A stretch of DNA of 50,985 bases, taken from Deltaproteobacteria bacterium (lineage in GTDB: Bacteria; Desulfobacterota; Syntrophia; Syntrophales; Smithellaceae). The notes under the pieces were generated by a model. It was not told where the DNA came from and did no database searches. It saw only the letters and a list, made by a program, of their open reading frames with translations. Position 1 is the stretch's first letter; the number at the start of each line of letters is the position of its first letter. Below are positions 1 through 50,985 of this stretch, piece after piece. Made by a program: the position numbers and the translations under genes. Location: the NCBI GenBank assembly GCA_012729055.1, contig JAAYDW010000084.1:1-50985 (forward strand). The letters run 5' to 3'.

Positions 1-279
1 ATCTACCGCATCGTTCAGGAAGGGCTGACAAATATCGCCAAGCACGCCCGGGCGACGGCGGTGGATGTCATTCTCACGTACAGCCATCCGCAGGTGATGT
101 TAACCATTCGGGATAACGGCGCGGGATTGCCTGTTCCGGAAGACGCGCAGGAAAGCAAACGCAAAGAGGGAATCGGACTGGTGGCCATGCGGGAAAGAAC
201 TCTGTCTCTGGGCGGCTCTTTTGAAGTGTCCTCGGAACAGGGCAAAGGCACGGCGATCCGCGTCGAGATACCGGTGTGA
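1..279 (+). CDS. Sensor histidine kinase, C-terminal ATPase part (5' truncated by window edge)
   Basis: The reading frame is open from base 1 to a TGA at 277-279 and holds the last 92 residues of a histidine kinase. The N-box is visible as IVQEGLTNIAKHA, the G1 box as DNGAGLP and the G2 region as GIGLVAMRERT, an order typical of the HATPase_c domain of the HisKA_3 (NarX/DegS) class. The sensor and dimerisation domains lie outside the window. The frame ends 14 bases before the downstream response regulator's ATG, so the two genes are co-transcribed and almost certainly form a cognate two-component pair. The signal sensed cannot be told from this fragment. Confidence 0.9.
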   Translation: MYRIVQEGLTNIAKHARATAVDVILTYSHPQVMLTIRDNGAGLPVPEDAQESKRKEGIGLVAMRERTLSLGGSFEVSSEQGKGTAIRVEIPV

Positions 280-293
280 GGGAGGCCGGTAAA

Positions 294-965
294 ATGAAAA
301 AGATTCGCATCCTGGTCACGGATGACCACAGCATCGTCCGGGAAGGACTCAAGCAGTTTTTGAACAGCCAGCCCGACATGGAAGTCATCGGAGAGGCGGG
401 AGACGGCGGAGAAGCCCTGGAGAAGGTCAGAACGCTGCATCCGGATGTCGTTCTGCTGGACATTTCCATGCCGAACATGTCCGGCTGCGAGGCCGCCCGC
501 CTGATCCGCGACGCATCGCCGGAATCACGAATCGTGGTTTTTTCCATGCATGCCAAGGAAAGCCTGGTCAAGGAAGTCCTGGCCGCGGGGGCGTTGGGCT
601 ACGTTCTGAAAGCGTCTCCCAGCTCCGATATCGTGAAAGCCATTCAGGCGGCGCATTCGGGCGAGTATTTTCTGAGCGCCCAGTTAAAGGCGGAGGTGAT
701 CCGCAAGTATCTCAAAGGCCCCGGCAGCGCTCCGGCCGTCTGCGGTTACGATCTGCTCACGGAACGCGAGCAGCAGGTCTTCCGTCTGGTGGCCCAGGGC
801 CGCTCGACGGCGCAGATCGGCGATGTTTTGTGCATCAGTCAAAAAACGGTGGAAAAGCACCGGGCCAGCCTGATGAATAAACTCCATATTCACGACCGGT
901 TCGAGCTTTTAAAATACGCCATCAAGATCGGCGTCGTCGATCCCGACCTCTGGGAAGACCATTAG
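294..965 (+). CDS. NarL/LuxR-family two-component response regulator
   Basis: A 223-residue protein with an N-terminal receiver domain and a C-terminal LuxR-type helix-turn-helix. Receiver residues are in place: the acidic pair D10-D11, phospho-acceptor D56 in VVLLDISMP, a serine in VVFSMHA and the lysine of YVLKAS. The HTH (about residues 153-205) reads LTEREQQVFRLVAQG followed by SQKTVEKHRASLMNKL. I chose ATG 294 because GGGAGG at 280-285 is correctly spaced before it; an in-frame GTG at 276 overlaps the kinase stop and is less likely. It is probably phosphorylated by the upstream kinase and binds DNA as a dimer. The target regulon is unknown; the exported flavoprotein downstream is one candidate, but 466 bases of repeat-rich DNA separate them. 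Confidence 0.93.
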   Translation: MKKIRILVTDDHSIVREGLKQFLNSQPDMEVIGEAGDGGEALEKVRTLHPDVVLLDISMPNMSGCEAARLIRDASPESRIVVFSMHAKESLVKEVLAAGALGYVLKASPSSDIVKAIQAAHSGEYFLSAQLKAEVIRKYLKGPGSAPAVCGYDLLTEREQQVFRLVAQGRSTAQIGDVLCISQKTVEKHRASLMNKLHIHDRFELLKYAIKIGVVDPDLWEDH

Positions 966-1002
966 CAGTAGCGACCTCATAACCGTACGTCCTTCCTGCG
1001 GC

Positions 1003-1107
1003 GCGAACCTTCAGGTTCGCCTGACCTGGCGGGTCTGAAGCCCCGCCCTACATCCATGAGCTACGAGCCATGAGCTAAGAGCTATGAGCCACGAGCTACG
1101 AGCTATC
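1003..1107. repeat. Composite intergenic repeat, copy 1: two palindromes plus a 7-bp tandem array
   Basis: GCGAACCT-TC-AGGTTCGC (1003-1020) is a perfect palindrome. It is followed by a slightly degraded GC-rich palindrome (1028-1047, GGCGGGTCT...AGCCCCGCC), then CCTACATC, then seven consecutive 7-bp units of the form AGCTATG/AGCTACG/AGCCATG (1059-1107). The same arrangement with the same palindromes occurs at 4013-4118, but there the heptamer is ACCATCC. Confidence 0.85.
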
Positions 1108-1150
1108 CACCATCAACTATTCGCAAGCCGTCTCACACTGTTGGAAAGCC

Positions 1151-1222
1151 GTCATTTCTCGCGAAGGCGGGAATCCAGCGCTGTTAAACGCTTTCCAGAT
1201 TCCGGATCAAAGCCGGAATGAC
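1151..1222. repeat. Dispersed imperfect palindrome (GTCATT...AATGAC type)
   Basis: The segment begins GTCATTTCTCGCGAAGGCGG and ends GCCGGAATGAC, so its two ends are roughly complementary. A related copy is at 6844-6911. Elements with these ends are common in GC-rich proteobacterial intergenic DNA; no protein is encoded. Confidence 0.6.
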
Positions 1223-1382
1223 AACCGGAACAATAACTGCCATTTTCAAAAAAGAGGTTGCTTTTGCCGTCCATAAATCTAATAATACATTTAGAAAGTG
1301 CTTCAGCTATTGGATACATCACGAGAGTTTTCTTTAGCTAAATTCGGAACACTTCGAAACGAAATCAACAGATTAAAAAGAA

Positions 1383-1406
1383 AGAACATCAACTAAATGA
1401 TGTTCT
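1383..1406. promoter_or_regulatory. Perfect 9-bp inverted repeat upstream of the exported flavoprotein
   Basis: AGAACATCA (1383-1391) and TGATGTTCT (1398-1406) are exact complements separated by six bases (ACTAAA). The repeat lies 11 bases before the AAGGAG ribosome-binding site at 1418-1422. It has no T-run, so an operator or a 5' leader hairpin is likelier than a terminator. Confidence 0.55.
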
Positions 1407-1431
1407 ATTACATGGCAAGGAGAAATGAGTA

Positions 1432-3042
1432 ATGGAAGAAAAAAATTCGAAGAGAGGCATAAGCAGACGAGGATTCATCCAGGGAGCGGCTCTCAGCGCC
1501 GGGGCTCTGGCTGTAACAGGAATGGTAGGCGCAAAAAATGCTCATGCCGCACCGCTGCCTAAGAAATGGGATATGGAATCGGACGTTGTGGTCGTCGGTT
1601 ACGGCGGCGCCGGCGCCTGTGCCGCACTGGAAGCAGCTCGCGCCGGTTGTTCTGTTTTGCTTCTCGAAAAAATGGGAATGCCCGGAGGGTCTACAACCAT
1701 GTCGGGTGGAATCGTCTATGCCTCAGGCACAAAATTACAAAAGAGTACCGGCATCAATGACACACCGGAAGCGATGTACAAGTACCTCATGGCTTGCGGC
1801 CAGGGTCGCGCGGTACCGGAACTGGTCAAGCTGGTGTCTGACATGTCTTCGGAAAACATCGACTGGCTGGCCAGCATGGGCGCGGTTTTTACACAGGAGC
1901 TTCTTGCCATGAGCGGCATGGAAAACGAGCCGGAGTATACGGCCGTGACGCCGGCCCAGAAGCGCGGACACCGCGTCAGAGGAACCGGCTCTGCCCTGTT
2001 TAAGGTTTTGGCTGATGCTGTGAAGGCGGAGAAGAACATCAAGGTCATGACAAGAACCAGTGGAACCAAGTTATTCACGCGGTCGACTGCATCGGCCGCC
2101 AATCTTGAAGTTGTCGGACTTGCGGCATCCAGCAAGGGAAAAGCAATCACCATCAAAGCAAAGAAAGCCGTGATTCTGACGACCGGAGGAATCATGCCGG
2201 GTGCAGAATCGGAAGGCTGGCTGAAGGATTATTCGCCGGATATCGCCAAGTGCGTCGCAGCAGGAAGCACCAGCTCAACAGGCGACGGTTACCGGATGGG
2301 AATCTCCTGCGGCGGGGCTCTTAAAGCTCTGAACACCGGTGGAACGCTGCCCTCTCTTCTTTTCCCCGGCGCGAAAATGGCCGGTATCGTGTACGCCAAC
2401 ATCTGGGGCTTGCCCAATATTTACGTGAAGGCGGATGGGACGCGGTTCTGTAATGAGGGAGCCAACTATACACTTGTCAGCGAGGCCATGTTCCAGAGGA
2501 ATGCGACAACGGCCTATTGCATTTTCGATGCCGCAACCGTGAAAAAAACCTTTGCCCTGGTCAAGAAAGGCATTGAGATAAGGCGGACGATTGCCCTTGG
2601 TATCGATCCCGAAAACCTTGATGATCAGGTCAAACGGGGATACCTCTGGAAAGGAGATACTATCGCTGACTTGGCAAAAGAGGCAGGTATCGATGGAGCG
2701 ACACTGGCAAAAACGCTTGAAGCATACAACCGCAATGCGGAAAATGGAAAGGATCTGGAATTTGGCCGGACAAAAGCGTTGGAACCGTTGAAGACCGGAC
2801 CTTATTATGCGTTCGAGATAAATCCCGGGCTGGTCGCCCATGATGGCGGATTGAGCATCAACACAAAATCGCAAGTGCTTGATCCGTACGCCCAGGTTAT
2901 TCCGCGGCTTTATGCCGCCGGCCGTGATTCGGCGGGAATTTTCGGAGGCCGCTATCCGGCGAGCGGCGCGGCAATCGCCGACTTGCTGGCGTTCGGGCGC
3001 ATCGCCGGGAAGACCGCGGCAACGGAAAAAAGCTGGAAATAA
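1432..3042 (+). CDS. Tat-exported FAD-dependent oxidoreductase (fumarate reductase / ketosteroid dehydrogenase fold)
   Basis: A 536-residue protein. The N-terminus carries a twin-arginine signal (SRRGFIQGAAL, R12-R13) with a likely cleavage after AHA near residue 39, so it is exported folded with its flavin. The dinucleotide-binding motif VVVGYGGAGA begins near residue 53, followed by LLLEK and GGSTTMSGG, typical of the FAD_binding_2 family. The C-terminus has LYAAGRDSAG and GGRYPASGAAIADLLAFGR, the usual flavin-capping end. Compared with classical fumarate reductases the substrate loop is altered (VAHDGGL instead of HHTMGG), so the substrate is probably not fumarate; an enoate, urocanate-like or steroid-like acceptor is possible. 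No cytochrome domain or CxxCH motif is present, so an external electron donor is required. ATG 1432 is preceded by AAGGAG. Confidence 0.88.
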   Translation: MEEKNSKRGISRRGFIQGAALSAGALAVTGMVGAKNAHAAPLPKKWDMESDVVVVGYGGAGACAALEAARAGCSVLLLEKMGMPGGSTTMSGGIVYASGTKLQKSTGINDTPEAMYKYLMACGQGRAVPELVKLVSDMSSENIDWLASMGAVFTQELLAMSGMENEPEYTAVTPAQKRGHRVRGTGSALFKVLADAVKAEKNIKVMTRTSGTKLFTRSTASAANLEVVGLAASSKGKAITIKAKKAVILTTGGIMPGAESEGWLKDYSPDIAKCVAAGSTSSTGDGYRMGISCGGALKALNTGGTLPSLLFPGAKMAGIVYANIWGLPNIYVKADGTRFCNEGANYTLVSEAMFQRNATTAYCIFDAATVKKTFALVKKGIEIRRTIALGIDPENLDDQVKRGYLWKGDTIADLAKEAGIDGATLAKTLEAYNRNAENGKDLEFGRTKALEPLKTGPYYAFEINPGLVAHDGGLSINTKSQVLDPYAQVIPRLYAAGRDSAGIFGGRYPASGAAIADLLAFGRIAGKTAATEKSWK

Positions 3043-3469
3043 TTTATAGACCTTTAAGCGTCAGGCAGGCAGCGCATTTGAACTGCCTGCCTGACCTGGA
3101 TTGAGTCATTGGTGATGCCCCTGAAAAATTAATGTTTTCCTCAAAACAGGCTGCTTTTCCGGGGCAATGCGTCTCCCGGGGATCAGACATTTTTCGATCC
3201 GGGCATCTCATTTCCAAAGGTCGACATTCTTCTGGCCTGATGACCTTCTTCCTTGTGACCCAAGAATATGAATACATGACATCTTGTAGTGTCCCCCGAA
3301 TCGCCCGTTTTTCTCTCTTTGTTTTTCTTCTCCGATTTGCTATTCTGCACGTGCGTGTGCAGCCCTGTTTTGTTTGCGTCTTTGGCCAATCAAATCCGGG
3401 TCGGACTGAGAGCTGCTTTTTAAATGTGAAAATAAAATGATGCGTGATCGCGGAGAAAGGAGAAAAGAT
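3043..3469. other. 427-bp intergenic region with a strong hairpin and pyrimidine-rich tract
   Basis: No supported gene. A perfect 13-bp hairpin (3060-3095) lies just after the flavoprotein stop. The rest holds a pyrimidine-rich tract around 3300-3345 and probably the promoter of the cupin gene, but I could not find a convincing -35/-10 pair. Confidence 0.6.
3060..3095 (+). terminator. Perfect 13-bp hairpin after the flavoprotein gene
   Basis: GTCAGGCAGGCAG (3060-3072) pairs exactly with CTGCCTGCCTGAC (3083-3095) around a 10-base loop, 17 bases past the stop codon. There is no T-run after it, so it may be an RNA 3'-end stabiliser or factor-assisted terminator rather than a classical intrinsic terminator. 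Confidence 0.6.
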
Positions 3470-3964
3470 ATGTTCCGGAAAGCTACTTTGGTTGTCCTGG
3501 CCCTTTTTGTGTTTGCCGGGTTCTCCACGGCGGCGGAGGACGGCCCGAAAGCGAAGGGAAAGGATTTCGGCAGAGAGCCGTGGGTCGTGGATATTGAAGA
3601 CGCGACGGTGAAGAACAAGAATTTTCGCACGGCCCTGTGGACGGGTCAGAATCTTCAGATGACCGTCATGTCGATCAAGCCGGGCGGGGAAATCGGTCTG
3701 GAAAAACACGACAGCGGCGATCAGTTCATCCGCGTGGAGAAGGGGCATGCCCGCGTTGTCATGGGTGAATCCAGGGATAAAATGACGTTTGACAAAACCG
3801 TTTCGGATGACTGGGCGATTTTTATCCCGGCGGGATTCTGGCACAACATCATCAATACCGGTAAAAACTCCCTCAAGGTTTACGTGATTTACGCGCCTCC
3901 GGAACACGCCGCCGGCGCCATCCACAAAACGTTTGAGGAATCGGAAGCCGACCACGACCGGTAA
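3470..3964 (+). CDS. Exported cupin-domain protein
   Basis: A 164-residue protein starting MFRKATLVVLALFVFAGF, a clear signal peptide ending near STAA, so it is probably periplasmic. The mature part is a single cupin barrel: GGEIGLEKHDSGDQFIRVEK (first cupin motif with one His and a Gln in the metal region) and IPAGFWHNIINTG (second motif, with the ligand His). Cupins of this small type bind a metal and a small carboxylate or sugar, or act as isomerases or oxygenases; the activity cannot be specified. ATG 3470 has AAAGGAG upstream; an in-frame start at 3437 would spoil the signal peptide. Confidence 0.85.
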   Translation: MFRKATLVVLALFVFAGFSTAAEDGPKAKGKDFGREPWVVDIEDATVKNKNFRTALWTGQNLQMTVMSIKPGGEIGLEKHDSGDQFIRVEKGHARVVMGESRDKMTFDKTVSDDWAIFIPAGFWHNIINTGKNSLKVYVIYAPPEHAAGAIHKTFEESEADHDR

Positions 3965-4012
3965 CGCAAAATTTTTGTTGCGGCCTGGCTGGATCGGCCG
4001 GACCTTTATAGG

Positions 4013-4118
4013 GCGAACCTTCAGGTTCGCCTGGCCTGGCGGGGCTAAAGCCCCGCCCTACATCTATGAACCATCCACCATCCACTATTCACCATCCACC
4101 AATCACCATCCACTATTC
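4013..4118. repeat. Composite intergenic repeat, copy 2: two palindromes plus a 7-bp tandem array
   Basis: The palindrome at 4013-4030 is identical to that at 1003-1020. The second palindrome, GGCGGGGCT-AA-AGCCCCGCC (4038-4057), is perfect here. It is followed by CCTACATC and seven 7-bp units ACCATCC/ACTATTC/ACCAATC (4070-4118). The array runs into the stop codon of the VOC gene on the minus strand (4113-4115). Confidence 0.85.
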
Positions 4119-4592
4119 CTTCGCCAGCAACCCATCTTGCAGGCCATAATCGTCGATCATCTCTATGAGTACGCCGTGGGTCGAGCGCGGCATAATCCAG
4201 AAATGCCGGAGATCTGACGCGTCATGGCCATGCGGGCGCTCGTCGATCAACCCGCTATTGACGGCGATGTCCTTTTCTTTGAGCCGGCGATAGGTGTCTT
4301 TGAGTCGGGGTGAAACAAAGGCGATATGATGAACGCCTTCTCCGTGCGCAACCAATCGCTTGTAAAGCGGCGACCGCTCATCGGGCGCCTGAATCAGCTG
4401 GATTTCACAGGCGTCGCTCGCCGCTCCGAAAAAGGCGGTGATATACTTTTCGTTTGCCGCCCACCGCTCCTGTTTAACCACCTTCCGCTCGACGAGCCCG
4501 GGAGAAACCACCTCAAAAATCTTTATGTAATCCGCGATCGCCCGGTCGATGTCGGCGACCAGGATACAGATATGGGCCACTGTCTTTGCCAT
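4113..4592 (-). CDS. VOC-family protein, methylmalonyl-CoA epimerase-like
   Basis: A 159-residue two-module glyoxalase/VOC fold. Likely metal ligands are His7 in AHICILVADID, the Gln/Glu in CEIQLIQ, the His of GVHHIAFVSPRL and the Glu of VLIEMIDD. The sequence order resembles methylmalonyl-CoA epimerase, which interconverts the (R)- and (S)-forms of methylmalonyl-CoA. However, no mutase or decarboxylase gene is adjacent, so the substrate could be another acyl-CoA or small carbonyl compound. The start has GAGGGAGGGG upstream. Its 3' end lies inside the heptamer repeat array. Confidence 0.8.
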   Translation of the reverse strand: MAKTVAHICILVADIDRAIADYIKIFEVVSPGLVERKVVKQERWAANEKYITAFFGAASDACEIQLIQAPDERSPLYKRLVAHGEGVHHIAFVSPRLKDTYRRLKEKDIAVNSGLIDERPHGHDASDLRHFWIMPRSTHGVLIEMIDDYGLQDGLLAKE

Positions 4593-4897
4593 CTTCCCCT
4601 CCCTCGCATCCTCTGTTTTTCTCAGCGCTGTTTGATCAATCTTTGCCCAAAGTCAATGGAAGCCTTTTCCGGCTCCGGGAACCATCGACACTTGCATAAC
4701 CCATTCGCTGCCGCCGAAAATCCCGGATAGCGGGATGAAAGTCCTTAAAAATGGGCCGCTGCGATCAACGACCGGTCAAAAAGAAATGAAGGCCTGAAAA
4801 GCCAAGTCTGTCCCGGAACGCTGAGCCGCAAGGTTTGCGTAAATGATAAAGGCAGGAGCCATTAATCCTCCTGCCTTTGGAAATAAAAAAACCGGAT
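4593..4897. other. 305-bp intergenic region ending in a terminator
   Basis: Contains no supported gene. The right end holds the intrinsic terminator of the CBS gene (4848-4878). The rest has no obvious repeat; it probably includes the promoter of the VOC gene on the minus strand, which I could not define. Confidence 0.6.
4848..4878 (-). terminator. Intrinsic terminator of the CBS-protein gene
   Basis: AAAGGCAGGAG (4848-4858) and CTCCTGCCTTT (4868-4878) form an 11-bp stem with a 9-base loop, 20 bases after the minus-strand stop. On the minus strand the stem ends in TTT followed by ATCATTT; on the plus strand an A-run (4885-4891) lies beyond it. Confidence 0.75.
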
Positions 4898-5365
4898 TTA
4901 GAGGCTTGTTGCAACGCCGCCAAGCGCCGCCCGCCGGGGGAACATCTGCATATACCGAATTCTTGTCCGCGTCTCTTCATATTGAAATCCCAGGATGTCA
5001 CGCATGGAGAGAATGCCGACGATTTTTTTGCCGTCGGCAACCGGCAGATGCCGTATCTTTTCCTTCTTCATCGTTTTGATGGCGTAGTCCAGTTCATCAT
5101 CCGGCCGCGCGATCGCTACTTTTTTGGTCATGATGTCGTTGACCGTTTTGTTTTTAAAGCTGCCTTCGCGCGCGAAGCATTTTCTCAAAATATCCCTTTC
5201 CGTAACAATGCCGATCAGTTCGCCGTCGTCATTGCACACGGGGAGCGCCCCCTTGTTGTAATCCGCCATCTTCTGGATGGCGGCCGAGGACAACTCATCC
5301 GGTTTCACGGTTACCAATACCTGCGGTTTGAATCTCATGGCCTTCAACATTTCGCTGACGTTCAT
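4898..5365 (-). CDS. CBS-pair domain protein
   Basis: A 155-residue protein consisting of two CBS motifs (a Bateman module) and a short basic tail. CBS1 ends with GIVTERDILRK and CBS2 with GILSMRDILGF; HLPV marks the core strand of the second. Bateman modules bind adenosine nucleotides or S-adenosylmethionine and relay energy status. I chose ATG 5365 (MNVSEMLKAM) because GGAGGGAAGGGAG precedes it; a longer upstream frame exists but starts in non-coding-looking sequence. It is the last of three tandem minus-strand CBS genes. Confidence 0.87.
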   Translation of the reverse strand: MNVSEMLKAMRFKPQVLVTVKPDELSSAAIQKMADYNKGALPVCNDDGELIGIVTERDILRKCFAREGSFKNKTVNDIMTKKVAIARPDDELDYAIKTMKKEKIRHLPVADGKKIVGILSMRDILGFQYEETRTRIRYMQMFPRRAALGGVATSL

Positions 5366-5453
5366 AATCTCCCTTCCCTCCTTATTAAGAATTACGGCCT
5401 TGCCGAACCGTCTGACGCCGGATACGGGCCGTTGTATCCGCCGCTTCGCTTTT

Positions 5454-5909
5454 TTACTGCAAACCGTCCCGGGAAAGATACCCGCCGGCGATGTACGACT
5501 CCAGATCATTGATCGTGGCCTGCTGCTGATCGATGATTCCCTTCACCACGTCGCCGATGGAAATAACGCCGACCAGTCTGTCATTCTTTAAAACGGGCAG
5601 GTGGCGGATGCGCCGCTCGGTTATGAGCTTCATACAGTATTCAACTTTGTCTTCCGGCGCCACGGACGTCAGTTCTTTAACCATGACGCTTCCGACAAGG
5701 GTATTGTTCTCCCGTTGACCTTTCAGCGCCACTTTCCTGGCATAGTCGCGCTCGGAGAAGATGCCCAGCAATTTTTCATTCTCGATGACAAGCAGGGCGC
5801 CCACATCATAATCGGCCATCATCCGCAGGGCCTGGTAAACGGTGAAATCGGGATGAACCGAAACGGTATTATTTCCTTTTCTGGACAACAGATCGCTCAC
5901 GGTAAGCAT
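5454..5909 (-). CDS. CBS-pair domain protein
   Basis: A 151-residue stand-alone Bateman module. CBS1 (about residues 15-65) ends in GIFSERDYARK and CBS2 (about 80-135) in GVISIGDVVKG, with RRIRHLPVL between them. The first half closely matches the CBS region of the gene at 6013-6795 (GIFSERD, RHLP, ISIGDVVK), so the two look like duplicates, one with and one without a DNA-binding domain. Proteins of this type are often annotated as signal-transduction or IMP-dehydrogenase-like proteins but have no catalytic domain. The start has TTGGAGGAAATG upstream. Confidence 0.88.
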   Translation of the reverse strand: MLTVSDLLSRKGNNTVSVHPDFTVYQALRMMADYDVGALLVIENEKLLGIFSERDYARKVALKGQRENNTLVGSVMVKELTSVAPEDKVEYCMKLITERRIRHLPVLKNDRLVGVISIGDVVKGIIDQQQATINDLESYIAGGYLSRDGLQ

Positions 5910-5993
5910 AAATCATTTCCTCCAACAGATATTCGTTGATTTTACTATATCCGAATATTGCACAGGCGTAAGGTTAAAAATGGAGGAAATAAA

Positions 5994-6012
5994 GTTCTAT
6001 GCAAAATAGAAC
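5994..6012 (-). terminator. Short hairpin directly after the CBS-LuxR gene
   Basis: GTTCTAT (5994-6000) and ATAGAAC (6006-6012) are perfect complements with a 5-base loop, immediately next to the minus-strand stop codon (6013-6015). On the minus strand the stem is followed by TTTATTT. The stem is only 7 bp and AT-rich, so termination may be partial and allow read-through into the next CBS gene. Confidence 0.45.
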
Positions 6013-6795
6013 CTATGCGATGAGATCAAGGTGGGTGGTGATGTTGCCGGATTTGTTCCGCATGCCCAGTTTTCCGCGGATGGCATATTTGTGTTTTTTA
6101 ACGGTTGAGATGGAAATGTTCAGGGTTTCCGCGATCTCCTTTTCCCGGTAATGCGCCTTGAGGAGTTTGATGACGGAGATTTCCGTGGACGTAAAATTGT
6201 ATTTTGAAGTGACGAGCTTTCGATAATACGCGGACGATATCTGGTCCAGATGCTCTTCCAGCAGGCGGAAGGACGCGTCACCGGGATAACGCCTGGCCAG
6301 CATCTTCACGAGGGGCAGGATGTTTTGCTCCACGTTGTACCGGACGTTCATCCGTAGAGTGTTTTTCCCTTCCTCGATGGAGTCGAGCACCTTTCTTAAA
6401 ACGAACTTTTGTTCCTGAATAGTGTGTTTGACGACATCCCCGATGGTGATGATGCCGATAATTTTATTTTTCTCGAGAATGGGAAGATGCCGCACGCGAT
6501 GGGTCGTCATCATCGCCATGCAGTCTTCCATCGTATGCCGGGACGTCACGCGACGCACTTTCTTGGTCATGAATTTTTTTACGGGGAGTCGCATGGAAAG
6601 CTGCTGAACCGCCGTGGCCTTTCGGGCAAAGTCCCGTTCGGAGAAAATCCCGATCAGCTTTCCTCTTTCGATCACCGGCGCCGCCCCGATGTTCTTTTCG
6701 TCCATCATTCTGAGGGCGTCATAAAGAGAGGTATCGGGCGACACCGTCCAGACTTTCTTCTTCTTGGCCGCTAAAAATGTTTTCAGAGTAAACAT
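6013..6795 (-). CDS. CBS-pair protein fused to a LuxR-type DNA-binding domain
   Basis: A 260-residue regulator. Residues about 10-135 form a Bateman module with two CBS motifs (GIFSERDFARK and GIITIGDVVKH). Residues about 150-200 form a helical linker containing NVEQNILPLVKML and LEEHLDQISS. Residues about 203-250 form a LuxR helix-turn-helix: FTSTEISVIKLLKAHYREKE, then ISISTVKKHKYAIRGKL. That linker plus HTH is, as I recall, usually attached to PAS sensor domains in Deltaproteobacteria; here CBS domains replace them. The likely role is a one-component regulator that reads adenine-nucleotide level directly. It is the first of three minus-strand CBS genes and may regulate them. Confidence 0.87.
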   Translation of the reverse strand: MFTLKTFLAAKKKKVWTVSPDTSLYDALRMMDEKNIGAAPVIERGKLIGIFSERDFARKATAVQQLSMRLPVKKFMTKKVRRVTSRHTMEDCMAMMTTHRVRHLPILEKNKIIGIITIGDVVKHTIQEQKFVLRKVLDSIEEGKNTLRMNVRYNVEQNILPLVKMLARRYPGDASFRLLEEHLDQISSAYYRKLVTSKYNFTSTEISVIKLLKAHYREKEIAETLNISISTVKKHKYAIRGKLGMRNKSGNITTHLDLIA

Positions 6796-6843
6796 CCGCT
6801 TACGTGACCGTCACTGCACCGGCGCTAATTTATGACCTCTTTT

Positions 6844-6911
6844 GTCATTCCTCGCAACAGCGGGAATCCAGCGGGAAGTTTTTATCATTTTCTGCCGCTT
6901 CCGGCAATAAC
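6844..6911. repeat. Dispersed imperfect palindrome (GTCATTCC type), second copy
   Basis: Begins GTCATTCCTCGCAACAGCGG and ends CCGCTTCCGGCAATAAC. It shares its left half (GTCATT, CTCGC, GGGAATCCAGCG) with 1151-1222. It lies between the nitrilase stop and the CBS-LuxR start. Confidence 0.55.
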
Positions 6912-6938
6912 AACCAGCAGAAACAGGCCGGCCGGAGC

Positions 6939-7925
6939 TCAGCTGCCGGGCTCCGCCGGTTCGCGGTCGTCCGCATCAGGAGCGTCCACCACTCTCCGGT
7001 AGGGCTTCCGGTTGACGCGCAGTTGAAAGATATCCGGCCGCGAATAATGTCCGCCCACGTCGCAGGCGGATTTGGCCGCCAGAATATTCTCAAGCGATCC
7101 CTCCGCCGTCAGGATGCCTTCGCCCTTGACCGGCCCGGCAATGACTTCTCCGCGCGGATCGATGATGAAGCTGTCGCCCCGGTAGCGCGCGGTAAGTTCC
7201 CGGTACTCGGCCGGCACATCGTCGGCGCCGAGCATTCCACCCGCCAGAATCACATAGGCCGCGGCCTGCGACGCAAACGCACGCGACAACAGCAGTTGCC
7301 GCGACCACATGGGATCGGGAGATGTTGGCGCCTTCGGTTCGGCGCCCGGCCAAGCCGCAACATGGATCTGCGTGCCCTGGGACATCAGCGCATAGCCCGG
7401 CAGCACCATGTTGTGCTCCCAGCAGTTGAGCCCGCTGATCCTGCCGTACGGTCGCTCGTAAACGACGAGTCCCGTAGCGTCGCCTTCTCCCCAGATGGTG
7501 CGCTCCCGGTGGGTGGGTTTGAGCTTGCGGTGTTTGCCCAGAATTTTTCCCTCGCGGCCGATAAACAGCAGGGTGCAGTAAACGGTGCCGCGGGTGACGG
7601 GATCGCGTTCGACGACGCCGATCGCAACGTCGAGGCCCGCCTCTTCGGCCGCCCGGCAAAGCCGGTCGGTCACCGGGCCGGGGACGTCCACGGCGCAGGC
7701 CAGGTAATCCGCGGCCGCCTTCCACTTCAAAAGCGGATCCTTGCTGTCGCTCCAGACAAAAAACGGGTACCCCGGAAGCCACGTCTCGCCGAAGGCGGCG
7801 ATCGCCGCTCCTTCCCGTCCCGCCTCGGCGATGAGACGGCAGGCTTTTTCGGTGGAGGCTTCCAGGTTGAAAAAGACAGGCGCGGCCTGCACGGCCGCCA
7901 GTTTGAATGTCGGATGTTTTCCCAT
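6939..7925 (-). CDS. Nitrilase (carbon-nitrogen hydrolase family)
   Basis: A 328-residue protein with the nitrilase-superfamily triad in order: Glu47 in AFGETWLPGYP, Lys134 in KHRKLKPTH and Cys168 in GLNCWEHNM. The CWEHNMVLPGYALM context and GTQIHVAAWPG are typical of true nitrilases (branch 1), which convert a nitrile to a carboxylate and ammonia, rather than amidases. Cytoplasmic; no signal peptide. I chose ATG 7925 (MGKHPTFKLAAV), preceded by GGGGGA; an upstream extension is open but unlike the family. Ammonia released could link it to the nitrogen module 2.5 kb away, but that is only a suggestion. Length is normal for the family. Confidence 0.9.
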   Translation of the reverse strand: MGKHPTFKLAAVQAAPVFFNLEASTEKACRLIAEAGREGAAIAAFGETWLPGYPFFVWSDSKDPLLKWKAAADYLACAVDVPGPVTDRLCRAAEEAGLDVAIGVVERDPVTRGTVYCTLLFIGREGKILGKHRKLKPTHRERTIWGEGDATGLVVYERPYGRISGLNCWEHNMVLPGYALMSQGTQIHVAAWPGAEPKAPTSPDPMWSRQLLLSRAFASQAAAYVILAGGMLGADDVPAEYRELTARYRGDSFIIDPRGEVIAGPVKGEGILTAEGSLENILAAKSACDVGGHYSRPDIFQLRVNRKPYRRVVDAPDADDREPAEPGS

Positions 7926-8292
7926 GGCGATCCCCCGGCAATTGGTTTTCTTTCGCGGCGGGAGCCGCCGCAAAAATCTTCTTTTTGAAATGCCTGAATA
8001 TTGCCGACGTGTCAAGCTCTGCAAAAGAGCAAAGCACCAAATACTCCACCGGGAACAGGGAATAGCGCACTCCGTTTTGCCGTATGAAAATCGCCGTTCC
8101 TTTTCCTTACCGGAAGAAGTGACGAAATGTAGAAAGGGATGATTTCGTTGGGGGCAGCGAACTGCCCCCAACGAATTTTAAAGCTGACGGAAAAAGAAAC
8201 GATGCGCGGCTCAGTCATCAGTGGCCGCGAGATTCTTTCCCGGCGCGGCAAAATTTTTTCCAGAGGAAAGAGGCTTTCCCGTTTGGAACGGC
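7926..8292. other. 367-bp intergenic region between flavoprotein and nitrilase genes
   Basis: No supported gene. It contains a 14-bp perfect hairpin (8144-8175). The nitrilase promoter should lie between the hairpin and 7925 on the minus strand, but I see no consensus match. Confidence 0.6.
8144..8175. terminator. Perfect 14-bp hairpin with tetraloop
   Basis: TTCGTTGGGGGCAG (8144-8157) pairs exactly with CTGCCCCCAACGAA (8162-8175) around CGAA. It lies 118 bases after the minus-strand flavoprotein stop and about 220 bases before the nitrilase start. The T-run (TTTT, 8176-8179) is on the plus side, where no gene ends, so its working direction is unclear. Confidence 0.65.
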
Positions 8293-9843
8293 TTATGCCT
8301 CTTTTGCCGCGCTGATTCCGGCCAGGCGGCCGAACACGATGCAGTCGGCCGTCGCATTGCCGCCCAGGCGGTTCGTCCCGTGGACGCCGCCCGTCACTTC
8401 ACCCGCGGCATAAAGCCGGGGGATGACCTTCCCGTAGCGGTCGATAACCTGCCCGGTCGTCCCCTTGGTGCGCAGTCCGCCCATGGTGTGGTGGACGCCG
8501 GCCTGGGTGGGACTGGCATAGAAGGGCCCCTGTTCAATTGTTTTCAGATTGGCCGACTTCTTGCCGAACTCCTCGTCTTTCCCCTTTTTGACCATTTCGT
8601 TGTAGCGGCGGACGGTTTCCAGAAGCGTTTGCTCGGGCATGGAGAATTTTGCATTCAGAATCCTGGCCAGTTCCTCCAGCGTATCGGCTTTGAAAGCCAG
8701 GCCGTCCTTGAGGATCTGTTCCGTCATGGCCGGATTGAACCGTTTGGTGCAGCGTTCGTCCGCCACCCACAGGAGCACCTTCTGCGGCTGTTTCAGGATG
8801 GCGGCGGCCAAAACGTCGCGCCGGGCGTCTTCGGCGACAAACCGTTTGCCTTCCGTGTTTACGAAAACGGCCGAATCGATGCCCAGGTTGGTCAGTGAGC
8901 CGTACCGCTTCGTGTAGAAGTTGCAGGCGACCAGAAGCTGAATGTAGTCCATGCCGACGACATCCGCGCCGATATCTTCCGAATAGGTAATGGCTTCGCC
9001 CGTGGCCGTCCTGACGTTGGTCGTGGGAATTTCCTTGTCCAGTTGCGGATTGTACTTGGAACGCATGGACACGTCGGCGCTGAATCCGCCGGTCGCCAGC
9101 ACGACGGCCCGTTTCGCCTTAATGTACATCTTTTTCTTGCGGTACTCGGCTTCGATTCCGAGAACTTTGCCCTCGGCGGGTTTCTGGCGGACGATGCCCG
9201 TAAGCGCGCAGGGAATCAGGACGGGAATCTGCCGCTTGTCCACCTGGTTTTTCAGGGCTCGAACGATGGAGCCGCCCCGGCCCTTGTTCGCCGGATCATG
9301 GCTGCGCGGCCAGAGCGCGCCGATGACGGTGTACACCTTCGGTTCGAAGACGGCGCCCATTTTCTCCAACCATTCGACGCCCTCCATCGCGTGCTCCACG
9401 AGAAAACGAACCTTTTCCGGATCGCCGCGAAAATCGCCGCCTTCCATGGTTTGCTTGTAGTGGAGGTCGATGGAGTCTTCGATGCCCTGCTTTTTCTGCC
9501 GGCCCGGATCAACGGCGTTGTAAGCGCCGCTGGCGATCACCGAGTTGCCGCCGATCACCTGGCTCTTTTCGATCAGAATAACCTTTGCTCCCGCGTCGTG
9601 GGCCTCGATGGCCGCCGACAAACCGGCAAAGCCGGTGCCGATGATGACGACATCCGCTTCCCGGTCCCACTTCTTGGGTGCTTCCACCGCCTGAAGAGCG
9701 CGCGGCAGGAGCATTCCGCCGCCCACAACGCCAGCCGTCACCGCCGCTCCCGCAATCAGCTGACGACGCGTCACGCCCCCCGCTTCATTGTCCTGTTTTT
9801 CTTTCACCAGGGGCTCTCCCCTCTTCCCGTTTTTTTCCTGCAT
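8293..9843 (-). CDS. Tat-exported flavocytochrome-c-type fumarate reductase-like flavoprotein
   Basis: A 516-residue protein with a twin-arginine signal (VTRRQLIAGAA, R26-R27). FAD binding is by VVIIGTGFAGLSA and LIEKSQVIGGNS. Residues matching the fumarate reductase active site are present: the HHTMGGLRTKG histidine, the arginine in RFVAEDARRDV and the arginine of HGTNRLGGNA. This makes it much closer to soluble fumarate or urocanate reductases than the flavoprotein at 1432. It lacks the N-terminal tetrahaem domain, so the electron donor must be a separate protein not encoded here. It probably reduces a periplasmic unsaturated carboxylate. ATG 9843 has AGAGG at good spacing; a GTG at 9867 is an alternative. 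Confidence 0.9.
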   Translation of the reverse strand: MQEKNGKRGEPLVKEKQDNEAGGVTRRQLIAGAAVTAGVVGGGMLLPRALQAVEAPKKWDREADVVIIGTGFAGLSAAIEAHDAGAKVILIEKSQVIGGNSVIASGAYNAVDPGRQKKQGIEDSIDLHYKQTMEGGDFRGDPEKVRFLVEHAMEGVEWLEKMGAVFEPKVYTVIGALWPRSHDPANKGRGGSIVRALKNQVDKRQIPVLIPCALTGIVRQKPAEGKVLGIEAEYRKKKMYIKAKRAVVLATGGFSADVSMRSKYNPQLDKEIPTTNVRTATGEAITYSEDIGADVVGMDYIQLLVACNFYTKRYGSLTNLGIDSAVFVNTEGKRFVAEDARRDVLAAAILKQPQKVLLWVADERCTKRFNPAMTEQILKDGLAFKADTLEELARILNAKFSMPEQTLLETVRRYNEMVKKGKDEEFGKKSANLKTIEQGPFYASPTQAGVHHTMGGLRTKGTTGQVIDRYGKVIPRLYAAGEVTGGVHGTNRLGGNATADCIVFGRLAGISAAKEA

Positions 9844-9919
9844 TTTGCACCTCTTTTCTCCCGGCACGCTCTCAAACAGCGACCGGGTTGTCGATCACGC
9901 CGGTGGCGTGTTGTTTGCG

Positions 9920-9948
9920 ATAGTGGAAGAAAACGTGCAATTTGTCAA
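9920..9948 (-). promoter_or_regulatory. Possible sigma-70 promoter for the exported flavoprotein
   Basis: On the minus strand TTGACA (9948-9943) is followed after 17 bases by CACTAT (9925-9920). The -35 is consensus; the -10 is weak. Confidence 0.4.
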
Positions 9949-10081
9949 TAGCGCAGAGTTGCCGAATGCGCAGGATCAGCCGCTGCTCCCGGGCGGGTAA
10001 ATTTTACATTACGCACGCAAGCAGGACGGGAGGAAAACATGCAACGGGTAAAGACAGCGCCAGCGGCTGATATACAAGAGC

Positions 10082-10107
10082 GGAGGAAGGCTTTATTACC
10101 TTCCTCC
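10082..10107 (-). terminator. GC-rich hairpin after the Fis-like gene
   Basis: GGAGGAAGG (10082-10090) pairs with CCTTCCTCC (10099-10107) over an 8-base loop, just beyond the minus-strand stop at 10117. No long T-run follows, so it is a weak terminator call. Confidence 0.45.
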
Positions 10108-10116
10108 TCCGGTTTC

Positions 10117-10320
10117 CTAAGGGGTTTTCAGCTGTCCACAGTCGATGCCATATTTGCGAATTTTTCCCGCGAGCATCCGTTTCGTGGTTCCCGGCATCCG
10201 TGCGGCCTTGCCCAGGTCGCCGCCTGTCCGCCGCAATGCGTGAAGAAGCACCGTCTTTTCGCAATCGGACAGGCAGCGCTCCAGGATGTTGCCTTCGCTG
10301 CCGGGGTTGTCGTTTAACAT
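10117..10320 (-). CDS. Small Fis-type helix-turn-helix protein
   Basis: A 67-residue protein made almost entirely of the Fis/NtrC-type DNA-binding domain (HTH_8): EKTVLLHALRRTGGDLGKAA, then a recognition-helix region MPGTTKRMLAGKIRKYGID. This is the usual C-terminal tail of sigma-54 activators, here without receiver or AAA+ domain. The start (MLNDNPGS) was chosen because GGTGAGG precedes it and it lies 10 bases after the PII stop. It is the last gene of the amt-glnK operon, so it may bind DNA to modulate nitrogen genes, perhaps by competing at enhancer sites of a full-length activator; that is inference. Confidence 0.75.
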   Translation of the reverse strand: MLNDNPGSEGNILERCLSDCEKTVLLHALRRTGGDLGKAARMPGTTKRMLAGKIRKYGIDCGQLKTP

Positions 10321-10330
10321 GGTTTTGACC

Positions 10331-10672
10331 TCACCCGATGGCCACGCCGCCCCGCTCGCCGGAGCTGATCCGGACGCATTCGGCCAGCTCCACGACGAAG
10401 ATCTTGCCGTCTCCCACGGAGCCGGTGTGGGCGCCTTTCGTGATGGCGGCAATCGTCGGTTCGACAAACGCCTCGTTCACCGCAATATCAAGGCGGACTT
10501 TATTGAGCAGGCCGCCCGCCTCCTTGGCGCCGCGGTAGATTTCCGTGACGCCCTTCTGCCGGCCCTGGCCGAGCACGTTGGCGACGGTCATCAGATTGAC
10601 TTCCACGGCTTCCAGTTCCCTTTTCACCGCGTCGAGCTTGTGCGGTTGAATGATGGCAATGACGAGTTTCAT
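10331..10672 (-). CDS. glnK: PII-family nitrogen signalling protein (GlnK-like, divergent T-loop)
   Basis: A 113-residue PII protein. Family landmarks are the N-terminus MKLVIAIIQPHKLDAV, the T-loop base GRQKGVTEIYRGA, and the C-terminal signature VGDGKIFVVELAE followed by VRISSGERG. In the T-loop the canonical uridylylation site is changed: E. coli GlnB has GAEY with Tyr51, whereas here it is GAKE, placing Glu at 51; Tyr46 remains. PII proteins sense 2-oxoglutarate and ATP/ADP and, when adjacent to amt, plug the ammonium channel. The gene lies 12 bases after amt. Regulation without uridylylation is likely. Confidence 0.93.
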   Translation of the reverse strand: MKLVIAIIQPHKLDAVKRELEAVEVNLMTVANVLGQGRQKGVTEIYRGAKEAGGLLNKVRLDIAVNEAFVEPTIAAITKGAHTGSVGDGKIFVVELAECVRISSGERGGVAIG

Positions 10673-10684
10673 GGTTTTCCCCTC

Positions 10685-11917
10685 CTATTCAATGACGGTG
10701 TAAGCGGCTTCGCTCTGTTGGGTCAGATCCAGGCCGATGATTTCGTTTTTCTCTTCAACCCGCATGCCGATGACCGCGTCCACGATTTTGAAGATGATGA
10801 AGGTCATGATCGCGGCAAAGGCAATGGTCACCACGAGCATCAGGCATTGAACTCCGAACTGGTGCAGGTTGCCGAACAGCAGGCCGTCAGCGCCCGCCGC
10901 ATTGACCGCCTTTTCCGCGAATAATCCCGTGGCGATCGTTCCGACCGTCCCGCCCACGCCGTGCACGCCGAAAGCGTCCAGAGAGTCGTCGTAGCCCAGC
11001 TTGCCTTTAATCACGGCAACGGCGGTGTAGCAGACCAGAGCGACGATGATGCCGATAAACAGAGCATTCATCGGGTTGACAAATCCGCAGGCGGGAGTGA
11101 CCGCAACCAGACCGGCGACGGCGCCGGTGGCCACGCCCAGAATCGTCGGCGTTCCATTGTGCCACCATTCAATCAGGGCCCATGTCAGCCCGGCGGCGGC
11201 TGTCGCCGTGTTGGTGGTCACAAAGGCGTTGGCCGCCAGCCCGTCGGCCGCGAGAGCGCTTCCCGCGTTAAACCCGAACCAGCCGAACCACAAAAGCGCC
11301 GCGCCCAAAACGGTGAACGGCAGGTTGTGCGGCCGGATCGGTTTGGAGTTGTAGCCCACCCGTTTGCCCAAAAGCAGGGCCAGCACCAGAGCGGAAATTC
11401 CCGAGCTCACATGCACGACGATGCCGCCGGCGAAATCCAGCCCGCCCAAAGACTTGAGCCAGCCGCCCGTGCCCCAGACCCAGTGCGCCAGCGGATCGTA
11501 AACAAAGGTCGCCCACAAGAGCGTAAAGAGCAGAAAGGCCGGAAATTTCACCCGTTCGGCATACGCGCCGATGATGAGCGCCGGTGTAATGATGGCGAAC
11601 ATCGCCTGGAAGATCATAAAGACGCTGTGCGGAATGGTCGCCGCGTAATTGCTGTTGGGAGCGGCGCCGACGCCCGCCAGTCCCGCCCATTCCAGCGTTC
11701 CGATGATGCCGTGGAAATCCGGGCCGAAGGCCAGCGAATAGCCGAAAAGCACCCACTGCAGGGAAATGACGCAGACGATGATGAAGCACTGCATTAAAAT
11801 CGACAAAACGTTCTTGCGGCGGACCAGGCCCCCGTAGAAAAAGGCCAGCCCCGGAATGGTCATCAGCAAGACCAGGGCGCTGGCGATTAAGACCCAAGCG
11901 GTATCTCCTGAATTCAT
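10685..11917 (-). CDS. amt: Ammonium transporter (Amt/MEP family)
   Basis: A 410-residue integral membrane channel with about eleven transmembrane helices. The first is MNSGDTAWVLIASALVLLM, followed by PGLAFFYGG, the Amt signature. The twin pore histidines are in GGIVVHVSSG and FGVHGVGGTVGTIATG. It conducts ammonium/ammonia across the inner membrane. ATG 11917 is preceded by AGGAGG; an upstream extension exists but is not Amt-like and would pass through the promoter. It heads the operon amt-glnK-fis-like behind a sigma-54 promoter, fitting nitrogen-starvation control. Confidence 0.95.
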   Translation of the reverse strand: MNSGDTAWVLIASALVLLMTIPGLAFFYGGLVRRKNVLSILMQCFIIVCVISLQWVLFGYSLAFGPDFHGIIGTLEWAGLAGVGAAPNSNYAATIPHSVFMIFQAMFAIITPALIIGAYAERVKFPAFLLFTLLWATFVYDPLAHWVWGTGGWLKSLGGLDFAGGIVVHVSSGISALVLALLLGKRVGYNSKPIRPHNLPFTVLGAALLWFGWFGFNAGSALAADGLAANAFVTTNTATAAAGLTWALIEWWHNGTPTILGVATGAVAGLVAVTPACGFVNPMNALFIGIIVALVCYTAVAVIKGKLGYDDSLDAFGVHGVGGTVGTIATGLFAEKAVNAAGADGLLFGNLHQFGVQCLMLVVTIAFAAIMTFIIFKIVDAVIGMRVEEKNEIIGLDLTQQSEAAYTVIE

Positions 11918-11961
11918 GATCCTTACCTCCTTGAAAAAATTTGTTTTCAGCCTTGATAAGC

Positions 11962-11976
11962 GCAAGGAGGATGCCA
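11962..11976 (-). promoter_or_regulatory. Sigma-54 (RpoN) promoter upstream of amt
   Basis: On the minus strand the sequence is TGGCAT-N5-TTGC (11976 to 11962), matching the -24/-12 consensus TGGCAC-N5-TTGC at all but one base. It lies 45 bases upstream of the amt start, so the RNA should begin near 11951. It implies activation by an NtrC-type enhancer-binding protein; no activator gene is in the window. Confidence 0.75.
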
Positions 11977-12039
11977 AGCCGCAACGATTAATATAAGACC
12001 ATGATTTAATAATAGTTTTATTGAATTTACGTCATTGAA

Positions 12040-12069
12040 AAACGAACAAAATTGTTCCATTGTTCGTTT
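12040..12069 (-). terminator. Intrinsic terminator of mgtE
   Basis: AAACGAACAA (12040-12049) and TTGTTCGTTT (12060-12069) form a 10-bp perfect stem with a 10-base loop, about 30 bases past the mgtE stop. On the minus strand the stem runs into TTTTTC. Confidence 0.65.
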
Positions 12070-12099
12070 GCACAGACTAAAATGTCGGCGGAAAAGGAT

Positions 12100-13461
12100 C
12101 TACGTCAGCAGTTTCAAGAATATGGTGGCGAGCCCCAGAAAGGACAGGAAACCGAAAGCGTCGGTAAAAGCCGTGAGAAAGATATGGGATCCCAGCGCCG
12201 GATCCTGATTGAGCTTCTTCAGCAGCAGCGGAATGAGCGCGCCCACCAGCGTGCCGGCAAAGATGCTGATGATCATCGCCAGGCCGAGAATCAGTCCCAG
12301 AATGGGAAGGCCTTTCCACAGCCAGGCAATCAGGCCGATGGCGATGCCCACGGCCACGCCATTGGCGATGCCCACGGCAACTTGTCTGAAAAGCGCGCGC
12401 CTGGCGTTTTCAAACGTAATTTCTCCCAGGGCCATTCCCCGCACAATCAGCGTCAACGTCTGAGAGCCGGCGTTGCCCCCGAGTCCCGCCACAACGGGCA
12501 TGAAGAAAACCAGCGCGACCATGATTTTTATCGTGTCTTCAAAAAAGCCGATGACCAGCACGGAGGCGAGCGCGGTGATGAGATTGAGATAGAGCCAGGG
12601 CAGCCGCTTCTTGACGGATTCCCGGGTATTGTTGAATACCGTGTCGTCCTGGCCCAAACCGGCAATGCGGTAGATATCTTCCGAGGTTTCCTCTTCCACC
12701 GTGTCCATAACGTCGTCGATGGTAATCCGCCCCACGAGACGCTGCTCGCTGTCGACGACTCCCACGGAAACCAGGTCATATTTTTTAAACAACCGCGCGA
12801 CCTCTTCCTGGTCCATGTCCACCGGTACGCTGGGAATGTCGTCATCGATCACGTCCACAACGGGCGTGAAGCGCCGGGTTGTAATCAGGCTCTGCAGCGG
12901 AACGGTGCCGACGAGCCGCTCCTCGTCATCGACGACGAAAATATTGCTGATGTTTTCAATTTCGTCCTTGGCGCTCGCGACGGCCTGGAAAGCGTCGTTG
13001 ATGGTGGCCGTCTTGCTCACGGACACCAGCTCCGACTGCATGATGCCGCCGGCCGTGTCCTCGGGGTAACTCAGCAGTTCCTTGACTTCTTCGGATTCCG
13101 CAGGCTCGATGGCGTCGAGAACGGCCTTGGCCTGGTCGTCGGACAGCTCGGCGATAATGTCCGCGCGGTCGTCGGAATCCATCTCTTCGATGATGTCCGT
13201 GAGCTGTTCGTTGGAGAGATCCTCGATGATCTGTTCCCGGGACGAGTCGGAAAGCTCCAGGATAACATCGGACGCCTTGTCCACGTCCAGGAGGGAAAAA
13301 AGATGCAGGCGGTCTTCCTCGTCGAGTTCGTCGATGAGATCGGCGATATCCGCCGGATGCATGTCGGAAAAGAGATCGATGATGTCGAACTCGCGGTTGC
13401 GTCCGATCAGCTCCTTGAGGGTCGCCAGCGTGGTCGGTTCTTTTTTCTTGACCTCCGTCAT
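12100..13461 (-). CDS. mgtE: Magnesium transporter MgtE
   Basis: A 453-residue protein with the full MgtE layout: an N-terminal superhelical domain rich in acidic repeats (DIADLIDELDEEDRLHLF and related, residues about 30-135), a CBS pair (about 140-260, with RLVGTVPLQSL and RLVGRITIDDV), then five transmembrane helices (about 290-453) including PVVAGLGGNAGSQTLTLI and a conserved Asp in the last segment (TAFTDAFGF). The acidic cytoplasmic part senses magnesium and gates the pore. A minus-strand sigma-70 promoter lies at 13612-13640. No M-box-like leader was seen. Single-gene transcription unit between a terminator and that promoter. Confidence 0.95.
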   Translation of the reverse strand: MTEVKKKEPTTLATLKELIGRNREFDIIDLFSDMHPADIADLIDELDEEDRLHLFSLLDVDKASDVILELSDSSREQIIEDLSNEQLTDIIEEMDSDDRADIIAELSDDQAKAVLDAIEPAESEEVKELLSYPEDTAGGIMQSELVSVSKTATINDAFQAVASAKDEIENISNIFVVDDEERLVGTVPLQSLITTRRFTPVVDVIDDDIPSVPVDMDQEEVARLFKKYDLVSVGVVDSEQRLVGRITIDDVMDTVEEETSEDIYRIAGLGQDDTVFNNTRESVKKRLPWLYLNLITALASVLVIGFFEDTIKIMVALVFFMPVVAGLGGNAGSQTLTLIVRGMALGEITFENARRALFRQVAVGIANGVAVGIAIGLIAWLWKGLPILGLILGLAMIISIFAGTLVGALIPLLLKKLNQDPALGSHIFLTAFTDAFGFLSFLGLATIFLKLLT

Positions 13462-13611
13462 GGGTCCGCCTGATCTTTCTTATGCGCTTAAAATTTTCCG
13501 ATGGTTTTCTGATTCAGCAAGAATGGTGTCTTGTTGCCTGTCCGTCCGCCGGCCGGCCGGCATCGCACGAACGCTAAACGCTTCGTCACCGTCGTTCCTC
13601 CCGGCAGCGGG

Positions 13612-13640
13612 ACTATAAGGAAGTTCCCGGGGGATGTCAA
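13612..13640 (-). promoter_or_regulatory. Sigma-70 promoter for mgtE
   Basis: On the minus strand TTGACA (13640-13635), a 17-base spacer, then TATAGT (13617-13612). Consensus -35 and a 5/6 -10, about 150 bases before the mgtE start. Confidence 0.65.
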
Positions 13641-13710
13641 TGTTTTTCTGATAAAAATCGAACAAATACCGTCCGGGACCAAGTGACCCGGAACGGCGCG
13701 CGAGGCAAAC

Positions 13711-14487
13711 CTAAAACAGGGTAAGCGGCGTCCGGATTTCCGGCAGCCGGTCGCCCTCGTAGAGGACCTTTTCCAGAAAAAGGCCGGAGGGAGGCGCCGT
13801 GTAATGGGCGGGAATTTCGGAATAGGCCTTAAGCATGCCGCCGATTTCCCCGACCGTGAAGCGGCCGCGGCCCGCTTCAACCGTTACGCCGATGATGCGC
13901 CGGACCATTTTCCAAAGGAAGTGCGATCCCACGATGCGCACGGCAATCAGGTGATCGAACTCCCTAAGCTCCACGCGCTCGATGGAAACTTTCGTCGAGG
14001 CGTCCTTGTCGAGCCGCTTGTCGGCAAAAGAAATAAAATCGTGAAATCCGGCAAACAGCTCCAGCGCCTGCCGCATCCTGGCGGTGTGGAGCCGGTCCTT
14101 GATCCACCAGACGTATTTCTTCCCGAAGGCGGTGCGCCTGGTCGCAATCAGGTACAGGTAGCTGCGGCCCTGGGCCGAATGGCGGGCGTGAAAACGCGGA
14201 TGGGCATTTTCCACGGAAAGGATGTTGACGCCGGCCGGCAGCAGATCGTTCAGCCCCATCCGCAGCGCGTCGCAGGGAACTTTTCGGGCGCACTCCAGAT
14301 GCGCCGCCTGCCCCAGCGCGTGGACGCCGGCGTCGGTGCGCCCGGCGCCCTGAATCTCCACGGGCGCGTCCAGAAATGTCCGGGCCGCTTCGACAAGCGC
14401 GCCCTGAACGCTTCTGGCGTTTTTCTGCGCCTGCCAGCCGCTGTAGTTCGTGCCGTCGTATTCCACAAGGAGTTTGTACTTGTTCAT
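13711..14487 (-). CDS. truA: tRNA pseudouridine(38-40) synthase TruA
   Basis: A 258-residue TruA with the N-terminal YKLLVEYDGTNYSGWQAQ and the catalytic motif GRTDAGVHALGQ, whose Asp52 is the nucleophile. Later landmarks are FHARHSAQGRSYLYLI and FLWKMVRRIIG. It isomerises uridines 38-40 in the tRNA anticodon stem. Its start codon overlaps the stop of the upstream lipoprotein gene by four bases (ATGA), so the two are translationally coupled. Length is normal. Confidence 0.96.
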   Translation of the reverse strand: MNKYKLLVEYDGTNYSGWQAQKNARSVQGALVEAARTFLDAPVEIQGAGRTDAGVHALGQAAHLECARKVPCDALRMGLNDLLPAGVNILSVENAHPRFHARHSAQGRSYLYLIATRRTAFGKKYVWWIKDRLHTARMRQALELFAGFHDFISFADKRLDKDASTKVSIERVELREFDHLIAVRIVGSHFLWKMVRRIIGVTVEAGRGRFTVGEIGGMLKAYSEIPAHYTAPPSGLFLEKVLYEGDRLPEIRTPLTLF

Positions 14488-15836
14488 CGGGCGGGCGTCT
14501 CCCGGTCGGTTCCCGCCAGAACGGACATGGCGGCAATGTGATTCAGCAGGGTGCCGGACGACGCGTCCAGATTGTTGAGCTCCCGGCCCGGCTCCAGGGT
14601 GGTGATGACCGCCTGGCCGATGATCTTCCTGCCCTCGCGGCCCTGCAGATCGCGCGTCCGGATGCCCCAGATGTTATGGAAGATGAGCGCCCGGCCGTTT
14701 TGAGAGCCGATGTAGAGCATGACATGTCCCTTGCGCCACAGGAGCGTGAGGTAGGGAACGCCTTTTTCGAGAATGATTTTTTCCTTTTCGGCCGGAGGCA
14801 GCCCCGAAAGGTCGGTCAGCCTGCCGGCTTCCCGGACCTGGTCTTCCGAATGGCGGGGAAGCCAGATGCCGAACACGGCAAAGAAGTCGCGGGTCATGGA
14901 CGAGCAGTCCCGGTTGCCGTACATCCCGCCCCAGCCGTAAGGTTCGCCGATCATTTCGTTGGCGATCCTGGCCGCGTTGACGAGAGTCAGGCGCAGGGGT
15001 TTGGCCGCGGCCGCTTCCGTCGAAACAAATCCGCGGCGGATGACGGCCTGCCCGCCGGGGTCGGCCACGGCGACCGCCACCTGCAACCTGTCGGCGAGGA
15101 CGGCCGCTAGAGGAAAGATATGCCCCACCGACCCCCGGACCAGGAACCGGCCGTTTTCATCCAGCACGGACGTCCGGTCGCGGGTGAGCACCGCATAGCG
15201 TCCCGTTTCCCAGGCGCGAACGAAAGCGTCCCCGGCTTCCGCCAGGTCTTCCGCCGGAATCCAGCCGTAGGTAAAAGACGTTTCCACCAGCACCCAGGAC
15301 TTGTCCGCGCTTGCGTGGCAGATCATGACCGGCGTGTTGGCGGCGACGGCCGAGCGCTGCAGATTGTCAAACGGCCAGGCCGAGCTGTCGCCGTCGGCGC
15401 TCGTGAAAGAGGGCGACTGGGTCGGCAGCTCTCTCAGGCTCGTATTGCGGATCGTGATGCCGCGCGACAGGGCGTTGGGATAATTGTGCAGCGACGCGTT
15501 GTGCCGTATTTTTTTGAACCAGGACGGCGGATGGCGTTTTTTGTTTTCTCCGAAGCCGGGCTTCATCACCGCATATTTGCGGACATCCTGCTTCACCCGT
15601 TCGGGCAGCGCGTGAAACGGCTCGCTCTGGCGCCAGACCGAAAAGGTGATCGTGTTGTAGTCCTCATCCATCCGGGCCTGCTCGGCGGCCGGCAGAAGCT
15701 CTTCGCCGGCGGCAGCGGGAAAATACGCGGCGTGGTCCTGGCGCAGATCCCGGACGTCCCGGATCGCCTCCGGCGCCGCTACGCAGCCGAACAAAAAGAG
15801 AAACAGCATCGCCGCCGACCAGCATCGTTTGCTCAT
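14484..15836 (-). CDS. SH3-domain NlpC/P60 cell-wall peptidase lipoprotein
   Basis: A 450-residue exported protein. The N-terminus has a hydrophobic segment ending FLFGC (C18), a lipobox-like lipidation site. The middle (about 120-280) matches bacterial SH3 modules (ITIRNTSLRELPTQ, SWVLVETSFTYGWIP). The C-terminal NlpC/P60 cysteine peptidase has Cys311 in GNRDCSSMTRDFF, His371 in RKGHVMLYIG and a third polar position near FHNIWG. Such enzymes cut gamma-D-Glu-diamino-acid bonds in peptidoglycan stem peptides. ATG 15836 with AAGGAT upstream was preferred over TTG 15857. It is the first gene of a two-gene unit with truA. Confidence 0.88.
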   Translation of the reverse strand: MSKRCWSAAMLFLFLFGCVAAPEAIRDVRDLRQDHAAYFPAAAGEELLPAAEQARMDEDYNTITFSVWRQSEPFHALPERVKQDVRKYAVMKPGFGENKKRHPPSWFKKIRHNASLHNYPNALSRGITIRNTSLRELPTQSPSFTSADGDSSAWPFDNLQRSAVAANTPVMICHASADKSWVLVETSFTYGWIPAEDLAEAGDAFVRAWETGRYAVLTRDRTSVLDENGRFLVRGSVGHIFPLAAVLADRLQVAVAVADPGGQAVIRRGFVSTEAAAAKPLRLTLVNAARIANEMIGEPYGWGGMYGNRDCSSMTRDFFAVFGIWLPRHSEDQVREAGRLTDLSGLPPAEKEKIILEKGVPYLTLLWRKGHVMLYIGSQNGRALIFHNIWGIRTRDLQGREGRKIIGQAVITTLEPGRELNNLDASSGTLLNHIAAMSVLAGTDRETPAR

Positions 15837-15869
15837 GGAAAAACAATCCTTATTCAAAAAGTAAGTTAT

Positions 15870-15898
15870 CTTATATTCTTTTTTTGCGCCCGGGGCAA
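15870..15898 (-). promoter_or_regulatory. Sigma-70 promoter for the NlpC/P60-truA unit
   Basis: Minus strand TTGCCC (15898-15893), 17-base spacer, TATAAG (15875-15870), 34 bases before the start codon. Confidence 0.5.
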
Positions 15899-15948
15899 GG
15901 GCGCAGGTGGCCAGGCCGCCGGCAGCCGGCTTTTCCGATCATTTTATT

Positions 15949-15976
15949 TTGCATTCGGACGAATTTGGTGTAAATT
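15949..15976 (+). promoter_or_regulatory. Possible sigma-70 promoter for the cyclic-nucleotide-fold gene
   Basis: TTGCAT (15949-15954), a 16-base spacer, TAAATT (15971-15976), about 100 bases before the ATG at 16077. Partial matches only; divergent from the NlpC/P60 promoter. Confidence 0.35.
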
Positions 15977-16076
15977 ATGAACCGACCGGCGCCTTTGTCC
16001 GACAATTTTGTAGCATAAGAAACGGAAGGCTGGTATAAGAAAAATCAACTTTTAACCTCAAGGAAAGGAGCCCATC

Positions 16077-16562
16077 ATGATCGCGATCAGTATCCTGAAG
16101 TCGTTCGCTTTTTTTAAGGATTTCACCAACGATCAACTCGTTAAACTTGAATCTCTGGCCAATGAAGAGACCTATCCGGCCGGTACGCAGCTCTACTCCA
16201 CGGGCGATCCCGCCAGATGCCTTTATCTTCTTCAGGAAGGGAAGATTGCGCTGTTCATGGACAACTACATGGGACCCGGCAAACCGCCCATGCAGGTCAC
16301 CATCGACATCATCACCAAGGGAGAATCCATGGGCTGGTCGGCGGTCGTGGAACCCTACATCTACACGCTCAGCGCCCGCTGCCTCGAGAATACCAGAATG
16401 ATCGCCTTCGACGCCGCCAAGCTGCGCGCCGTGATGGAAGAAGATTGTCCGCTGGGTTACAAAATCATGCAGTCCACCGCCAAAATCATCGCCTCGCGGC
16501 TGACGCATACCCGTATTATTCTGGTCGGCGAGCGCGGCCTTTCCACATTGACCGATTATTAA
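16077..16562 (+). CDS. Cyclic-nucleotide-binding-fold protein lacking a DNA-binding domain
   Basis: A 161-residue protein with a single CNB (cupin-like) beta-roll: FKDFTNDQLVKLESLANEE, YPAGTQLYSTGDPARCLYLL, EGKIALF. There is no C-terminal helix-turn-helix, so it is not a complete Crp/Fnr regulator. The phosphate-binding cassette is altered: where Crp-type proteins have GE(I/L)A and RSA, this one has GESMGWSAVVEP and YTLSARC, so the usual ribose-binding Glu and phosphate-binding Arg are not recognisable. It may bind another ligand or a protein partner. AAGGAAAGGAG precedes the start. It sits 22 bases before the arginine decarboxylase gene and may control that enzyme. Confidence 0.82.
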   Translation: MIAISILKSFAFFKDFTNDQLVKLESLANEETYPAGTQLYSTGDPARCLYLLQEGKIALFMDNYMGPGKPPMQVTIDIITKGESMGWSAVVEPYIYTLSARCLENTRMIAFDAAKLRAVMEEDCPLGYKIMQSTAKIIASRLTHTRIILVGERGLSTLTDY

Positions 16563-16584
16563 ATTTGTTTTCAAGGAGACGGCT

Positions 16585-17133
16585 ATGCAGAATTTTGTCC
16601 CCAAAAAGATCTTCTTCACCAAAGGCGTGGGCACGCACAAAGACGAGCTTCACTCCTTTGAGCGTGCCTTACGCAACGCGGGCATTGAAAAATGCAACCT
16701 GGTTCAGGTGTCCAGCATTTTTCCTCCCGGCTGTAAAATGATTTCCAAATCGCAGGGCCTCAAGTCGCTCGTGCCGGGCGCCATCACCTACTGCGTGATG
16801 AGCCGCTGCTGCTCGAACGAACCCAAGCGGCTTCTGGCCGCTTCGGTGGGCTGCGCGATCCCCGCGGACAAAACCTCATACGGCTACATCAGCGAACACC
16901 ACGCTTTCGGCATGACGGAAAAGCAAACCGGCGACCACGCCGAAGACCTGGCCGCGGCCATGCTGGCCTCCACGCTGGGCATCGACTTCAACGTCGATGA
17001 GAGCTGGGACGAGAAGAAAGAAATATTTAAAATCAGCGGCAAGATCGTCCGGACGCTGAACGTCACCCAGTCAAAAATCTGCGTGGACAACAAATACACC
17101 ACCGTCGTCGCCGCCGCTGTTTTTGTTTTCTGA
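16585..17133 (+). CDS. pdaD: Pyruvoyl-dependent arginine decarboxylase
   Basis: A 182-residue proenzyme of the PvlArgDC family, which converts arginine to agmatine and CO2. The self-cleavage site is the Ser43-Ser44 pair in LVQVSSIFPPGC; cleavage makes a beta chain and an alpha chain whose N-terminal serine becomes the pyruvoyl cofactor. A Glu equivalent to the catalytic one is in SEHHAFGMT (E104). The N-terminal FFTKGVGTHKDELHSFE is characteristic. The start has AAGGAG upstream. Arginine decarboxylation can serve polyamine synthesis or acid resistance; no agmatinase or antiporter is adjacent. Confidence 0.93.
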   Translation: MQNFVPKKIFFTKGVGTHKDELHSFERALRNAGIEKCNLVQVSSIFPPGCKMISKSQGLKSLVPGAITYCVMSRCCSNEPKRLLAASVGCAIPADKTSYGYISEHHAFGMTEKQTGDHAEDLAAAMLASTLGIDFNVDESWDEKKEIFKISGKIVRTLNVTQSKICVDNKYTTVVAAAVFVF

Positions 17134-17243
17134 AAAAAACGCCAACCGGCCGATCCGTCGCTGCAACGGCAGTCCCGCCGCCCTGCTGCGACGCGCCGGA
17201 AATATCGCAGCCGCCGTCGGGCGGCAAGAAACTGTCGTGACCT

Positions 17244-18104
17244 ATGAAAATTGAAATCCCCGAATTGAAATACCAGGACGTCGGCGGCGCAGAGCTCCCC
17301 TATCTGTATTATCCCGGCGGCGAAAAGAAAATGCTTTTCGCCCACGCCACCGGCTTTCTTCCCTGGTTGTGGCATCCGATCATCGAGGCGTTTGTTCCCG
17401 AATACTCCGTCTGGGCGCCGTACATCTGCAACTACCGGTCGTGCGATCCGCACGAAGGCGGCCTGAAGTGGAATGTCATTGCCGAGGATCTGGGCGCGTT
17501 CTGCCGCGCGCAGAACATTGAAAACCACGTGCAGGTCGGCCATTCCATGGGCGCCGCGGTTTCGACGATCACCGCCGCGCTTTTCGGCGTTCGTCCGCGC
17601 GGCATGATCCTCATCGAACCGATTTTCCTGCCCGAGGAATTTTACAGCCTGACGCCGAGCGTCAAGGACCATCCGCTCGCGTCCAAGTCGATCAAGCGCG
17701 TCAACCACTGGAAAAGCGAAGAAGACGCCATGGCCTATCTGAATTCCCGTTCCTTTTTTACGAGCTGGGACAAGGAGATCCTGGATCTGTACAAGCGCTT
17801 CGGCATGGAAAAAATGCCGCAGGGCGACATGCGGCTCACCTGCGCGCCGGAAAGCGAAGCGGCGATGTTCATGGGCGGCTGGTGCTGCAATCCCTGGCCG
17901 CTTCTGCAAACGATCGGCTGCCCCGCGCTGGTGATTGAAGGAGTCCAGAGCCCCAACCGCGATTTCGTGGACGTCCGGCGGGCCGTCTCGCTTCTGCCCG
18001 AGGGGCAATACGGGTCGGTGGCCGGCGCGGGCCATCTCATCCCGATGGAAAAACCCGGCGAGACCACCGCCATCATCAGGGATTTTATCGCGAAGCTGCC
18101 CTGA
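17244..18104 (+). CDS. Alpha/beta-hydrolase
   Basis: A 286-residue alpha/beta-hydrolase fold protein. The nucleophile elbow is VGHSMGAAVS (Ser101), the oxyanion segment is near FAHATGFLPWLW and the catalytic His is in GAGHLIPME near the C-terminus. The acidic member is uncertain; VIEGVQSPNRDF is the candidate strand end. No signal peptide, so it is cytoplasmic, with an ester, lactone or acyl thioester as probable substrate. The ribosome-binding site is weak. It follows pdaD after 110 bases and precedes the ParA gene by 51, so it may share their transcript. Confidence 0.85.
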   Translation: MKIEIPELKYQDVGGAELPYLYYPGGEKKMLFAHATGFLPWLWHPIIEAFVPEYSVWAPYICNYRSCDPHEGGLKWNVIAEDLGAFCRAQNIENHVQVGHSMGAAVSTITAALFGVRPRGMILIEPIFLPEEFYSLTPSVKDHPLASKSIKRVNHWKSEEDAMAYLNSRSFFTSWDKEILDLYKRFGMEKMPQGDMRLTCAPESEAAMFMGGWCCNPWPLLQTIGCPALVIEGVQSPNRDFVDVRRAVSLLPEGQYGSVAGAGHLIPMEKPGETTAIIRDFIAKLP

Positions 18105-18155
18105 ACGTTGCGTGTGCGGTCGCAGCTTCCGGAAAAAACACTGGAGACGCAAAAC

Positions 18156-18920
18156 ATGGCCGGTCCCGACATCATCGCTTTCTGCAATCAAAAGGGGGGC
18201 GTCGGCAAAACCACCTGCGCCCTCAATATCGCCGTGGGGCTCACGCTGCTTCGGAAAAAAGTCCTTGTCATCGATTTCGATCCGCAGGCGCACCTGACCT
18301 ACTCCCTGGGCCTCGACGCCAACACTCTGCCGGGCGCGATCGACGCGGTGATGACGGGCGAAAAGCCGCTTGCCGAAGCGGTTCTGGACCTTAAGGGTAT
18401 GCGGGTTCTGCCCGCCGGCCCGGGCCTGGCAAAACTGGAAACGGAACTTGCCGCACGGTCTGAAAATGAATTTATTCTAAAAGACCGCCTGGCCGGCGTC
18501 ACAGATGTCTCCTACGTCATCATCGACTGCCCGCCGTCGGCGGGGCTTCTGACCGTGAACGCCCTGGTCGCGTGCCGGGAGGTGTTCATTCCGCTGCAGA
18601 TGGAGTTTCTGGCCCTGAAGGGCATGAGCCGTCTTCTGACGCTCATCGAGGACATTCGGAAATCCTGCCGAACGGACGGCCCTTCCTACCGCGTCATTCC
18701 CACGCGCTACGACGCGCGCAAAAGGCTCAACAACGCCATCATGGACAAGGTGCGCGAACGCTTCGGCCCGCGCGTGTTCCGGGCCGTCATCCGCGAAAAT
18801 ATCGCCGTGGCCGAAGCCCCCAGTTTCGGCCAATCCATTTTCGAATACGCCCCCAGAAGCCACGGCGCGGAAGACTATCTGGATCTGTGCCGGGAAATGC
18901 TCAGAAGGCGTCAGGGTTAA
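18156..18920 (+). CDS. ParA/MinD-family ATPase without a ParB partner
   Basis: A 254-residue P-loop ATPase with the deviant Walker A motif QKGGVGKTTCA (residues 12-22), switch region VLVIDFDPQAHLTYSLG and Walker B-like YVIIDCPPSAG. These are ParA/Soj features, and such proteins position DNA or large protein assemblies. No parB, centromere-like repeat or second partition gene is adjacent, so a chromosomal positioning role for some other cargo is more likely than plasmid partition. ATG 18156 is preceded by GGAG. The gene lies 21 bases before the first caspase-fold gene, making that cluster a possible partner. Confidence 0.88.
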   Translation: MAGPDIIAFCNQKGGVGKTTCALNIAVGLTLLRKKVLVIDFDPQAHLTYSLGLDANTLPGAIDAVMTGEKPLAEAVLDLKGMRVLPAGPGLAKLETELAARSENEFILKDRLAGVTDVSYVIIDCPPSAGLLTVNALVACREVFIPLQMEFLALKGMSRLLTLIEDIRKSCRTDGPSYRVIPTRYDARKRLNNAIMDKVRERFGPRVFRAVIRENIAVAEAPSFGQSIFEYAPRSHGAEDYLDLCREMLRRRQG

Positions 18921-18941
18921 GGAAAAAAAGCAAGTTATCCG

Positions 18942-20264
18942 ATGAAGAAAAAACTATTCAGTCTGTTGCTCCTTATTGTTTCTTTGCTGCTCATGCATGC
19001 CTGTGCATCCGTTCCGCTGGCCACAACCGAAGAGGAGACGCGCATTAAAAATATACCGCCTCCGCCGGACAAGGCGCTCCTCTATGTTTACAGAGACAAC
19101 CTGTTTATGGGGTCCGCCGTTATTTACCACGTTTATATCGATGAGCAGCGCGTCGGCGGCTCATTGGCCGTTAACAATTTTCTGGCCGTTGTCCTGGAAC
19201 CGGGAGAGCACCGCTTTTCTTACGTTGCCTCTCATCTGGCGCCATCGGCCCTGTCCGCGTATCTCTCCGACAATTACCTGCCGGTGCAGGTTGACTCCGG
19301 TCGCAAGTATTACATCAAGATTTCCGCTCAATCCGGCCCCGGCCGGTCCAGAATGGTCGATGTGCTTCCCGAATCGTTTCAAAACGCCAAACTGATCGAT
19401 AAAAGCCGGCAGCCGGCCCCTCTGCAAACCGCTCAGTCCCATGCCCGGCCTGCTTCCCCCCCGGCCGGGCAACAGCGGCCGATTCCCCGATCGGATGTCG
19501 ATACGCTTTTTCCGGCGACGGTACGCATCCAGCAAAACAGTTACGCCATTGTCATCGGCGTTGAGGAATACCGGGAGAAATTACCGAAAGCCGATTTCGC
19601 CGTGAATGACGCCCGCGTGATGGGGAAATATTTTTCAAAATCGCTGGGGATACCGGAAGAAAATCTGGTCATTCTGACAAACGACCGGGCAACGAAAAGC
19701 GATATGGAAAAATATTTCCATCGCTGGCTGCAAAACAACGTGACAAAAGAAAGTGAGCTGTTTATCTATTTCTCCGGCCACGGCGCGCCCGATCCTGCAA
19801 ACGGCGACGCTTACCTGGTCCCCTACGACGGGGATCCCGCCTACATCACGGAAACCGGCTATCCGCTGCGCCGGCTGTATGAGGTCCTCAACCGGCTGCC
19901 GTCCCGAAGAAACGTGGTGATTCTGGATTCCTGCTTTTCGGGCGCGGGCGATCGATCCGTCATCGCCAAGGGACTGAGGCCGCTTGTGGTTATGGCGGCG
20001 GACCAAAGCCGCATCGGGCTTGCGACGACGGTTCTGTCGGCGTCCGCCGGCAACCAGGTCAGTTCGACGTATCTGGAGAAAGGGCATGGCTTGCTGACCT
20101 ATTACGTTTTAAAAGGATTAAAAGAAGAGAAATTTCTCGGTGCGGAAGGGCGGCTTGATATCGAAAAACTCTATCCTTACGTGAGGCAGAATGTCGAGCG
20201 CGTCGCCCGCAAACAGTACAACAACGCGCAGACGCCGCAGCTGATCGGAACGCGGAAAAATTAA
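18942..20264 (+). CDS. Caspase-fold (peptidase C14) lipoprotein with N-terminal DUF2846-like domain
   Basis: A 440-residue lipoprotein: signal peptide followed by the lipobox LMHAC (C21). Residues about 40-150 (PPPPDKALLYVYRDNLFMG, EPGEHRFSY, GRKYYIKI) resemble the DUF2846 family. After a proline-rich linker ending RSDVD (183-187) comes a caspase p20-like domain with NSYAIVIGVEEY, catalytic His280 in YFSGHGAPDP and Cys331 in LDSCFSGAG. Both catalytic residues are intact, so an active cysteine endopeptidase is expected, attached to the cell envelope facing away from the cytoplasm. It is the first of three tandem paralogues and the only one without ankyrin repeats. Confidence 0.9.
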   Translation: MKKKLFSLLLLIVSLLLMHACASVPLATTEEETRIKNIPPPPDKALLYVYRDNLFMGSAVIYHVYIDEQRVGGSLAVNNFLAVVLEPGEHRFSYVASHLAPSALSAYLSDNYLPVQVDSGRKYYIKISAQSGPGRSRMVDVLPESFQNAKLIDKSRQPAPLQTAQSHARPASPPAGQQRPIPRSDVDTLFPATVRIQQNSYAIVIGVEEYREKLPKADFAVNDARVMGKYFSKSLGIPEENLVILTNDRATKSDMEKYFHRWLQNNVTKESELFIYFSGHGAPDPANGDAYLVPYDGDPAYITETGYPLRRLYEVLNRLPSRRNVVILDSCFSGAGDRSVIAKGLRPLVVMAADQSRIGLATTVLSASAGNQVSSTYLEKGHGLLTYYVLKGLKEEKFLGAEGRLDIEKLYPYVRQNVERVARKQYNNAQTPQLIGTRKN

Positions 20265-20276
20265 GGAAGGCGGCCT

Positions 20277-21611
20277 ATGCAGAATGTTTTGAAATGTATC
20301 GTTTCCGGCATTGCGTTACTTCTTCTGGCCGGCTGCGCGGCAGGCTTGGTCGGAGCGGCCAGGAACGGCGACGTCGCCGCTTTACAGAAACTGCTGGACG
20401 CGGGAGCGGATATCAATGAAAGCGGTCTGTCCGGAAACTGCAACGGCCCCGCCCTGGCTCATGCCGCCTACTACTGTCATCCCGAAGCGGTTCGGTATCT
20501 GGTGAAAAGAGGCGCCGATATCGAAGCCGTCGGCGCCATGATGGGCGGCAATCGTCCGCTGCATCTGGCGGCAGGTTCGGACTGTGTCGAAGCCGTCCAA
20601 ATCCTGCTGGATGGGGGAGCGGATCTGCATGCCCGGGCCATGCGGGGTTCGGCTCTGTCCGTCGCCGCGATCGAAGGCAACATCAAAACCGTGAAATACC
20701 TGATCACCCGCGGGGCGGATGTGGACGACGCCGTTACCACACTGCAAAAACGCGGAGAAAAAAAGGCGCTGGCGCTTCTGGAAAAATACGCTCAGCCGGC
20801 CCTGGCGGCCGGCTCCCGCGGAAAAGCTCCCGCCGCAAAGCCGATCCGGTCCGATATTGATGCCGTTCCCGCTTTCACGGCCGCGCCCCGGCCCGACGAT
20901 TACGCGGTGGTCATCGGCGTTGAACGTTACCAGGGGCTTCCCCCTTCGGACTTCTCAAAAAACGACGCGGTGGTTTTCAGCCGTTATCTCCAAGCGCTGG
21001 GATACCCGGCGCGTAATATCGAGCTGGTGACAGACGACAAAGCAACCAAATCCGCCATCGAAAAAGCGCTGGAAGCCTGGCTTGTCAATCACGCTAAGAA
21101 GGGCAGCAGAATCATCGTTTACTTTTCGGGCCACGGCGCGCCGGAGCCCGCCACGGGAGAAGCCTATCTGGTGCCCTACGACGGAGATCCGAATTACCTG
21201 CCGCAGACCGGATACCCGCTTAAAAGACTCTATGAACAACTGGCGAATCTGCCGTCTCGGGAAATGATTGTCGTGCTCGATTCCTGCTTTTCGGGCATGG
21301 GGGGCCGCAGCGTTCTGGCCAAAGGGGCCAGGCCGCTGGTCATGACGGCGCCCACAATGACGCTTCCGACTAATGCCGTCGTGCTTACCGCCTCGGAAGC
21401 CGGCCAGATTTCCACATCGTCGCCGGACAAAGGCCACGGCGTTTTCACGTATTATTTTCTGAAAGCCCTCAAAGACGGCCGGAAGAACATTGCCGAAATC
21501 TACGAAACCATCAAACCGCAGGTGCAAGACGAGGCCCGGCGCTTAAACGTCCGGCAGAACCCGACGATCAGTCCGGCTGCGGAAGCGCTCCAGGGGAGGT
21601 TTGCTTTTTAA
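20277..21611 (+). CDS. Ankyrin-repeat caspase-fold lipoprotein
   Basis: A 444-residue lipoprotein with lipobox LLAGC (C20). Residues about 25-170 contain four or so ankyrin repeats, seen as AARNGDVAALQKLLDAGADI, YLVKRGADIEAVG, ILLDGGADLHARA and YLITRGADVDDA. The linker ends RSDID (191-195). The caspase-like domain (about 205-444) has YAVVIGVERY, His286 in YFSGHGAPEP and Cys337 in LDSCFSGMG. Ankyrin repeats usually bind another protein, suggesting substrate or partner capture next to the protease. It starts 12 bases after the preceding paralogue. Confidence 0.9.
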   Translation: MQNVLKCIVSGIALLLLAGCAAGLVGAARNGDVAALQKLLDAGADINESGLSGNCNGPALAHAAYYCHPEAVRYLVKRGADIEAVGAMMGGNRPLHLAAGSDCVEAVQILLDGGADLHARAMRGSALSVAAIEGNIKTVKYLITRGADVDDAVTTLQKRGEKKALALLEKYAQPALAAGSRGKAPAAKPIRSDIDAVPAFTAAPRPDDYAVVIGVERYQGLPPSDFSKNDAVVFSRYLQALGYPARNIELVTDDKATKSAIEKALEAWLVNHAKKGSRIIVYFSGHGAPEPATGEAYLVPYDGDPNYLPQTGYPLKRLYEQLANLPSREMIVVLDSCFSGMGGRSVLAKGARPLVMTAPTMTLPTNAVVLTASEAGQISTSSPDKGHGVFTYYFLKALKDGRKNIAEIYETIKPQVQDEARRLNVRQNPTISPAAEALQGRFAF

Positions 21612-21617
21612 TACGGC

Positions 21618-23081
21618 ATGTCAACACAGAGGATGTCTCAGGAACTGAGGTGGATTGTGTGTAAAAGAGCATTAAGAGTTATTTTTGTGTTCTCCTTGTG
21701 CGTCACATTGTCAGCCTGTGCGACGGGCGGTTCGCTGCATGTCGCCTCCGGTCAGGGCAATCTGAAGGCGATGGAGGCGGCTTTGAACGCGGGAGCCGAC
21801 CCCAATGAGCATAAAGGAAAGATGACCAATATTATTGATGGGTGGACGCCTGCGGGTTGGGGTGGCCCCCCCTTGCACCATGCGGCGTACTATTGTCAGG
21901 ACAAGGCGGCGGCGCTGCTCATCGCAAAGGGCGCGGACGTGAATGCGCTTGGCGGCGGAGATCTCACAGCGCTGCACCGGGCGGCCTTCCGAGACTGCGA
22001 GAAGGTCATCAGGCTTCTTCTCGAAAACGGGGCGAACATCAATGCGCGCGACGCAGTTTATCGGGATGGCTACACACCGCTTGAGTGGGCCGCGCTCGCC
22101 GGCGCCAGGCGAGCCGTACGCGCGCTGGTTGAAAACGGCGCAGATCCGGAGGCGGCGATCTTCAAAATCAAAACCGGCAATCAGCACCTGGATAAATCAT
22201 TACATCCTGAAGCGGCGCTACAGCTTCTCAGTGTTTTTGCCGGGCAAAACAAGCGGACGGGCCAGGCTGCGGAGCCCAAAGGCACGCCTGAAGGTATCCG
22301 GCCGGCGATCGTATCCGATATTGACGAGCTTCCCTCCGCGAAAGCAACTCCCGACAAAAAAGCCTATGCGATTGTGATCGGCATCGAACGTTATCGCCAG
22401 AGCCTTCCCCGGGCTGATTTTGCGGACCGGGATGCCGCTGTCGTCGTAAAATATTTGGAAAACACGCTTGGCTATCCCGGGGAAAACATCATTACCCTGA
22501 CCAATGACCGGGCGCTGCAAAGTGATTTTGCCAAGTATTTCGAAAAGTGGCTGCCCAATCATGTGGAGCCGGGCAGCCGGGTGTTTATCTATTATTCCGG
22601 CCACGGCGCGCCCGACCCCAAAACCGGCGGCGCCTACCTTGTGCCGTATGACGGAGACCCCACGTTCATCACCGAAACCGGCTATTCGTTAAACAGAATG
22701 TATGCCGCCCTGGGAAAGCTCCCGGCAAAAGAGATCATCGTGGTTCTGGACTCGTGCTTTTCAGGAAGCGGGGGGCGCTCCGTGCTGGCGAGAGGCGCAA
22801 GGCCCCTGGTGATGAACCTGCAGACCGCAACGGTCCTTCCCAAAAATATGACCGTGATGGCCGCCTCTTCCGGAGAGCAGATCAGTTCGACCTATCATGA
22901 AAAGGGCCACGGCTTGTTTACCTACTTTTTGCTCAAGGGTATCAAGGACGGGGATGTCCTGACCTCCGACGGCGCCCTGCGCATGGACGATCTGTACGGA
23001 TACGTCAAGCCGCAGGTGGAGCGTATTGCCCGCAGGCAGTACAACAACGAGCAGACGCCGCAGTTGATCCGGGGAAAGTAA
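21618..23081 (+). CDS. Ankyrin-repeat caspase-fold lipoprotein, third paralogue
   Basis: A 487-residue protein whose hydrophobic segment ends LSACATGG, a lipobox (C34 in this numbering). Residues about 40-180 hold ankyrin repeats (ASGQGNLKAMEAALNAGAD, LLIAKGADVNALG, LLLENGANINARD, ALVENGADPEAA). The linker contains VSDID (232-236). The caspase-like domain has YAIVIGIERY, His329 in YYSGHGAPDP and Cys380 in LDSCFSGSG, both intact. The start at 21618 gives an untypically long pre-signal segment; a GTG at 21657 with GAGGTGG upstream would give a cleaner signal peptide. It ends 16 bases before the DUF4384 gene. Confidence 0.88.
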   Translation: MSTQRMSQELRWIVCKRALRVIFVFSLCVTLSACATGGSLHVASGQGNLKAMEAALNAGADPNEHKGKMTNIIDGWTPAGWGGPPLHHAAYYCQDKAAALLIAKGADVNALGGGDLTALHRAAFRDCEKVIRLLLENGANINARDAVYRDGYTPLEWAALAGARRAVRALVENGADPEAAIFKIKTGNQHLDKSLHPEAALQLLSVFAGQNKRTGQAAEPKGTPEGIRPAIVSDIDELPSAKATPDKKAYAIVIGIERYRQSLPRADFADRDAAVVVKYLENTLGYPGENIITLTNDRALQSDFAKYFEKWLPNHVEPGSRVFIYYSGHGAPDPKTGGAYLVPYDGDPTFITETGYSLNRMYAALGKLPAKEIIVVLDSCFSGSGGRSVLARGARPLVMNLQTATVLPKNMTVMAASSGEQISSTYHEKGHGLFTYFLLKGIKDGDVLTSDGALRMDDLYGYVKPQVERIARRQYNNEQTPQLIRGK

Positions 23082-23097
23082 GGAAAGAGAAGTCGCC

Positions 23098-23916
23098 ATG
23101 ATAAAAAAAATTTTTCTTCTTCTGATCGTTTTGTGTTTTCCCTGGCCCGGCACGGCGGCGGAGCGGCCCGTCTGGGTGGACGCAACAGGCGAAGCCCGAA
23201 TGGGCGATTTTGATACGGTTAAAGAGGTCAGAGAACGCGCCCGGCGCGACGCCCAGGTAAAAGCCGTCGAACAGGCGGTGGGCGTCTTCATCAAATCCCA
23301 TACGCTCGTTTCCAACAGCCAGGTGTCCGATGACCTCATCTATGCCGCGGTTCGCGGCAAGATCACGAAGGAAAAAACGGTAAGCGAGGGGTGGGACGAA
23401 AAAGACCGCCACCTCTACCGGGTGGCGATCCGGGCCCTGGTCGAGCCCGTTTATCCGGAAAAGGGCGGCGCTCTGGCGGTGAAATTGTCTCTTTCCGGAT
23501 CCGATTTGCGCGAAGGCGACGAAGTGAAAATTTTTTATACCGTGAGCGAAGATGCCTACGTCTATATTTTTTCGGTTGCCGCAGACGGGTCCGTGACGCT
23601 TTTACTGCCCAACGCCCGGATGGCCGACAACTTCGTCCGGGCGAACGCGGCTTTCCAATTTCCGCCCGCCGGCAGCCGTATTGCGCTGAAAGCCATGTTT
23701 TTGCCCGGCTTTGAAGGGAAATCGGTCGAAGAAAGAATCAAAATCATCGCCACGAAAAAAAAGGAACCCCTGCTTTCTCTGGGTTTTCAAGAAGGCCTTT
23801 TTCAGGTATATGACGAAAAGTCGACCGGCATGATCGGCGATCTCGTCCGCAGGCTCAACGCCATCGATCCTGCGGACTGGGCTCAGGCCGTCGCGGTCTA
23901 CCAATTAAAAAAATAA
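23098..23916 (+). CDS. Exported FlgT_N/LPP20-like plus DUF4384 protein
   Basis: A 272-residue exported protein with a signal peptide ending near GTAAE. Residues about 25-118 (DTVKEVRERARRDAQVKAVE, VGVFIKSHT, LYRVAIRALVEP) resemble the LPP20/FlgT N-terminal fold. Residues about 130-215 (LREGDEVKIFYTVSEDAYVY, IFSVAADGSVTLLLPN) match DUF4384. DUF4384 domains are, to my knowledge, often fused to or encoded beside caspase-fold domains; here it is separate but in the same operon. It may be a partner, regulator or substrate-presenting subunit of the three proteases. A ribosome-binding AAGGAAAGAG is just upstream. Confidence 0.8.
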   Translation: MIKKIFLLLIVLCFPWPGTAAERPVWVDATGEARMGDFDTVKEVRERARRDAQVKAVEQAVGVFIKSHTLVSNSQVSDDLIYAAVRGKITKEKTVSEGWDEKDRHLYRVAIRALVEPVYPEKGGALAVKLSLSGSDLREGDEVKIFYTVSEDAYVYIFSVAADGSVTLLLPNARMADNFVRANAAFQFPPAGSRIALKAMFLPGFEGKSVEERIKIIATKKKEPLLSLGFQEGLFQVYDEKSTGMIGDLVRRLNAIDPADWAQAVAVYQLKK

Positions 23917-23926
23917 GGAGACGCTT

Positions 23927-24343
23927 ATGAAAAAAAGTGCGATGTTTTTGATCGTTGCGGCGCTGGTACTCTGGACGGCAGCCGCCCAGGCGCAATTGAA
24001 GGACGGCCTGTGGGAAATCACCTCGCAGGTGCAGATATCGGGCATGCAGCAGCAGATGCCGCCGGCAACGTTCCGCCAGTGCATCACCAAAAGCGATCCG
24101 GTTGTGAAAAACCAGGACAAGGATTATAACTGCAAAACGACCAGCCTGAAAGTCAGCGGCAACACCGTCACTTACGCCGTCGAATGCAAAGGCAAGGAAG
24201 GCGCGATGTTCAGCGAAGGCAAAAATACTTACACCGGCAGTACGATGGAAGGCGCGGCGACCACGAACTTCAAGATGCAGGGTCAGCCGGCGATGCAAAT
24301 GAAAAGTAAAATGTCGGGAAAGTATATCGGCCCTTGCAAGTAA
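23927..24343 (+). CDS. Exported DUF3617-family protein
   Basis: A 138-residue protein with a signal peptide (MKKSAMFLIVAALVLWTAAA, cleavage near AQA). The mature part begins LKDGLWEITSQVQISGMQ, the typical opening of DUF3617, and has three cysteines (RQCITK, YNCKTT, VECKGK) plus a C-terminal GPCK, which may pair as disulphides in the periplasm. Function is not known for the family. It follows the DUF4384 gene after 10 bases and shares its strand and probably its transcript. Confidence 0.82.
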   Translation: MKKSAMFLIVAALVLWTAAAQAQLKDGLWEITSQVQISGMQQQMPPATFRQCITKSDPVVKNQDKDYNCKTTSLKVSGNTVTYAVECKGKEGAMFSEGKNTYTGSTMEGAATTNFKMQGQPAMQMKSKMSGKYIGPCK

Positions 24344-24394
24344 CATGCAGAATACGGTTCTTCCGTGACTGCAAATAATATGAAGGAGAAATCA

Positions 24395-25144
24395 ATGAGA
24401 CTCAAAGACAAAGTGGCAATCGTAACGGGATCGGGACGCGGCATCGGAGAAGGCATTGTGATGCGTTTTGCCGAAGAAGGCGCAAAAATCGTCGTCAACG
24501 ACGTCAACGAAGCGGATGCGGCCAATGTGGTAAACCAGATCAAGGCCAAGGGCGGCCAGGCCGTAGCGGTGCTGGGGTCGGTTTCCGACCGCGCCACCGT
24601 GCAGAAAATGGTCGATACGGCCGTGAAGGAATTCGGCAAGCTGGACATCATCGTGAACAACGCGGGCATCACCCGCGACGTCATGCTGCACAAGATGACG
24701 GACGATCAGTGGAACGCGGTGGTCGACGTGAACCTGACGGGCGTGTTTTACGGCATTCAGTGCGCGGCGCGCTACATGCGCGAAAAGGGATACGGCAAGA
24801 TCGTCAACATTTCTTCGACGAGCGCGCTGGGAAACGCCGGCCAGCTTAACTATTCGGCCACGAAGGCGGGTGTGATCGGCATGACCAAGACGGCGGCCAA
24901 GGAGCTGGGTGCCAAGGGCGTGAACGTGAACGCCATTGCGCCGGGCATGATCTGGACGGACATGATGAAGAACATGCCGCCGGACGTGATCAAGCAGATG
25001 GACGCCATGCTGCCTTTCATCGTGCCGATGAACCGGAAAGGCTCGCCGCAGGACATCGCCAACCTGGCGCTGTTTTTGGCCTCCGACGAAAGCTCGTTCA
25101 TCACCGGCCAGGTCATCTTCTGCGACGGCGGAATGAAGATCTGA
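24395..25144 (+). CDS. fabG: 3-oxoacyl-[acyl-carrier-protein] reductase-type SDR
   Basis: A 249-residue classical short-chain dehydrogenase. The NAD(P)-binding motif is TGSGRGIGEGI, followed by NNAG (IIVNNAGITRD). The catalytic set is Asn, Ser in NISSTSALG, and Tyr/Lys in YSATKAG. The C-terminal ITGQVIFCDGG is typical of FabG. It reduces 3-oxoacyl thioesters to 3-hydroxyacyl thioesters or works in reverse; as FabG-like SDRs are diverse, the carrier (ACP or CoA) is uncertain. ATG 24395 has AAGGAG upstream. It ends the long plus-strand run, before a strong terminator. Confidence 0.88.
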   Translation: MRLKDKVAIVTGSGRGIGEGIVMRFAEEGAKIVVNDVNEADAANVVNQIKAKGGQAVAVLGSVSDRATVQKMVDTAVKEFGKLDIIVNNAGITRDVMLHKMTDDQWNAVVDVNLTGVFYGIQCAARYMREKGYGKIVNISSTSALGNAGQLNYSATKAGVIGMTKTAAKELGAKGVNVNAIAPGMIWTDMMKNMPPDVIKQMDAMLPFIVPMNRKGSPQDIANLALFLASDESSFITGQVIFCDGGMKI

Positions 25145-25188
25145 GAGAGGGCTCGGGAAACGAGGCTGTAGACTGTTAGGTTTAAGGA

Positions 25189-25221
25189 GGGAGCAATCCA
25201 AAACGGATTGCTCCCTTTTTT
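25189..25221 (+). terminator. Strong intrinsic terminator after fabG
   Basis: GGGAGCAATCC (25189-25199) pairs perfectly with GGATTGCTCCC (25205-25215) over a 5-base loop and is followed by six Ts. It lies between convergent genes and closes the plus-strand run that includes the caspase block. Confidence 0.92.
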
Positions 25222-25270
25222 ATGATGAGGTTTTTCCGATCAATCCTTCCGAACCGCGGGCGCGTCGGTC

Positions 25271-26101
25271 TTATCGGCCGGTCGCTTTTTCCTCCATCTG
25301 CTTCCGGATATGAGCCATCACCAGTTCCTTGCCGGTCGTGTTGCTGAAAGAGCTTACCGGAGACAGGCGCCGCAGGAAGACGATTTCCTCGTCTTGGGGA
25401 ACCGGAAAAGATCCCAGCGGATCGGCGATCTTCAGATCCCAGGGAATATCGGCGCGAACCTCGTCCACGCCGACGCCTGGGAAAAGGGCGTCGAGGTACA
25501 TTTCCCTGGTCTCGGGGTGGAATTTGAAAATCCCCTTCGGCGTAATCAGAATGCTGGGCCCCGATCCGGGCGTGTAGCGGCCGGATTTCTCCCGTTCGTC
25601 GCCGCCCCCCAGATACCCGGGCGAAGTCATGTAGGGCAGCTTTTCGACAAATCCCTTGCCTTTCATCGTCAGGATGGTCTCTTTGGCATAGGCATAGAAC
25701 TCCGGCGCCCCGCCCGCCGCCGTAATGCGCTGCGCGGCGGGAGGCGTGCCGAGAAAGGATGTGTTGAGATTGCCGTACTTGTCGATCTGCCCGACCCCAA
25801 GAAAGGCTTTGTCGAGGTAGCCGGCATAGGCGATGGTGGTAAAGACGCTGAACAGATCCACGGAATAGCCGTACCCCCTCGTGCAGGTCGCATCGGCGAC
25901 GTTGACCGGCAAAACGCACGGTTCGAAATCGACGATGCCCGATTCCATGAGCAGCACGGCTTCGGGAGCATGGGTGTTCTTGGCGACCGCGCCGGCCAGG
26001 ATGGGCATGCCGATTCCCAGAGCGACCACGTCCCCGTTTTTAATCTGCCGGGCCGCCGTGACGATCAGGAGTTCCTCTTTCGTGACTTGTTTAGTCAACA
26101 T
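25271..26101 (-). CDS. CoA-transferase beta subunit (glutaconate CoA-transferase B-like)
   Basis: A 276-residue class I CoA-transferase subunit. The opening GDVVALGIGMPILAGAVAK is the family's glycine-rich strand, and LLMESG places Glu53 at the position of the catalytic glutamate that forms the glutamyl-CoA thioester in glutaconate CoA-transferase (Glu54). LGVGQIDKYGNLN is another landmark. It transfers CoA between acyl-CoA and a free acid. It overlaps the alpha subunit gene by about 11 bases, so the two form a coupled complex. The C-terminal extension after about residue 240 (IRKQMEEKATGR) is less conserved. Substrate unknown. Confidence 0.88.
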   Translation of the reverse strand: MLTKQVTKEELLIVTAARQIKNGDVVALGIGMPILAGAVAKNTHAPEAVLLMESGIVDFEPCVLPVNVADATCTRGYGYSVDLFSVFTTIAYAGYLDKAFLGVGQIDKYGNLNTSFLGTPPAAQRITAAGGAPEFYAYAKETILTMKGKGFVEKLPYMTSPGYLGGGDEREKSGRYTPGSGPSILITPKGIFKFHPETREMYLDALFPGVGVDEVRADIPWDLKIADPLGSFPVPQDEEIVFLRRLSPVSSFSNTTGKELVMAHIRKQMEEKATGR

Positions 26102-27146
26102 CGACTAGGTCTCCTTTCTCGGCAATCAGTTGCTCCAGGCCGGCTATATCCACGCCCAGCAGCAGGGCCTGTCCGTACGTATCCCAGCCGGACTCGAAGG
26201 CCACGCCATAGTCGGCCGGCGCCGAATAGTAGGATCTGGCCCGGTAGCGGTTCAACGACTCCACGCCGAAGACGTCTATGTAATGCTTGATGTAGGAGGC
26301 GCGGTCCGGCAATCCGTAAACCCATTCGTCGAACATCGACCGCAGCCCCTCGTCGGAAGAAAAGGAGTTGTCGATGAACCGCAGCATCGTCATGTCCGGA
26401 TTCCGGTAGCCGGGCAGCTCCGAGGGATGGCACCCGTAAGGCTCTTCAATCACCGCGCTGACGCGGAATCCGGGAACGATGGTATGGTGAGGGCTGGATT
26501 TGATGACGTCGAAATCGACCAGTTCCTCGCAGCTGACAATGATCGTTTTGCTGGCCAGGCAGGCATGCACCGTGGACCCGAGGCCGCCCCAGTGCTGGGC
26601 ATTTCCGTGTTTATCGGCCCTCTGCACGTGCAGCAGGCAGACATCGGGATTGGCCGCCGGAACCACCGGAATTTCCCTTCCCGTAAAGGGACAGCGGACG
26701 ACGCCGAATTTGTTTTCGCCCATGTAATCCCTGATCTTGAAAACATCGGAATCCATAATGGACGGCAGAACGGGCATGAAGGAATAGCCGTTGGCTCCCG
26801 CGGCGAGCCGCGCGTTGTACGTGAAATTGCTGTAGTCTTCGACCTGGAGCTTGCCCGCCCGCTGGTAGCGCTCCACCATGCCGCCCGCGGCCCTGCCGCC
26901 CCACTTGTGCAGAAAGGCGGTGCAGAGCTTGTCGACGCAGTCGCCGGCAACCATGAATTCTACGTCCGCCGAACCGGATTGGCTGTAATAGGTCAGTCCT
27001 TTTTTCCTTTGACGGATGATTTCAAACAGCAAACTGAAAGGCAGACCTTCCGTATAGTTGCCGGTAATCACGCTGTCGCCGTCGTGAACATAACGGCTCA
27101 CAGCCTCATGCGCCGTCATCACTTTGGATGGCCGACAATTCTTCAT
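26091..27146 (-). CDS. CoA-transferase alpha subunit (glutaconate CoA-transferase A-like)
   Basis: A 351-residue alpha subunit. Landmarks are VMTAHEAVSRYVHDGDSVIT near the N-terminus, GENKFGVVRCPFTGREI, the segment VCLLHVQRADKHGNAQHWG and CEELVDFD. These match the GctA/IpdA-type family, which pairs with the beta subunit overlapping its 3' end. The start at 27146 (MKNCRP) has AGGAGG at 8 bases; an ATG two codons upstream at 27152 is too close to that site. The pair could activate a dicarboxylate or aromatic-degradation acid. Confidence 0.87.
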   Translation of the reverse strand: MKNCRPSKVMTAHEAVSRYVHDGDSVITGNYTEGLPFSLLFEIIRQRKKGLTYYSQSGSADVEFMVAGDCVDKLCTAFLHKWGGRAAGGMVERYQRAGKLQVEDYSNFTYNARLAAGANGYSFMPVLPSIMDSDVFKIRDYMGENKFGVVRCPFTGREIPVVPAANPDVCLLHVQRADKHGNAQHWGGLGSTVHACLASKTIIVSCEELVDFDVIKSSPHHTIVPGFRVSAVIEEPYGCHPSELPGYRNPDMTMLRFIDNSFSSDEGLRSMFDEWVYGLPDRASYIKHYIDVFGVESLNRYRARSYYSAPADYGVAFESGWDTYGQALLLGVDIAGLEQLIAEKGDLVDVD

Positions 27147-27380
27147 GAACATTTCCTCCTGCTGGACATTTCATATCTCTTGAGCATCCCCCTGATGCCA
27201 TGCATCCATCCTTTCGTCAAAACTTTTTTGAAAGAGCGGACAGGTTTCCTTCATTACACTGCGCAAACGGGGTGTGTAACGCCGGAATTACGCGGCAGGC
27301 TCTTCTTACAGCGCGGGAATTTGCGGCGGGACATTCCTGCTCCCGATGTGAACATCATTATCCGAAGACAAAAACCTGTG

Positions 27381-27428
27381 CAGGATGTGCGGAAGGCGGA
27401 ACGCGCCTGTTTCCTTCCGCACATCCTG
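27381..27428 (-). terminator. Long terminator hairpin after the solute-binding-protein gene
   Basis: CAGGATGTGCGGAAGG (27381-27396) pairs exactly with CCTTCCGCACATCCTG (27413-27428), a 16-bp stem with a 16-base loop. On the minus strand it follows the stop at 27441 by 12 bases and is succeeded by CACAGGTTTTTG. Confidence 0.75.
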
Positions 27429-27440
27429 ACGGATTGCCGA

Positions 27441-28949
27441 TTACTCTCCCCAGTCGCTCTTTCCTTTGCAGCGATCCAGCTGCTGATCCATGTAGGGAAG
27501 TATCTTCCCGGCCGGAATGAGCCACGCCGGTCCGGTAAAAGAGCAGCCCTTGTACCAGGAATAGGGAGGAATGGTCATGGATACTTTCTGTTGTTCCGGC
27601 GGCACGAATTCCGTAACGGAGAAATCCTGAATGCTCCGGTGATCACAGGCTCTCATTTTAACGATCGATCCGTTGGCATAACGATACGTGTCGCCCTCCC
27701 AAACCTTGATGATTTTTTCCGGATCGGTGCTTCCGGCTCTTTCGATGACGCTGAAAAGCCAGTAGCCCGTCTGACCGTAAAGCGCTATCGATGTGGTGGC
27801 GCCAATCTCAAACAGGGAGCTTTTGTAAGGCAGCGTCGTCCATTTCTTCCACTGGTTCACCCATGTTTTGTAAAATTTGATGAACGGGGGATGGTGTTTG
27901 AAGGGATAAGGCATATCGTAGACATCAATATGGACCAGCCCTTTTGTGCCCTCAACGCCGATTTCGATCAGGCCATTGGGTTCATTCATAAACAGGTTTG
28001 CGACAGGCAGTTTGATTCCCATTTGTCTCATCTGTTTTAAAAGAGTGACGGAATCGGGAACCCAGTCGCCCGTGTAAACGACCTCGGCGCCCGAAGCCCC
28101 GATTTTTGTCAGGTAAGGAGCAAAATCCGTCAGGAAAAGCTTATGATAATCCTCTCCGACAACCTGCGCCTCCGGATAGTAATCCTTCAATCCCTGCTTA
28201 AAGCTTGCGGCCATTGCCCGGCCGAAGGAATAGTCCTGGCAGATGATATAAAACTTCTTTTCCTTTTTCCGAATCTGACCGTAGTAGTAGGCCAGGCCGC
28301 GCCCGATCTGATCCGTTCCGGGAGAAACCATAAAAGTATAACGGTTGAAATTCGTGGCATTCATGAGATCGTCGGCCAGCGACCCGTTATTCACGGCAAT
28401 AACCTTGTATTTTTCGGCGACATTGCTGATGATTTTCATTAGATTGCTTCCCGACGTGCCGACCAGAACATGGACCTTGTCCTGCAAAACCAACCGCTCG
28501 GCAACCTTCTTGGCCACATCCGCTTTCGACTGGTGATCCCCGATAATCACCTCGATCAGCTTCTTTTTGCCGTCGACCAGGATGCCTCCGCGCCTGTTGA
28601 TATCGTGCGCGGCGTACATAAGAGGCAAGGCATGGATCTGGCCGTTGATCGCGCCCGGCCCGGAAAAACAGTTTATATACCCGATTTTGATCGTGTCGCC
28701 TTTGGGGGCGACATAGGTGGCCGGATCAAAGTCCGAGACGTCCCCCATCTTGCTGACATCGTAGGCCGCATTCGGATTGGGATGCTTTTCGGCCATGGAC
28801 CCTCTGACTGCCTCGGTCTTAACCGTCTTTTCCGTTTTTGCCGGTTTGGCGGCAAAAAGGTCCGCCGGCTGAAAAGCGACGATCGACCAGATAAAAAGCA
28901 GCGCTACAAAACACGTTAAACTCCTGACTGTCTTTTTCATTGTATTCAT
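27441..28949 (-). CDS. Branched-chain-amino-acid-type ABC transporter solute-binding protein
   Basis: A 502-residue exported protein of the Peripl_BP_6 (LivJ-like) family. After a signal peptide (MNTMKKTVRSLTCFVALLF) comes a long linker, then IKIGYINCFSGPGAINGQ, the start of the binding fold. Further landmarks are DKVHVLVGTSGSN, NRYTFMVSPG, YIICQDYSFGRAMA and YTGDWVPDSV. It captures a small organic acid or amide in the periplasm. No permease or ATPase of the Liv type is adjacent, so it works with components elsewhere. Its position between two CoA-transferase pairs suggests an organic acid that is then activated. The start has GGAG upstream; an ATG three codons later (28940) is equally possible. 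Confidence 0.85.
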   Translation of the reverse strand: MNTMKKTVRSLTCFVALLFIWSIVAFQPADLFAAKPAKTEKTVKTEAVRGSMAEKHPNPNAAYDVSKMGDVSDFDPATYVAPKGDTIKIGYINCFSGPGAINGQIHALPLMYAAHDINRRGGILVDGKKKLIEVIIGDHQSKADVAKKVAERLVLQDKVHVLVGTSGSNLMKIISNVAEKYKVIAVNNGSLADDLMNATNFNRYTFMVSPGTDQIGRGLAYYYGQIRKKEKKFYIICQDYSFGRAMAASFKQGLKDYYPEAQVVGEDYHKLFLTDFAPYLTKIGASGAEVVYTGDWVPDSVTLLKQMRQMGIKLPVANLFMNEPNGLIEIGVEGTKGLVHIDVYDMPYPFKHHPPFIKFYKTWVNQWKKWTTLPYKSSLFEIGATTSIALYGQTGYWLFSVIERAGSTDPEKIIKVWEGDTYRYANGSIVKMRACDHRSIQDFSVTEFVPPEQQKVSMTIPPYSWYKGCSFTGPAWLIPAGKILPYMDQQLDRCKGKSDWGE

Positions 28950-29150
28950 CCTTTCTCCGTGTATTTTTTTCTCGTGCGAGGTGCCTTTTCTTTTATTCCG
29001 GTATGTCCCCCAAAGGACCACAAAGGGGATCGATAGGCAATGTTCAAACAATCGTCTGTTATTGGTCATGAAATTAGACCATTATGAAAGGTCGGCGCTG
29101 AAATTGCGGAGGTTTTATTTGGAAAAGAGGACCGGACGCGATCCGTTGAG

Positions 29151-29195
29151 AAAAAAAACGGGCTGCAGAGAGACGCTTTCGATCTTTGCAGCCCG
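29151..29195 (-). terminator. Intrinsic terminator after the second CoA-transferase pair
   Basis: CGGGCTGCA (29159-29167) and TGCAGCCCG (29187-29195) form a 9-bp stem. On the minus strand it is followed by a T-run (the A-run 29151-29158), 25 bases past the stop at 29220. Confidence 0.82.
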
Positions 29196-29219
29196 CGGGT
29201 TTGTGCAAACCGGGCGGCC

Positions 29220-30011
29220 CTAGGCGGCCGGCATGGTCGTGAAAACGCCGCGCGGATCGACCTGGGCGCGGATGATCTTCAGGCACTCGGGCGTGATCAG
29301 TTTCGTGTCGGGAATTTCCCCCTCGGGGCGAAGCAGCTCGAAGCCGGTGAGCTGCTGGGCGATCTCAAAGGTGACGCCGGGGGTGAGCGATTTGACCCGC
29401 ATGCGTTTGCTTGCCGGATGAAAGTCGTAGACGCCCCAGGGGCTGATCACCGCAGCCGGGCCGTTGCCGATGAGGCCCGCTTCTTTGCGGGAATCGCCGC
29501 CTTCGAGCCAGCCGACGGAGGTGATGAAATCAACCTTCTCCGGAAACTTGTCGGGCGTTTGCAGTCCCACCAGCACCATCTTCTCCGTGAGCGACGACAG
29601 ATCGTTGTTGCCGCCGCTGCCGGTGAGGCGGACCTTTGGCTGGTGATAATCCTTGCCGATCATGTGCGTGTTTACGTTGCCGTACATATCCACCTGGGCA
29701 AACCCGAGAAATCCGATGTCCACGTAGCCGTTGTAGCACTGCGCGAACGAATAGGACATCTCCATAATGGTGGGGGATTTGCGCCAGGTCATCGGACAGC
29801 CGACCGACCAGGGCATGTCGCCTTCAATCGGGTCCTGTCCGCCGGACTCGTAAACCAGGGTGATGTTGGGGGCGTGGGTTTTCTTGGCCAGAATCCCCGC
29901 CACCATGGGGATTCCCGTGCCGATATAAACGACCGAATGGTCTTCGATCTGCTGCGCGATGATATACGCCAATGTCTCCAGCGGATTGGCGGGTGCGTTT
30001 AAGTCTCGCAT
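29220..30011 (-). CDS. CoA-transferase beta subunit, second pair
   Basis: A 263-residue protein of the same class I CoA-transferase beta family as the gene at 25271. HSVVYIGTGIPMVAGILAKK, LVYESGG (catalytic Glu55 by position), GFLGFAQVDMYGNVN and DFITSVGWLEGGDSRK are visible. The sequence is clearly diverged from the first beta subunit, so the two pairs probably act on different acids. It lies 10 bases after its alpha partner, and GGAGGG precedes its ATG. Confidence 0.88.
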   Translation of the reverse strand: MRDLNAPANPLETLAYIIAQQIEDHSVVYIGTGIPMVAGILAKKTHAPNITLVYESGGQDPIEGDMPWSVGCPMTWRKSPTIMEMSYSFAQCYNGYVDIGFLGFAQVDMYGNVNTHMIGKDYHQPKVRLTGSGGNNDLSSLTEKMVLVGLQTPDKFPEKVDFITSVGWLEGGDSRKEAGLIGNGPAAVISPWGVYDFHPASKRMRVKSLTPGVTFEIAQQLTGFELLRPEGEIPDTKLITPECLKIIRAQVDPRGVFTTMPAA

Positions 30012-30021
30012 GATTCCCTCC

Positions 30022-31113
30022 TTAATAATAGCGGCCCGGGTCGTGGGTCAGTGTGTATTCGTCGTACGAAAAATCGATGTCCTCGTTGTCGCCTTCGGCG
30101 GCTTTCGTCTGGCGGCGGGCCTCGGCGATCCACCGGGCGCCGCCCAGCTTTTCGATGAATTCGTACTGATTTTTTGTCCCCAGGATCCACTCGTCGCAGA
30201 AGATCCGGTTGTTTTCCTCGGACGAGCCGCCGAAGCGCATGCACTTTTCCCACCACTGCCGCGGCCAGTAATAGCAGCCGGGCATGCTGCCGGGAAGCGC
30301 GCCGAAGGGCATTTCCACCACCGCATCGGCATAGAAGAAGGGAATGATCTGCCCGTGTTTGTTGTAGCGGATGTCGTTTTCGGGTACGATTTCCTCCGCC
30401 GTGATGATGAGCTTGCGCGCCGCGGCCGCCACCGCCAGGTCGTTTACGGCCGGGCCGTAAATGTAGGCATTGCCGTACTTGTCCGCCGCGTGGCAGTGGA
30501 TGATCGAGACGTCCGGATAAAGGGCCGGAACAAACACCGCCGGATCCTTGACCGCCTTCAGGGGATTCTGAATGACCTTGAGGTAGGGGTTGTAGCGGAC
30601 GAGGTCGCTGCCCAGCATCTGCTTACTGAGAAGCCCGGGAACACCGAGCTGCGCGGCCTTGAATCCCTGCGCGACACCGCCGTGGCTCCATTCGGAAAGA
30701 ATCGTGATCCGGCCGGCCTTGAGCGCGCGGTCATAGACCTTGTCGATGCCGCGCATTTCCGCGCCGGTATAAGAGCTGTGGGAGTGGGTCACCAGTCCGT
30801 AGGTGATGAAAAAGCTCTGATTCGTGTTGGGCGCGCCGATCATCTGCAGGTTCTTTTTCCCCTGGCGGATGATCTCGTAAAAAGCCTGGTGGGCCGTTCG
30901 CACGTAGGAAAAGCCGCCGTCGGTGATGACGTCCCCGTCCTTCACGAACGTCGCAATCGCCTCGTCAAGCGGCATGCGCTTGTCCTTCTTGGCGTGTTCC
31001 TTTTTCAGATGCGCTTCGCGCGCCGATTCGAAATCAACCAAACGGTCCAGGACAGAAGTATCCTTGATCCGAAGGTTCTCCAACGCCTCCTCATTGTAGA
31101 GATATTCAGCCAT
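30022..31113 (-). CDS. CoA-transferase alpha subunit, second pair
   Basis: A 363-residue alpha subunit. It begins with an N-terminal extension (about 45 residues, lysine- and glutamate-rich) before the family core KRMPLDEAIATFVKDGDVIT. Landmarks are GVAQGFKAAQLGVPG, VSIIHCHAADKYGNAYIYGP and ITAEEIVPE. The HAADKYGNA segment corresponds to ADKHGNA in the first pair. AGGAGGC precedes the start, with a weak sigma-70 match about 65 bases upstream. The two-gene unit ends in a strong terminator at 29151-29195. Confidence 0.88.
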   Translation of the reverse strand: MAEYLYNEEALENLRIKDTSVLDRLVDFESAREAHLKKEHAKKDKRMPLDEAIATFVKDGDVITDGGFSYVRTAHQAFYEIIRQGKKNLQMIGAPNTNQSFFITYGLVTHSHSSYTGAEMRGIDKVYDRALKAGRITILSEWSHGGVAQGFKAAQLGVPGLLSKQMLGSDLVRYNPYLKVIQNPLKAVKDPAVFVPALYPDVSIIHCHAADKYGNAYIYGPAVNDLAVAAAARKLIITAEEIVPENDIRYNKHGQIIPFFYADAVVEMPFGALPGSMPGCYYWPRQWWEKCMRFGGSSEENNRIFCDEWILGTKNQYEFIEKLGGARWIAEARRQTKAAEGDNEDIDFSYDEYTLTHDPGRYY

Positions 31114-31173
31114 CTCTAAAGCCTCCTCTTGTATTTTCCCGTTGTATCTCCCGCAGACTTCCTACCAGAAGAG

Positions 31174-31201
31174 TTTACACCAGGTCTCAAACGGCGGTCA
31201 A
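31174..31201 (-). promoter_or_regulatory. Possible sigma-70 promoter for the second CoA-transferase pair
   Basis: Minus strand TTGACC (31201-31196), 16-base spacer, TGTAAA (31179-31174). Confidence 0.4.
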
Positions 31202-31270
31202 GCTTTAACAACCGGCGGTCAGCGCATAATCCTGAAACGCAATAATATCAATGACTGATGAGGTTTCCGG

Positions 31271-31299
31271 TTGACACAGGGCCTTCTTCTCACTATACT
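31271..31299 (+). promoter_or_regulatory. Sigma-70 promoter for the YihY-family gene
   Basis: TTGACA (31271-31276), 17-base spacer, TATACT (31294-31299); near-consensus, about 100 bases before the ATG. Confidence 0.7.
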
Positions 31300-31397
31300 G
31301 CTCGCAAGTAGAATCGGCGCCAAAACGAAATATTCCGCAAGCGCCGGATGCTTTTCCTTCAAAAATCATTTTGACCGGACACAGACGGGGAAGCCTC

Positions 31398-32735
31398 ATG
31401 AGCAAAGACACATCAAAGTCTCAACAAGCATGGCGCTTCATCCGCCAGGACATCTGGCGCATCCGCCGCACCAGTCTTCCCCCCGGCAAATCCTTTATCC
31501 TCAAACTGGCGCGGGTGCTGATTCTCTCCATCCGCGGCTTTGACGAAGACAAGTGCCAGCTGCGCGCTTCGGCCCTCACCTTTTACTCGCTCATTTCCAT
31601 CGTTCCCGTTGCGGCGATGGCCTTCGGCATCGCCAAGGGATTCGGCTTCGAAAAGCTGCTGGAAGCGCAGATGAAGAGCAAACTGGCCGGCCACGAAGAC
31701 GTTCTGGACAAGGTTATGGAATTTTCGAACGCGCTTCTGGCCAACACGCAGGGCGGACTGATCGCCGGCGTCGGGCTCATCGTGCTGTTCTGGGCCGTTC
31801 TGAAGGTCCTGGGACAAATTGAGGAGTCGTTCAACGATATCTGGGGGGTCAAGGAAAAGCGCTCCCTGGGCCGGATGTTCGGCGACTACCTGTCGCTCAT
31901 GCTTATCTGCCCGGTGCTGCTTATCCTTTCCGGCAGCGTGACGGTGTTTGTCACCACGCAGGTCAATCTGCTTCTGGAGAAATTCACGATTCTGGGAGGC
32001 TTCGCTCCGCTCATTTTCTGGTTGCTCACGCTTTTGCCCTACACGCTCATGTGGGGCCTCTTTACCTTCCTGTACCTGTTCATGCCCAACACGAAAGTGC
32101 GCTTCTCGTCCGGTCTTCTGGCGGGAATCATCGCCGGCACCACATTTCAAATCCTTCAGTGGGCGTACATCACGTTTCAAATCGGCGCCGTCAAGTACAA
32201 CGCCATTTACGGCAGCTTTGCCGCGCTGCCGCTGTTTCTGGTCTGGCTGCAGCTGAGCTGGCTGATCGTCCTGTACGGCGCGGAGCTGGCCTTTGCCCAT
32301 CAGAACGAAGACACGTACGAATTCGAGCCGGACGCGCTCCAGGCCAGCCATCGGCTCCGGATGCTGCTCGCCCTCCGGATCACGCAGGACCTGATCCGGC
32401 GGTTTGCCGCGGGTGAAAAGCCGGCGACGGCCGGCGAGATTTCGACCCGGCTGGAAATCCCGATCCGTTTCGTCAACGACATCCTTTTTGAACTGGTCCG
32501 CAGCCGGATTCTGTCCCCGGCCGTCGTCCCGGAAAACGGCGAGCGCGCCTATCAGCCGGCCCGCGACATCGACTCCCTCACGATCCGCTTTGTTCTGGAC
32601 GCGCTGGAGGAGAGAGGGACCAACCGCCTGCCTTTCACCGACGGTCCCGAATTCGCCGCTTTGTCGGCCCGCCTGGAATCGTTCGAAAAGGCGATGCGGG
32701 AGCTGCCCGACAATAAACCGCTCGGAGACGCGTAA
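31398..32735 (+). CDS. YihY/virulence factor BrkB family membrane protein with C-terminal winged-helix-like region
   Basis: A 445-residue protein. Residues about 45-300 hold the six-helix YihY core: LRASALTFYSLISIVPVAAM, QGGLIAGVGLIVLFWAVLKV, YLSLMLICPVLLILSGS, PLIFWLLTLLPYTLMWG, and WLQLSWLIVLYGAELAFA. The charged IEESFNDIWGV loop is typical. The cytoplasmic C-terminus (about 315-400) contains ITQDLIRRFAAGEKPATAGE and LEIPIRFVNDILFELVRSR, which look like a winged helix. Early annotation as ribonuclease BN was wrong for this family, and the transported substrate or role is unresolved. ATG 31398 has GGGGA upstream. Confidence 0.87.
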   Translation: MSKDTSKSQQAWRFIRQDIWRIRRTSLPPGKSFILKLARVLILSIRGFDEDKCQLRASALTFYSLISIVPVAAMAFGIAKGFGFEKLLEAQMKSKLAGHEDVLDKVMEFSNALLANTQGGLIAGVGLIVLFWAVLKVLGQIEESFNDIWGVKEKRSLGRMFGDYLSLMLICPVLLILSGSVTVFVTTQVNLLLEKFTILGGFAPLIFWLLTLLPYTLMWGLFTFLYLFMPNTKVRFSSGLLAGIIAGTTFQILQWAYITFQIGAVKYNAIYGSFAALPLFLVWLQLSWLIVLYGAELAFAHQNEDTYEFEPDALQASHRLRMLLALRITQDLIRRFAAGEKPATAGEISTRLEIPIRFVNDILFELVRSRILSPAVVPENGERAYQPARDIDSLTIRFVLDALEERGTNRLPFTDGPEFAALSARLESFEKAMRELPDNKPLGDA

Positions 32736-32743
32736 AGGAAAAA

Positions 32744-33421
32744 TCAAGCGTGGTCCAGGGTTTCAAGCCCCGGCAGGGCCGTCTTTCTTTCCAGGCGCCG
32801 CGCAGCGGCGACAATGACGGATACGAGCGCCAGATAAACCAGCCCGGCGGCGACATAGGTTTTTAAAAACTGAAAGTTCGTGGAAGCGATTTCCTGCATC
32901 TGGGCAAAAAAATCGGGATACTGAATCAGAAAGGCCACGGACGTGTCCTTGAGATTCTGAATGACCTGGTTGGTGAGCGACGGCACGGACAATCTTAGCG
33001 TCTGGGGCAGAATGATCAGACGGAAAGTCTGGCCAAACCGGAAGCCCTGCGCGCGGGCGGCTTCGATCTGCGTCTTGTCCAACCCGTTGTAGGCGGTCAT
33101 CAGGTAGCGCGCGTTGTAAGCGGATACATTGAGCGTGAAGCCGATGACGGCCACTGCAAACGCCGAAAGCCGGATGCCCAACTGCGGGAGACCGTAATAC
33201 ATCAGGAACAGATGCACCAGCAGGGGCGTTCCGATGAAAAAGGAGATGTAGCGCTCCGTTCCCCAGCGCAAAAGCCGGTTTTTGCCGAGCGTCAGATAAA
33301 ACACGCCGATCCCGCCCGCCAGGCCCGCAATCGACATGACCGCCATGAGCAGGAGCGTATTTTTAAGCCCCGCCAGAATTTGCGGAGAATAATGGATCAG
33401 ATCTTGAAGAAAAGCGTCCAT
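32744..33421 (-). CDS. Polar amino-acid ABC transporter permease
   Basis: A 225-residue HisM/GlnP-type permease with about five transmembrane helices. The EAA loop, which docks to the ATPase, is visible as IEAARAQGFRFGQTFRLIIL with PQTLRLSVPSLTNQ following. It is the last gene of the operon: binding protein, permease, ATPase, permease. It lies 7 bases after the ATPase gene and is convergent with the YihY-family gene 8 bases away. Confidence 0.92.
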   Translation of the reverse strand: MDAFLQDLIHYSPQILAGLKNTLLLMAVMSIAGLAGGIGVFYLTLGKNRLLRWGTERYISFFIGTPLLVHLFLMYYGLPQLGIRLSAFAVAVIGFTLNVSAYNARYLMTAYNGLDKTQIEAARAQGFRFGQTFRLIILPQTLRLSVPSLTNQVIQNLKDTSVAFLIQYPDFFAQMQEIASTNFQFLKTYVAAGLVYLALVSVIVAAARRLERKTALPGLETLDHA

Positions 33422-33428
33422 AAGGATT

Positions 33429-34166
33429 TCACCGGTGGTCGATCACGCTTAAGTAAAACTGCCGGATGCGCGGATCGTCATGTTCATAAAAGAGCCGTTC
33501 GGCAATGTCCTCCGCCACAATGACGCCTTCGTGCATAAAAACGATGCTGTCGGAGATGTACTTCGCCAGAAAGGGATCGTGCGTGACGCAAAACATGGTG
33601 ATGTTGTCCAGGTACAGCTTGTTGATGACGGTCACCACTTCCCGCGACATCTGCGGATCGAGGGCGGAGGTCGGTTCGTCCAGAAAGAGCACCGCCGGGT
33701 CCATTGCCAGCGCGCGGACGATGGCCGCCCGCTGCTTCTGCCCGCCGGACAGATGCGCGGGATATTTCTTCCGGTGCTCGAACATCCCCACGCGCTCCAG
33801 TTCGAAAGCGGCTTTTTCCCGGGCCGCCGCCGTCTTCATTTTCCTGATCTTGCGCAGCCCCAGGGTGATGTTTTCCTCCACCGTCAAATGCGTGTACAGG
33901 GCAAAATGCTGAAATACGAAGCCGATGTCCTGGCGCAGCCGGTGAATGTCCACGCCCGGCCGGGTGATGTCTTCCCCCTTGAAAATGATCCGCCCCGACG
34001 TGGGGGCCACAAGGAGGTTCAAACATTTGAGCAGCGTGGACTTGCCGCATCCCGACGCGCCCATCACAACCTTGGACTGGCCTTCGGAAAGTAACACGTT
34101 AACGCCTTTGAGCACTTCCTTGCCGTCAAATCGTTTGACCAGATCCTGAACTTCAATGAGAGCCAT
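33429..34166 (-). CDS. Polar amino-acid ABC transporter ATP-binding protein
   Basis: A 245-residue ATPase with Walker A GASGCGKST, Q-loop FVFQHFALYTHL, signature LSGGQKQRAAIVRAL, Walker B VLFLDEPTSALDP and switch His in CVTHD. Such subunits energise import of amino acids such as histidine, glutamine or arginine. It sits between the two permease genes, as in classical his/gln operons. Confidence 0.94.
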   Translation of the reverse strand: MALIEVQDLVKRFDGKEVLKGVNVLLSEGQSKVVMGASGCGKSTLLKCLNLLVAPTSGRIIFKGEDITRPGVDIHRLRQDIGFVFQHFALYTHLTVEENITLGLRKIRKMKTAAAREKAAFELERVGMFEHRKKYPAHLSGGQKQRAAIVRALAMDPAVLFLDEPTSALDPQMSREVVTVINKLYLDNITMFCVTHDPFLAKYISDSIVFMHEGVIVAEDIAERLFYEHDDPRIRQFYLSVIDHR

Positions 34167-34181
34167 GGGCGGTCCTTTTTT

Positions 34182-34835
34182 TCATTCTCCGGCCAGTCCG
34201 GGAATACGGAATCTTTTTTCCAGCGTTTCAAACGAAACCACGAACACCTTGTAGATCAGATAATAGAGAATGCCGACGGCCAGGTAGATTTCCAGCCCCC
34301 GGAGCGTCAGGGCGGCCAGACTCATGGCCTCCTTCATGATTTCGGGAATGCCGACGGTATAGGCAAACGGCGTGTATTTCAGGATGGATGTAAACTCGTT
34401 GGTCATGCCGGGCACGGCCATGCGGAACATCTGCGGCCAGATGACATACAGAAAAATCTGCACCCGCTTCATGCCCATGGCTTCGGCGGCGGTAATTTCG
34501 TCCCGACTGACGGCGGCCATCGCTCCCCGGAAGATTTCCGCCAGATACGCGCCGGAAACGAGCCCCAGGCAGAGAACCATGGAGAAAAAAGGGGGAATCC
34601 GGATGCCCATTCCGGGCAGGCCGAAAAAAACGATGAACAAAAGGACCAGCACGGGAATGCTGCGGAACACGTAAGTATAGGCAGCCAGGAGCAGCCGGAC
34701 CGTTTTCCATCTCACCAGGCTTAAGACGGCAAGCAGCAATCCTACCGCCAGGCCGGCGCCGATGCTGGCCAGCGTCACCAGAACCGTGTATCCGGCGCCC
34801 TTGACCAGGATGAGCAAAATATTCCAGAAAGTCAT
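34182..34835 (-). CDS. Polar amino-acid ABC transporter permease
   Basis: A 217-residue HisM/GlnP-type permease, first of the two in the operon. It opens with a long hydrophobic helix (ILLILVKGAGYTVLVTLASI) and has the EAA motif ITAAEAMGMKRVQIFLYVIW followed by PQMFRMAVPGMTNE. It forms a heterodimeric pore with the permease at 32744. It follows the binding-protein gene by 19 bases. Confidence 0.92.
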   Translation of the reverse strand: MTFWNILLILVKGAGYTVLVTLASIGAGLAVGLLLAVLSLVRWKTVRLLLAAYTYVFRSIPVLVLLFIVFFGLPGMGIRIPPFFSMVLCLGLVSGAYLAEIFRGAMAAVSRDEITAAEAMGMKRVQIFLYVIWPQMFRMAVPGMTNEFTSILKYTPFAYTVGIPEIMKEAMSLAALTLRGLEIYLAVGILYYLIYKVFVVSFETLEKRFRIPGLAGE

Positions 34836-34854
34836 CTGTTCGGCGGGCGCCCTT

Positions 34855-35604
34855 CTAGTTCATCCACTTGTTGACGATGGCCTTGAGTTTGTCCGGTCCC
34901 AGTTCGGCAAGATAGCGGTCGAAGTCATCGCGCAGCGGCGATCCTTTGGGAAAGGCGAAGCCGAACATGTCGAAGCCGGTAAAGACGTAGCTGTCCTGTA
35001 TGTCCATTTTCTTTCTGTACACCGAGGCCACCGACCCGTCCAGAAAAGCCAGATCCAGGTTGCCGTTTTTCAGATCGGCCAGCACTTCATTGTACGTCGG
35101 ATACATCTTGACGTCACTGAGCTTGTAAACGCCCTGCGGCTCCAGCTTGTTTTTGATAAAGTCGCTGTACGCCATGCCGCGCGGATAGCCGATGGAATAT
35201 TTCTTGAGTTCGGAAAGATCTTTGATAACGAGATTTCTTTTTTTCAGACTCACCAGATTCCAGGTGTTGTCCATGTAGGGTTTGGAAAAATCCATCACTT
35301 CTTTGCGCTTGTCGGTGATCGAAATCGCCGAAAACGCCACGTCCGCCTGCTTGCCGATCACCGCGCCCAGCATGCCCTGCCAGTCGTAGGAGGTGATGCT
35401 GTACCGGCGGTTTCGGGCCTGGCAAAAGCCTTCAAATATTTCCAGGTCCATGCCCAGGTGCTTTCCGTTTTCCTCATACAGATTGGGCGGCGACGTCGGA
35501 CACACGGCCACCTTGATCACGGAGGCTTCCTCGTTTTTGCTGCAACCGGAAAACATCAGGGGCAAAAGACAAAACAGGCAAACAAGGAGTGCGATTTTTT
35601 TCAT
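34855..35604 (-). CDS. Amino-acid ABC transporter solute-binding lipoprotein
   Basis: A 249-residue SBP_bac_3 protein. The lipobox is MFSGC (C21), so it is anchored to the membrane. The fold is seen in IKVAVCPTSPPNLYEENGKH, LGMDLEIFEGFCQ, DVAFSAISITDKRKE and FSKPYMDNTW. It binds a polar amino acid and delivers it to the downstream permeases. It is the first gene of the operon and lies directly behind a consensus sigma-70 promoter. Confidence 0.93.
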   Translation of the reverse strand: MKKIALLVCLFCLLPLMFSGCSKNEEASVIKVAVCPTSPPNLYEENGKHLGMDLEIFEGFCQARNRRYSITSYDWQGMLGAVIGKQADVAFSAISITDKRKEVMDFSKPYMDNTWNLVSLKKRNLVIKDLSELKKYSIGYPRGMAYSDFIKNKLEPQGVYKLSDVKMYPTYNEVLADLKNGNLDLAFLDGSVASVYRKKMDIQDSYVFTGFDMFGFAFPKGSPLRDDFDRYLAELGPDKLKAIVNKWMN

Positions 35605-35658
35605 AAGGCGTCCTTTTCCTTTCGTCAGTGTGGAAATTCTTCGAACGAATGCGGCGCG

Positions 35659-35687
35659 ATTATAGGAAGATCGCCCGGCGGTGTCAA
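35659..35687 (-). promoter_or_regulatory. Consensus sigma-70 promoter of the amino-acid ABC operon
   Basis: Minus strand TTGACA (35687-35682), 17-base spacer, TATAAT (35664-35659): both hexamers match consensus exactly, 54 bases before the start of the binding-protein gene. Confidence 0.85.
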
Positions 35688-35782
35688 TGGATTTGTGAAA
35701 AATTAAGAGATACCGCCACGGGCGTTAGATCGGGGAAGCCGCCGTGAAAAAGCCGGAAATGTTTTTATCAAAGCCGACCCGG

Positions 35783-36862
35783 TCAGGCTTCGGACTTTCC
35801 CCGGCTGAAAAGCTTCAGCATGAGCCCCAGATCGCCTGTGACCCGATACTTGCCGTCCATTATCATCTGCGCGCCGTCCGCCTTGCGCGTGAGAATATCC
35901 ATCCACACCTCGAAAGGCGTTTCGATCACCAGCGTGGGCTCGTCGCAACTGCCCGCGCACGGGCTCACCCGGCCGCCCGCTACGGCAAAGTAGCACTCGC
36001 CCGGCGCCGCGCCGGAAAATTTAAACTGCACGAATACCTTCCGGTCGCCCGCCGCCTTGGCGTTGATGGCGTAGGTAAACATCAGCAGGAAGTCTTCGAT
36101 ATTGCGCGGCCGCGGCATCATCTTGCGCTCATCGAACTGTTTGGGCGTTACTTTCTCGTCGATGCAGGTCTGCCAGTACATGTCGCCCATCTGATCGAAG
36201 AGCTTGGGGCTGCCCAGCGATTGCTCGATCTGCGCAAGCGTCTCCGGCGCGATGGCCGACGTCCGGACCAGTTCGCGCCCCGCCTGCTTCGTGGCCTCCA
36301 GAATAACTCTGGCGCGGCCCGCCAGAAAGGGGCTCGCGAGCAGGGACGCGCCGGCGCGGCAGATGACCGCGAGCGTCCGCACGTCGGGATGCCGCGTGCG
36401 GGCCTGAAACTCCCGCAGCGCGTCGAATTCCGCAACATCGGGAAATCCGCAGACGGACAGCAGAACGTTCGCCGGAATACGGGTGCGGACCGGATGATAC
36501 GTATTGCCGTTTTCGTCCTGTTTGAAAAAGGGCAAAATGGCCGGCAGCGTTCGCTCCATGAAAGTGGCCAGCGCGGCGTTGATGGTGTGATAGTAAAGCG
36601 GCGTGGCGTAAACGACCAGATCGCAGGCCAGCCACTTGGGGAAAAGCTCGCGGCTCATGTCGTCTTTGTGAACGCAGATTCCCGGGGTTTTCGTCCAGCA
36701 GGCAAAGCAGCCGATGCAGTATTTGATTTTTTTCTCGCGCAGAGCGACGACCTCGACTGCGGCGCCTTCTTCGCGCAGACCTTCGACGAGGCTTTTGAGC
36801 ATCATCGCCGTGTAGCTTTCCGCATCGCTGCGGGGGCTGGAATTGATGGCCAGTACGTTCAT
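35783..36862 (-). CDS. Flavodoxin-fold NAD(P)H-dependent oxidoreductase fused to an SCP2-like domain
   Basis: A 359-residue two-domain protein. Residues 1-190 form a flavodoxin-like FMN domain (MNVLAINSSPRSDAESYTAM is the phosphate-binding start) with a compact cysteine motif C49-x2-C52-x2-C55-x7-C63, as in iron-sulfur flavoproteins, plus YATPLYYHTINAAL. Residues about 260-355 resemble the SCP2 sterol-carrier fold (EPTLVIETPFEVWMDILTRK, MDGKYRVTGDLGLMLKLF). SCP2 domains bind lipids or acyl groups, so the protein may reduce a hydrophobic substrate. ATG 36862 has AAGGAG upstream; the longer frame to 36940 is unlikely. Confidence 0.85.
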   Translation of the reverse strand: MNVLAINSSPRSDAESYTAMMLKSLVEGLREEGAAVEVVALREKKIKYCIGCFACWTKTPGICVHKDDMSRELFPKWLACDLVVYATPLYYHTINAALATFMERTLPAILPFFKQDENGNTYHPVRTRIPANVLLSVCGFPDVAEFDALREFQARTRHPDVRTLAVICRAGASLLASPFLAGRARVILEATKQAGRELVRTSAIAPETLAQIEQSLGSPKLFDQMGDMYWQTCIDEKVTPKQFDERKMMPRPRNIEDFLLMFTYAINAKAAGDRKVFVQFKFSGAAPGECYFAVAGGRVSPCAGSCDEPTLVIETPFEVWMDILTRKADGAQMIMDGKYRVTGDLGLMLKLFSRGKSEA

Positions 36863-36995
36863 AAAAACTCCTTTTTTGAAGAATTTGCAAAGAACGCGGC
36901 GACGAACCGTTTCGTTCTTCTTTGTGAACAGGGAAAGCATCCGGCCGCAGACATCCGCTTCTCGCGGCAGAGTATAGGGAGATTCGCTTCCGCCG

Positions 36996-38804
36996 TCAAG
37001 CGCCTCTTCCCGGCCGCCCCGGTGTCCAGCGTTCGCTTCCGTCCGGATTTGTCCGGCCCGAATCCGCCTTCGGCAAAGCCAGATAGCGCTCCACCGCCTG
37101 CTCGATGGTCGGAAAAAAACTATCCACGCCGATCCGATTGAAAAGACCGTAGCGCTTCAGCGAATCCTTCACCGGATCTTTCATTTCCGCGAAAACCAGA
37201 TCCATCCCCGCCTGGTGCAGCGACTCGTCGAGCAAGGCGAGCATGTCGGCCGCGGTGACATCCACATCGGTGATCGGCTCGGCCGTCACCACCACCCACC
37301 GGGTGGGCGTCGGCGCATCCGCCACGGCGGTTTGCACCTGCTGCCGGAACGTCTCGGCGTTGGCAAAGAACAGCGGCGCATCCCAGCGGAAAAGCACCAG
37401 GCCGTCGATGAGCGTCGCGTCGGGATAGCGGGAAATGTCGTGGTAGCTTCGGAGACTGTCCACGTAGCCGAGAACTGCGTCGTAGGGCCGCCAGGCGCGC
37501 CAGATGAAGGCCAGGAGCGCGAGGCCCACGGCGATGAAAATCCCCTGAATGACGCCCAGGAGCGCCACGCCCAGAAAACAGGCCAAAGACAGGACGAACT
37601 CGCCCGGGCGCAGACGGTAAAGGCGAAAGACACCGCGAATTTCCACCAGACTCACACAGGCGGCGATGACGACGGCGCCGAGCGCCGCCTGGGGAAGATT
37701 TCTGAGCAAAGCGGGCGCAAAGACGAGCAAAAGCGCGATGCAGGAGGCGCCGACCACGCCCGCGATCTGCGTCCGGGCGCCGGCCGCCTCGGCCACCGGC
37801 GTGCGCGAGGCGCTGCTGGTTACGGGAAATCCCTGGAAAAAGCCGGCCGCGACATTGGCCGCGCCGAGCGCGATGATTTCCTGATTGCTGTTCACCGTGT
37901 CGCCCGTCCGGTGGGCGAACGTCCGGGAAAGCGCGCTCATGTCGGCAAAGGACACCAGCGCGATCGCCACGGCGGCCGCGCACAGGTCGCGCCACTCGGC
38001 CGGCGCGAGAGCCGGCAGTTCAAACCGGGGCAGACCCTGCGGCAGGGGGCCGATCACGGCGACGCCGGCCGCGGCGGACAGATCCAGTGCGGAAACGACA
38101 AGCGTCGAGCCGGCCACGGCCAAAAGAACACCGGGAATCCGGTTTCCGCAGCGCCGGCAAAGAAGAATCACCGCCAGGCAGGCGATACCGATCAGACAGG
38201 GGGCCGGACGGACCTCCCCGCCCCGGATTCCTCCGAGCAGGCCGCCCGCTTCCGCAAGAAAATTGTTTCCGCCCGCGGAAAAGCCCAGCACCTTGGGCAA
38301 CTGGCCGACGAGGACCGTGAGCGCGATGCCGTTGAGATAGCCGTAGCGGATGGGCTTGGATAAGAGGTCCGTGATGAAGCCGAAGCGGGCGAGCCCCGCC
38401 GCGATGCACAGTCCGCCGGACAAAACGGCCAGCGCGGATGCAAGCGCCACGGCCCGGTCCGGATGGCCCGCCGCCAGCGGCAGGATCGTCGCGGCAATCA
38501 GCCCGGCGAGCGCCGAGTCGGGCCCCAGGACGAGAATGCGGCTCGGTCCGAAAACGGCATAAACCAAAAGCGGCACGATGGTGGCGTAAAGGCCGTAAAT
38601 GGCGGGCAGCCCCGCCGCCTGGGCATAGCCCATGCCGACCGGCACCAGGATTGCCGTCAGCGCCAGGCCGGCGCCGATGTCCCGGATCAGCCGGCCGCTC
38701 CGATAATTTTTCAGGGTTTCCAGCAGGGGAAGCCAGCGCCCGATGCCGCGGGGCCGCGGGCGCTTGAGCAAAGAATCGGCCGAAGGAAGTTGTTGCGTCG
38801 CCAA
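36996..38804 (-). CDS. SulP-family anion transporter with STAS domain
   Basis: A 602-residue membrane protein. The SulP signature region is GLALTAILVPVGMGYAQAAG followed by GLYATIVPLLVYAVFGPSR. About twelve transmembrane segments span residues 40-440. The cytoplasmic C-terminal STAS domain (about 455-575) includes DGLVLFRWDAPLFFANAETF and ITDVDVTAADMLALLDESLH. SulP proteins import sulfate, bicarbonate or dicarboxylates; the substrate cannot be read from sequence alone. A sigma-70 promoter lies 33 bases upstream. Confidence 0.92.
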   Translation of the reverse strand: MATQQLPSADSLLKRPRPRGIGRWLPLLETLKNYRSGRLIRDIGAGLALTAILVPVGMGYAQAAGLPAIYGLYATIVPLLVYAVFGPSRILVLGPDSALAGLIAATILPLAAGHPDRAVALASALAVLSGGLCIAAGLARFGFITDLLSKPIRYGYLNGIALTVLVGQLPKVLGFSAGGNNFLAEAGGLLGGIRGGEVRPAPCLIGIACLAVILLCRRCGNRIPGVLLAVAGSTLVVSALDLSAAAGVAVIGPLPQGLPRFELPALAPAEWRDLCAAAVAIALVSFADMSALSRTFAHRTGDTVNSNQEIIALGAANVAAGFFQGFPVTSSASRTPVAEAAGARTQIAGVVGASCIALLLVFAPALLRNLPQAALGAVVIAACVSLVEIRGVFRLYRLRPGEFVLSLACFLGVALLGVIQGIFIAVGLALLAFIWRAWRPYDAVLGYVDSLRSYHDISRYPDATLIDGLVLFRWDAPLFFANAETFRQQVQTAVADAPTPTRWVVVTAEPITDVDVTAADMLALLDESLHQAGMDLVFAEMKDPVKDSLKRYGLFNRIGVDSFFPTIEQAVERYLALPKADSGRTNPDGSERWTPGRPGRGA

Positions 38805-38836
38805 ACCTTAACCTCGCAGGAGCGTCAGATGCGTGT

Positions 38837-38865
38837 GTTATAATCGCCGGGCGGACTTTTTACAA
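38837..38865 (-). promoter_or_regulatory. Sigma-70 promoter for the SulP gene
   Basis: Minus strand TTGTAA (38865-38860), 17-base spacer, TATAAC (38842-38837). Confidence 0.6.
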
Positions 38866-38907
38866 GATGCGTTTTGAATCGTCGTGTTCGCGTGTTCAGA
38901 TTCCCGC

Positions 38908-38946
38908 GTTGAATAGTCGTGTTGAATAGTCGTGTTGAATAGTCGT
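38908..38946. repeat. Three perfect tandem copies of a 13-bp unit
   Basis: GTTGAATAGTCGT is repeated at 38908, 38921 and 38934 without any mismatch. The last base overlaps the -35 hexamer of the following promoter. Similar but diverged words (TTGAATCGTCGTGTTC) occur just upstream. Confidence 0.9.
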
Positions 38947-38973
38947 TGACAACCCCGGTCTTCACTTTATAAT
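38946..38973 (+). promoter_or_regulatory. Consensus sigma-70 promoter for the universal stress protein
   Basis: TTGACA (38946-38951), 16-base spacer, TATAAT (38968-38973); both hexamers are exact. The start codon is 45 bases downstream. Confidence 0.82.
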
Positions 38974-39018
38974 GGTCTTGCGCGTCGGAGACTTCCCGAT
39001 GCGGAAAGGAGATTGCGC

Positions 39019-39468
39019 ATGATTTCAAAAATCCTCGTCCCAACGGACGGATCGAAGGCCTCCCGCAAGGCGGCCGCTTATGCGGTGGACCTCGCCCGGC
39101 AACTCGGCGCCGCCATTGTCGCCGTGAGCGTGATCGACAAGCGGCTGTTTCTGGGACAGACGGTTCCGGCGTCGAAAACCCCCAAAAACATGGAGGAGAC
39201 GGTGGAAGATTACCTCCGGGACGTCGCCGGCGGATACCTCGGGGAAATTCAGAAACTCTGCACCCGGCGCGGTGTGGACGTGAAGGCCGTGACCCGCATG
39301 GGGTATCCCGTCGAGGAAATTCTCGGAGAAGCCAGAAAGTCCAGGGCACACCTGATCGTCATGGGGTCGCGCGGCAGAAGCGCCCTGTCCGCAACCGTTC
39401 TGGGCAGCGTCTCCTACGGCGTACTCCACAACGGCAAGAGCATCCCCGTCCTGATCGTGAGAGGCTGA
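39019..39468 (+). CDS. Universal stress protein (UspA family)
   Basis: A 149-residue single-domain Usp. It opens with ISKILVPTDGSKASRKAAAY and ends with the ATP-binding loop IVMGSRGRSALSATVLGSVS, matching the G-x2-G-x9-G(S/T) pattern of nucleotide-binding Usp proteins. It likely acts as a cytoplasmic stress-signal protein. ATG 39019 has AAAGGAG upstream. A consensus promoter precedes it and no neighbour shares its transcript. Confidence 0.92.
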   Translation: MISKILVPTDGSKASRKAAAYAVDLARQLGAAIVAVSVIDKRLFLGQTVPASKTPKNMEETVEDYLRDVAGGYLGEIQKLCTRRGVDVKAVTRMGYPVEEILGEARKSRAHLIVMGSRGRSALSATVLGSVSYGVLHNGKSIPVLIVRG

Positions 39469-39556
39469 TGACCGCCCGCGGATAAACCTTTTTTACCGGC
39501 CAGAGACGTCGCTCCTGTTTTTGGAGACGGCTTGATCACGGCGCGGCGGCGCAAAA

Positions 39557-42436
39557 TCATGCCGCCGGAAAGGGCCGGTGGCTTTTCAAAAGTTCGGCGA
39601 ACTGTTCCGGTTTCACCGGCTTGCTGAAATAAAATCCCTGCATCTGATCGCAGGTGTGTTCGTCAAGAAACTTCATCTGCTCCGGGGTTTCCACCCCTTC
39701 GGCAACAACCGTCAGGTTGAGGGTCTTGCCCATAGCGATGATCGCTTCCGCAATGGCCTGGTCCTCCGGGTCGCGGGCGATGTTGCGGATGAAAGACCTG
39801 TCGATTTTCAGCGTATCCACCGGAAAATGTTTGATCTTGGCAAGCGATGAATAGCCGGTGCCGAAATCGTCGATGGCGAGCCGCACGCCCATGTTCTTGA
39901 TCCGGGTGAGCAGTCCGATGATGCGCGACGGATCGTGCATGACCATACTTTCCGTGATTTCCAGCTCCAGGTGCGCGGGATCCAGTCCCGACTCCTGAAG
40001 GGCCTTTTCAATATCCCTGATCAGGTTGCCGTCCGTGAGCTGGCGCAGCGACAGATTGACCGCCATGGAAACCGGAGGCAGCCCCTCGCGCTGCCATGCG
40101 GCATTTTGCGCGCAGGCTTCACTAAGCACCCAGCGGCCGATGGGCACGATCAGGCCCGTTTCCTCGGCGACCGGAATGAACTGCGTGGGCGTGATCTCCC
40201 CCAATTCCGGACTGTGCCAGCGCAGCAGCGCCTCCACGCCGCTGATCGCGCCCGTCTTGAAGTCGCGCTTGGCCTGGTAATGCAGGGACAGTTCGCCCCG
40301 TTCCAGGGCGAAGCGCAGGCGCGTCTCGATATTCAGCCGTTCAGTCGCCTTCGACTTGATCGTCCGGGCGTAAAACTGAAAATTGTTCTTGCCTTCCTCC
40401 TTGGCAAAATACATGGCGATGTCGGCATTCTTCATCAGGGTCTGCTCGTCTTCGCCGTCTTTCGGATAGAGGCTGATGCCCACGCTGGCCGTCACGCGGC
40501 ATTCATCGCCCTGAAGCAGAACGGGTTCCGTGGCGGCCGCCATCACCTTGCGGGCCACCAGGGCGGCGTCGCGCTCCTCGGCGATGTCCTCCACCAGAAT
40601 GACGAATTCGTCCCCGCCCAGACGGGCGACGACATCCATGGCCCGCAGCGTTTGCCGAAACCGCCGGGCGATTTCCTGAAGCAGTTGATCGCCCGCCTCG
40701 TGCCCCAGCGTATCGTTGATGATCTTGAAGCGGTCCAGATCGACAAAGAAAAGGGCGAATTTCGTCCGGTAGCGCTTCGCCGACTGGATGGCGTGATGGA
40801 GCAACTGGCCGAAGAGCATGCGGTTGGGCAGCCCCGTGAGGCCGTCGTGCGTGGCCAGGTACTGGATGCGTTCCTCGTCCTTCTTCCGCTGCGTAACATC
40901 GCGGGCGATTCCCCGGAATCCGACGGGTGTGCCCTGGGCATCCCGGATCAGCGATGCGGAAATCTCATGAAAAGATTTGCTGCCGTCCTTGTGCATGAGT
41001 TCAAAAGCGAAGGCCCGAACCGGCCGGCCGCTCCGGTAGATTTCCACAAAAAGACGGTGCAGCGCCTTGGCGTTCCTTTCATCCGTGAAGATGCTGCCGC
41101 CCCTGCCGATCAGTTCTTCGCGCGGATAGCCGAGATTCCTGCACTCCGCGTCGTTGACAAAGGTAAAACGGCCGGCAAGATCGGTTTCAAAATAACCGTC
41201 TTCCATTTGTTCAATGATGCCGCGGTATCGCTCTTCGGACTGGCGCAGCGCCTCTTCCATCCGTTTGCGCGCGCTGATGTCGCGCGAATTGCCCCGAAAG
41301 CCTGCCGGCCGGCCTTTTTCGTCCCGGATCAGGGACAAAGAAAGTTCGTAGATTCCCAGCGTGCCGTCCTTGTGCCGGACGTGATATTCAAACGCGTTTA
41401 CCTGCCTTCCTGTCTCATAGACCTTACTGAAAACCTCGTACGTCCGGCGGGCCTGTTCCTTGTCCTGCATCTGCTGATTGGAGATCCCGATCAGTTCTTC
41501 CCGCGAATAGCCGAGGTGCCGGGGAATGACGTCATTGACAAACGTGAACTTGCCCGCCAGATCCGTTTCGAAATAGCCGTCCACGATGCTGTCGATGATG
41601 CCGCGGTACCGCGCCTCGCTTTTGCGCAGCGCTTCCCCGGATCGGTGCTGTTCGGTCCTGTCCCGCACAATCCCGCGAAAAGCGACGATCCGGCCGGCGG
41701 CGTCCCGGATCGGCGTGATGGACGTCTCGAGAAAGCGCCGGCTGCCGTCTCCGGCGATGATTTCATAGATTACTTCCTTTTCGGATTGACCGGTGGCGTA
41801 CACTTTGTTGTAGGCGGCAAAGATTTTCCGGGCGTTTTCTTCGTCCATCAGGTCGCGGAAATTTTTCTTCAGGAGCTCCTCGCGGGTTCGCCCCTGAATG
41901 TCGCACAGCGCGTCGTTGAAAAAAATCAGATTGCCCCGCAAATCGAGCTCCGCATAGCCGTCTTCGATGTTCTCCAGGACGGTCCGGTATTTTTCCTCGC
42001 TTTGCACGAGCGAATGCTCGATGGCCTTGCGCTCGGTGATGTCCATGCAGCTGCCGAGCGCCGCGCCCTTTCCCCGGAGGGAAACGGAGGAAACCGTTTC
42101 CAGAATCCACAAGGCCTGACCGTCTTTCCGGTTCAGCCGGTATTCATAAGACGGTTCGGCGCTCTGGCCTTTGAAAATCCGGACCGCGTTTTGGCGGACC
42201 GTCTCGCGATCGTCGGGATGCACCAAATCCAGGGGGTTGCGCCCGATCAGCTCGGCCTCGGAATAGCCGGTAAGCTTCCGGTACAAGGGACTGACGTAAG
42301 CCAGCACGCCGTCCTCAACGATATAGATGCCGACGCCGATGGAGTCGATGATTTCATGAAAAAATTGGGAAAGGTCATTGCGCCCGGATTTGCGTCTGTT
42401 TCCGGAGCCTGTTTTTGCTTTCGATTGAACCGCCAT
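39557..42436 (-). CDS. Multi-PAS diguanylate cyclase/phosphodiesterase (GGDEF-EAL)
   Basis: A 959-residue cytoplasmic protein with no transmembrane segment visible. Four PAS/PAC units span about residues 25-140, 145-262, 270-392 and 397-520. The GGDEF domain (about 522-685) has the intact active motif at 607-611 and an inhibitory-site RxxD at 598-601. The EAL domain (about 700-955) keeps EAL at 735-737, [27 protein letters not shown] and EGVET. It can therefore both make and degrade cyclic di-GMP, with output set by PAS ligands. PAS3 and PAS4 are near-duplicates. It is a single-gene unit. Confidence 0.93.
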
Positions 42437-42527
42437 GCCGTCACTCCCGCCCTCATGTCGTTTTCACCCTGACACAAATCCGGGGCATTTTCAACCGCTC
42501 CGGCGCTTTTCTCAGGCGGGCCTCCTT

Positions 42528-43973
42528 TCAGGCGCGCCTGCCGATCTCAGCCCAGCGGCAAAAATTAGAGGCGGCTTTCACTGTCTGTTCGAGCGAGGCA
42601 TAGACCGGAAATCCCGCGGCGGCAAAAGTCTTTTTGAGCAGCAGGTTGTAATGCCGGTCTTCCTCGTCTTCGAGGTACGGGTCCAGGGACACCGTGACCA
42701 AAACGGGTTTTTGCGCGCCGGCCAGCGCCCGGCGCAAGCCTTCGACCATCAATTCGAGCAGTCGCCGCATATGGGCATCGACGTCCCGGCCCAGCACGCG
42801 CCGCAGGTAGCGGAACTGATCGAATTGAAAAACCAGCATGTCGATGCCGGGATCCGCGGCAACGACCCCGATAATGTCGGCGATGTTTCCCTCCGGCTTG
42901 ATGTTGTAGTAAATGGGCCAGGCGTCCAGGGGATTGCCGATGCCGGTTCCGGCCGCCGGAACCAGCGCGCGCAGGGCTTCAACGGTCGCCGCGGCAAACC
43001 GGGGCACGGCAATGCCTGCCTTATGGCACAGATCGGTCTGAATGACGCTGAAGCCGCCGGAATTGGAAATGAGCGCCATCGACCGTCCGGCGGGAAGCGG
43101 CGAGGCTTCCCGGGCAATCAGGACATTGACCATCTCGTCAAAGTTTTCCACCTGCAGAACGCCGCACTGTTTGAAGAAGCCGCGCCAGATGTCCGGGGCG
43201 CCGGCCAGAGACGCGGTGTGCGAAGCGGCGGCGCGCATGCCCTGCTCGGTCATGCCGCCCTTGATGACGACCACCGGCTTCTTCCCTGCCGCGCGCGAAA
43301 GCGCCCGGCAGAGGCGCGGGGCGTTCCGGGTTCCTTCCACGTAAAAGGCGATGATCGACGTATCCGGATCGTCCGCCAGGTAGTCGAGAAAATCGGCGCC
43401 GTCGAGATCGGCGGCGTTCCCGTAGCTCACCACTTTGCTGAAGCGGAGGTTCTTGGTCATGGCGAAATAGGAAAAGGACTCGGCAAAACTGCCGCTTTGC
43501 GCAACGACGCCGATGTGCCCTTCCTCGACAGGAGACTCCGGCACGATGGCCAGGCCCGCTTTCGGACAGTACACGCCGAAGCAGTTGGGGCCGATGAGGC
43601 GGATGCGGCCCCGGGCGATTTTTTTGAGCTCCTCTTCTCTGGCGATGCGCTCGGGCAGGCCCGTTTCGCTGAAGCCGGCCGTGAAGATCTGCGCGACCTT
43701 TACGCCCTTCTCAATGCATTCCTCCAGAATCTTCGGCAGGACCGCGGCAGATACGGCGATGCTCGCGTAATCAACGGGCGCTTCCACGTCCAAAATGCTG
43801 GAGTGGCATTTCCGGCCCAGCACCTCCGTATATTTCGGGTTCACCAGGTAGAGGCGCTCCCGGATTTTCGTTTTCATCTGAGAAAGAGTTGCCAAATCCG
43901 CAGGGGACGCTCCGATCACTGCCATGCCGCGCGGATTAAAGACGGCTTCCAACACGTTTTCTTCCGCTTTCAT
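42528..43973 (-). CDS. NDP-forming acyl-CoA synthetase, alpha subunit only
   Basis: A 481-residue protein matching the alpha half of ADP-forming acetyl-CoA synthetases. Domain 1 is CoA-binding (NPRGMAVIGASPADLATLSQ, LYLVNPKYTEVLG); domains 2 and 5 are succinyl-CoA ligase-like (GPNCFGVYCPKAGLAIVPE, GVVAQSGSFAESFSYF). His252 in MRAAASHTASLAG is at the phosphohistidine position. The ATP-grasp beta subunit, needed to pair ADP or ATP with acyl-CoA, is not fused and not adjacent, so it must be elsewhere or the activity differs. AAGGAGGAA precedes ATG 43973. Confidence 0.87.
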   Translation of the reverse strand: MKAEENVLEAVFNPRGMAVIGASPADLATLSQMKTKIRERLYLVNPKYTEVLGRKCHSSILDVEAPVDYASIAVSAAVLPKILEECIEKGVKVAQIFTAGFSETGLPERIAREEELKKIARGRIRLIGPNCFGVYCPKAGLAIVPESPVEEGHIGVVAQSGSFAESFSYFAMTKNLRFSKVVSYGNAADLDGADFLDYLADDPDTSIIAFYVEGTRNAPRLCRALSRAAGKKPVVVIKGGMTEQGMRAAASHTASLAGAPDIWRGFFKQCGVLQVENFDEMVNVLIAREASPLPAGRSMALISNSGGFSVIQTDLCHKAGIAVPRFAAATVEALRALVPAAGTGIGNPLDAWPIYYNIKPEGNIADIIGVVAADPGIDMLVFQFDQFRYLRRVLGRDVDAHMRRLLELMVEGLRRALAGAQKPVLVTVSLDPYLEDEEDRHYNLLLKKTFAAAGFPVYASLEQTVKAASNFCRWAEIGRRA

Positions 43974-44065
43974 AGATTCCTCCTTAGCGTGCGCCGTAAA
44001 GGGTTCCTCTATCACACGTTGCTCCGCAATTCGAAGAAAATAACGGTCCTTTTTTCAGTTGCGCA

Positions 44066-44094
44066 TTGACATCCGCCGCGCGGACGGATAGCGT
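44066..44094 (+). promoter_or_regulatory. Possible sigma-70 promoter for the methyltransferase
   Basis: TTGACA (44066-44071), 17-base spacer, TAGCGT (44089-44094): exact -35, weak -10. Confidence 0.35.
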
Positions 44095-44114
44095 TCTTGA
44101 TCAAGGAGAAAGCC

Positions 44115-44966
44115 ATGCCGCAAAGCCCCCCTAAAAAACGGACCGCAAAACCGGCCGCAAAAAAAACGCCGCAACCGACTTCCGTAAACGCCGATCCGCG
44201 TTACTGCGGTCTAAAGGACGCCGTGAAGCGCGGCTGGTATAACCTGGCCACCGGCGAACTCTTTGCAGGCTTTCGCGTAACCCGCGACGACGTGGTCCTG
44301 GACGCCGGCTGCGGCGAAGGCAATGCCGTTTTGTTTTGCGCCAGGCAGGGCGCGCACGTCGTCTTTGCGGACGTCGATGAGCGCAAGGTCGCGGCGCTCA
44401 TCGAAAAAGCGTCCCGGACGTCCGCCCGCAAAGTCGAAGGCTTCGTGAGCGGCTGCCTGCCCCTGCCCCTGCCGGACGCTTACGCCACCAGAATCCTGGC
44501 CACGGAAATGCTGGAGCATACCGCAGACCCGGCGGCCATTCTTGCCGAGCTTGTGCGCGTGGGAAAATCCGGCGCAAAGTACCTCATCACGGTGCCCGAC
44601 GCCCGTTCGGAAAGGTTACAGGAGCCGGTGGCGCATCCGGTTTATTTTTCTCCGCCCAACCACATTCAAATTTTCGACCGGGAGCGGTTCACCGGCCTGG
44701 TGGAAAATGCGGGACTTGCCGTGGAACGCTGCGAGACGTGGGGATTTTACTGGACCGTTTTCATGTCGCTGTACTGGCTTGTCCGCCGAAACGACAAGAT
44801 GAGCGGCGCCGTCCTGGACCAGATCGGCCCGCCCTACCATCCGGTTTTGCAAAGCTGGGCCGACACGTGGGCGCAGGTCATGGAGCTTCCCGGCGCGGAA
44901 ACCCTCATGGAATCCTTCGACCGGTTTCTGCCCAAAACCCAGGCCATCATCGCGTCCAAGCCCTGA
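44115..44966 (+). CDS. SAM-dependent class I methyltransferase
   Basis: A 283-residue protein. After a lysine-, proline- and alanine-rich tail (about 25 residues) comes a Rossmann methyltransferase: VVLDAGCGEGNAVLF is motif I, VVFADVDERK the acidic residue that binds the SAM ribose, and TRILATEMLEHTADP the post-motif region of Methyltransf_11 proteins. A C-terminal part (about 180-283) contains FSPPNHIQIFDRERFTGLVE, as in several lipid- or quinone-type methyltransferases; substrate unknown. AAGGAG precedes ATG 44115. Confidence 0.85.
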   Translation: MPQSPPKKRTAKPAAKKTPQPTSVNADPRYCGLKDAVKRGWYNLATGELFAGFRVTRDDVVLDAGCGEGNAVLFCARQGAHVVFADVDERKVAALIEKASRTSARKVEGFVSGCLPLPLPDAYATRILATEMLEHTADPAAILAELVRVGKSGAKYLITVPDARSERLQEPVAHPVYFSPPNHIQIFDRERFTGLVENAGLAVERCETWGFYWTVFMSLYWLVRRNDKMSGAVLDQIGPPYHPVLQSWADTWAQVMELPGAETLMESFDRFLPKTQAIIASKP

Positions 44967-45020
44967 TTGCCTGCTCCGTCCCGCGATTTTATTGAAAAGA
45001 AAACTGCCACCCTGATTTTT

Positions 45021-45049
45021 TTGACAGTCGTGGGCGTTTGCCTTGCTAT
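45021..45049 (+). promoter_or_regulatory. Possible sigma-70 promoter for the small ORF and DUF488 gene
   Basis: TTGACA (45021-45026), 17-base spacer, TGCTAT (45044-45049). The -35 is exact, the -10 is poor. Confidence 0.35.
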
Positions 45050-45108
45050 TCGCGCCACGACGCTTTATAAGATCTGAAAATTTTACCCAAAAGCATCCGG
45101 CACACACA

Positions 45109-45243
45109 ATGGATGATCAAAAGCTTCTGGAGAAATACCGCGCCCTGACGGCTGAAAACGAACTCCTGAAAAAGGAAAACGCCCGGCTCAAAGCGCATAT
45201 TCGAAGAACAACTGCAAAAATATTTTGGTTTCACTACGTTTAA
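45109..45243 (+). CDS. Tiny coiled-coil protein (44 residues), possibly a remnant
   Basis: MDDQKLLEKYRALTAENELL is the start of a predicted leucine-rich coiled coil that continues with heptads of Leu/Glu/Lys to about residue 32, then ends FWFHYV. No known family is recognised. No clear ribosome-binding site precedes ATG 45109. Longer proteins often begin with a coiled coil of this composition, so this could be the start of a truncated gene. It ends three bases before the DUF488 start, which suggests translational coupling. Confidence 0.45.
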   Translation: MDDQKLLEKYRALTAENELLKKENARLKAHIRRTTAKIFWFHYV

Positions 45244-45246
45244 ACC

Positions 45247-45873
45247 ATGAAAGAGTTGCTCACCATCGGACATTCGGTTCATACCGTTGAAACGTTTATA
45301 GAGTTGCTCAAGCGGCATGACGTCAACGCCCTGTGCGATGTCCGGTCCAGCCCTTACAGCCGCTATTCGTCGCAATTCAATCGTGAATCGATAAAAGAAG
45401 ACGTCTTGAAGCGCGGCATCGCCTACATCTACCTCGGCGCTGAACTGGGGCCTCGAAGTTCCGATCCATCCTGCTATGTAAACGGCAAGGTCCAATATCA
45501 ACGCCTGGCCGAAAAAGAAATTTTTCAGCAGGGGCTCGCCCGTCTGCGCAAGGGTATCGAGCATTATCGCGTTGCTCTCATGTGCGCGGAGAAGGATCCG
45601 CTCATGTGCCACCGGATGCTGCTCATCTGCCGCCATCTGCGAGGAGAGAACATCCATGTCCGGCATATTCTGGAAGACGGATCGCTGGAAGACAACCGCG
45701 ACACGGAACAGCGTCTGATGAAACTTTTAAAAATCGACCCTGCGGATCTTTATTCTACCGGTGAGGAACAAATTGAGCGCGCCTACGATCTGCAGGGGGA
45801 CAAAATCGCCTATATTTTGCCGGAAGGACGGCAACCGGCAAAAAAGCCCCGGGAAGCCGGTAATCAGTTATAA
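45247..45873 (+). CDS. DUF488 domain protein
   Basis: A 208-residue protein with the family hallmarks TIGHSVHTVETFIELLKRHD, LCDVRSSPYSRYS and CAEKDPLMCHRMLLICRHL. The conserved cysteine and histidine of CAEKDPxxCHR may form a metal or nucleotide site. DUF488 proteins are of unknown function; some are linked to DNA repair or restriction-type neighbourhoods. It lies 3 bases after the small coiled-coil ORF and converges with sbcC, 2 bases away. Confidence 0.85.
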   Translation: MKELLTIGHSVHTVETFIELLKRHDVNALCDVRSSPYSRYSSQFNRESIKEDVLKRGIAYIYLGAELGPRSSDPSCYVNGKVQYQRLAEKEIFQQGLARLRKGIEHYRVALMCAEKDPLMCHRMLLICRHLRGENIHVRHILEDGSLEDNRDTEQRLMKLLKIDPADLYSTGEEQIERAYDLQGDKIAYILPEGRQPAKKPREAGNQL

Positions 45874-45875
45874 AA

Positions 45876-48800
45876 TCAACCGCGCGAGCAGCCGGGGCCG
45901 GAAAGCGAACTGCGTCCGCCTGATTGAGGCGTCACCGTCATCTGCGTGCCGATGCGTTCTTTAAGCGCGAGGACATGGGAAATAACGCCGATGAGCTTGC
46001 CGTCCTGCTGCAACTCCGACAGGGTGTCGAGCGCCGTTTCCAGCGCGTCGTCATCGAGCGTTCCGAATCCTTCATCCAGAAACAGCGAATCCACCCGGAC
46101 ATTGCGGCTCGCCATCCGGGAAAGCCCCAGAGCCAGCGCCAGACTGACGATAAAACTTTCGCCGCCGGAGAGGTTCTTCGTCGAGCGCACTTCGCCTGCC
46201 TGGTAATTATCGATGACATTGAGTTCCAGCGGTTCGACGGCATCGCGCACCAGCAGATAGCGGTCCGTCATTTTCTGAAGCTGACGGTTGGCGTGCGCCG
46301 TCATCATTTCAAACGTCAGGCCCTGCGCAAAATTGCGGAATTTCTTGCCGTCGGCGGACCCGATGAGCTCCCGCAGCGTTTGCCAGCGCAGGCATTCCTT
46401 TTTTTGCGCTTCAATCTCATGAAGACGGCTCTGCCGCTTTTCTTTTTGCAGACGATTATCTGCAAGGCTTTTTGCGTCGGCGCCGATCTCCTGCCGGATC
46501 TGCTTCAATTCTGATTCGGAGCCCGCAATCTTTTCTTTCAGCGATTCTGCCGACTGGTCGCTTAGTTGACCGGCCCGCTGCACCGCCAACGCTTCTGATT
46601 TGTCTTTTTTTCGGGCCTCAAGCTGAACTTTTTCTTCGAGCAGCGATTTTTCTTGAACTTCAAGCGCCTCACATTGATCCGCAGGCAGACGGGAAGAAAG
46701 GAAATCCGCCTCGTCTTTAAATCCGGATTTTCTTATTCCGTCGCAAAGCGCCAATTCCGGTTTGGTGAGTTCTGCCGCCCTGCGCTCCAGATTGCCCGTC
46801 AGAACATTTTGCCTCTCTTGCAACGCGGCAATTTCGCTTTCCAGCGCGCTCGATGCTTCGATCTTTTTTTTCAGCGCCTCTTCCGCCTGCAAGACGGCAT
46901 CGGCCAGACGCTTTTCTTCCGTATCCGGGTTTTTATCGCCGAACAACTCCCGGCGGCAAGCGGACAGTTCACCATTGTCAGCAGCCAAAGCGTTGCGCTC
47001 ATCGCTTCTTGCGGTCATGTCTTTTCCAAGACTTTCCAGAAGAGCCGAATCCCTGCCTATTGCGGCATTGAGCTCGCCGATTCTTTTCTCAAGTGTCCCT
47101 TTTTCCTTTTGCCTGTCTTCCCATATTCGCTTGCGTCCGGTCAGTTCGCTGATAACGGCGGAGGCAACCGGCGGGAGTTCCGTAATCCCGAAAGGCGCAA
47201 CGTCGCCCAGCGCCGTCAAACGGGCCTTTTCAACATCTGCGCTCGCTGCGTCGCACGCGTCGGTCAGCCTCCGGATTTCATTTGCAACCGTTTCCAGTTG
47301 ATATGCCGCTTCCCGAAGCGCGTTTTCTGACGCTTCAGCCTTTACCCGCAACTTTTCCAACTCCGCCCGGCCGGTTTTTTCCTGATTGCTTTTCTCCTCG
47401 GCGGCTCCAACAATGGCGGAAGTTTCGGCAATGCCCGCCTGAACCTTTGCCAGCTCGTCTTTCACGCCGGCGGCGCGTTTTTCAATCGTCGCGGGCAGAC
47501 TCAGGACCTGCAATTCCCGGGCGCATTGCCCTTCATGGATTTCCAGACTCGCTTGCTTTTCAGCGATGTCCTTTTCTACATGTCCCAATCCTGCATCTTT
47601 TTTCGCCAGATCGGTTTCCAGTTTTGCCAGTTGAGCGGAGACTTTCTTGAATTCCGCCTTCAATTTTTTCAGCTCTGCCTCGCCCTGGTTTAATTTCGGA
47701 ACATTTCCCCGGGCAAACGGATGATCGGTTGCCCCGCAGAGCGGACAGGGCTTGCCGTCCTCCAGGCGCTTTCTTTCTTCCTCCAGCTCCCGGATGCGGG
47801 CAAAGAGAGCAACCTGCGTTTCCAGATTTTCTGCGTCTTTTTCGCAAGCCGACTTCCGGAGGGTTGCTTCTTTGGCATCGGCCAGCAACCGTTCACGTTC
47901 CGCCTGCAATGTTTTTCGCTCACCGGTCAGGCCCTCCAGCGTTTTTTGCAGAGCGTCGATTTGCAAAAGACGGTCATGGACTTGAAGCAGCAGCCTGCTT
48001 CGTTCCCGCAGGGTATCGAGATCGTTTCGCCACTGGCCCGGTTCGCGGCCTTGAAGGAGAACGTGAAGATCTTTTGCCAACGCACTCAGCGCCGTCTGTT
48101 TCTTTTCGAACTCCGTGCGGAATTTTTTATGCTCGTCCTGAAGTATTTTGAAAGCGGCCGCGGCTTTTTCTTTCTTGCCTTCCGCGGCGGACACATCCTT
48201 GCCGATCTTTCCGCGCTTGACTTCAGCTTCGCCAAGCGCTGCAAAGGATTTCAAAATACCGGAAAGATGAACGGTCAGCGCCTCGTCCGCCGCATGCTCT
48301 GCCTGATAAGCGCAAACAGCATCCAGATCTTTCTGTGACTGCTTCAGCGCCTCGCAGGTTTTCCCGATGCCGTCTTGAAAGCTTTTGACCTGTCTGCCCA
48401 TGGCGGCCAGCGCCTTAGCCGCTTCATCGAGCTGCTTTTTCTTTTCAGCCAGACGCGCATCGAGCTCGCGCACTTTTTTAAGCGTTTCGGCCTGCGCCGC
48501 CTGCCCGGTCCTGATTTCCTGGAGACCTTGCGCCGCCTGATCTCTTGCCGCTTGGGCTTCGGCTATGGCTTTTTCTCTGTCCGGTAAAAGCGCCTTTGTT
48601 TTTTCCAGAGCGTTGACATCCGCTTCCTGCTGGCGGCGAAGCGCGGCAACTTCCTTGTACGCGCCTTCCAGCAGAAAAGCCCGGCGGGCTTTATCCAGCT
48701 TGGCCGCTTCCGGTTCAAACGCGACCCGGCGGCGCTCCCATTCCTGCGTTTTGCTCTCCAGAACAGCAAGTTCCTTCTCAAGCGCGGTTATGCCTTCCAC

Positions 48801-49544
48801 CCAGGCCAGCGCCCGCCGCAAAACGGTCAACTTCTCCGCCGTTGCGTTTTCGCGGGTTTGCTTTTCCTGAAGCCCAGTGGAAATCTGCGCTTCCTCCTCG
48901 TCCGTTAAAATCTTTACGCCCTGGAGTTCGGCCTGCAGCAAATCGAGCTTCTCCGATTCGTTGCGACTGCGCTCGTGAACTTTAATCGAAATGGTGCTGT
49001 AAATCTCCGTTCCGGTGATCTGCTCCAGAATCGGCGAGCGCTTATCGGGCGTCGCCGAAAGAAACGCTGCAAAGCCGCCCTGGGCCAGAAGCATCGAACG
49101 GGTAAAGCGGTCAAAATCCATGCCCGTCACCTTTTCGACCATCCCGGCAACAGCTGTCAGTTTATTCTCCAGAATTTCTCCGGTTTGGATGTTTGCGATT
49201 TCGTGCTTTGCAGGCTGCAATTCCCCATCCGGTTTTTTCCGGGCGCGATGCTGGCTCCAGTGGCAGCGGTAACGGCCCTTTTGCGTTTCGAAGGTGACTT
49301 CGGCAAAACAAACACCGGCCTGGCGCGACATGATCTCATTGGTGGTTTTGGTAACCTTGTCCAGGCGCGGCGTCCGGCCATAGAGCGCAAGACTGATCGC
49401 GTCCAGAATCGTCGTCTTGCCCGATCCGGTAGGGCCGGTTATCGCAAAGATGCCGCCGGAGGCATACTCGGGATGCGTCAGATCGATCTGCCACTGTCCG
49501 GCCAGCGAATTGAGATTTTGAAAGCGAATGTTCAGTATTTTCAT
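45876..49544 (-). CDS. sbcC: Exonuclease subunit SbcC (Rad50-like ATPase)
   Basis: A 1222-residue SMC-like protein. The N-terminal ATPase half has Walker A GPTGSGKTT (37-45). Long coiled coils (about 190-590 and 620-1010) flank the zinc hook GKPCPLCGATDHP near residue 600. The C-terminal half carries the ABC signature LSGGESFIVSLALALG (about 1126) and Walker B/D-loop LFLDEGFGTLD (about 1157). With SbcD it cuts DNA hairpins and processes double-strand breaks. It follows sbcD with a 211-base gap, wider than is usual for this pair. Start ATG 49544 has a weak ribosome-binding site. Confidence 0.95.
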   Translation of the reverse strand: MKILNIRFQNLNSLAGQWQIDLTHPEYASGGIFAITGPTGSGKTTILDAISLALYGRTPRLDKVTKTTNEIMSRQAGVCFAEVTFETQKGRYRCHWSQHRARKKPDGELQPAKHEIANIQTGEILENKLTAVAGMVEKVTGMDFDRFTRSMLLAQGGFAAFLSATPDKRSPILEQITGTEIYSTISIKVHERSRNESEKLDLLQAELQGVKILTDEEEAQISTGLQEKQTRENATAEKLTVLRRALAWVEGITALEKELAVLESKTQEWERRRVAFEPEAAKLDKARRAFLLEGAYKEVAALRRQQEADVNALEKTKALLPDREKAIAEAQAARDQAAQGLQEIRTGQAAQAETLKKVRELDARLAEKKKQLDEAAKALAAMGRQVKSFQDGIGKTCEALKQSQKDLDAVCAYQAEHAADEALTVHLSGILKSFAALGEAEVKRGKIGKDVSAAEGKKEKAAAAFKILQDEHKKFRTEFEKKQTALSALAKDLHVLLQGREPGQWRNDLDTLRERSRLLLQVHDRLLQIDALQKTLEGLTGERKTLQAERERLLADAKEATLRKSACEKDAENLETQVALFARIRELEEERKRLEDGKPCPLCGATDHPFARGNVPKLNQGEAELKKLKAEFKKVSAQLAKLETDLAKKDAGLGHVEKDIAEKQASLEIHEGQCARELQVLSLPATIEKRAAGVKDELAKVQAGIAETSAIVGAAEEKSNQEKTGRAELEKLRVKAEASENALREAAYQLETVANEIRRLTDACDAASADVEKARLTALGDVAPFGITELPPVASAVISELTGRKRIWEDRQKEKGTLEKRIGELNAAIGRDSALLESLGKDMTARSDERNALAADNGELSACRRELFGDKNPDTEEKRLADAVLQAEEALKKKIEASSALESEIAALQERQNVLTGNLERRAAELTKPELALCDGIRKSGFKDEADFLSSRLPADQCEALEVQEKSLLEEKVQLEARKKDKSEALAVQRAGQLSDQSAESLKEKIAGSESELKQIRQEIGADAKSLADNRLQKEKRQSRLHEIEAQKKECLRWQTLRELIGSADGKKFRNFAQGLTFEMMTAHANRQLQKMTDRYLLVRDAVEPLELNVIDNYQAGEVRSTKNLSGGESFIVSLALALGLSRMASRNVRVDSLFLDEGFGTLDDDALETALDTLSELQQDGKLIGVISHVLALKERIGTQMTVTPQSGGRSSLSGPGCSRG

Positions 49545-49564
49545 GGACTGCCCCTAAGAAACTT

Positions 49565-49670
49565 CCCCGCCCCTGGGCGGGGATTGAGGGAAGGGGGAAG
49601 ACCTTGTTTTTCACCCTCCCCCTGCCCCTCCCACGTGTGCCCTTCAGGGTATCGAGGGAGGGGAGATTAC
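49565..49670. repeat. GC-rich inverted repeats between sbcD and sbcC
   Basis: CCCCGCC (49565-49571) faces GGCGGGG (49576-49582). A second pair, CCCCTCCC near 49624-49631 and GGGAGGGG near 49656-49663, encloses a segment with CACGTG. The tracts are C-rich on one strand, and the segment resembles dispersed repetitive intergenic elements. No gene is present in the 211-base gap. Confidence 0.5.
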
Positions 49671-49755
49671 GTTTCTCCCATTAATAGCTCTGTGCACAGC
49701 ATCCGGTAAATTGCCCGCAAGGACATTACAACACAGTCACCTGATGGGCAGGAGG

Positions 49756-50985
49756 CTATTTCGCCATCACATCCTGCTCATTGATTGAGGCAATAATTTC
49801 CTGATAGGAGCTAAATAATCCTGCCCGCTGCTCTTCCGGAATATCGTGCACATCCAGCAAGCGTGTAAAGACATCCACCACATCCAGATCATCGAGCGTT
49901 TCTTCCGCTTCTTTTGAGCTGAGCGCTTTTTCAACGATGCGCTTATTTCGAGTACGCAGAATTTCGAGACCGGTTCCCGCAACTGTCTCCATCAGCCGTT
50001 CCTGAAGGTTAGCGGCGATTTCATCACCCTCATAGATCACCTCCAGCCAGGCCCGGCTTTTTTGCGATTTCAAGGCGTCGAGAGTCCGGGCCAGCACCGG
50101 CCAGTCGCCGCGCAATGTTCTCAGCTCCTGAAAGCGGGGCACGGCAATATTTGAAACGTTTGGCGTCTTCTCTGAAAATTCCACAAGGATCACATTCTTC
50201 TCCTGGCCTGCCTCGCCAAACCCCATCGGCAGAGGCGATCCTGAATAGCGGACAACATCGGAGCCGCCGACACGCTGGGGAACATGCAAATGCCCCAGCG
50301 CCACGTAATCAATATCATCCGGGAAAACATCATTGCGAACCTGTGCAAGCGAGCCGATGTAAAGCTCGCGCGTGCCGTCGCCTTCTGTGGTTTGGCCGCC
50401 CGCGGCAAACAAATGCCCCATCGCAACCATCGGAACGGGCCTTTCCAGCGCCGCCCGCTTTTTCAGGGCCGCATCGCAGACCTGCCGGTAGTGCTCCTTG
50501 ATTCCTTCGACAATTTTTCTTTCTTTGTCTTCGATGCTTTCCCCCGCCTCCGACGTCCGGATATCGCGGTCCCGCAGATAGGGAATCGCCAGGACCATCA
50601 AACCGGGTTTTCCGTCCGCTCCGGGAAGCACCAGCACCTCGTCTTCCGGCCGGTTGGAGGCAAAACCCACAACATGAATATTGAGAAATTTCAGAAGTTC
50701 TTTAGGCGCATTGAGAAAGGAAGGCGAATCGTGATTGCCCGCAATGACCACCACCTGCCGGTTAGCCGAAGACGCCACCCGGCACAAAAACCGGTAATAA
50801 AGCTCCTGCGCATAATTGCTGGGCGTACTGTTGTCAAAAACATCGCCTGCAATCAAAACCACATCAACGCTTTCGTTTTCAATCAGCTGAAAAAGCCAGT
50901 TCAAAAACGCTTCATGCTCCTCATATCGCTTGCGGTTATGAAGCATGCGTCCCAGATGCCAGTCGGAGGTGTGGAGAAGTTTCAT
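49756..50985 (-). CDS. sbcD: Exonuclease subunit SbcD (Mre11-like nuclease)
   Basis: A 409-residue metallophosphoesterase beginning at the last base of the window; the ATG is the final codon, so the gene appears complete. Phosphoesterase motifs occur in order: TSDWHLGRML, IAGDVFDNS, IAGNHDSPSF, and GHLHVPQ preceded by DIDYVALGHLH. They coordinate two Mn/Mg ions. The C-terminal cap (about 280-409) is the SbcC-binding part. It pairs with sbcC downstream. Confidence 0.95.
   Translation of the reverse strand: MKLLHTSDWHLGRMLHNRKRYEEHEAFLNWLFQLIENESVDVVLIAGDVFDNSTPSNYAQELYYRFLCRVASSANRQVVVIAGNHDSPSFLNAPKELLKFLNIHVVGFASNRPEDEVLVLPGADGKPGLMVLAIPYLRDRDIRTSEAGESIEDKERKIVEGIKEHYRQVCDAALKKRAALERPVPMVAMGHLFAAGGQTTEGDGTRELYIGSLAQVRNDVFPDDIDYVALGHLHVPQRVGGSDVVRYSGSPLPMGFGEAGQEKNVILVEFSEKTPNVSNIAVPRFQELRTLRGDWPVLARTLDALKSQKSRAWLEVIYEGDEIAANLQERLMETVAGTGLEILRTRNKRIVEKALSSKEAEETLDDLDVVDVFTRLLDVHDIPEEQRAGLFSSYQEIIASINEQDVMAK

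Follow-up and report, generated by a model that had tools for sequence, protein, structure and literature searches.

Exchange of the front half of caspase-fold proteins, together with retention of one little-changing partner across several phyla, suggests an unstudied protein-cutting sensor system that operates outside the cytoplasm. The locus analyzed here is part of a 50,985-nucleotide stretch of a Smithellaceae genome (contig JAAYDW010000084.1), which we call the window. Three caspase genes (c1, c2 and c3) lie there in tandem on the same strand, separated by 12 and 6 bp, as noted in the first-pass annotation. That annotation stopped at three genes, but a fourth, d4, which encodes the conserved partner, follows after another 16 bp. 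We consider it about an even bet that these genes represent a modular envelope protease system, in which anchored proteolytic receptors with interchangeable sensors share a single periplasmic partner, d4. The features of the locus are:

18108..18920, + strand: ParA-like ATPase marking, within the genus, the upstream edge of the syntenic slot; no general component of the system
18942..20264, + strand: c1, 440 aa, lipoprotein-type signal, DUF2846 module and caspase domain
19068..19337, + strand: c1 DUF2846 module, residues 43-132 (Pfam PF11008, 6.1e-12)
19536..20246, + strand: c1 caspase domain, residues 199-435 (PF00656, 9.3e-17; profile bounds)
20277..21611, + strand: c2, 444 aa, lipoprotein-type signal, ankyrin module and caspase domain
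20337..20798, + strand: c2 ankyrin module, residues 21-174 (PF12796, 2.4e-22; profile bounds)
20895..21569, + strand: c2 caspase domain, residues 207-431 (PF00656, 3.7e-21; profile bounds)
21618..23081, + strand: c3, 487 aa, lipoprotein-type signal, ankyrin module and caspase domain; model pLDDT 81
21720..22217, + strand: c3 ankyrin module, residues 35-200 (PF12796, 2.6e-26; profile bounds)
22313..22361, + strand: c3 module/caspase joint with the SDID motif (blastn match starts at 22313; joint analysis)
22362..23069, + strand: c3 caspase domain, residues 249-484 (PF00656, 1.8e-12; His329, Cys380, S1 Asp272 and Asp378)
23098..23916, + strand: d4, 272 aa, secreted, possibly Lpp20/FlgT-like domain and DUF4384 (PF14326, 2.9e-20)
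24383..25144, + strand: short-chain dehydrogenase marking, within the genus, the downstream edge of the slot; no general component

The ParA gene, a DUF3617 gene and the dehydrogenase were rejected as parts of the system: in the loci covered, they are neighbors only within the genus. No RNA families or tRNAs were detected in the window. Between positions 17100 and 25300, there are 2 promoter-like sites (2.8 expected) and 20 terminator-like sites (11.6 expected), the majority of the latter on the minus strand; the interval from c1 to d4 contains a single weak plus-strand terminator-like site, where c3 begins (21634-21652).

The Peptidase C14 domain is recognized in c1, c2 and c3 with 61.9, 76.3 and 47.9 bits, respectively, against a curated cut-off of 21.4, and Pfam agrees with the initial assignment of a DUF2846-like module to the first protein and ankyrin repeats to the other two. 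The motifs that include the catalytic His (SGHGAP) and Cys (LDSCFSG), likewise pointed out previously, are present in all three proteins. Loss of these residues in close relatives, named in the first pass as an argument against a functional system, was not found: the catalytic His and Cys, along with both S1-pocket Asp residues, are conserved in 123 of the 123 related caspase domains that scored above 250 bits, identical ones removed. An earlier set of 60 domains (fragments excluded), some of them more divergent, was checked for His, Cys and one Asp, which are present in all 60. The two acidic S1 residues (Asp272 and Asp378 in c3), invariant among the 123 domains, would suit a basic P1 residue; the equation with Asp95 and Asp211 of TbMCA2 comes from the part of PMC6426788 that treats this enzyme and from our own reading of a yeast metacaspase alignment. 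Judging by these residues, the caspase domain, which is of the metacaspase type, should cut after Arg or Lys. The caspase part of the c3 model superimposes on Arabidopsis metacaspase 4 with Z 22.4 (2.5 Å over 207 residues), on MALT1 with Z 21.6, and on the bacterial protein GSU0716 with Z 20.6. The MALT1 paracaspase and the plant and yeast metacaspases are the closest solved folds or sequences and have the basic-P1 pocket residues in common with the family; all are eukaryotic enzymes of the cell interior. An Ig domain, a trait of paracaspases, was sought in c1-c3, and no Ig family was found there by Pfam; a generic Ig-like fold is seen only in d4, a separate chain.

Described at first as near-copies, the three protease domains turned out to be 50.0% (c1/c2), 55.9% (c1/c3) and 54.5% (c2/c3) identical, and the ankyrin N-termini of c2 and c3 are 37.6% identical. 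In the tree of 60 caspase domains, c1, c2 and c3 fall into three separate supported groups: c1 with another DUF2846-caspase (support 100/100), c2 in a clade of 10 sequences (100/99), and c3 in a clade of 22 (98/92). In a quick tree of the 123 domains, none of the 22 pairs of adjacent array caspases are sisters; in the same tree, the c1 pair is placed, with weak support, inside the large c3-type group. By distance, five adjacent pairs out of the 22 lie close together (rank 2, 3, 7, 9 or 10 among the other sequences), and among the 26 within-array pairs, one non-adjacent pair, the first and third genes of a single array (L180), comes out as sisters at a support of 13. On the strength of both trees, we reject local duplication of the protease module, which the first-pass annotation had proposed and for which it had suggested a tree as the check.

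The part of that proposal that stands is the active-looking, envelope-bound protease with exchanged modules. Across the family, the modules in front of the caspase domain comprise ankyrin repeats, DUF2846, a PDZ-S41 protease, a thioredoxin-like domain, TPR, a SecD head and Sel1, that is, mostly protein-binding or envelope domains, and differing N-terminal modules occur on caspase domains that are up to 84% identical. The PDZ-S41 fusions, of the tail-specific protease type, were found in four caspases of the order set (L040, L045, L047 and L090), the thioredoxin-like fold in two (L043 and L093), and SecD P1 heads in two caspases from the scan of named contigs; Geomesophilobacter sediminis Red875 and Geomonas sp. 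Red32 (L227, L232) have loci with d4 and a SecD-head caspase. The module label 'ANK' was given by resemblance to ankyrin seeds and is too generous in places (in L037_7236, Pfam finds no ankyrin), and the label 'CARDB+WD40', given to 3 sequences, is likewise rough. In the comparison of c3 with the lone caspase that a congener has at the syntenic position, DNA similarity (blastn) begins right at the joint, at position 22313. At the sequence level, the front module is swapped at a fixed joint while the caspase domain is kept.

The caspases are predicted to be exported, most often as lipoproteins of the outer membrane that face the periplasm. A lipobox in each of the three genes had been reported; by pattern, c2 (LAGC) and c3 (LSAC) have a standard lipobox Cys behind a hydrophobic stretch, whereas the MHAC of c1 is lipobox-like but atypical. 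Simple rules rather than SignalP, applied to 121 of the 123 family caspases (2 with too little of the N-terminus were dropped), assigned a lipobox to 75, another hydrophobic signal to 35 and neither to 11, several of which start at a contig edge or have a doubtful start codon. Since 46 of the 121 caspases have no lipobox by the rule used, anchoring as a lipoprotein does not extend to the whole family. Asp follows the lipobox Cys in none of the 75.

By sequence comparison, d4 is the most constant component of the system. It is a secreted-type protein without a lipobox, and its second domain is DUF4384 (PF14326, 72.5 bits against a cut-off of 27), for which the fold search yielded only generic Ig-like matches (Z about 8). 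The fold of the first domain gives Z 7.4 to 5ok8 and 3w1e, of the Lpp20/FlgT type, a weak likeness; the d4 model itself is only moderate (pLDDT 74). The Pfam match to FlgT_N (E 0.055) is below the cut-off, and the best hit in a sequence search, to a solved lipoprotein, has an E-value of 0.012.

The coupling between d4 and the caspases extends well beyond this locus. Among 155 genomes of the order of the source organism, 20 encode both d4 and a caspase of this family, 2 only d4, 1 only such a caspase and 132 neither (Fisher p 6.5e-22, ignoring kinship). Three co-occurrence tests that required at least 250 bits for d4 yielded p values of 1.6e-13, 6.5e-22 and 2.3e-15, with thresholds chosen after the scores were seen; three tests with the low d4 threshold were set aside, two genomes (G069 and G085) being missing from them. 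The 20 genomes with both components contain 49 caspases and 21 d4 proteins. A caspase lies directly upstream of d4, on the same strand and within 1 kb, in 46 of 71 informative loci, compared to 19 of 626 other ORFs; 9 of the 80 loci, with less than 700 bp upstream or without a usable d4, were set aside from this count. One of these 9 (L167, on the contig of L087) has no caspase between ParA and d4 and therefore counts against adjacency. In the phylum sample, such an upstream caspase is present in 11 of 13 loci. When all sets are pooled, 52 of the 74 non-redundant d4 genes have one, and 24 of these 52 show overlapping or abutting frames; the 80 named contigs partly coincide with the order and phylum sets and so do not form an independent sample. 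The d4-caspase loci come from records labeled Deltaproteobacteria, Nitrospirota, Nitrospinota and Deferribacteraceae. Homologs do co-occur elsewhere, and widely; a failure to do so, which the first pass had named as an argument against a functional system, was not observed.

The association is not strict. In 21 of the 71 loci, no same-strand caspase is found within 1 kb on either side of d4, many family caspases are located away from d4, and DUF4384 also occurs without them (of 31 loci, 18 show no caspase in the short stretch covered). Counting in favor of the coupling, the caspase and DUF4384 are fused in one case (L269). Within the genus of the source organism, 6 of the 20 genomes encode a d4 ortholog. 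We rejected a third conserved partner: the commonest other neighbor families in the 74 loci are a cNMP-binding protein, found in 11, a DUF6036/DUF2204/AbiEii-like nucleotidyltransferase, in 10, and a protein named by eye as of the response-regulator type, in 9, all far below the caspase-d4 coupling.

The number of caspases in the array is variable. In five genomes of the genus, a single chromosomal slot, bounded by the ParA-like ATPase upstream and the short-chain dehydrogenase downstream, contains 3, at least 2, 1, 0 and 0 caspases, respectively, with d4 in place each time. The c1 gene of the G003 copy (L046) appeared broken, an interpretation we rejected: short runs of N occur where the c1 and d4 frames break. 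These breaks are gaps of the record, and the caspase number of this copy is therefore a minimum. One copy of the slot carries a nucleotidyltransferase/HepT-like pair between caspase remnants.

Under the modular protease reading, each caspase would be exported, most often as a lipoprotein, with an interchangeable capture or sensor module in front and the metacaspase-type domain at the C-terminus. Binding of a ligand or a damaged envelope protein by the module would activate the caspase, and the different caspases of one cell would act on, or be controlled by, the shared soluble periplasmic d4, which might contact them as a hub, a regulator or a substrate; the proteolytic activity of the caspases is likewise a prediction. 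Tentatively, we also entertain an inflammasome-like periplasmic relay, in which a single d4 hub would take in proteolytic signals from a changing set of outer-membrane caspase receptors, with sensor cassettes exchanged at the fixed joint; a cell could then add or drop envelope sensing without changing the output. Discussion of caspase-fold enzymes mostly treats them as intracellular proteases of death or immunity, and the family offers a testable place for bacterial caspase roles beyond cell death, in envelope sensing or editing. DUF4384, a domain of unknown function, gains a candidate role as a caspase partner.

A possible, if doubtful, alternative is envelope quality control without a signal, whereby modules of the PDZ-S41, thioredoxin-like, TPR, ankyrin and SecD-head types would capture misfolded or mistargeted periplasmic proteins and the caspase would simply degrade or clip them, with d4 as an accessory chaperone or adaptor. 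The PDZ-S41, thioredoxin-like and SecD P1 modules, linked to export or folding, as well as the weak resemblance of the first d4 domain to Lpp20/FlgT envelope proteins, fit this role. However, caspase-fold enzymes are usually precise rather than processive, several different caspases often stand beside the single d4 of a cell, and the patchy distribution within the genus is unlike that of housekeeping proteases. The same patchiness, along with the nucleotidyltransferase/HepT-like pair in one slot, is compatible with a role in conflict, in which the modules would sense a phage, predator or competitor at the envelope and the caspases would kill the cell or disarm the intruder. The EACC1/EACC2 conflict systems, as outlined in the relevant sections of PMC8195603, similarly combine a constant caspase with variable partner domains; unlike these, the present family has export signals. 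We consider this explanation unlikely, and EACC1-type membership was rejected, with 93.9, 90.1 and 81.3 bits for the NCBIfam EACC1-type caspase model NF047832 against a cut-off of 140. Among the PADLOC models, those that matched were generic ones for caspase and ankyrin plus two candidates, PDC-M72A over the ankyrin parts and PDC-M28B over 44 residues of ParA (its P-loop), with no match to d4 or the DUF3617 gene; on these model matches, membership in a PADLOC system is not favored. Apart from toxin-type nucleotidyltransferases, no recognized defense gene is common among the neighbors.

That d4 is itself the substrate, cleaved by the caspases between its two domains to free a piece that acts elsewhere, seems distinctly improbable. 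The excess of caspases over d4, the two-domain architecture and the conserved but poorly modeled stretches of d4 (residues 67-84 and 231-244) would all suit a substrate. Yet, by eye, the alignment contains no invariant Arg or Lys in the inter-domain linker, on which ground we rejected an invariant caspase cleavage site there, and the presence of DUF4384 in the same chain in other caspases, including those in the pertinent part of PMC6426788, fits a regulator better. Finally, the fluid content of the slot and the toxin-antitoxin-type pair in one copy might suggest paralogs that do not work together and owe their proximity to chance or to a shared hot spot for insertion; with co-occurrence and adjacency far above the control, invariant active sites and caspase frames that overlap or abut d4, this is very hard to credit.

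Literature searches found no described system of this layout, in agreement with the first-pass annotation, although metacaspase operons are known: operons with up to three metacaspases, for example in Desulfococcus oleovorans Hxd3, were counted in 2012 in the survey of Asplund-Samuelsson et al. (PMC3501461, of which we draw on selected sections). The prokaryotic metacaspases and orthocaspases covered there share with our family the C14 fold, the His-Cys dyad and, in some cases, signal sequences; they also carry diverse fused domains, most commonly WD40, TPR and Sel1, and the main text does not mention ankyrin, S41 or LPP20. As far as these sections go, no fixed partner is named, in contrast to d4 here, and the dyad is intact in 84% of the sequences (57% in Nitrospirae) compared to 123 of 123 in our set. 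Caspases and DUF4384 are physically coupled in orthocaspases as well (PMC6426788, PMC7475262); in the cases presented in the relevant portions of these papers, DUF4384 belongs to the same chain, and the proteins have a mutated dyad or are cyanobacterial variants, whereas here DUF4384 is part of a secreted protein of its own and all domains examined keep the dyad intact. In fold, the N-terminal of the two d4 domains weakly resembles Lpp20/Tip-alpha of Helicobacter pylori and FlgT (Z 6.9-7.4, where values below 8 may reflect only a common arrangement); unlike those proteins, d4 lacks a lipobox and carries DUF4384 as an extra domain.

In the window, three adjacent caspase-like genes (c1-c3) lie between a ParA gene and a fourth gene, d4, which is followed by genes for a DUF3617 protein and a short-chain dehydrogenase.

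18108-18920: ParA, upstream of c1
18942-20264, + strand: c1, N-terminal DUF2846, C-terminal Peptidase_C14 above the Pfam cut-off
20277-21611, + strand: c2, N-terminal ankyrin repeats, C-terminal Peptidase_C14 above the Pfam cut-off
21618-23081, + strand: c3, N-terminal ankyrin repeats, C-terminal Peptidase_C14 above the Pfam cut-off
23098-23916: d4, 272 aa, DUF4384 as second domain (Pfam, 2.9e-20)

The gaps of 12 bp (c1/c2) and 6 bp (c2/c3) agree with the consecutive, closely spaced genes of the first-pass annotation, and d4 starts 16 bases after c3. Pfam bears out the annotated DUF2846-type module in the first protein and ankyrin repeats in the other two, and the catalytic motifs SGHGAP and LDSCFSG are indeed present in all three. 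A lipobox had been claimed for each gene; a lipobox-like signal was found in c1, c2 and c3, although the c1 version (MHAC) is atypical. The first domain of d4, ahead of DUF4384, receives no confident name from Pfam. The source genome (3.36 Mb) contains five C14 matches, including c1-c3. On its contig C51 (L125:6198-10065), an ankyrin-repeat protein of 783 aa stands in a row with an ORF of 209 aa and another DUF4384 protein, with no caspase adjoining.

Among 155 genomes of the order Syntrophales, searched with d4 and the c3 caspase domain, both occur in 20 and neither in 132, while d4 alone occurs in 2 and the caspase alone in 1, at thresholds set at score gaps after the scores were seen (at least 250 bits for d4 and 222 bits for the caspase). 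With genomes taken as independent of kinship, Fisher p is 6.5e-22 (1.6e-13 and 2.3e-15 at two other caspase thresholds). By row count, the 20 genomes with both hold 49 caspases and 21 d4. In a phylum sample of 395 genomes, d4 was detected in 12 further genomes (13 loci), with a same-strand caspase upstream in 11 of the 13, two of these 450 and 768 bp away.

Named genome contigs were also scanned, using an alignment of 28 d4 sequences (52-73% identical to the window d4); 80 loci were retained, some of them on contigs that also belong to the order and phylum sets. The record labels include Syntrophaceae, Smithella, Desulfobacteraceae, Deltaproteobacteria, Geobacter, Geomonas, Nitrospirae, Nitrospinota, Deferribacteraceae and Seleniivibrio, with single records labelled Nitrosomonadales and Sericytochromatia; because most records are metagenome bins, the odd labels may be binning errors. 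A caspase lies directly upstream of d4, on the same strand and within 1 kb, in 46 of the 71 loci with enough upstream sequence, only downstream in 4 and on neither side in 21; the same upstream test on other ORFs of these loci, as a control, gave 19 of 626. With all sets pooled, such a caspase precedes 52 of 74 non-redundant d4. In 24 of these 52 cases the caspase and d4 reading frames overlap or abut (11 of them by 4 bp). No caspase-d4 fusion was found among the 74. Within 31 DUF4384 loci, the short stretch examined includes a caspase in 13 and none in 18; caspase and DUF4384 share one frame in L269, and a second case, L255, is weak. DUF4384 has also been described at the C-terminus of alphaproteobacterial pseudo-orthocaspases (PMC6426788).

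Recurrent neighbours among the 74 d4 loci (examples at L202:6683-7177, L236:4798-6930 and L217:13462-14103) are a cNMP-binding protein (11), a DUF6036/AbiEii-like nucleotidyltransferase (10) and a CHASE2-guanylate cyclase (6); in the window, a cNMP-binding protein is encoded at 16077-16562. Loci L101, L102, L103, L104 and L109 show a second, more distant layout, a caspase of 750-900 aa adjoining a d4-like gene; Pfam finds CARDB-type domains in the caspases of L101, L103 and L109, and also OmpH in L109.

The slot between the ParA gene and d4 plus the dehydrogenase was compared in five of the six d4-bearing genomes of the genus (all but G019). The flanking genes are the same in all five, and the contents differ: three caspases in the window, at least two in G003 (a minimum, given runs of N inside c1 and d4), one in G008 and no intact caspase in G012 or G005. 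The G012 slot holds a nucleotidyltransferase and HepT-like pair of toxin-antitoxin type (L086:2610-3813) between C-terminal remnants of two caspases, and this pair seems to have taken the place of the caspase array. The G005 slot (L087) consists of some 230 bp in which no caspase remnant occurs. Both genomes carry a caspase of the c1-c3 family elsewhere. In G008 (L041), the DNA matches the window in one piece (71.8%) that begins at 22313, where the c3 module joins the caspase part, spans d4 and ends at 25187; the N-terminal part of its caspase gave no DNA match to the window, no meaningful protein match to the c3 ankyrin module and no Pfam family. A simple module swap in this slot is disfavoured, since the nearest relative of c3 in a 60-domain tree is a different G008 caspase.

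The caspase domains of c1-c3 are 50.0, 54.5 and 55.9% identical, and are thus not the near-copies described in the first-pass annotation. In the tree of 60 caspase domains from the order, c1 pairs with a DUF2846-caspase from another genus of the family (support 100/100), c2 belongs to a clade of 10 rows (100/99) and c3 to one of 22 rows (98/92), with the c1 group sister to the c3 group (99/97). A second tree, built quickly from 123 non-redundant domains and weak at many forks, moves the c1 pair into the c3-type group. None of 22 adjacent caspase pairs, from 18 arrays, some not beside d4, is drawn as sisters in this quick tree, although 5 of the 22 are close (distance ranks 2 to 10); a non-adjacent pair within L180 does come out as sisters, at support 13. 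Local duplication, the origin proposed initially, is accordingly not supported by the trees; the arrays are mostly made up of diverged paralogues, some of them closer to one another. On the Nitrospirota contig L180 these components recur, arranged as ankyrin, ankyrin, DUF2846 and then d4, and the DUF2846-caspases of L180 and L215 group apart from c1.

The N-terminal modules are diverse. Pfam scans of relatives (60 hand-picked queries, 59 of them caspases or N-terminal parts, some contigs twice) identified ankyrin, PDZ + Peptidase_S41, TPR + PDZ, ankyrin + PDZ, thioredoxin-like, SecD P1 head, TPR, PDZ, Sel1, WD40 and CARDB-type modules, and several N-termini without any known family; DUF2846 was found by Pfam in c1 and by our own profile in other caspases. 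By our rough labels, the 123 domains comprise ankyrin 51, unassigned 28, CARDB 22, CARDB with WD40 3, DUF2846, PDZ-S41 and short 4 each, thioredoxin and SecD 2 each, and three other classes with one domain each. By parsimony, the 91 labelled rows need 12 module changes or more, a number below that of every one of 500 shuffles (mean 35, least 28); the modules are thus inherited yet repeatedly replaced. Among pairs at least 65% identical, similarity starts 11-50 residues ahead of the caspase domain in 193 of 211 pairs with different labels, and more than 80 residues ahead in all 74 same-label pairs. Of the 123 caspase domains, 74 have an SD[IVL]D motif immediately in front. Identity between domains with different modules reaches 84% in the closest pair (PDZ-S41 versus ankyrin).

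In the c3 model (pLDDT 81), residues 243-487 match Arabidopsis metacaspase 4 (Z 22.4, 2.5 A, 207 residues), MALT1 (Z 21.6) and Geobacter GSU0716 (Z 20.6), and about residues 35-209 match ankyrin repeat proteins. The catalytic pair, annotated as intact, is kept in all 123 domains (His329 and Cys380 in c3), as are Asp272 and Asp378. By alignment, the equivalents of these two Asp residues give metacaspases their basic-P1 preference (PMC6426788), and the predicted cleavage is therefore after Arg or Lys. Pro396 is likewise invariant across the 123; it lies in a loop, possibly used for self-processing, whose prevailing sequence is KGxRP (first place Lys in 99, Arg in 3). Simple rules assign a lipobox to 75 of 121 caspases and a different signal to 35, leaving 11 with neither. 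None of the 75 has Asp at +2; in E. coli, absence of Asp at this position favours the outer membrane. By eye, d4 begins with a signal-like sequence and lacks a lipobox. Its model (pLDDT 74) combines a first domain resembling Lpp20 and FlgT (a weak match at Z 7.4) with a generic Ig-like sandwich; stretches 67-84 and 231-244, well conserved and poorly modelled, could be contact sites.

The most likely scheme is that exported caspases with differing capture modules, mostly lipid-anchored, are stationed at the envelope, where ligand binding to the module would activate the caspase, perhaps through self-cleavage. The d4 protein, common to several caspases per cell, would serve them as a scaffold or regulator, or be their target. 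A role as regulator or scaffold is favoured over one as substrate by the many-to-one ratio, the constancy of d4 in the slot and the in-chain DUF4384-caspase pairing elsewhere. Related caspase operons and DUF4384-caspase chains are already in print; in the available text of the open-licence literature, the caspase-d4 unit is apparently undescribed, with no description among DUF4384 papers and nothing closer for caspases with LPP20, S41/PDZ, lipoprotein, ankyrin, periplasm or Deltaproteobacteria. Asplund-Samuelsson et al. (2012) reported operons with up to three metacaspases and many fused domains, and found the dyad intact in 84% of sequences (PMC3501461); its main text does not mention ankyrin, S41 or LPP20.

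PDZ + Peptidase_S41 (tail-specific protease type) before the caspase domain makes two proteases per chain, at L045:6662-8872, L090:9664-11919, L040:8170-10410, L047:6179-8377 and L189:6320-8677; the first four fall in two caspase clades. SecD P1-head-caspase fusions occur in Geomesophilobacter sediminis (L227:11014-12636) and Geomonas sp. Red32 (L232:8757-10451), in both cases adjoining d4 on the opposite strand.
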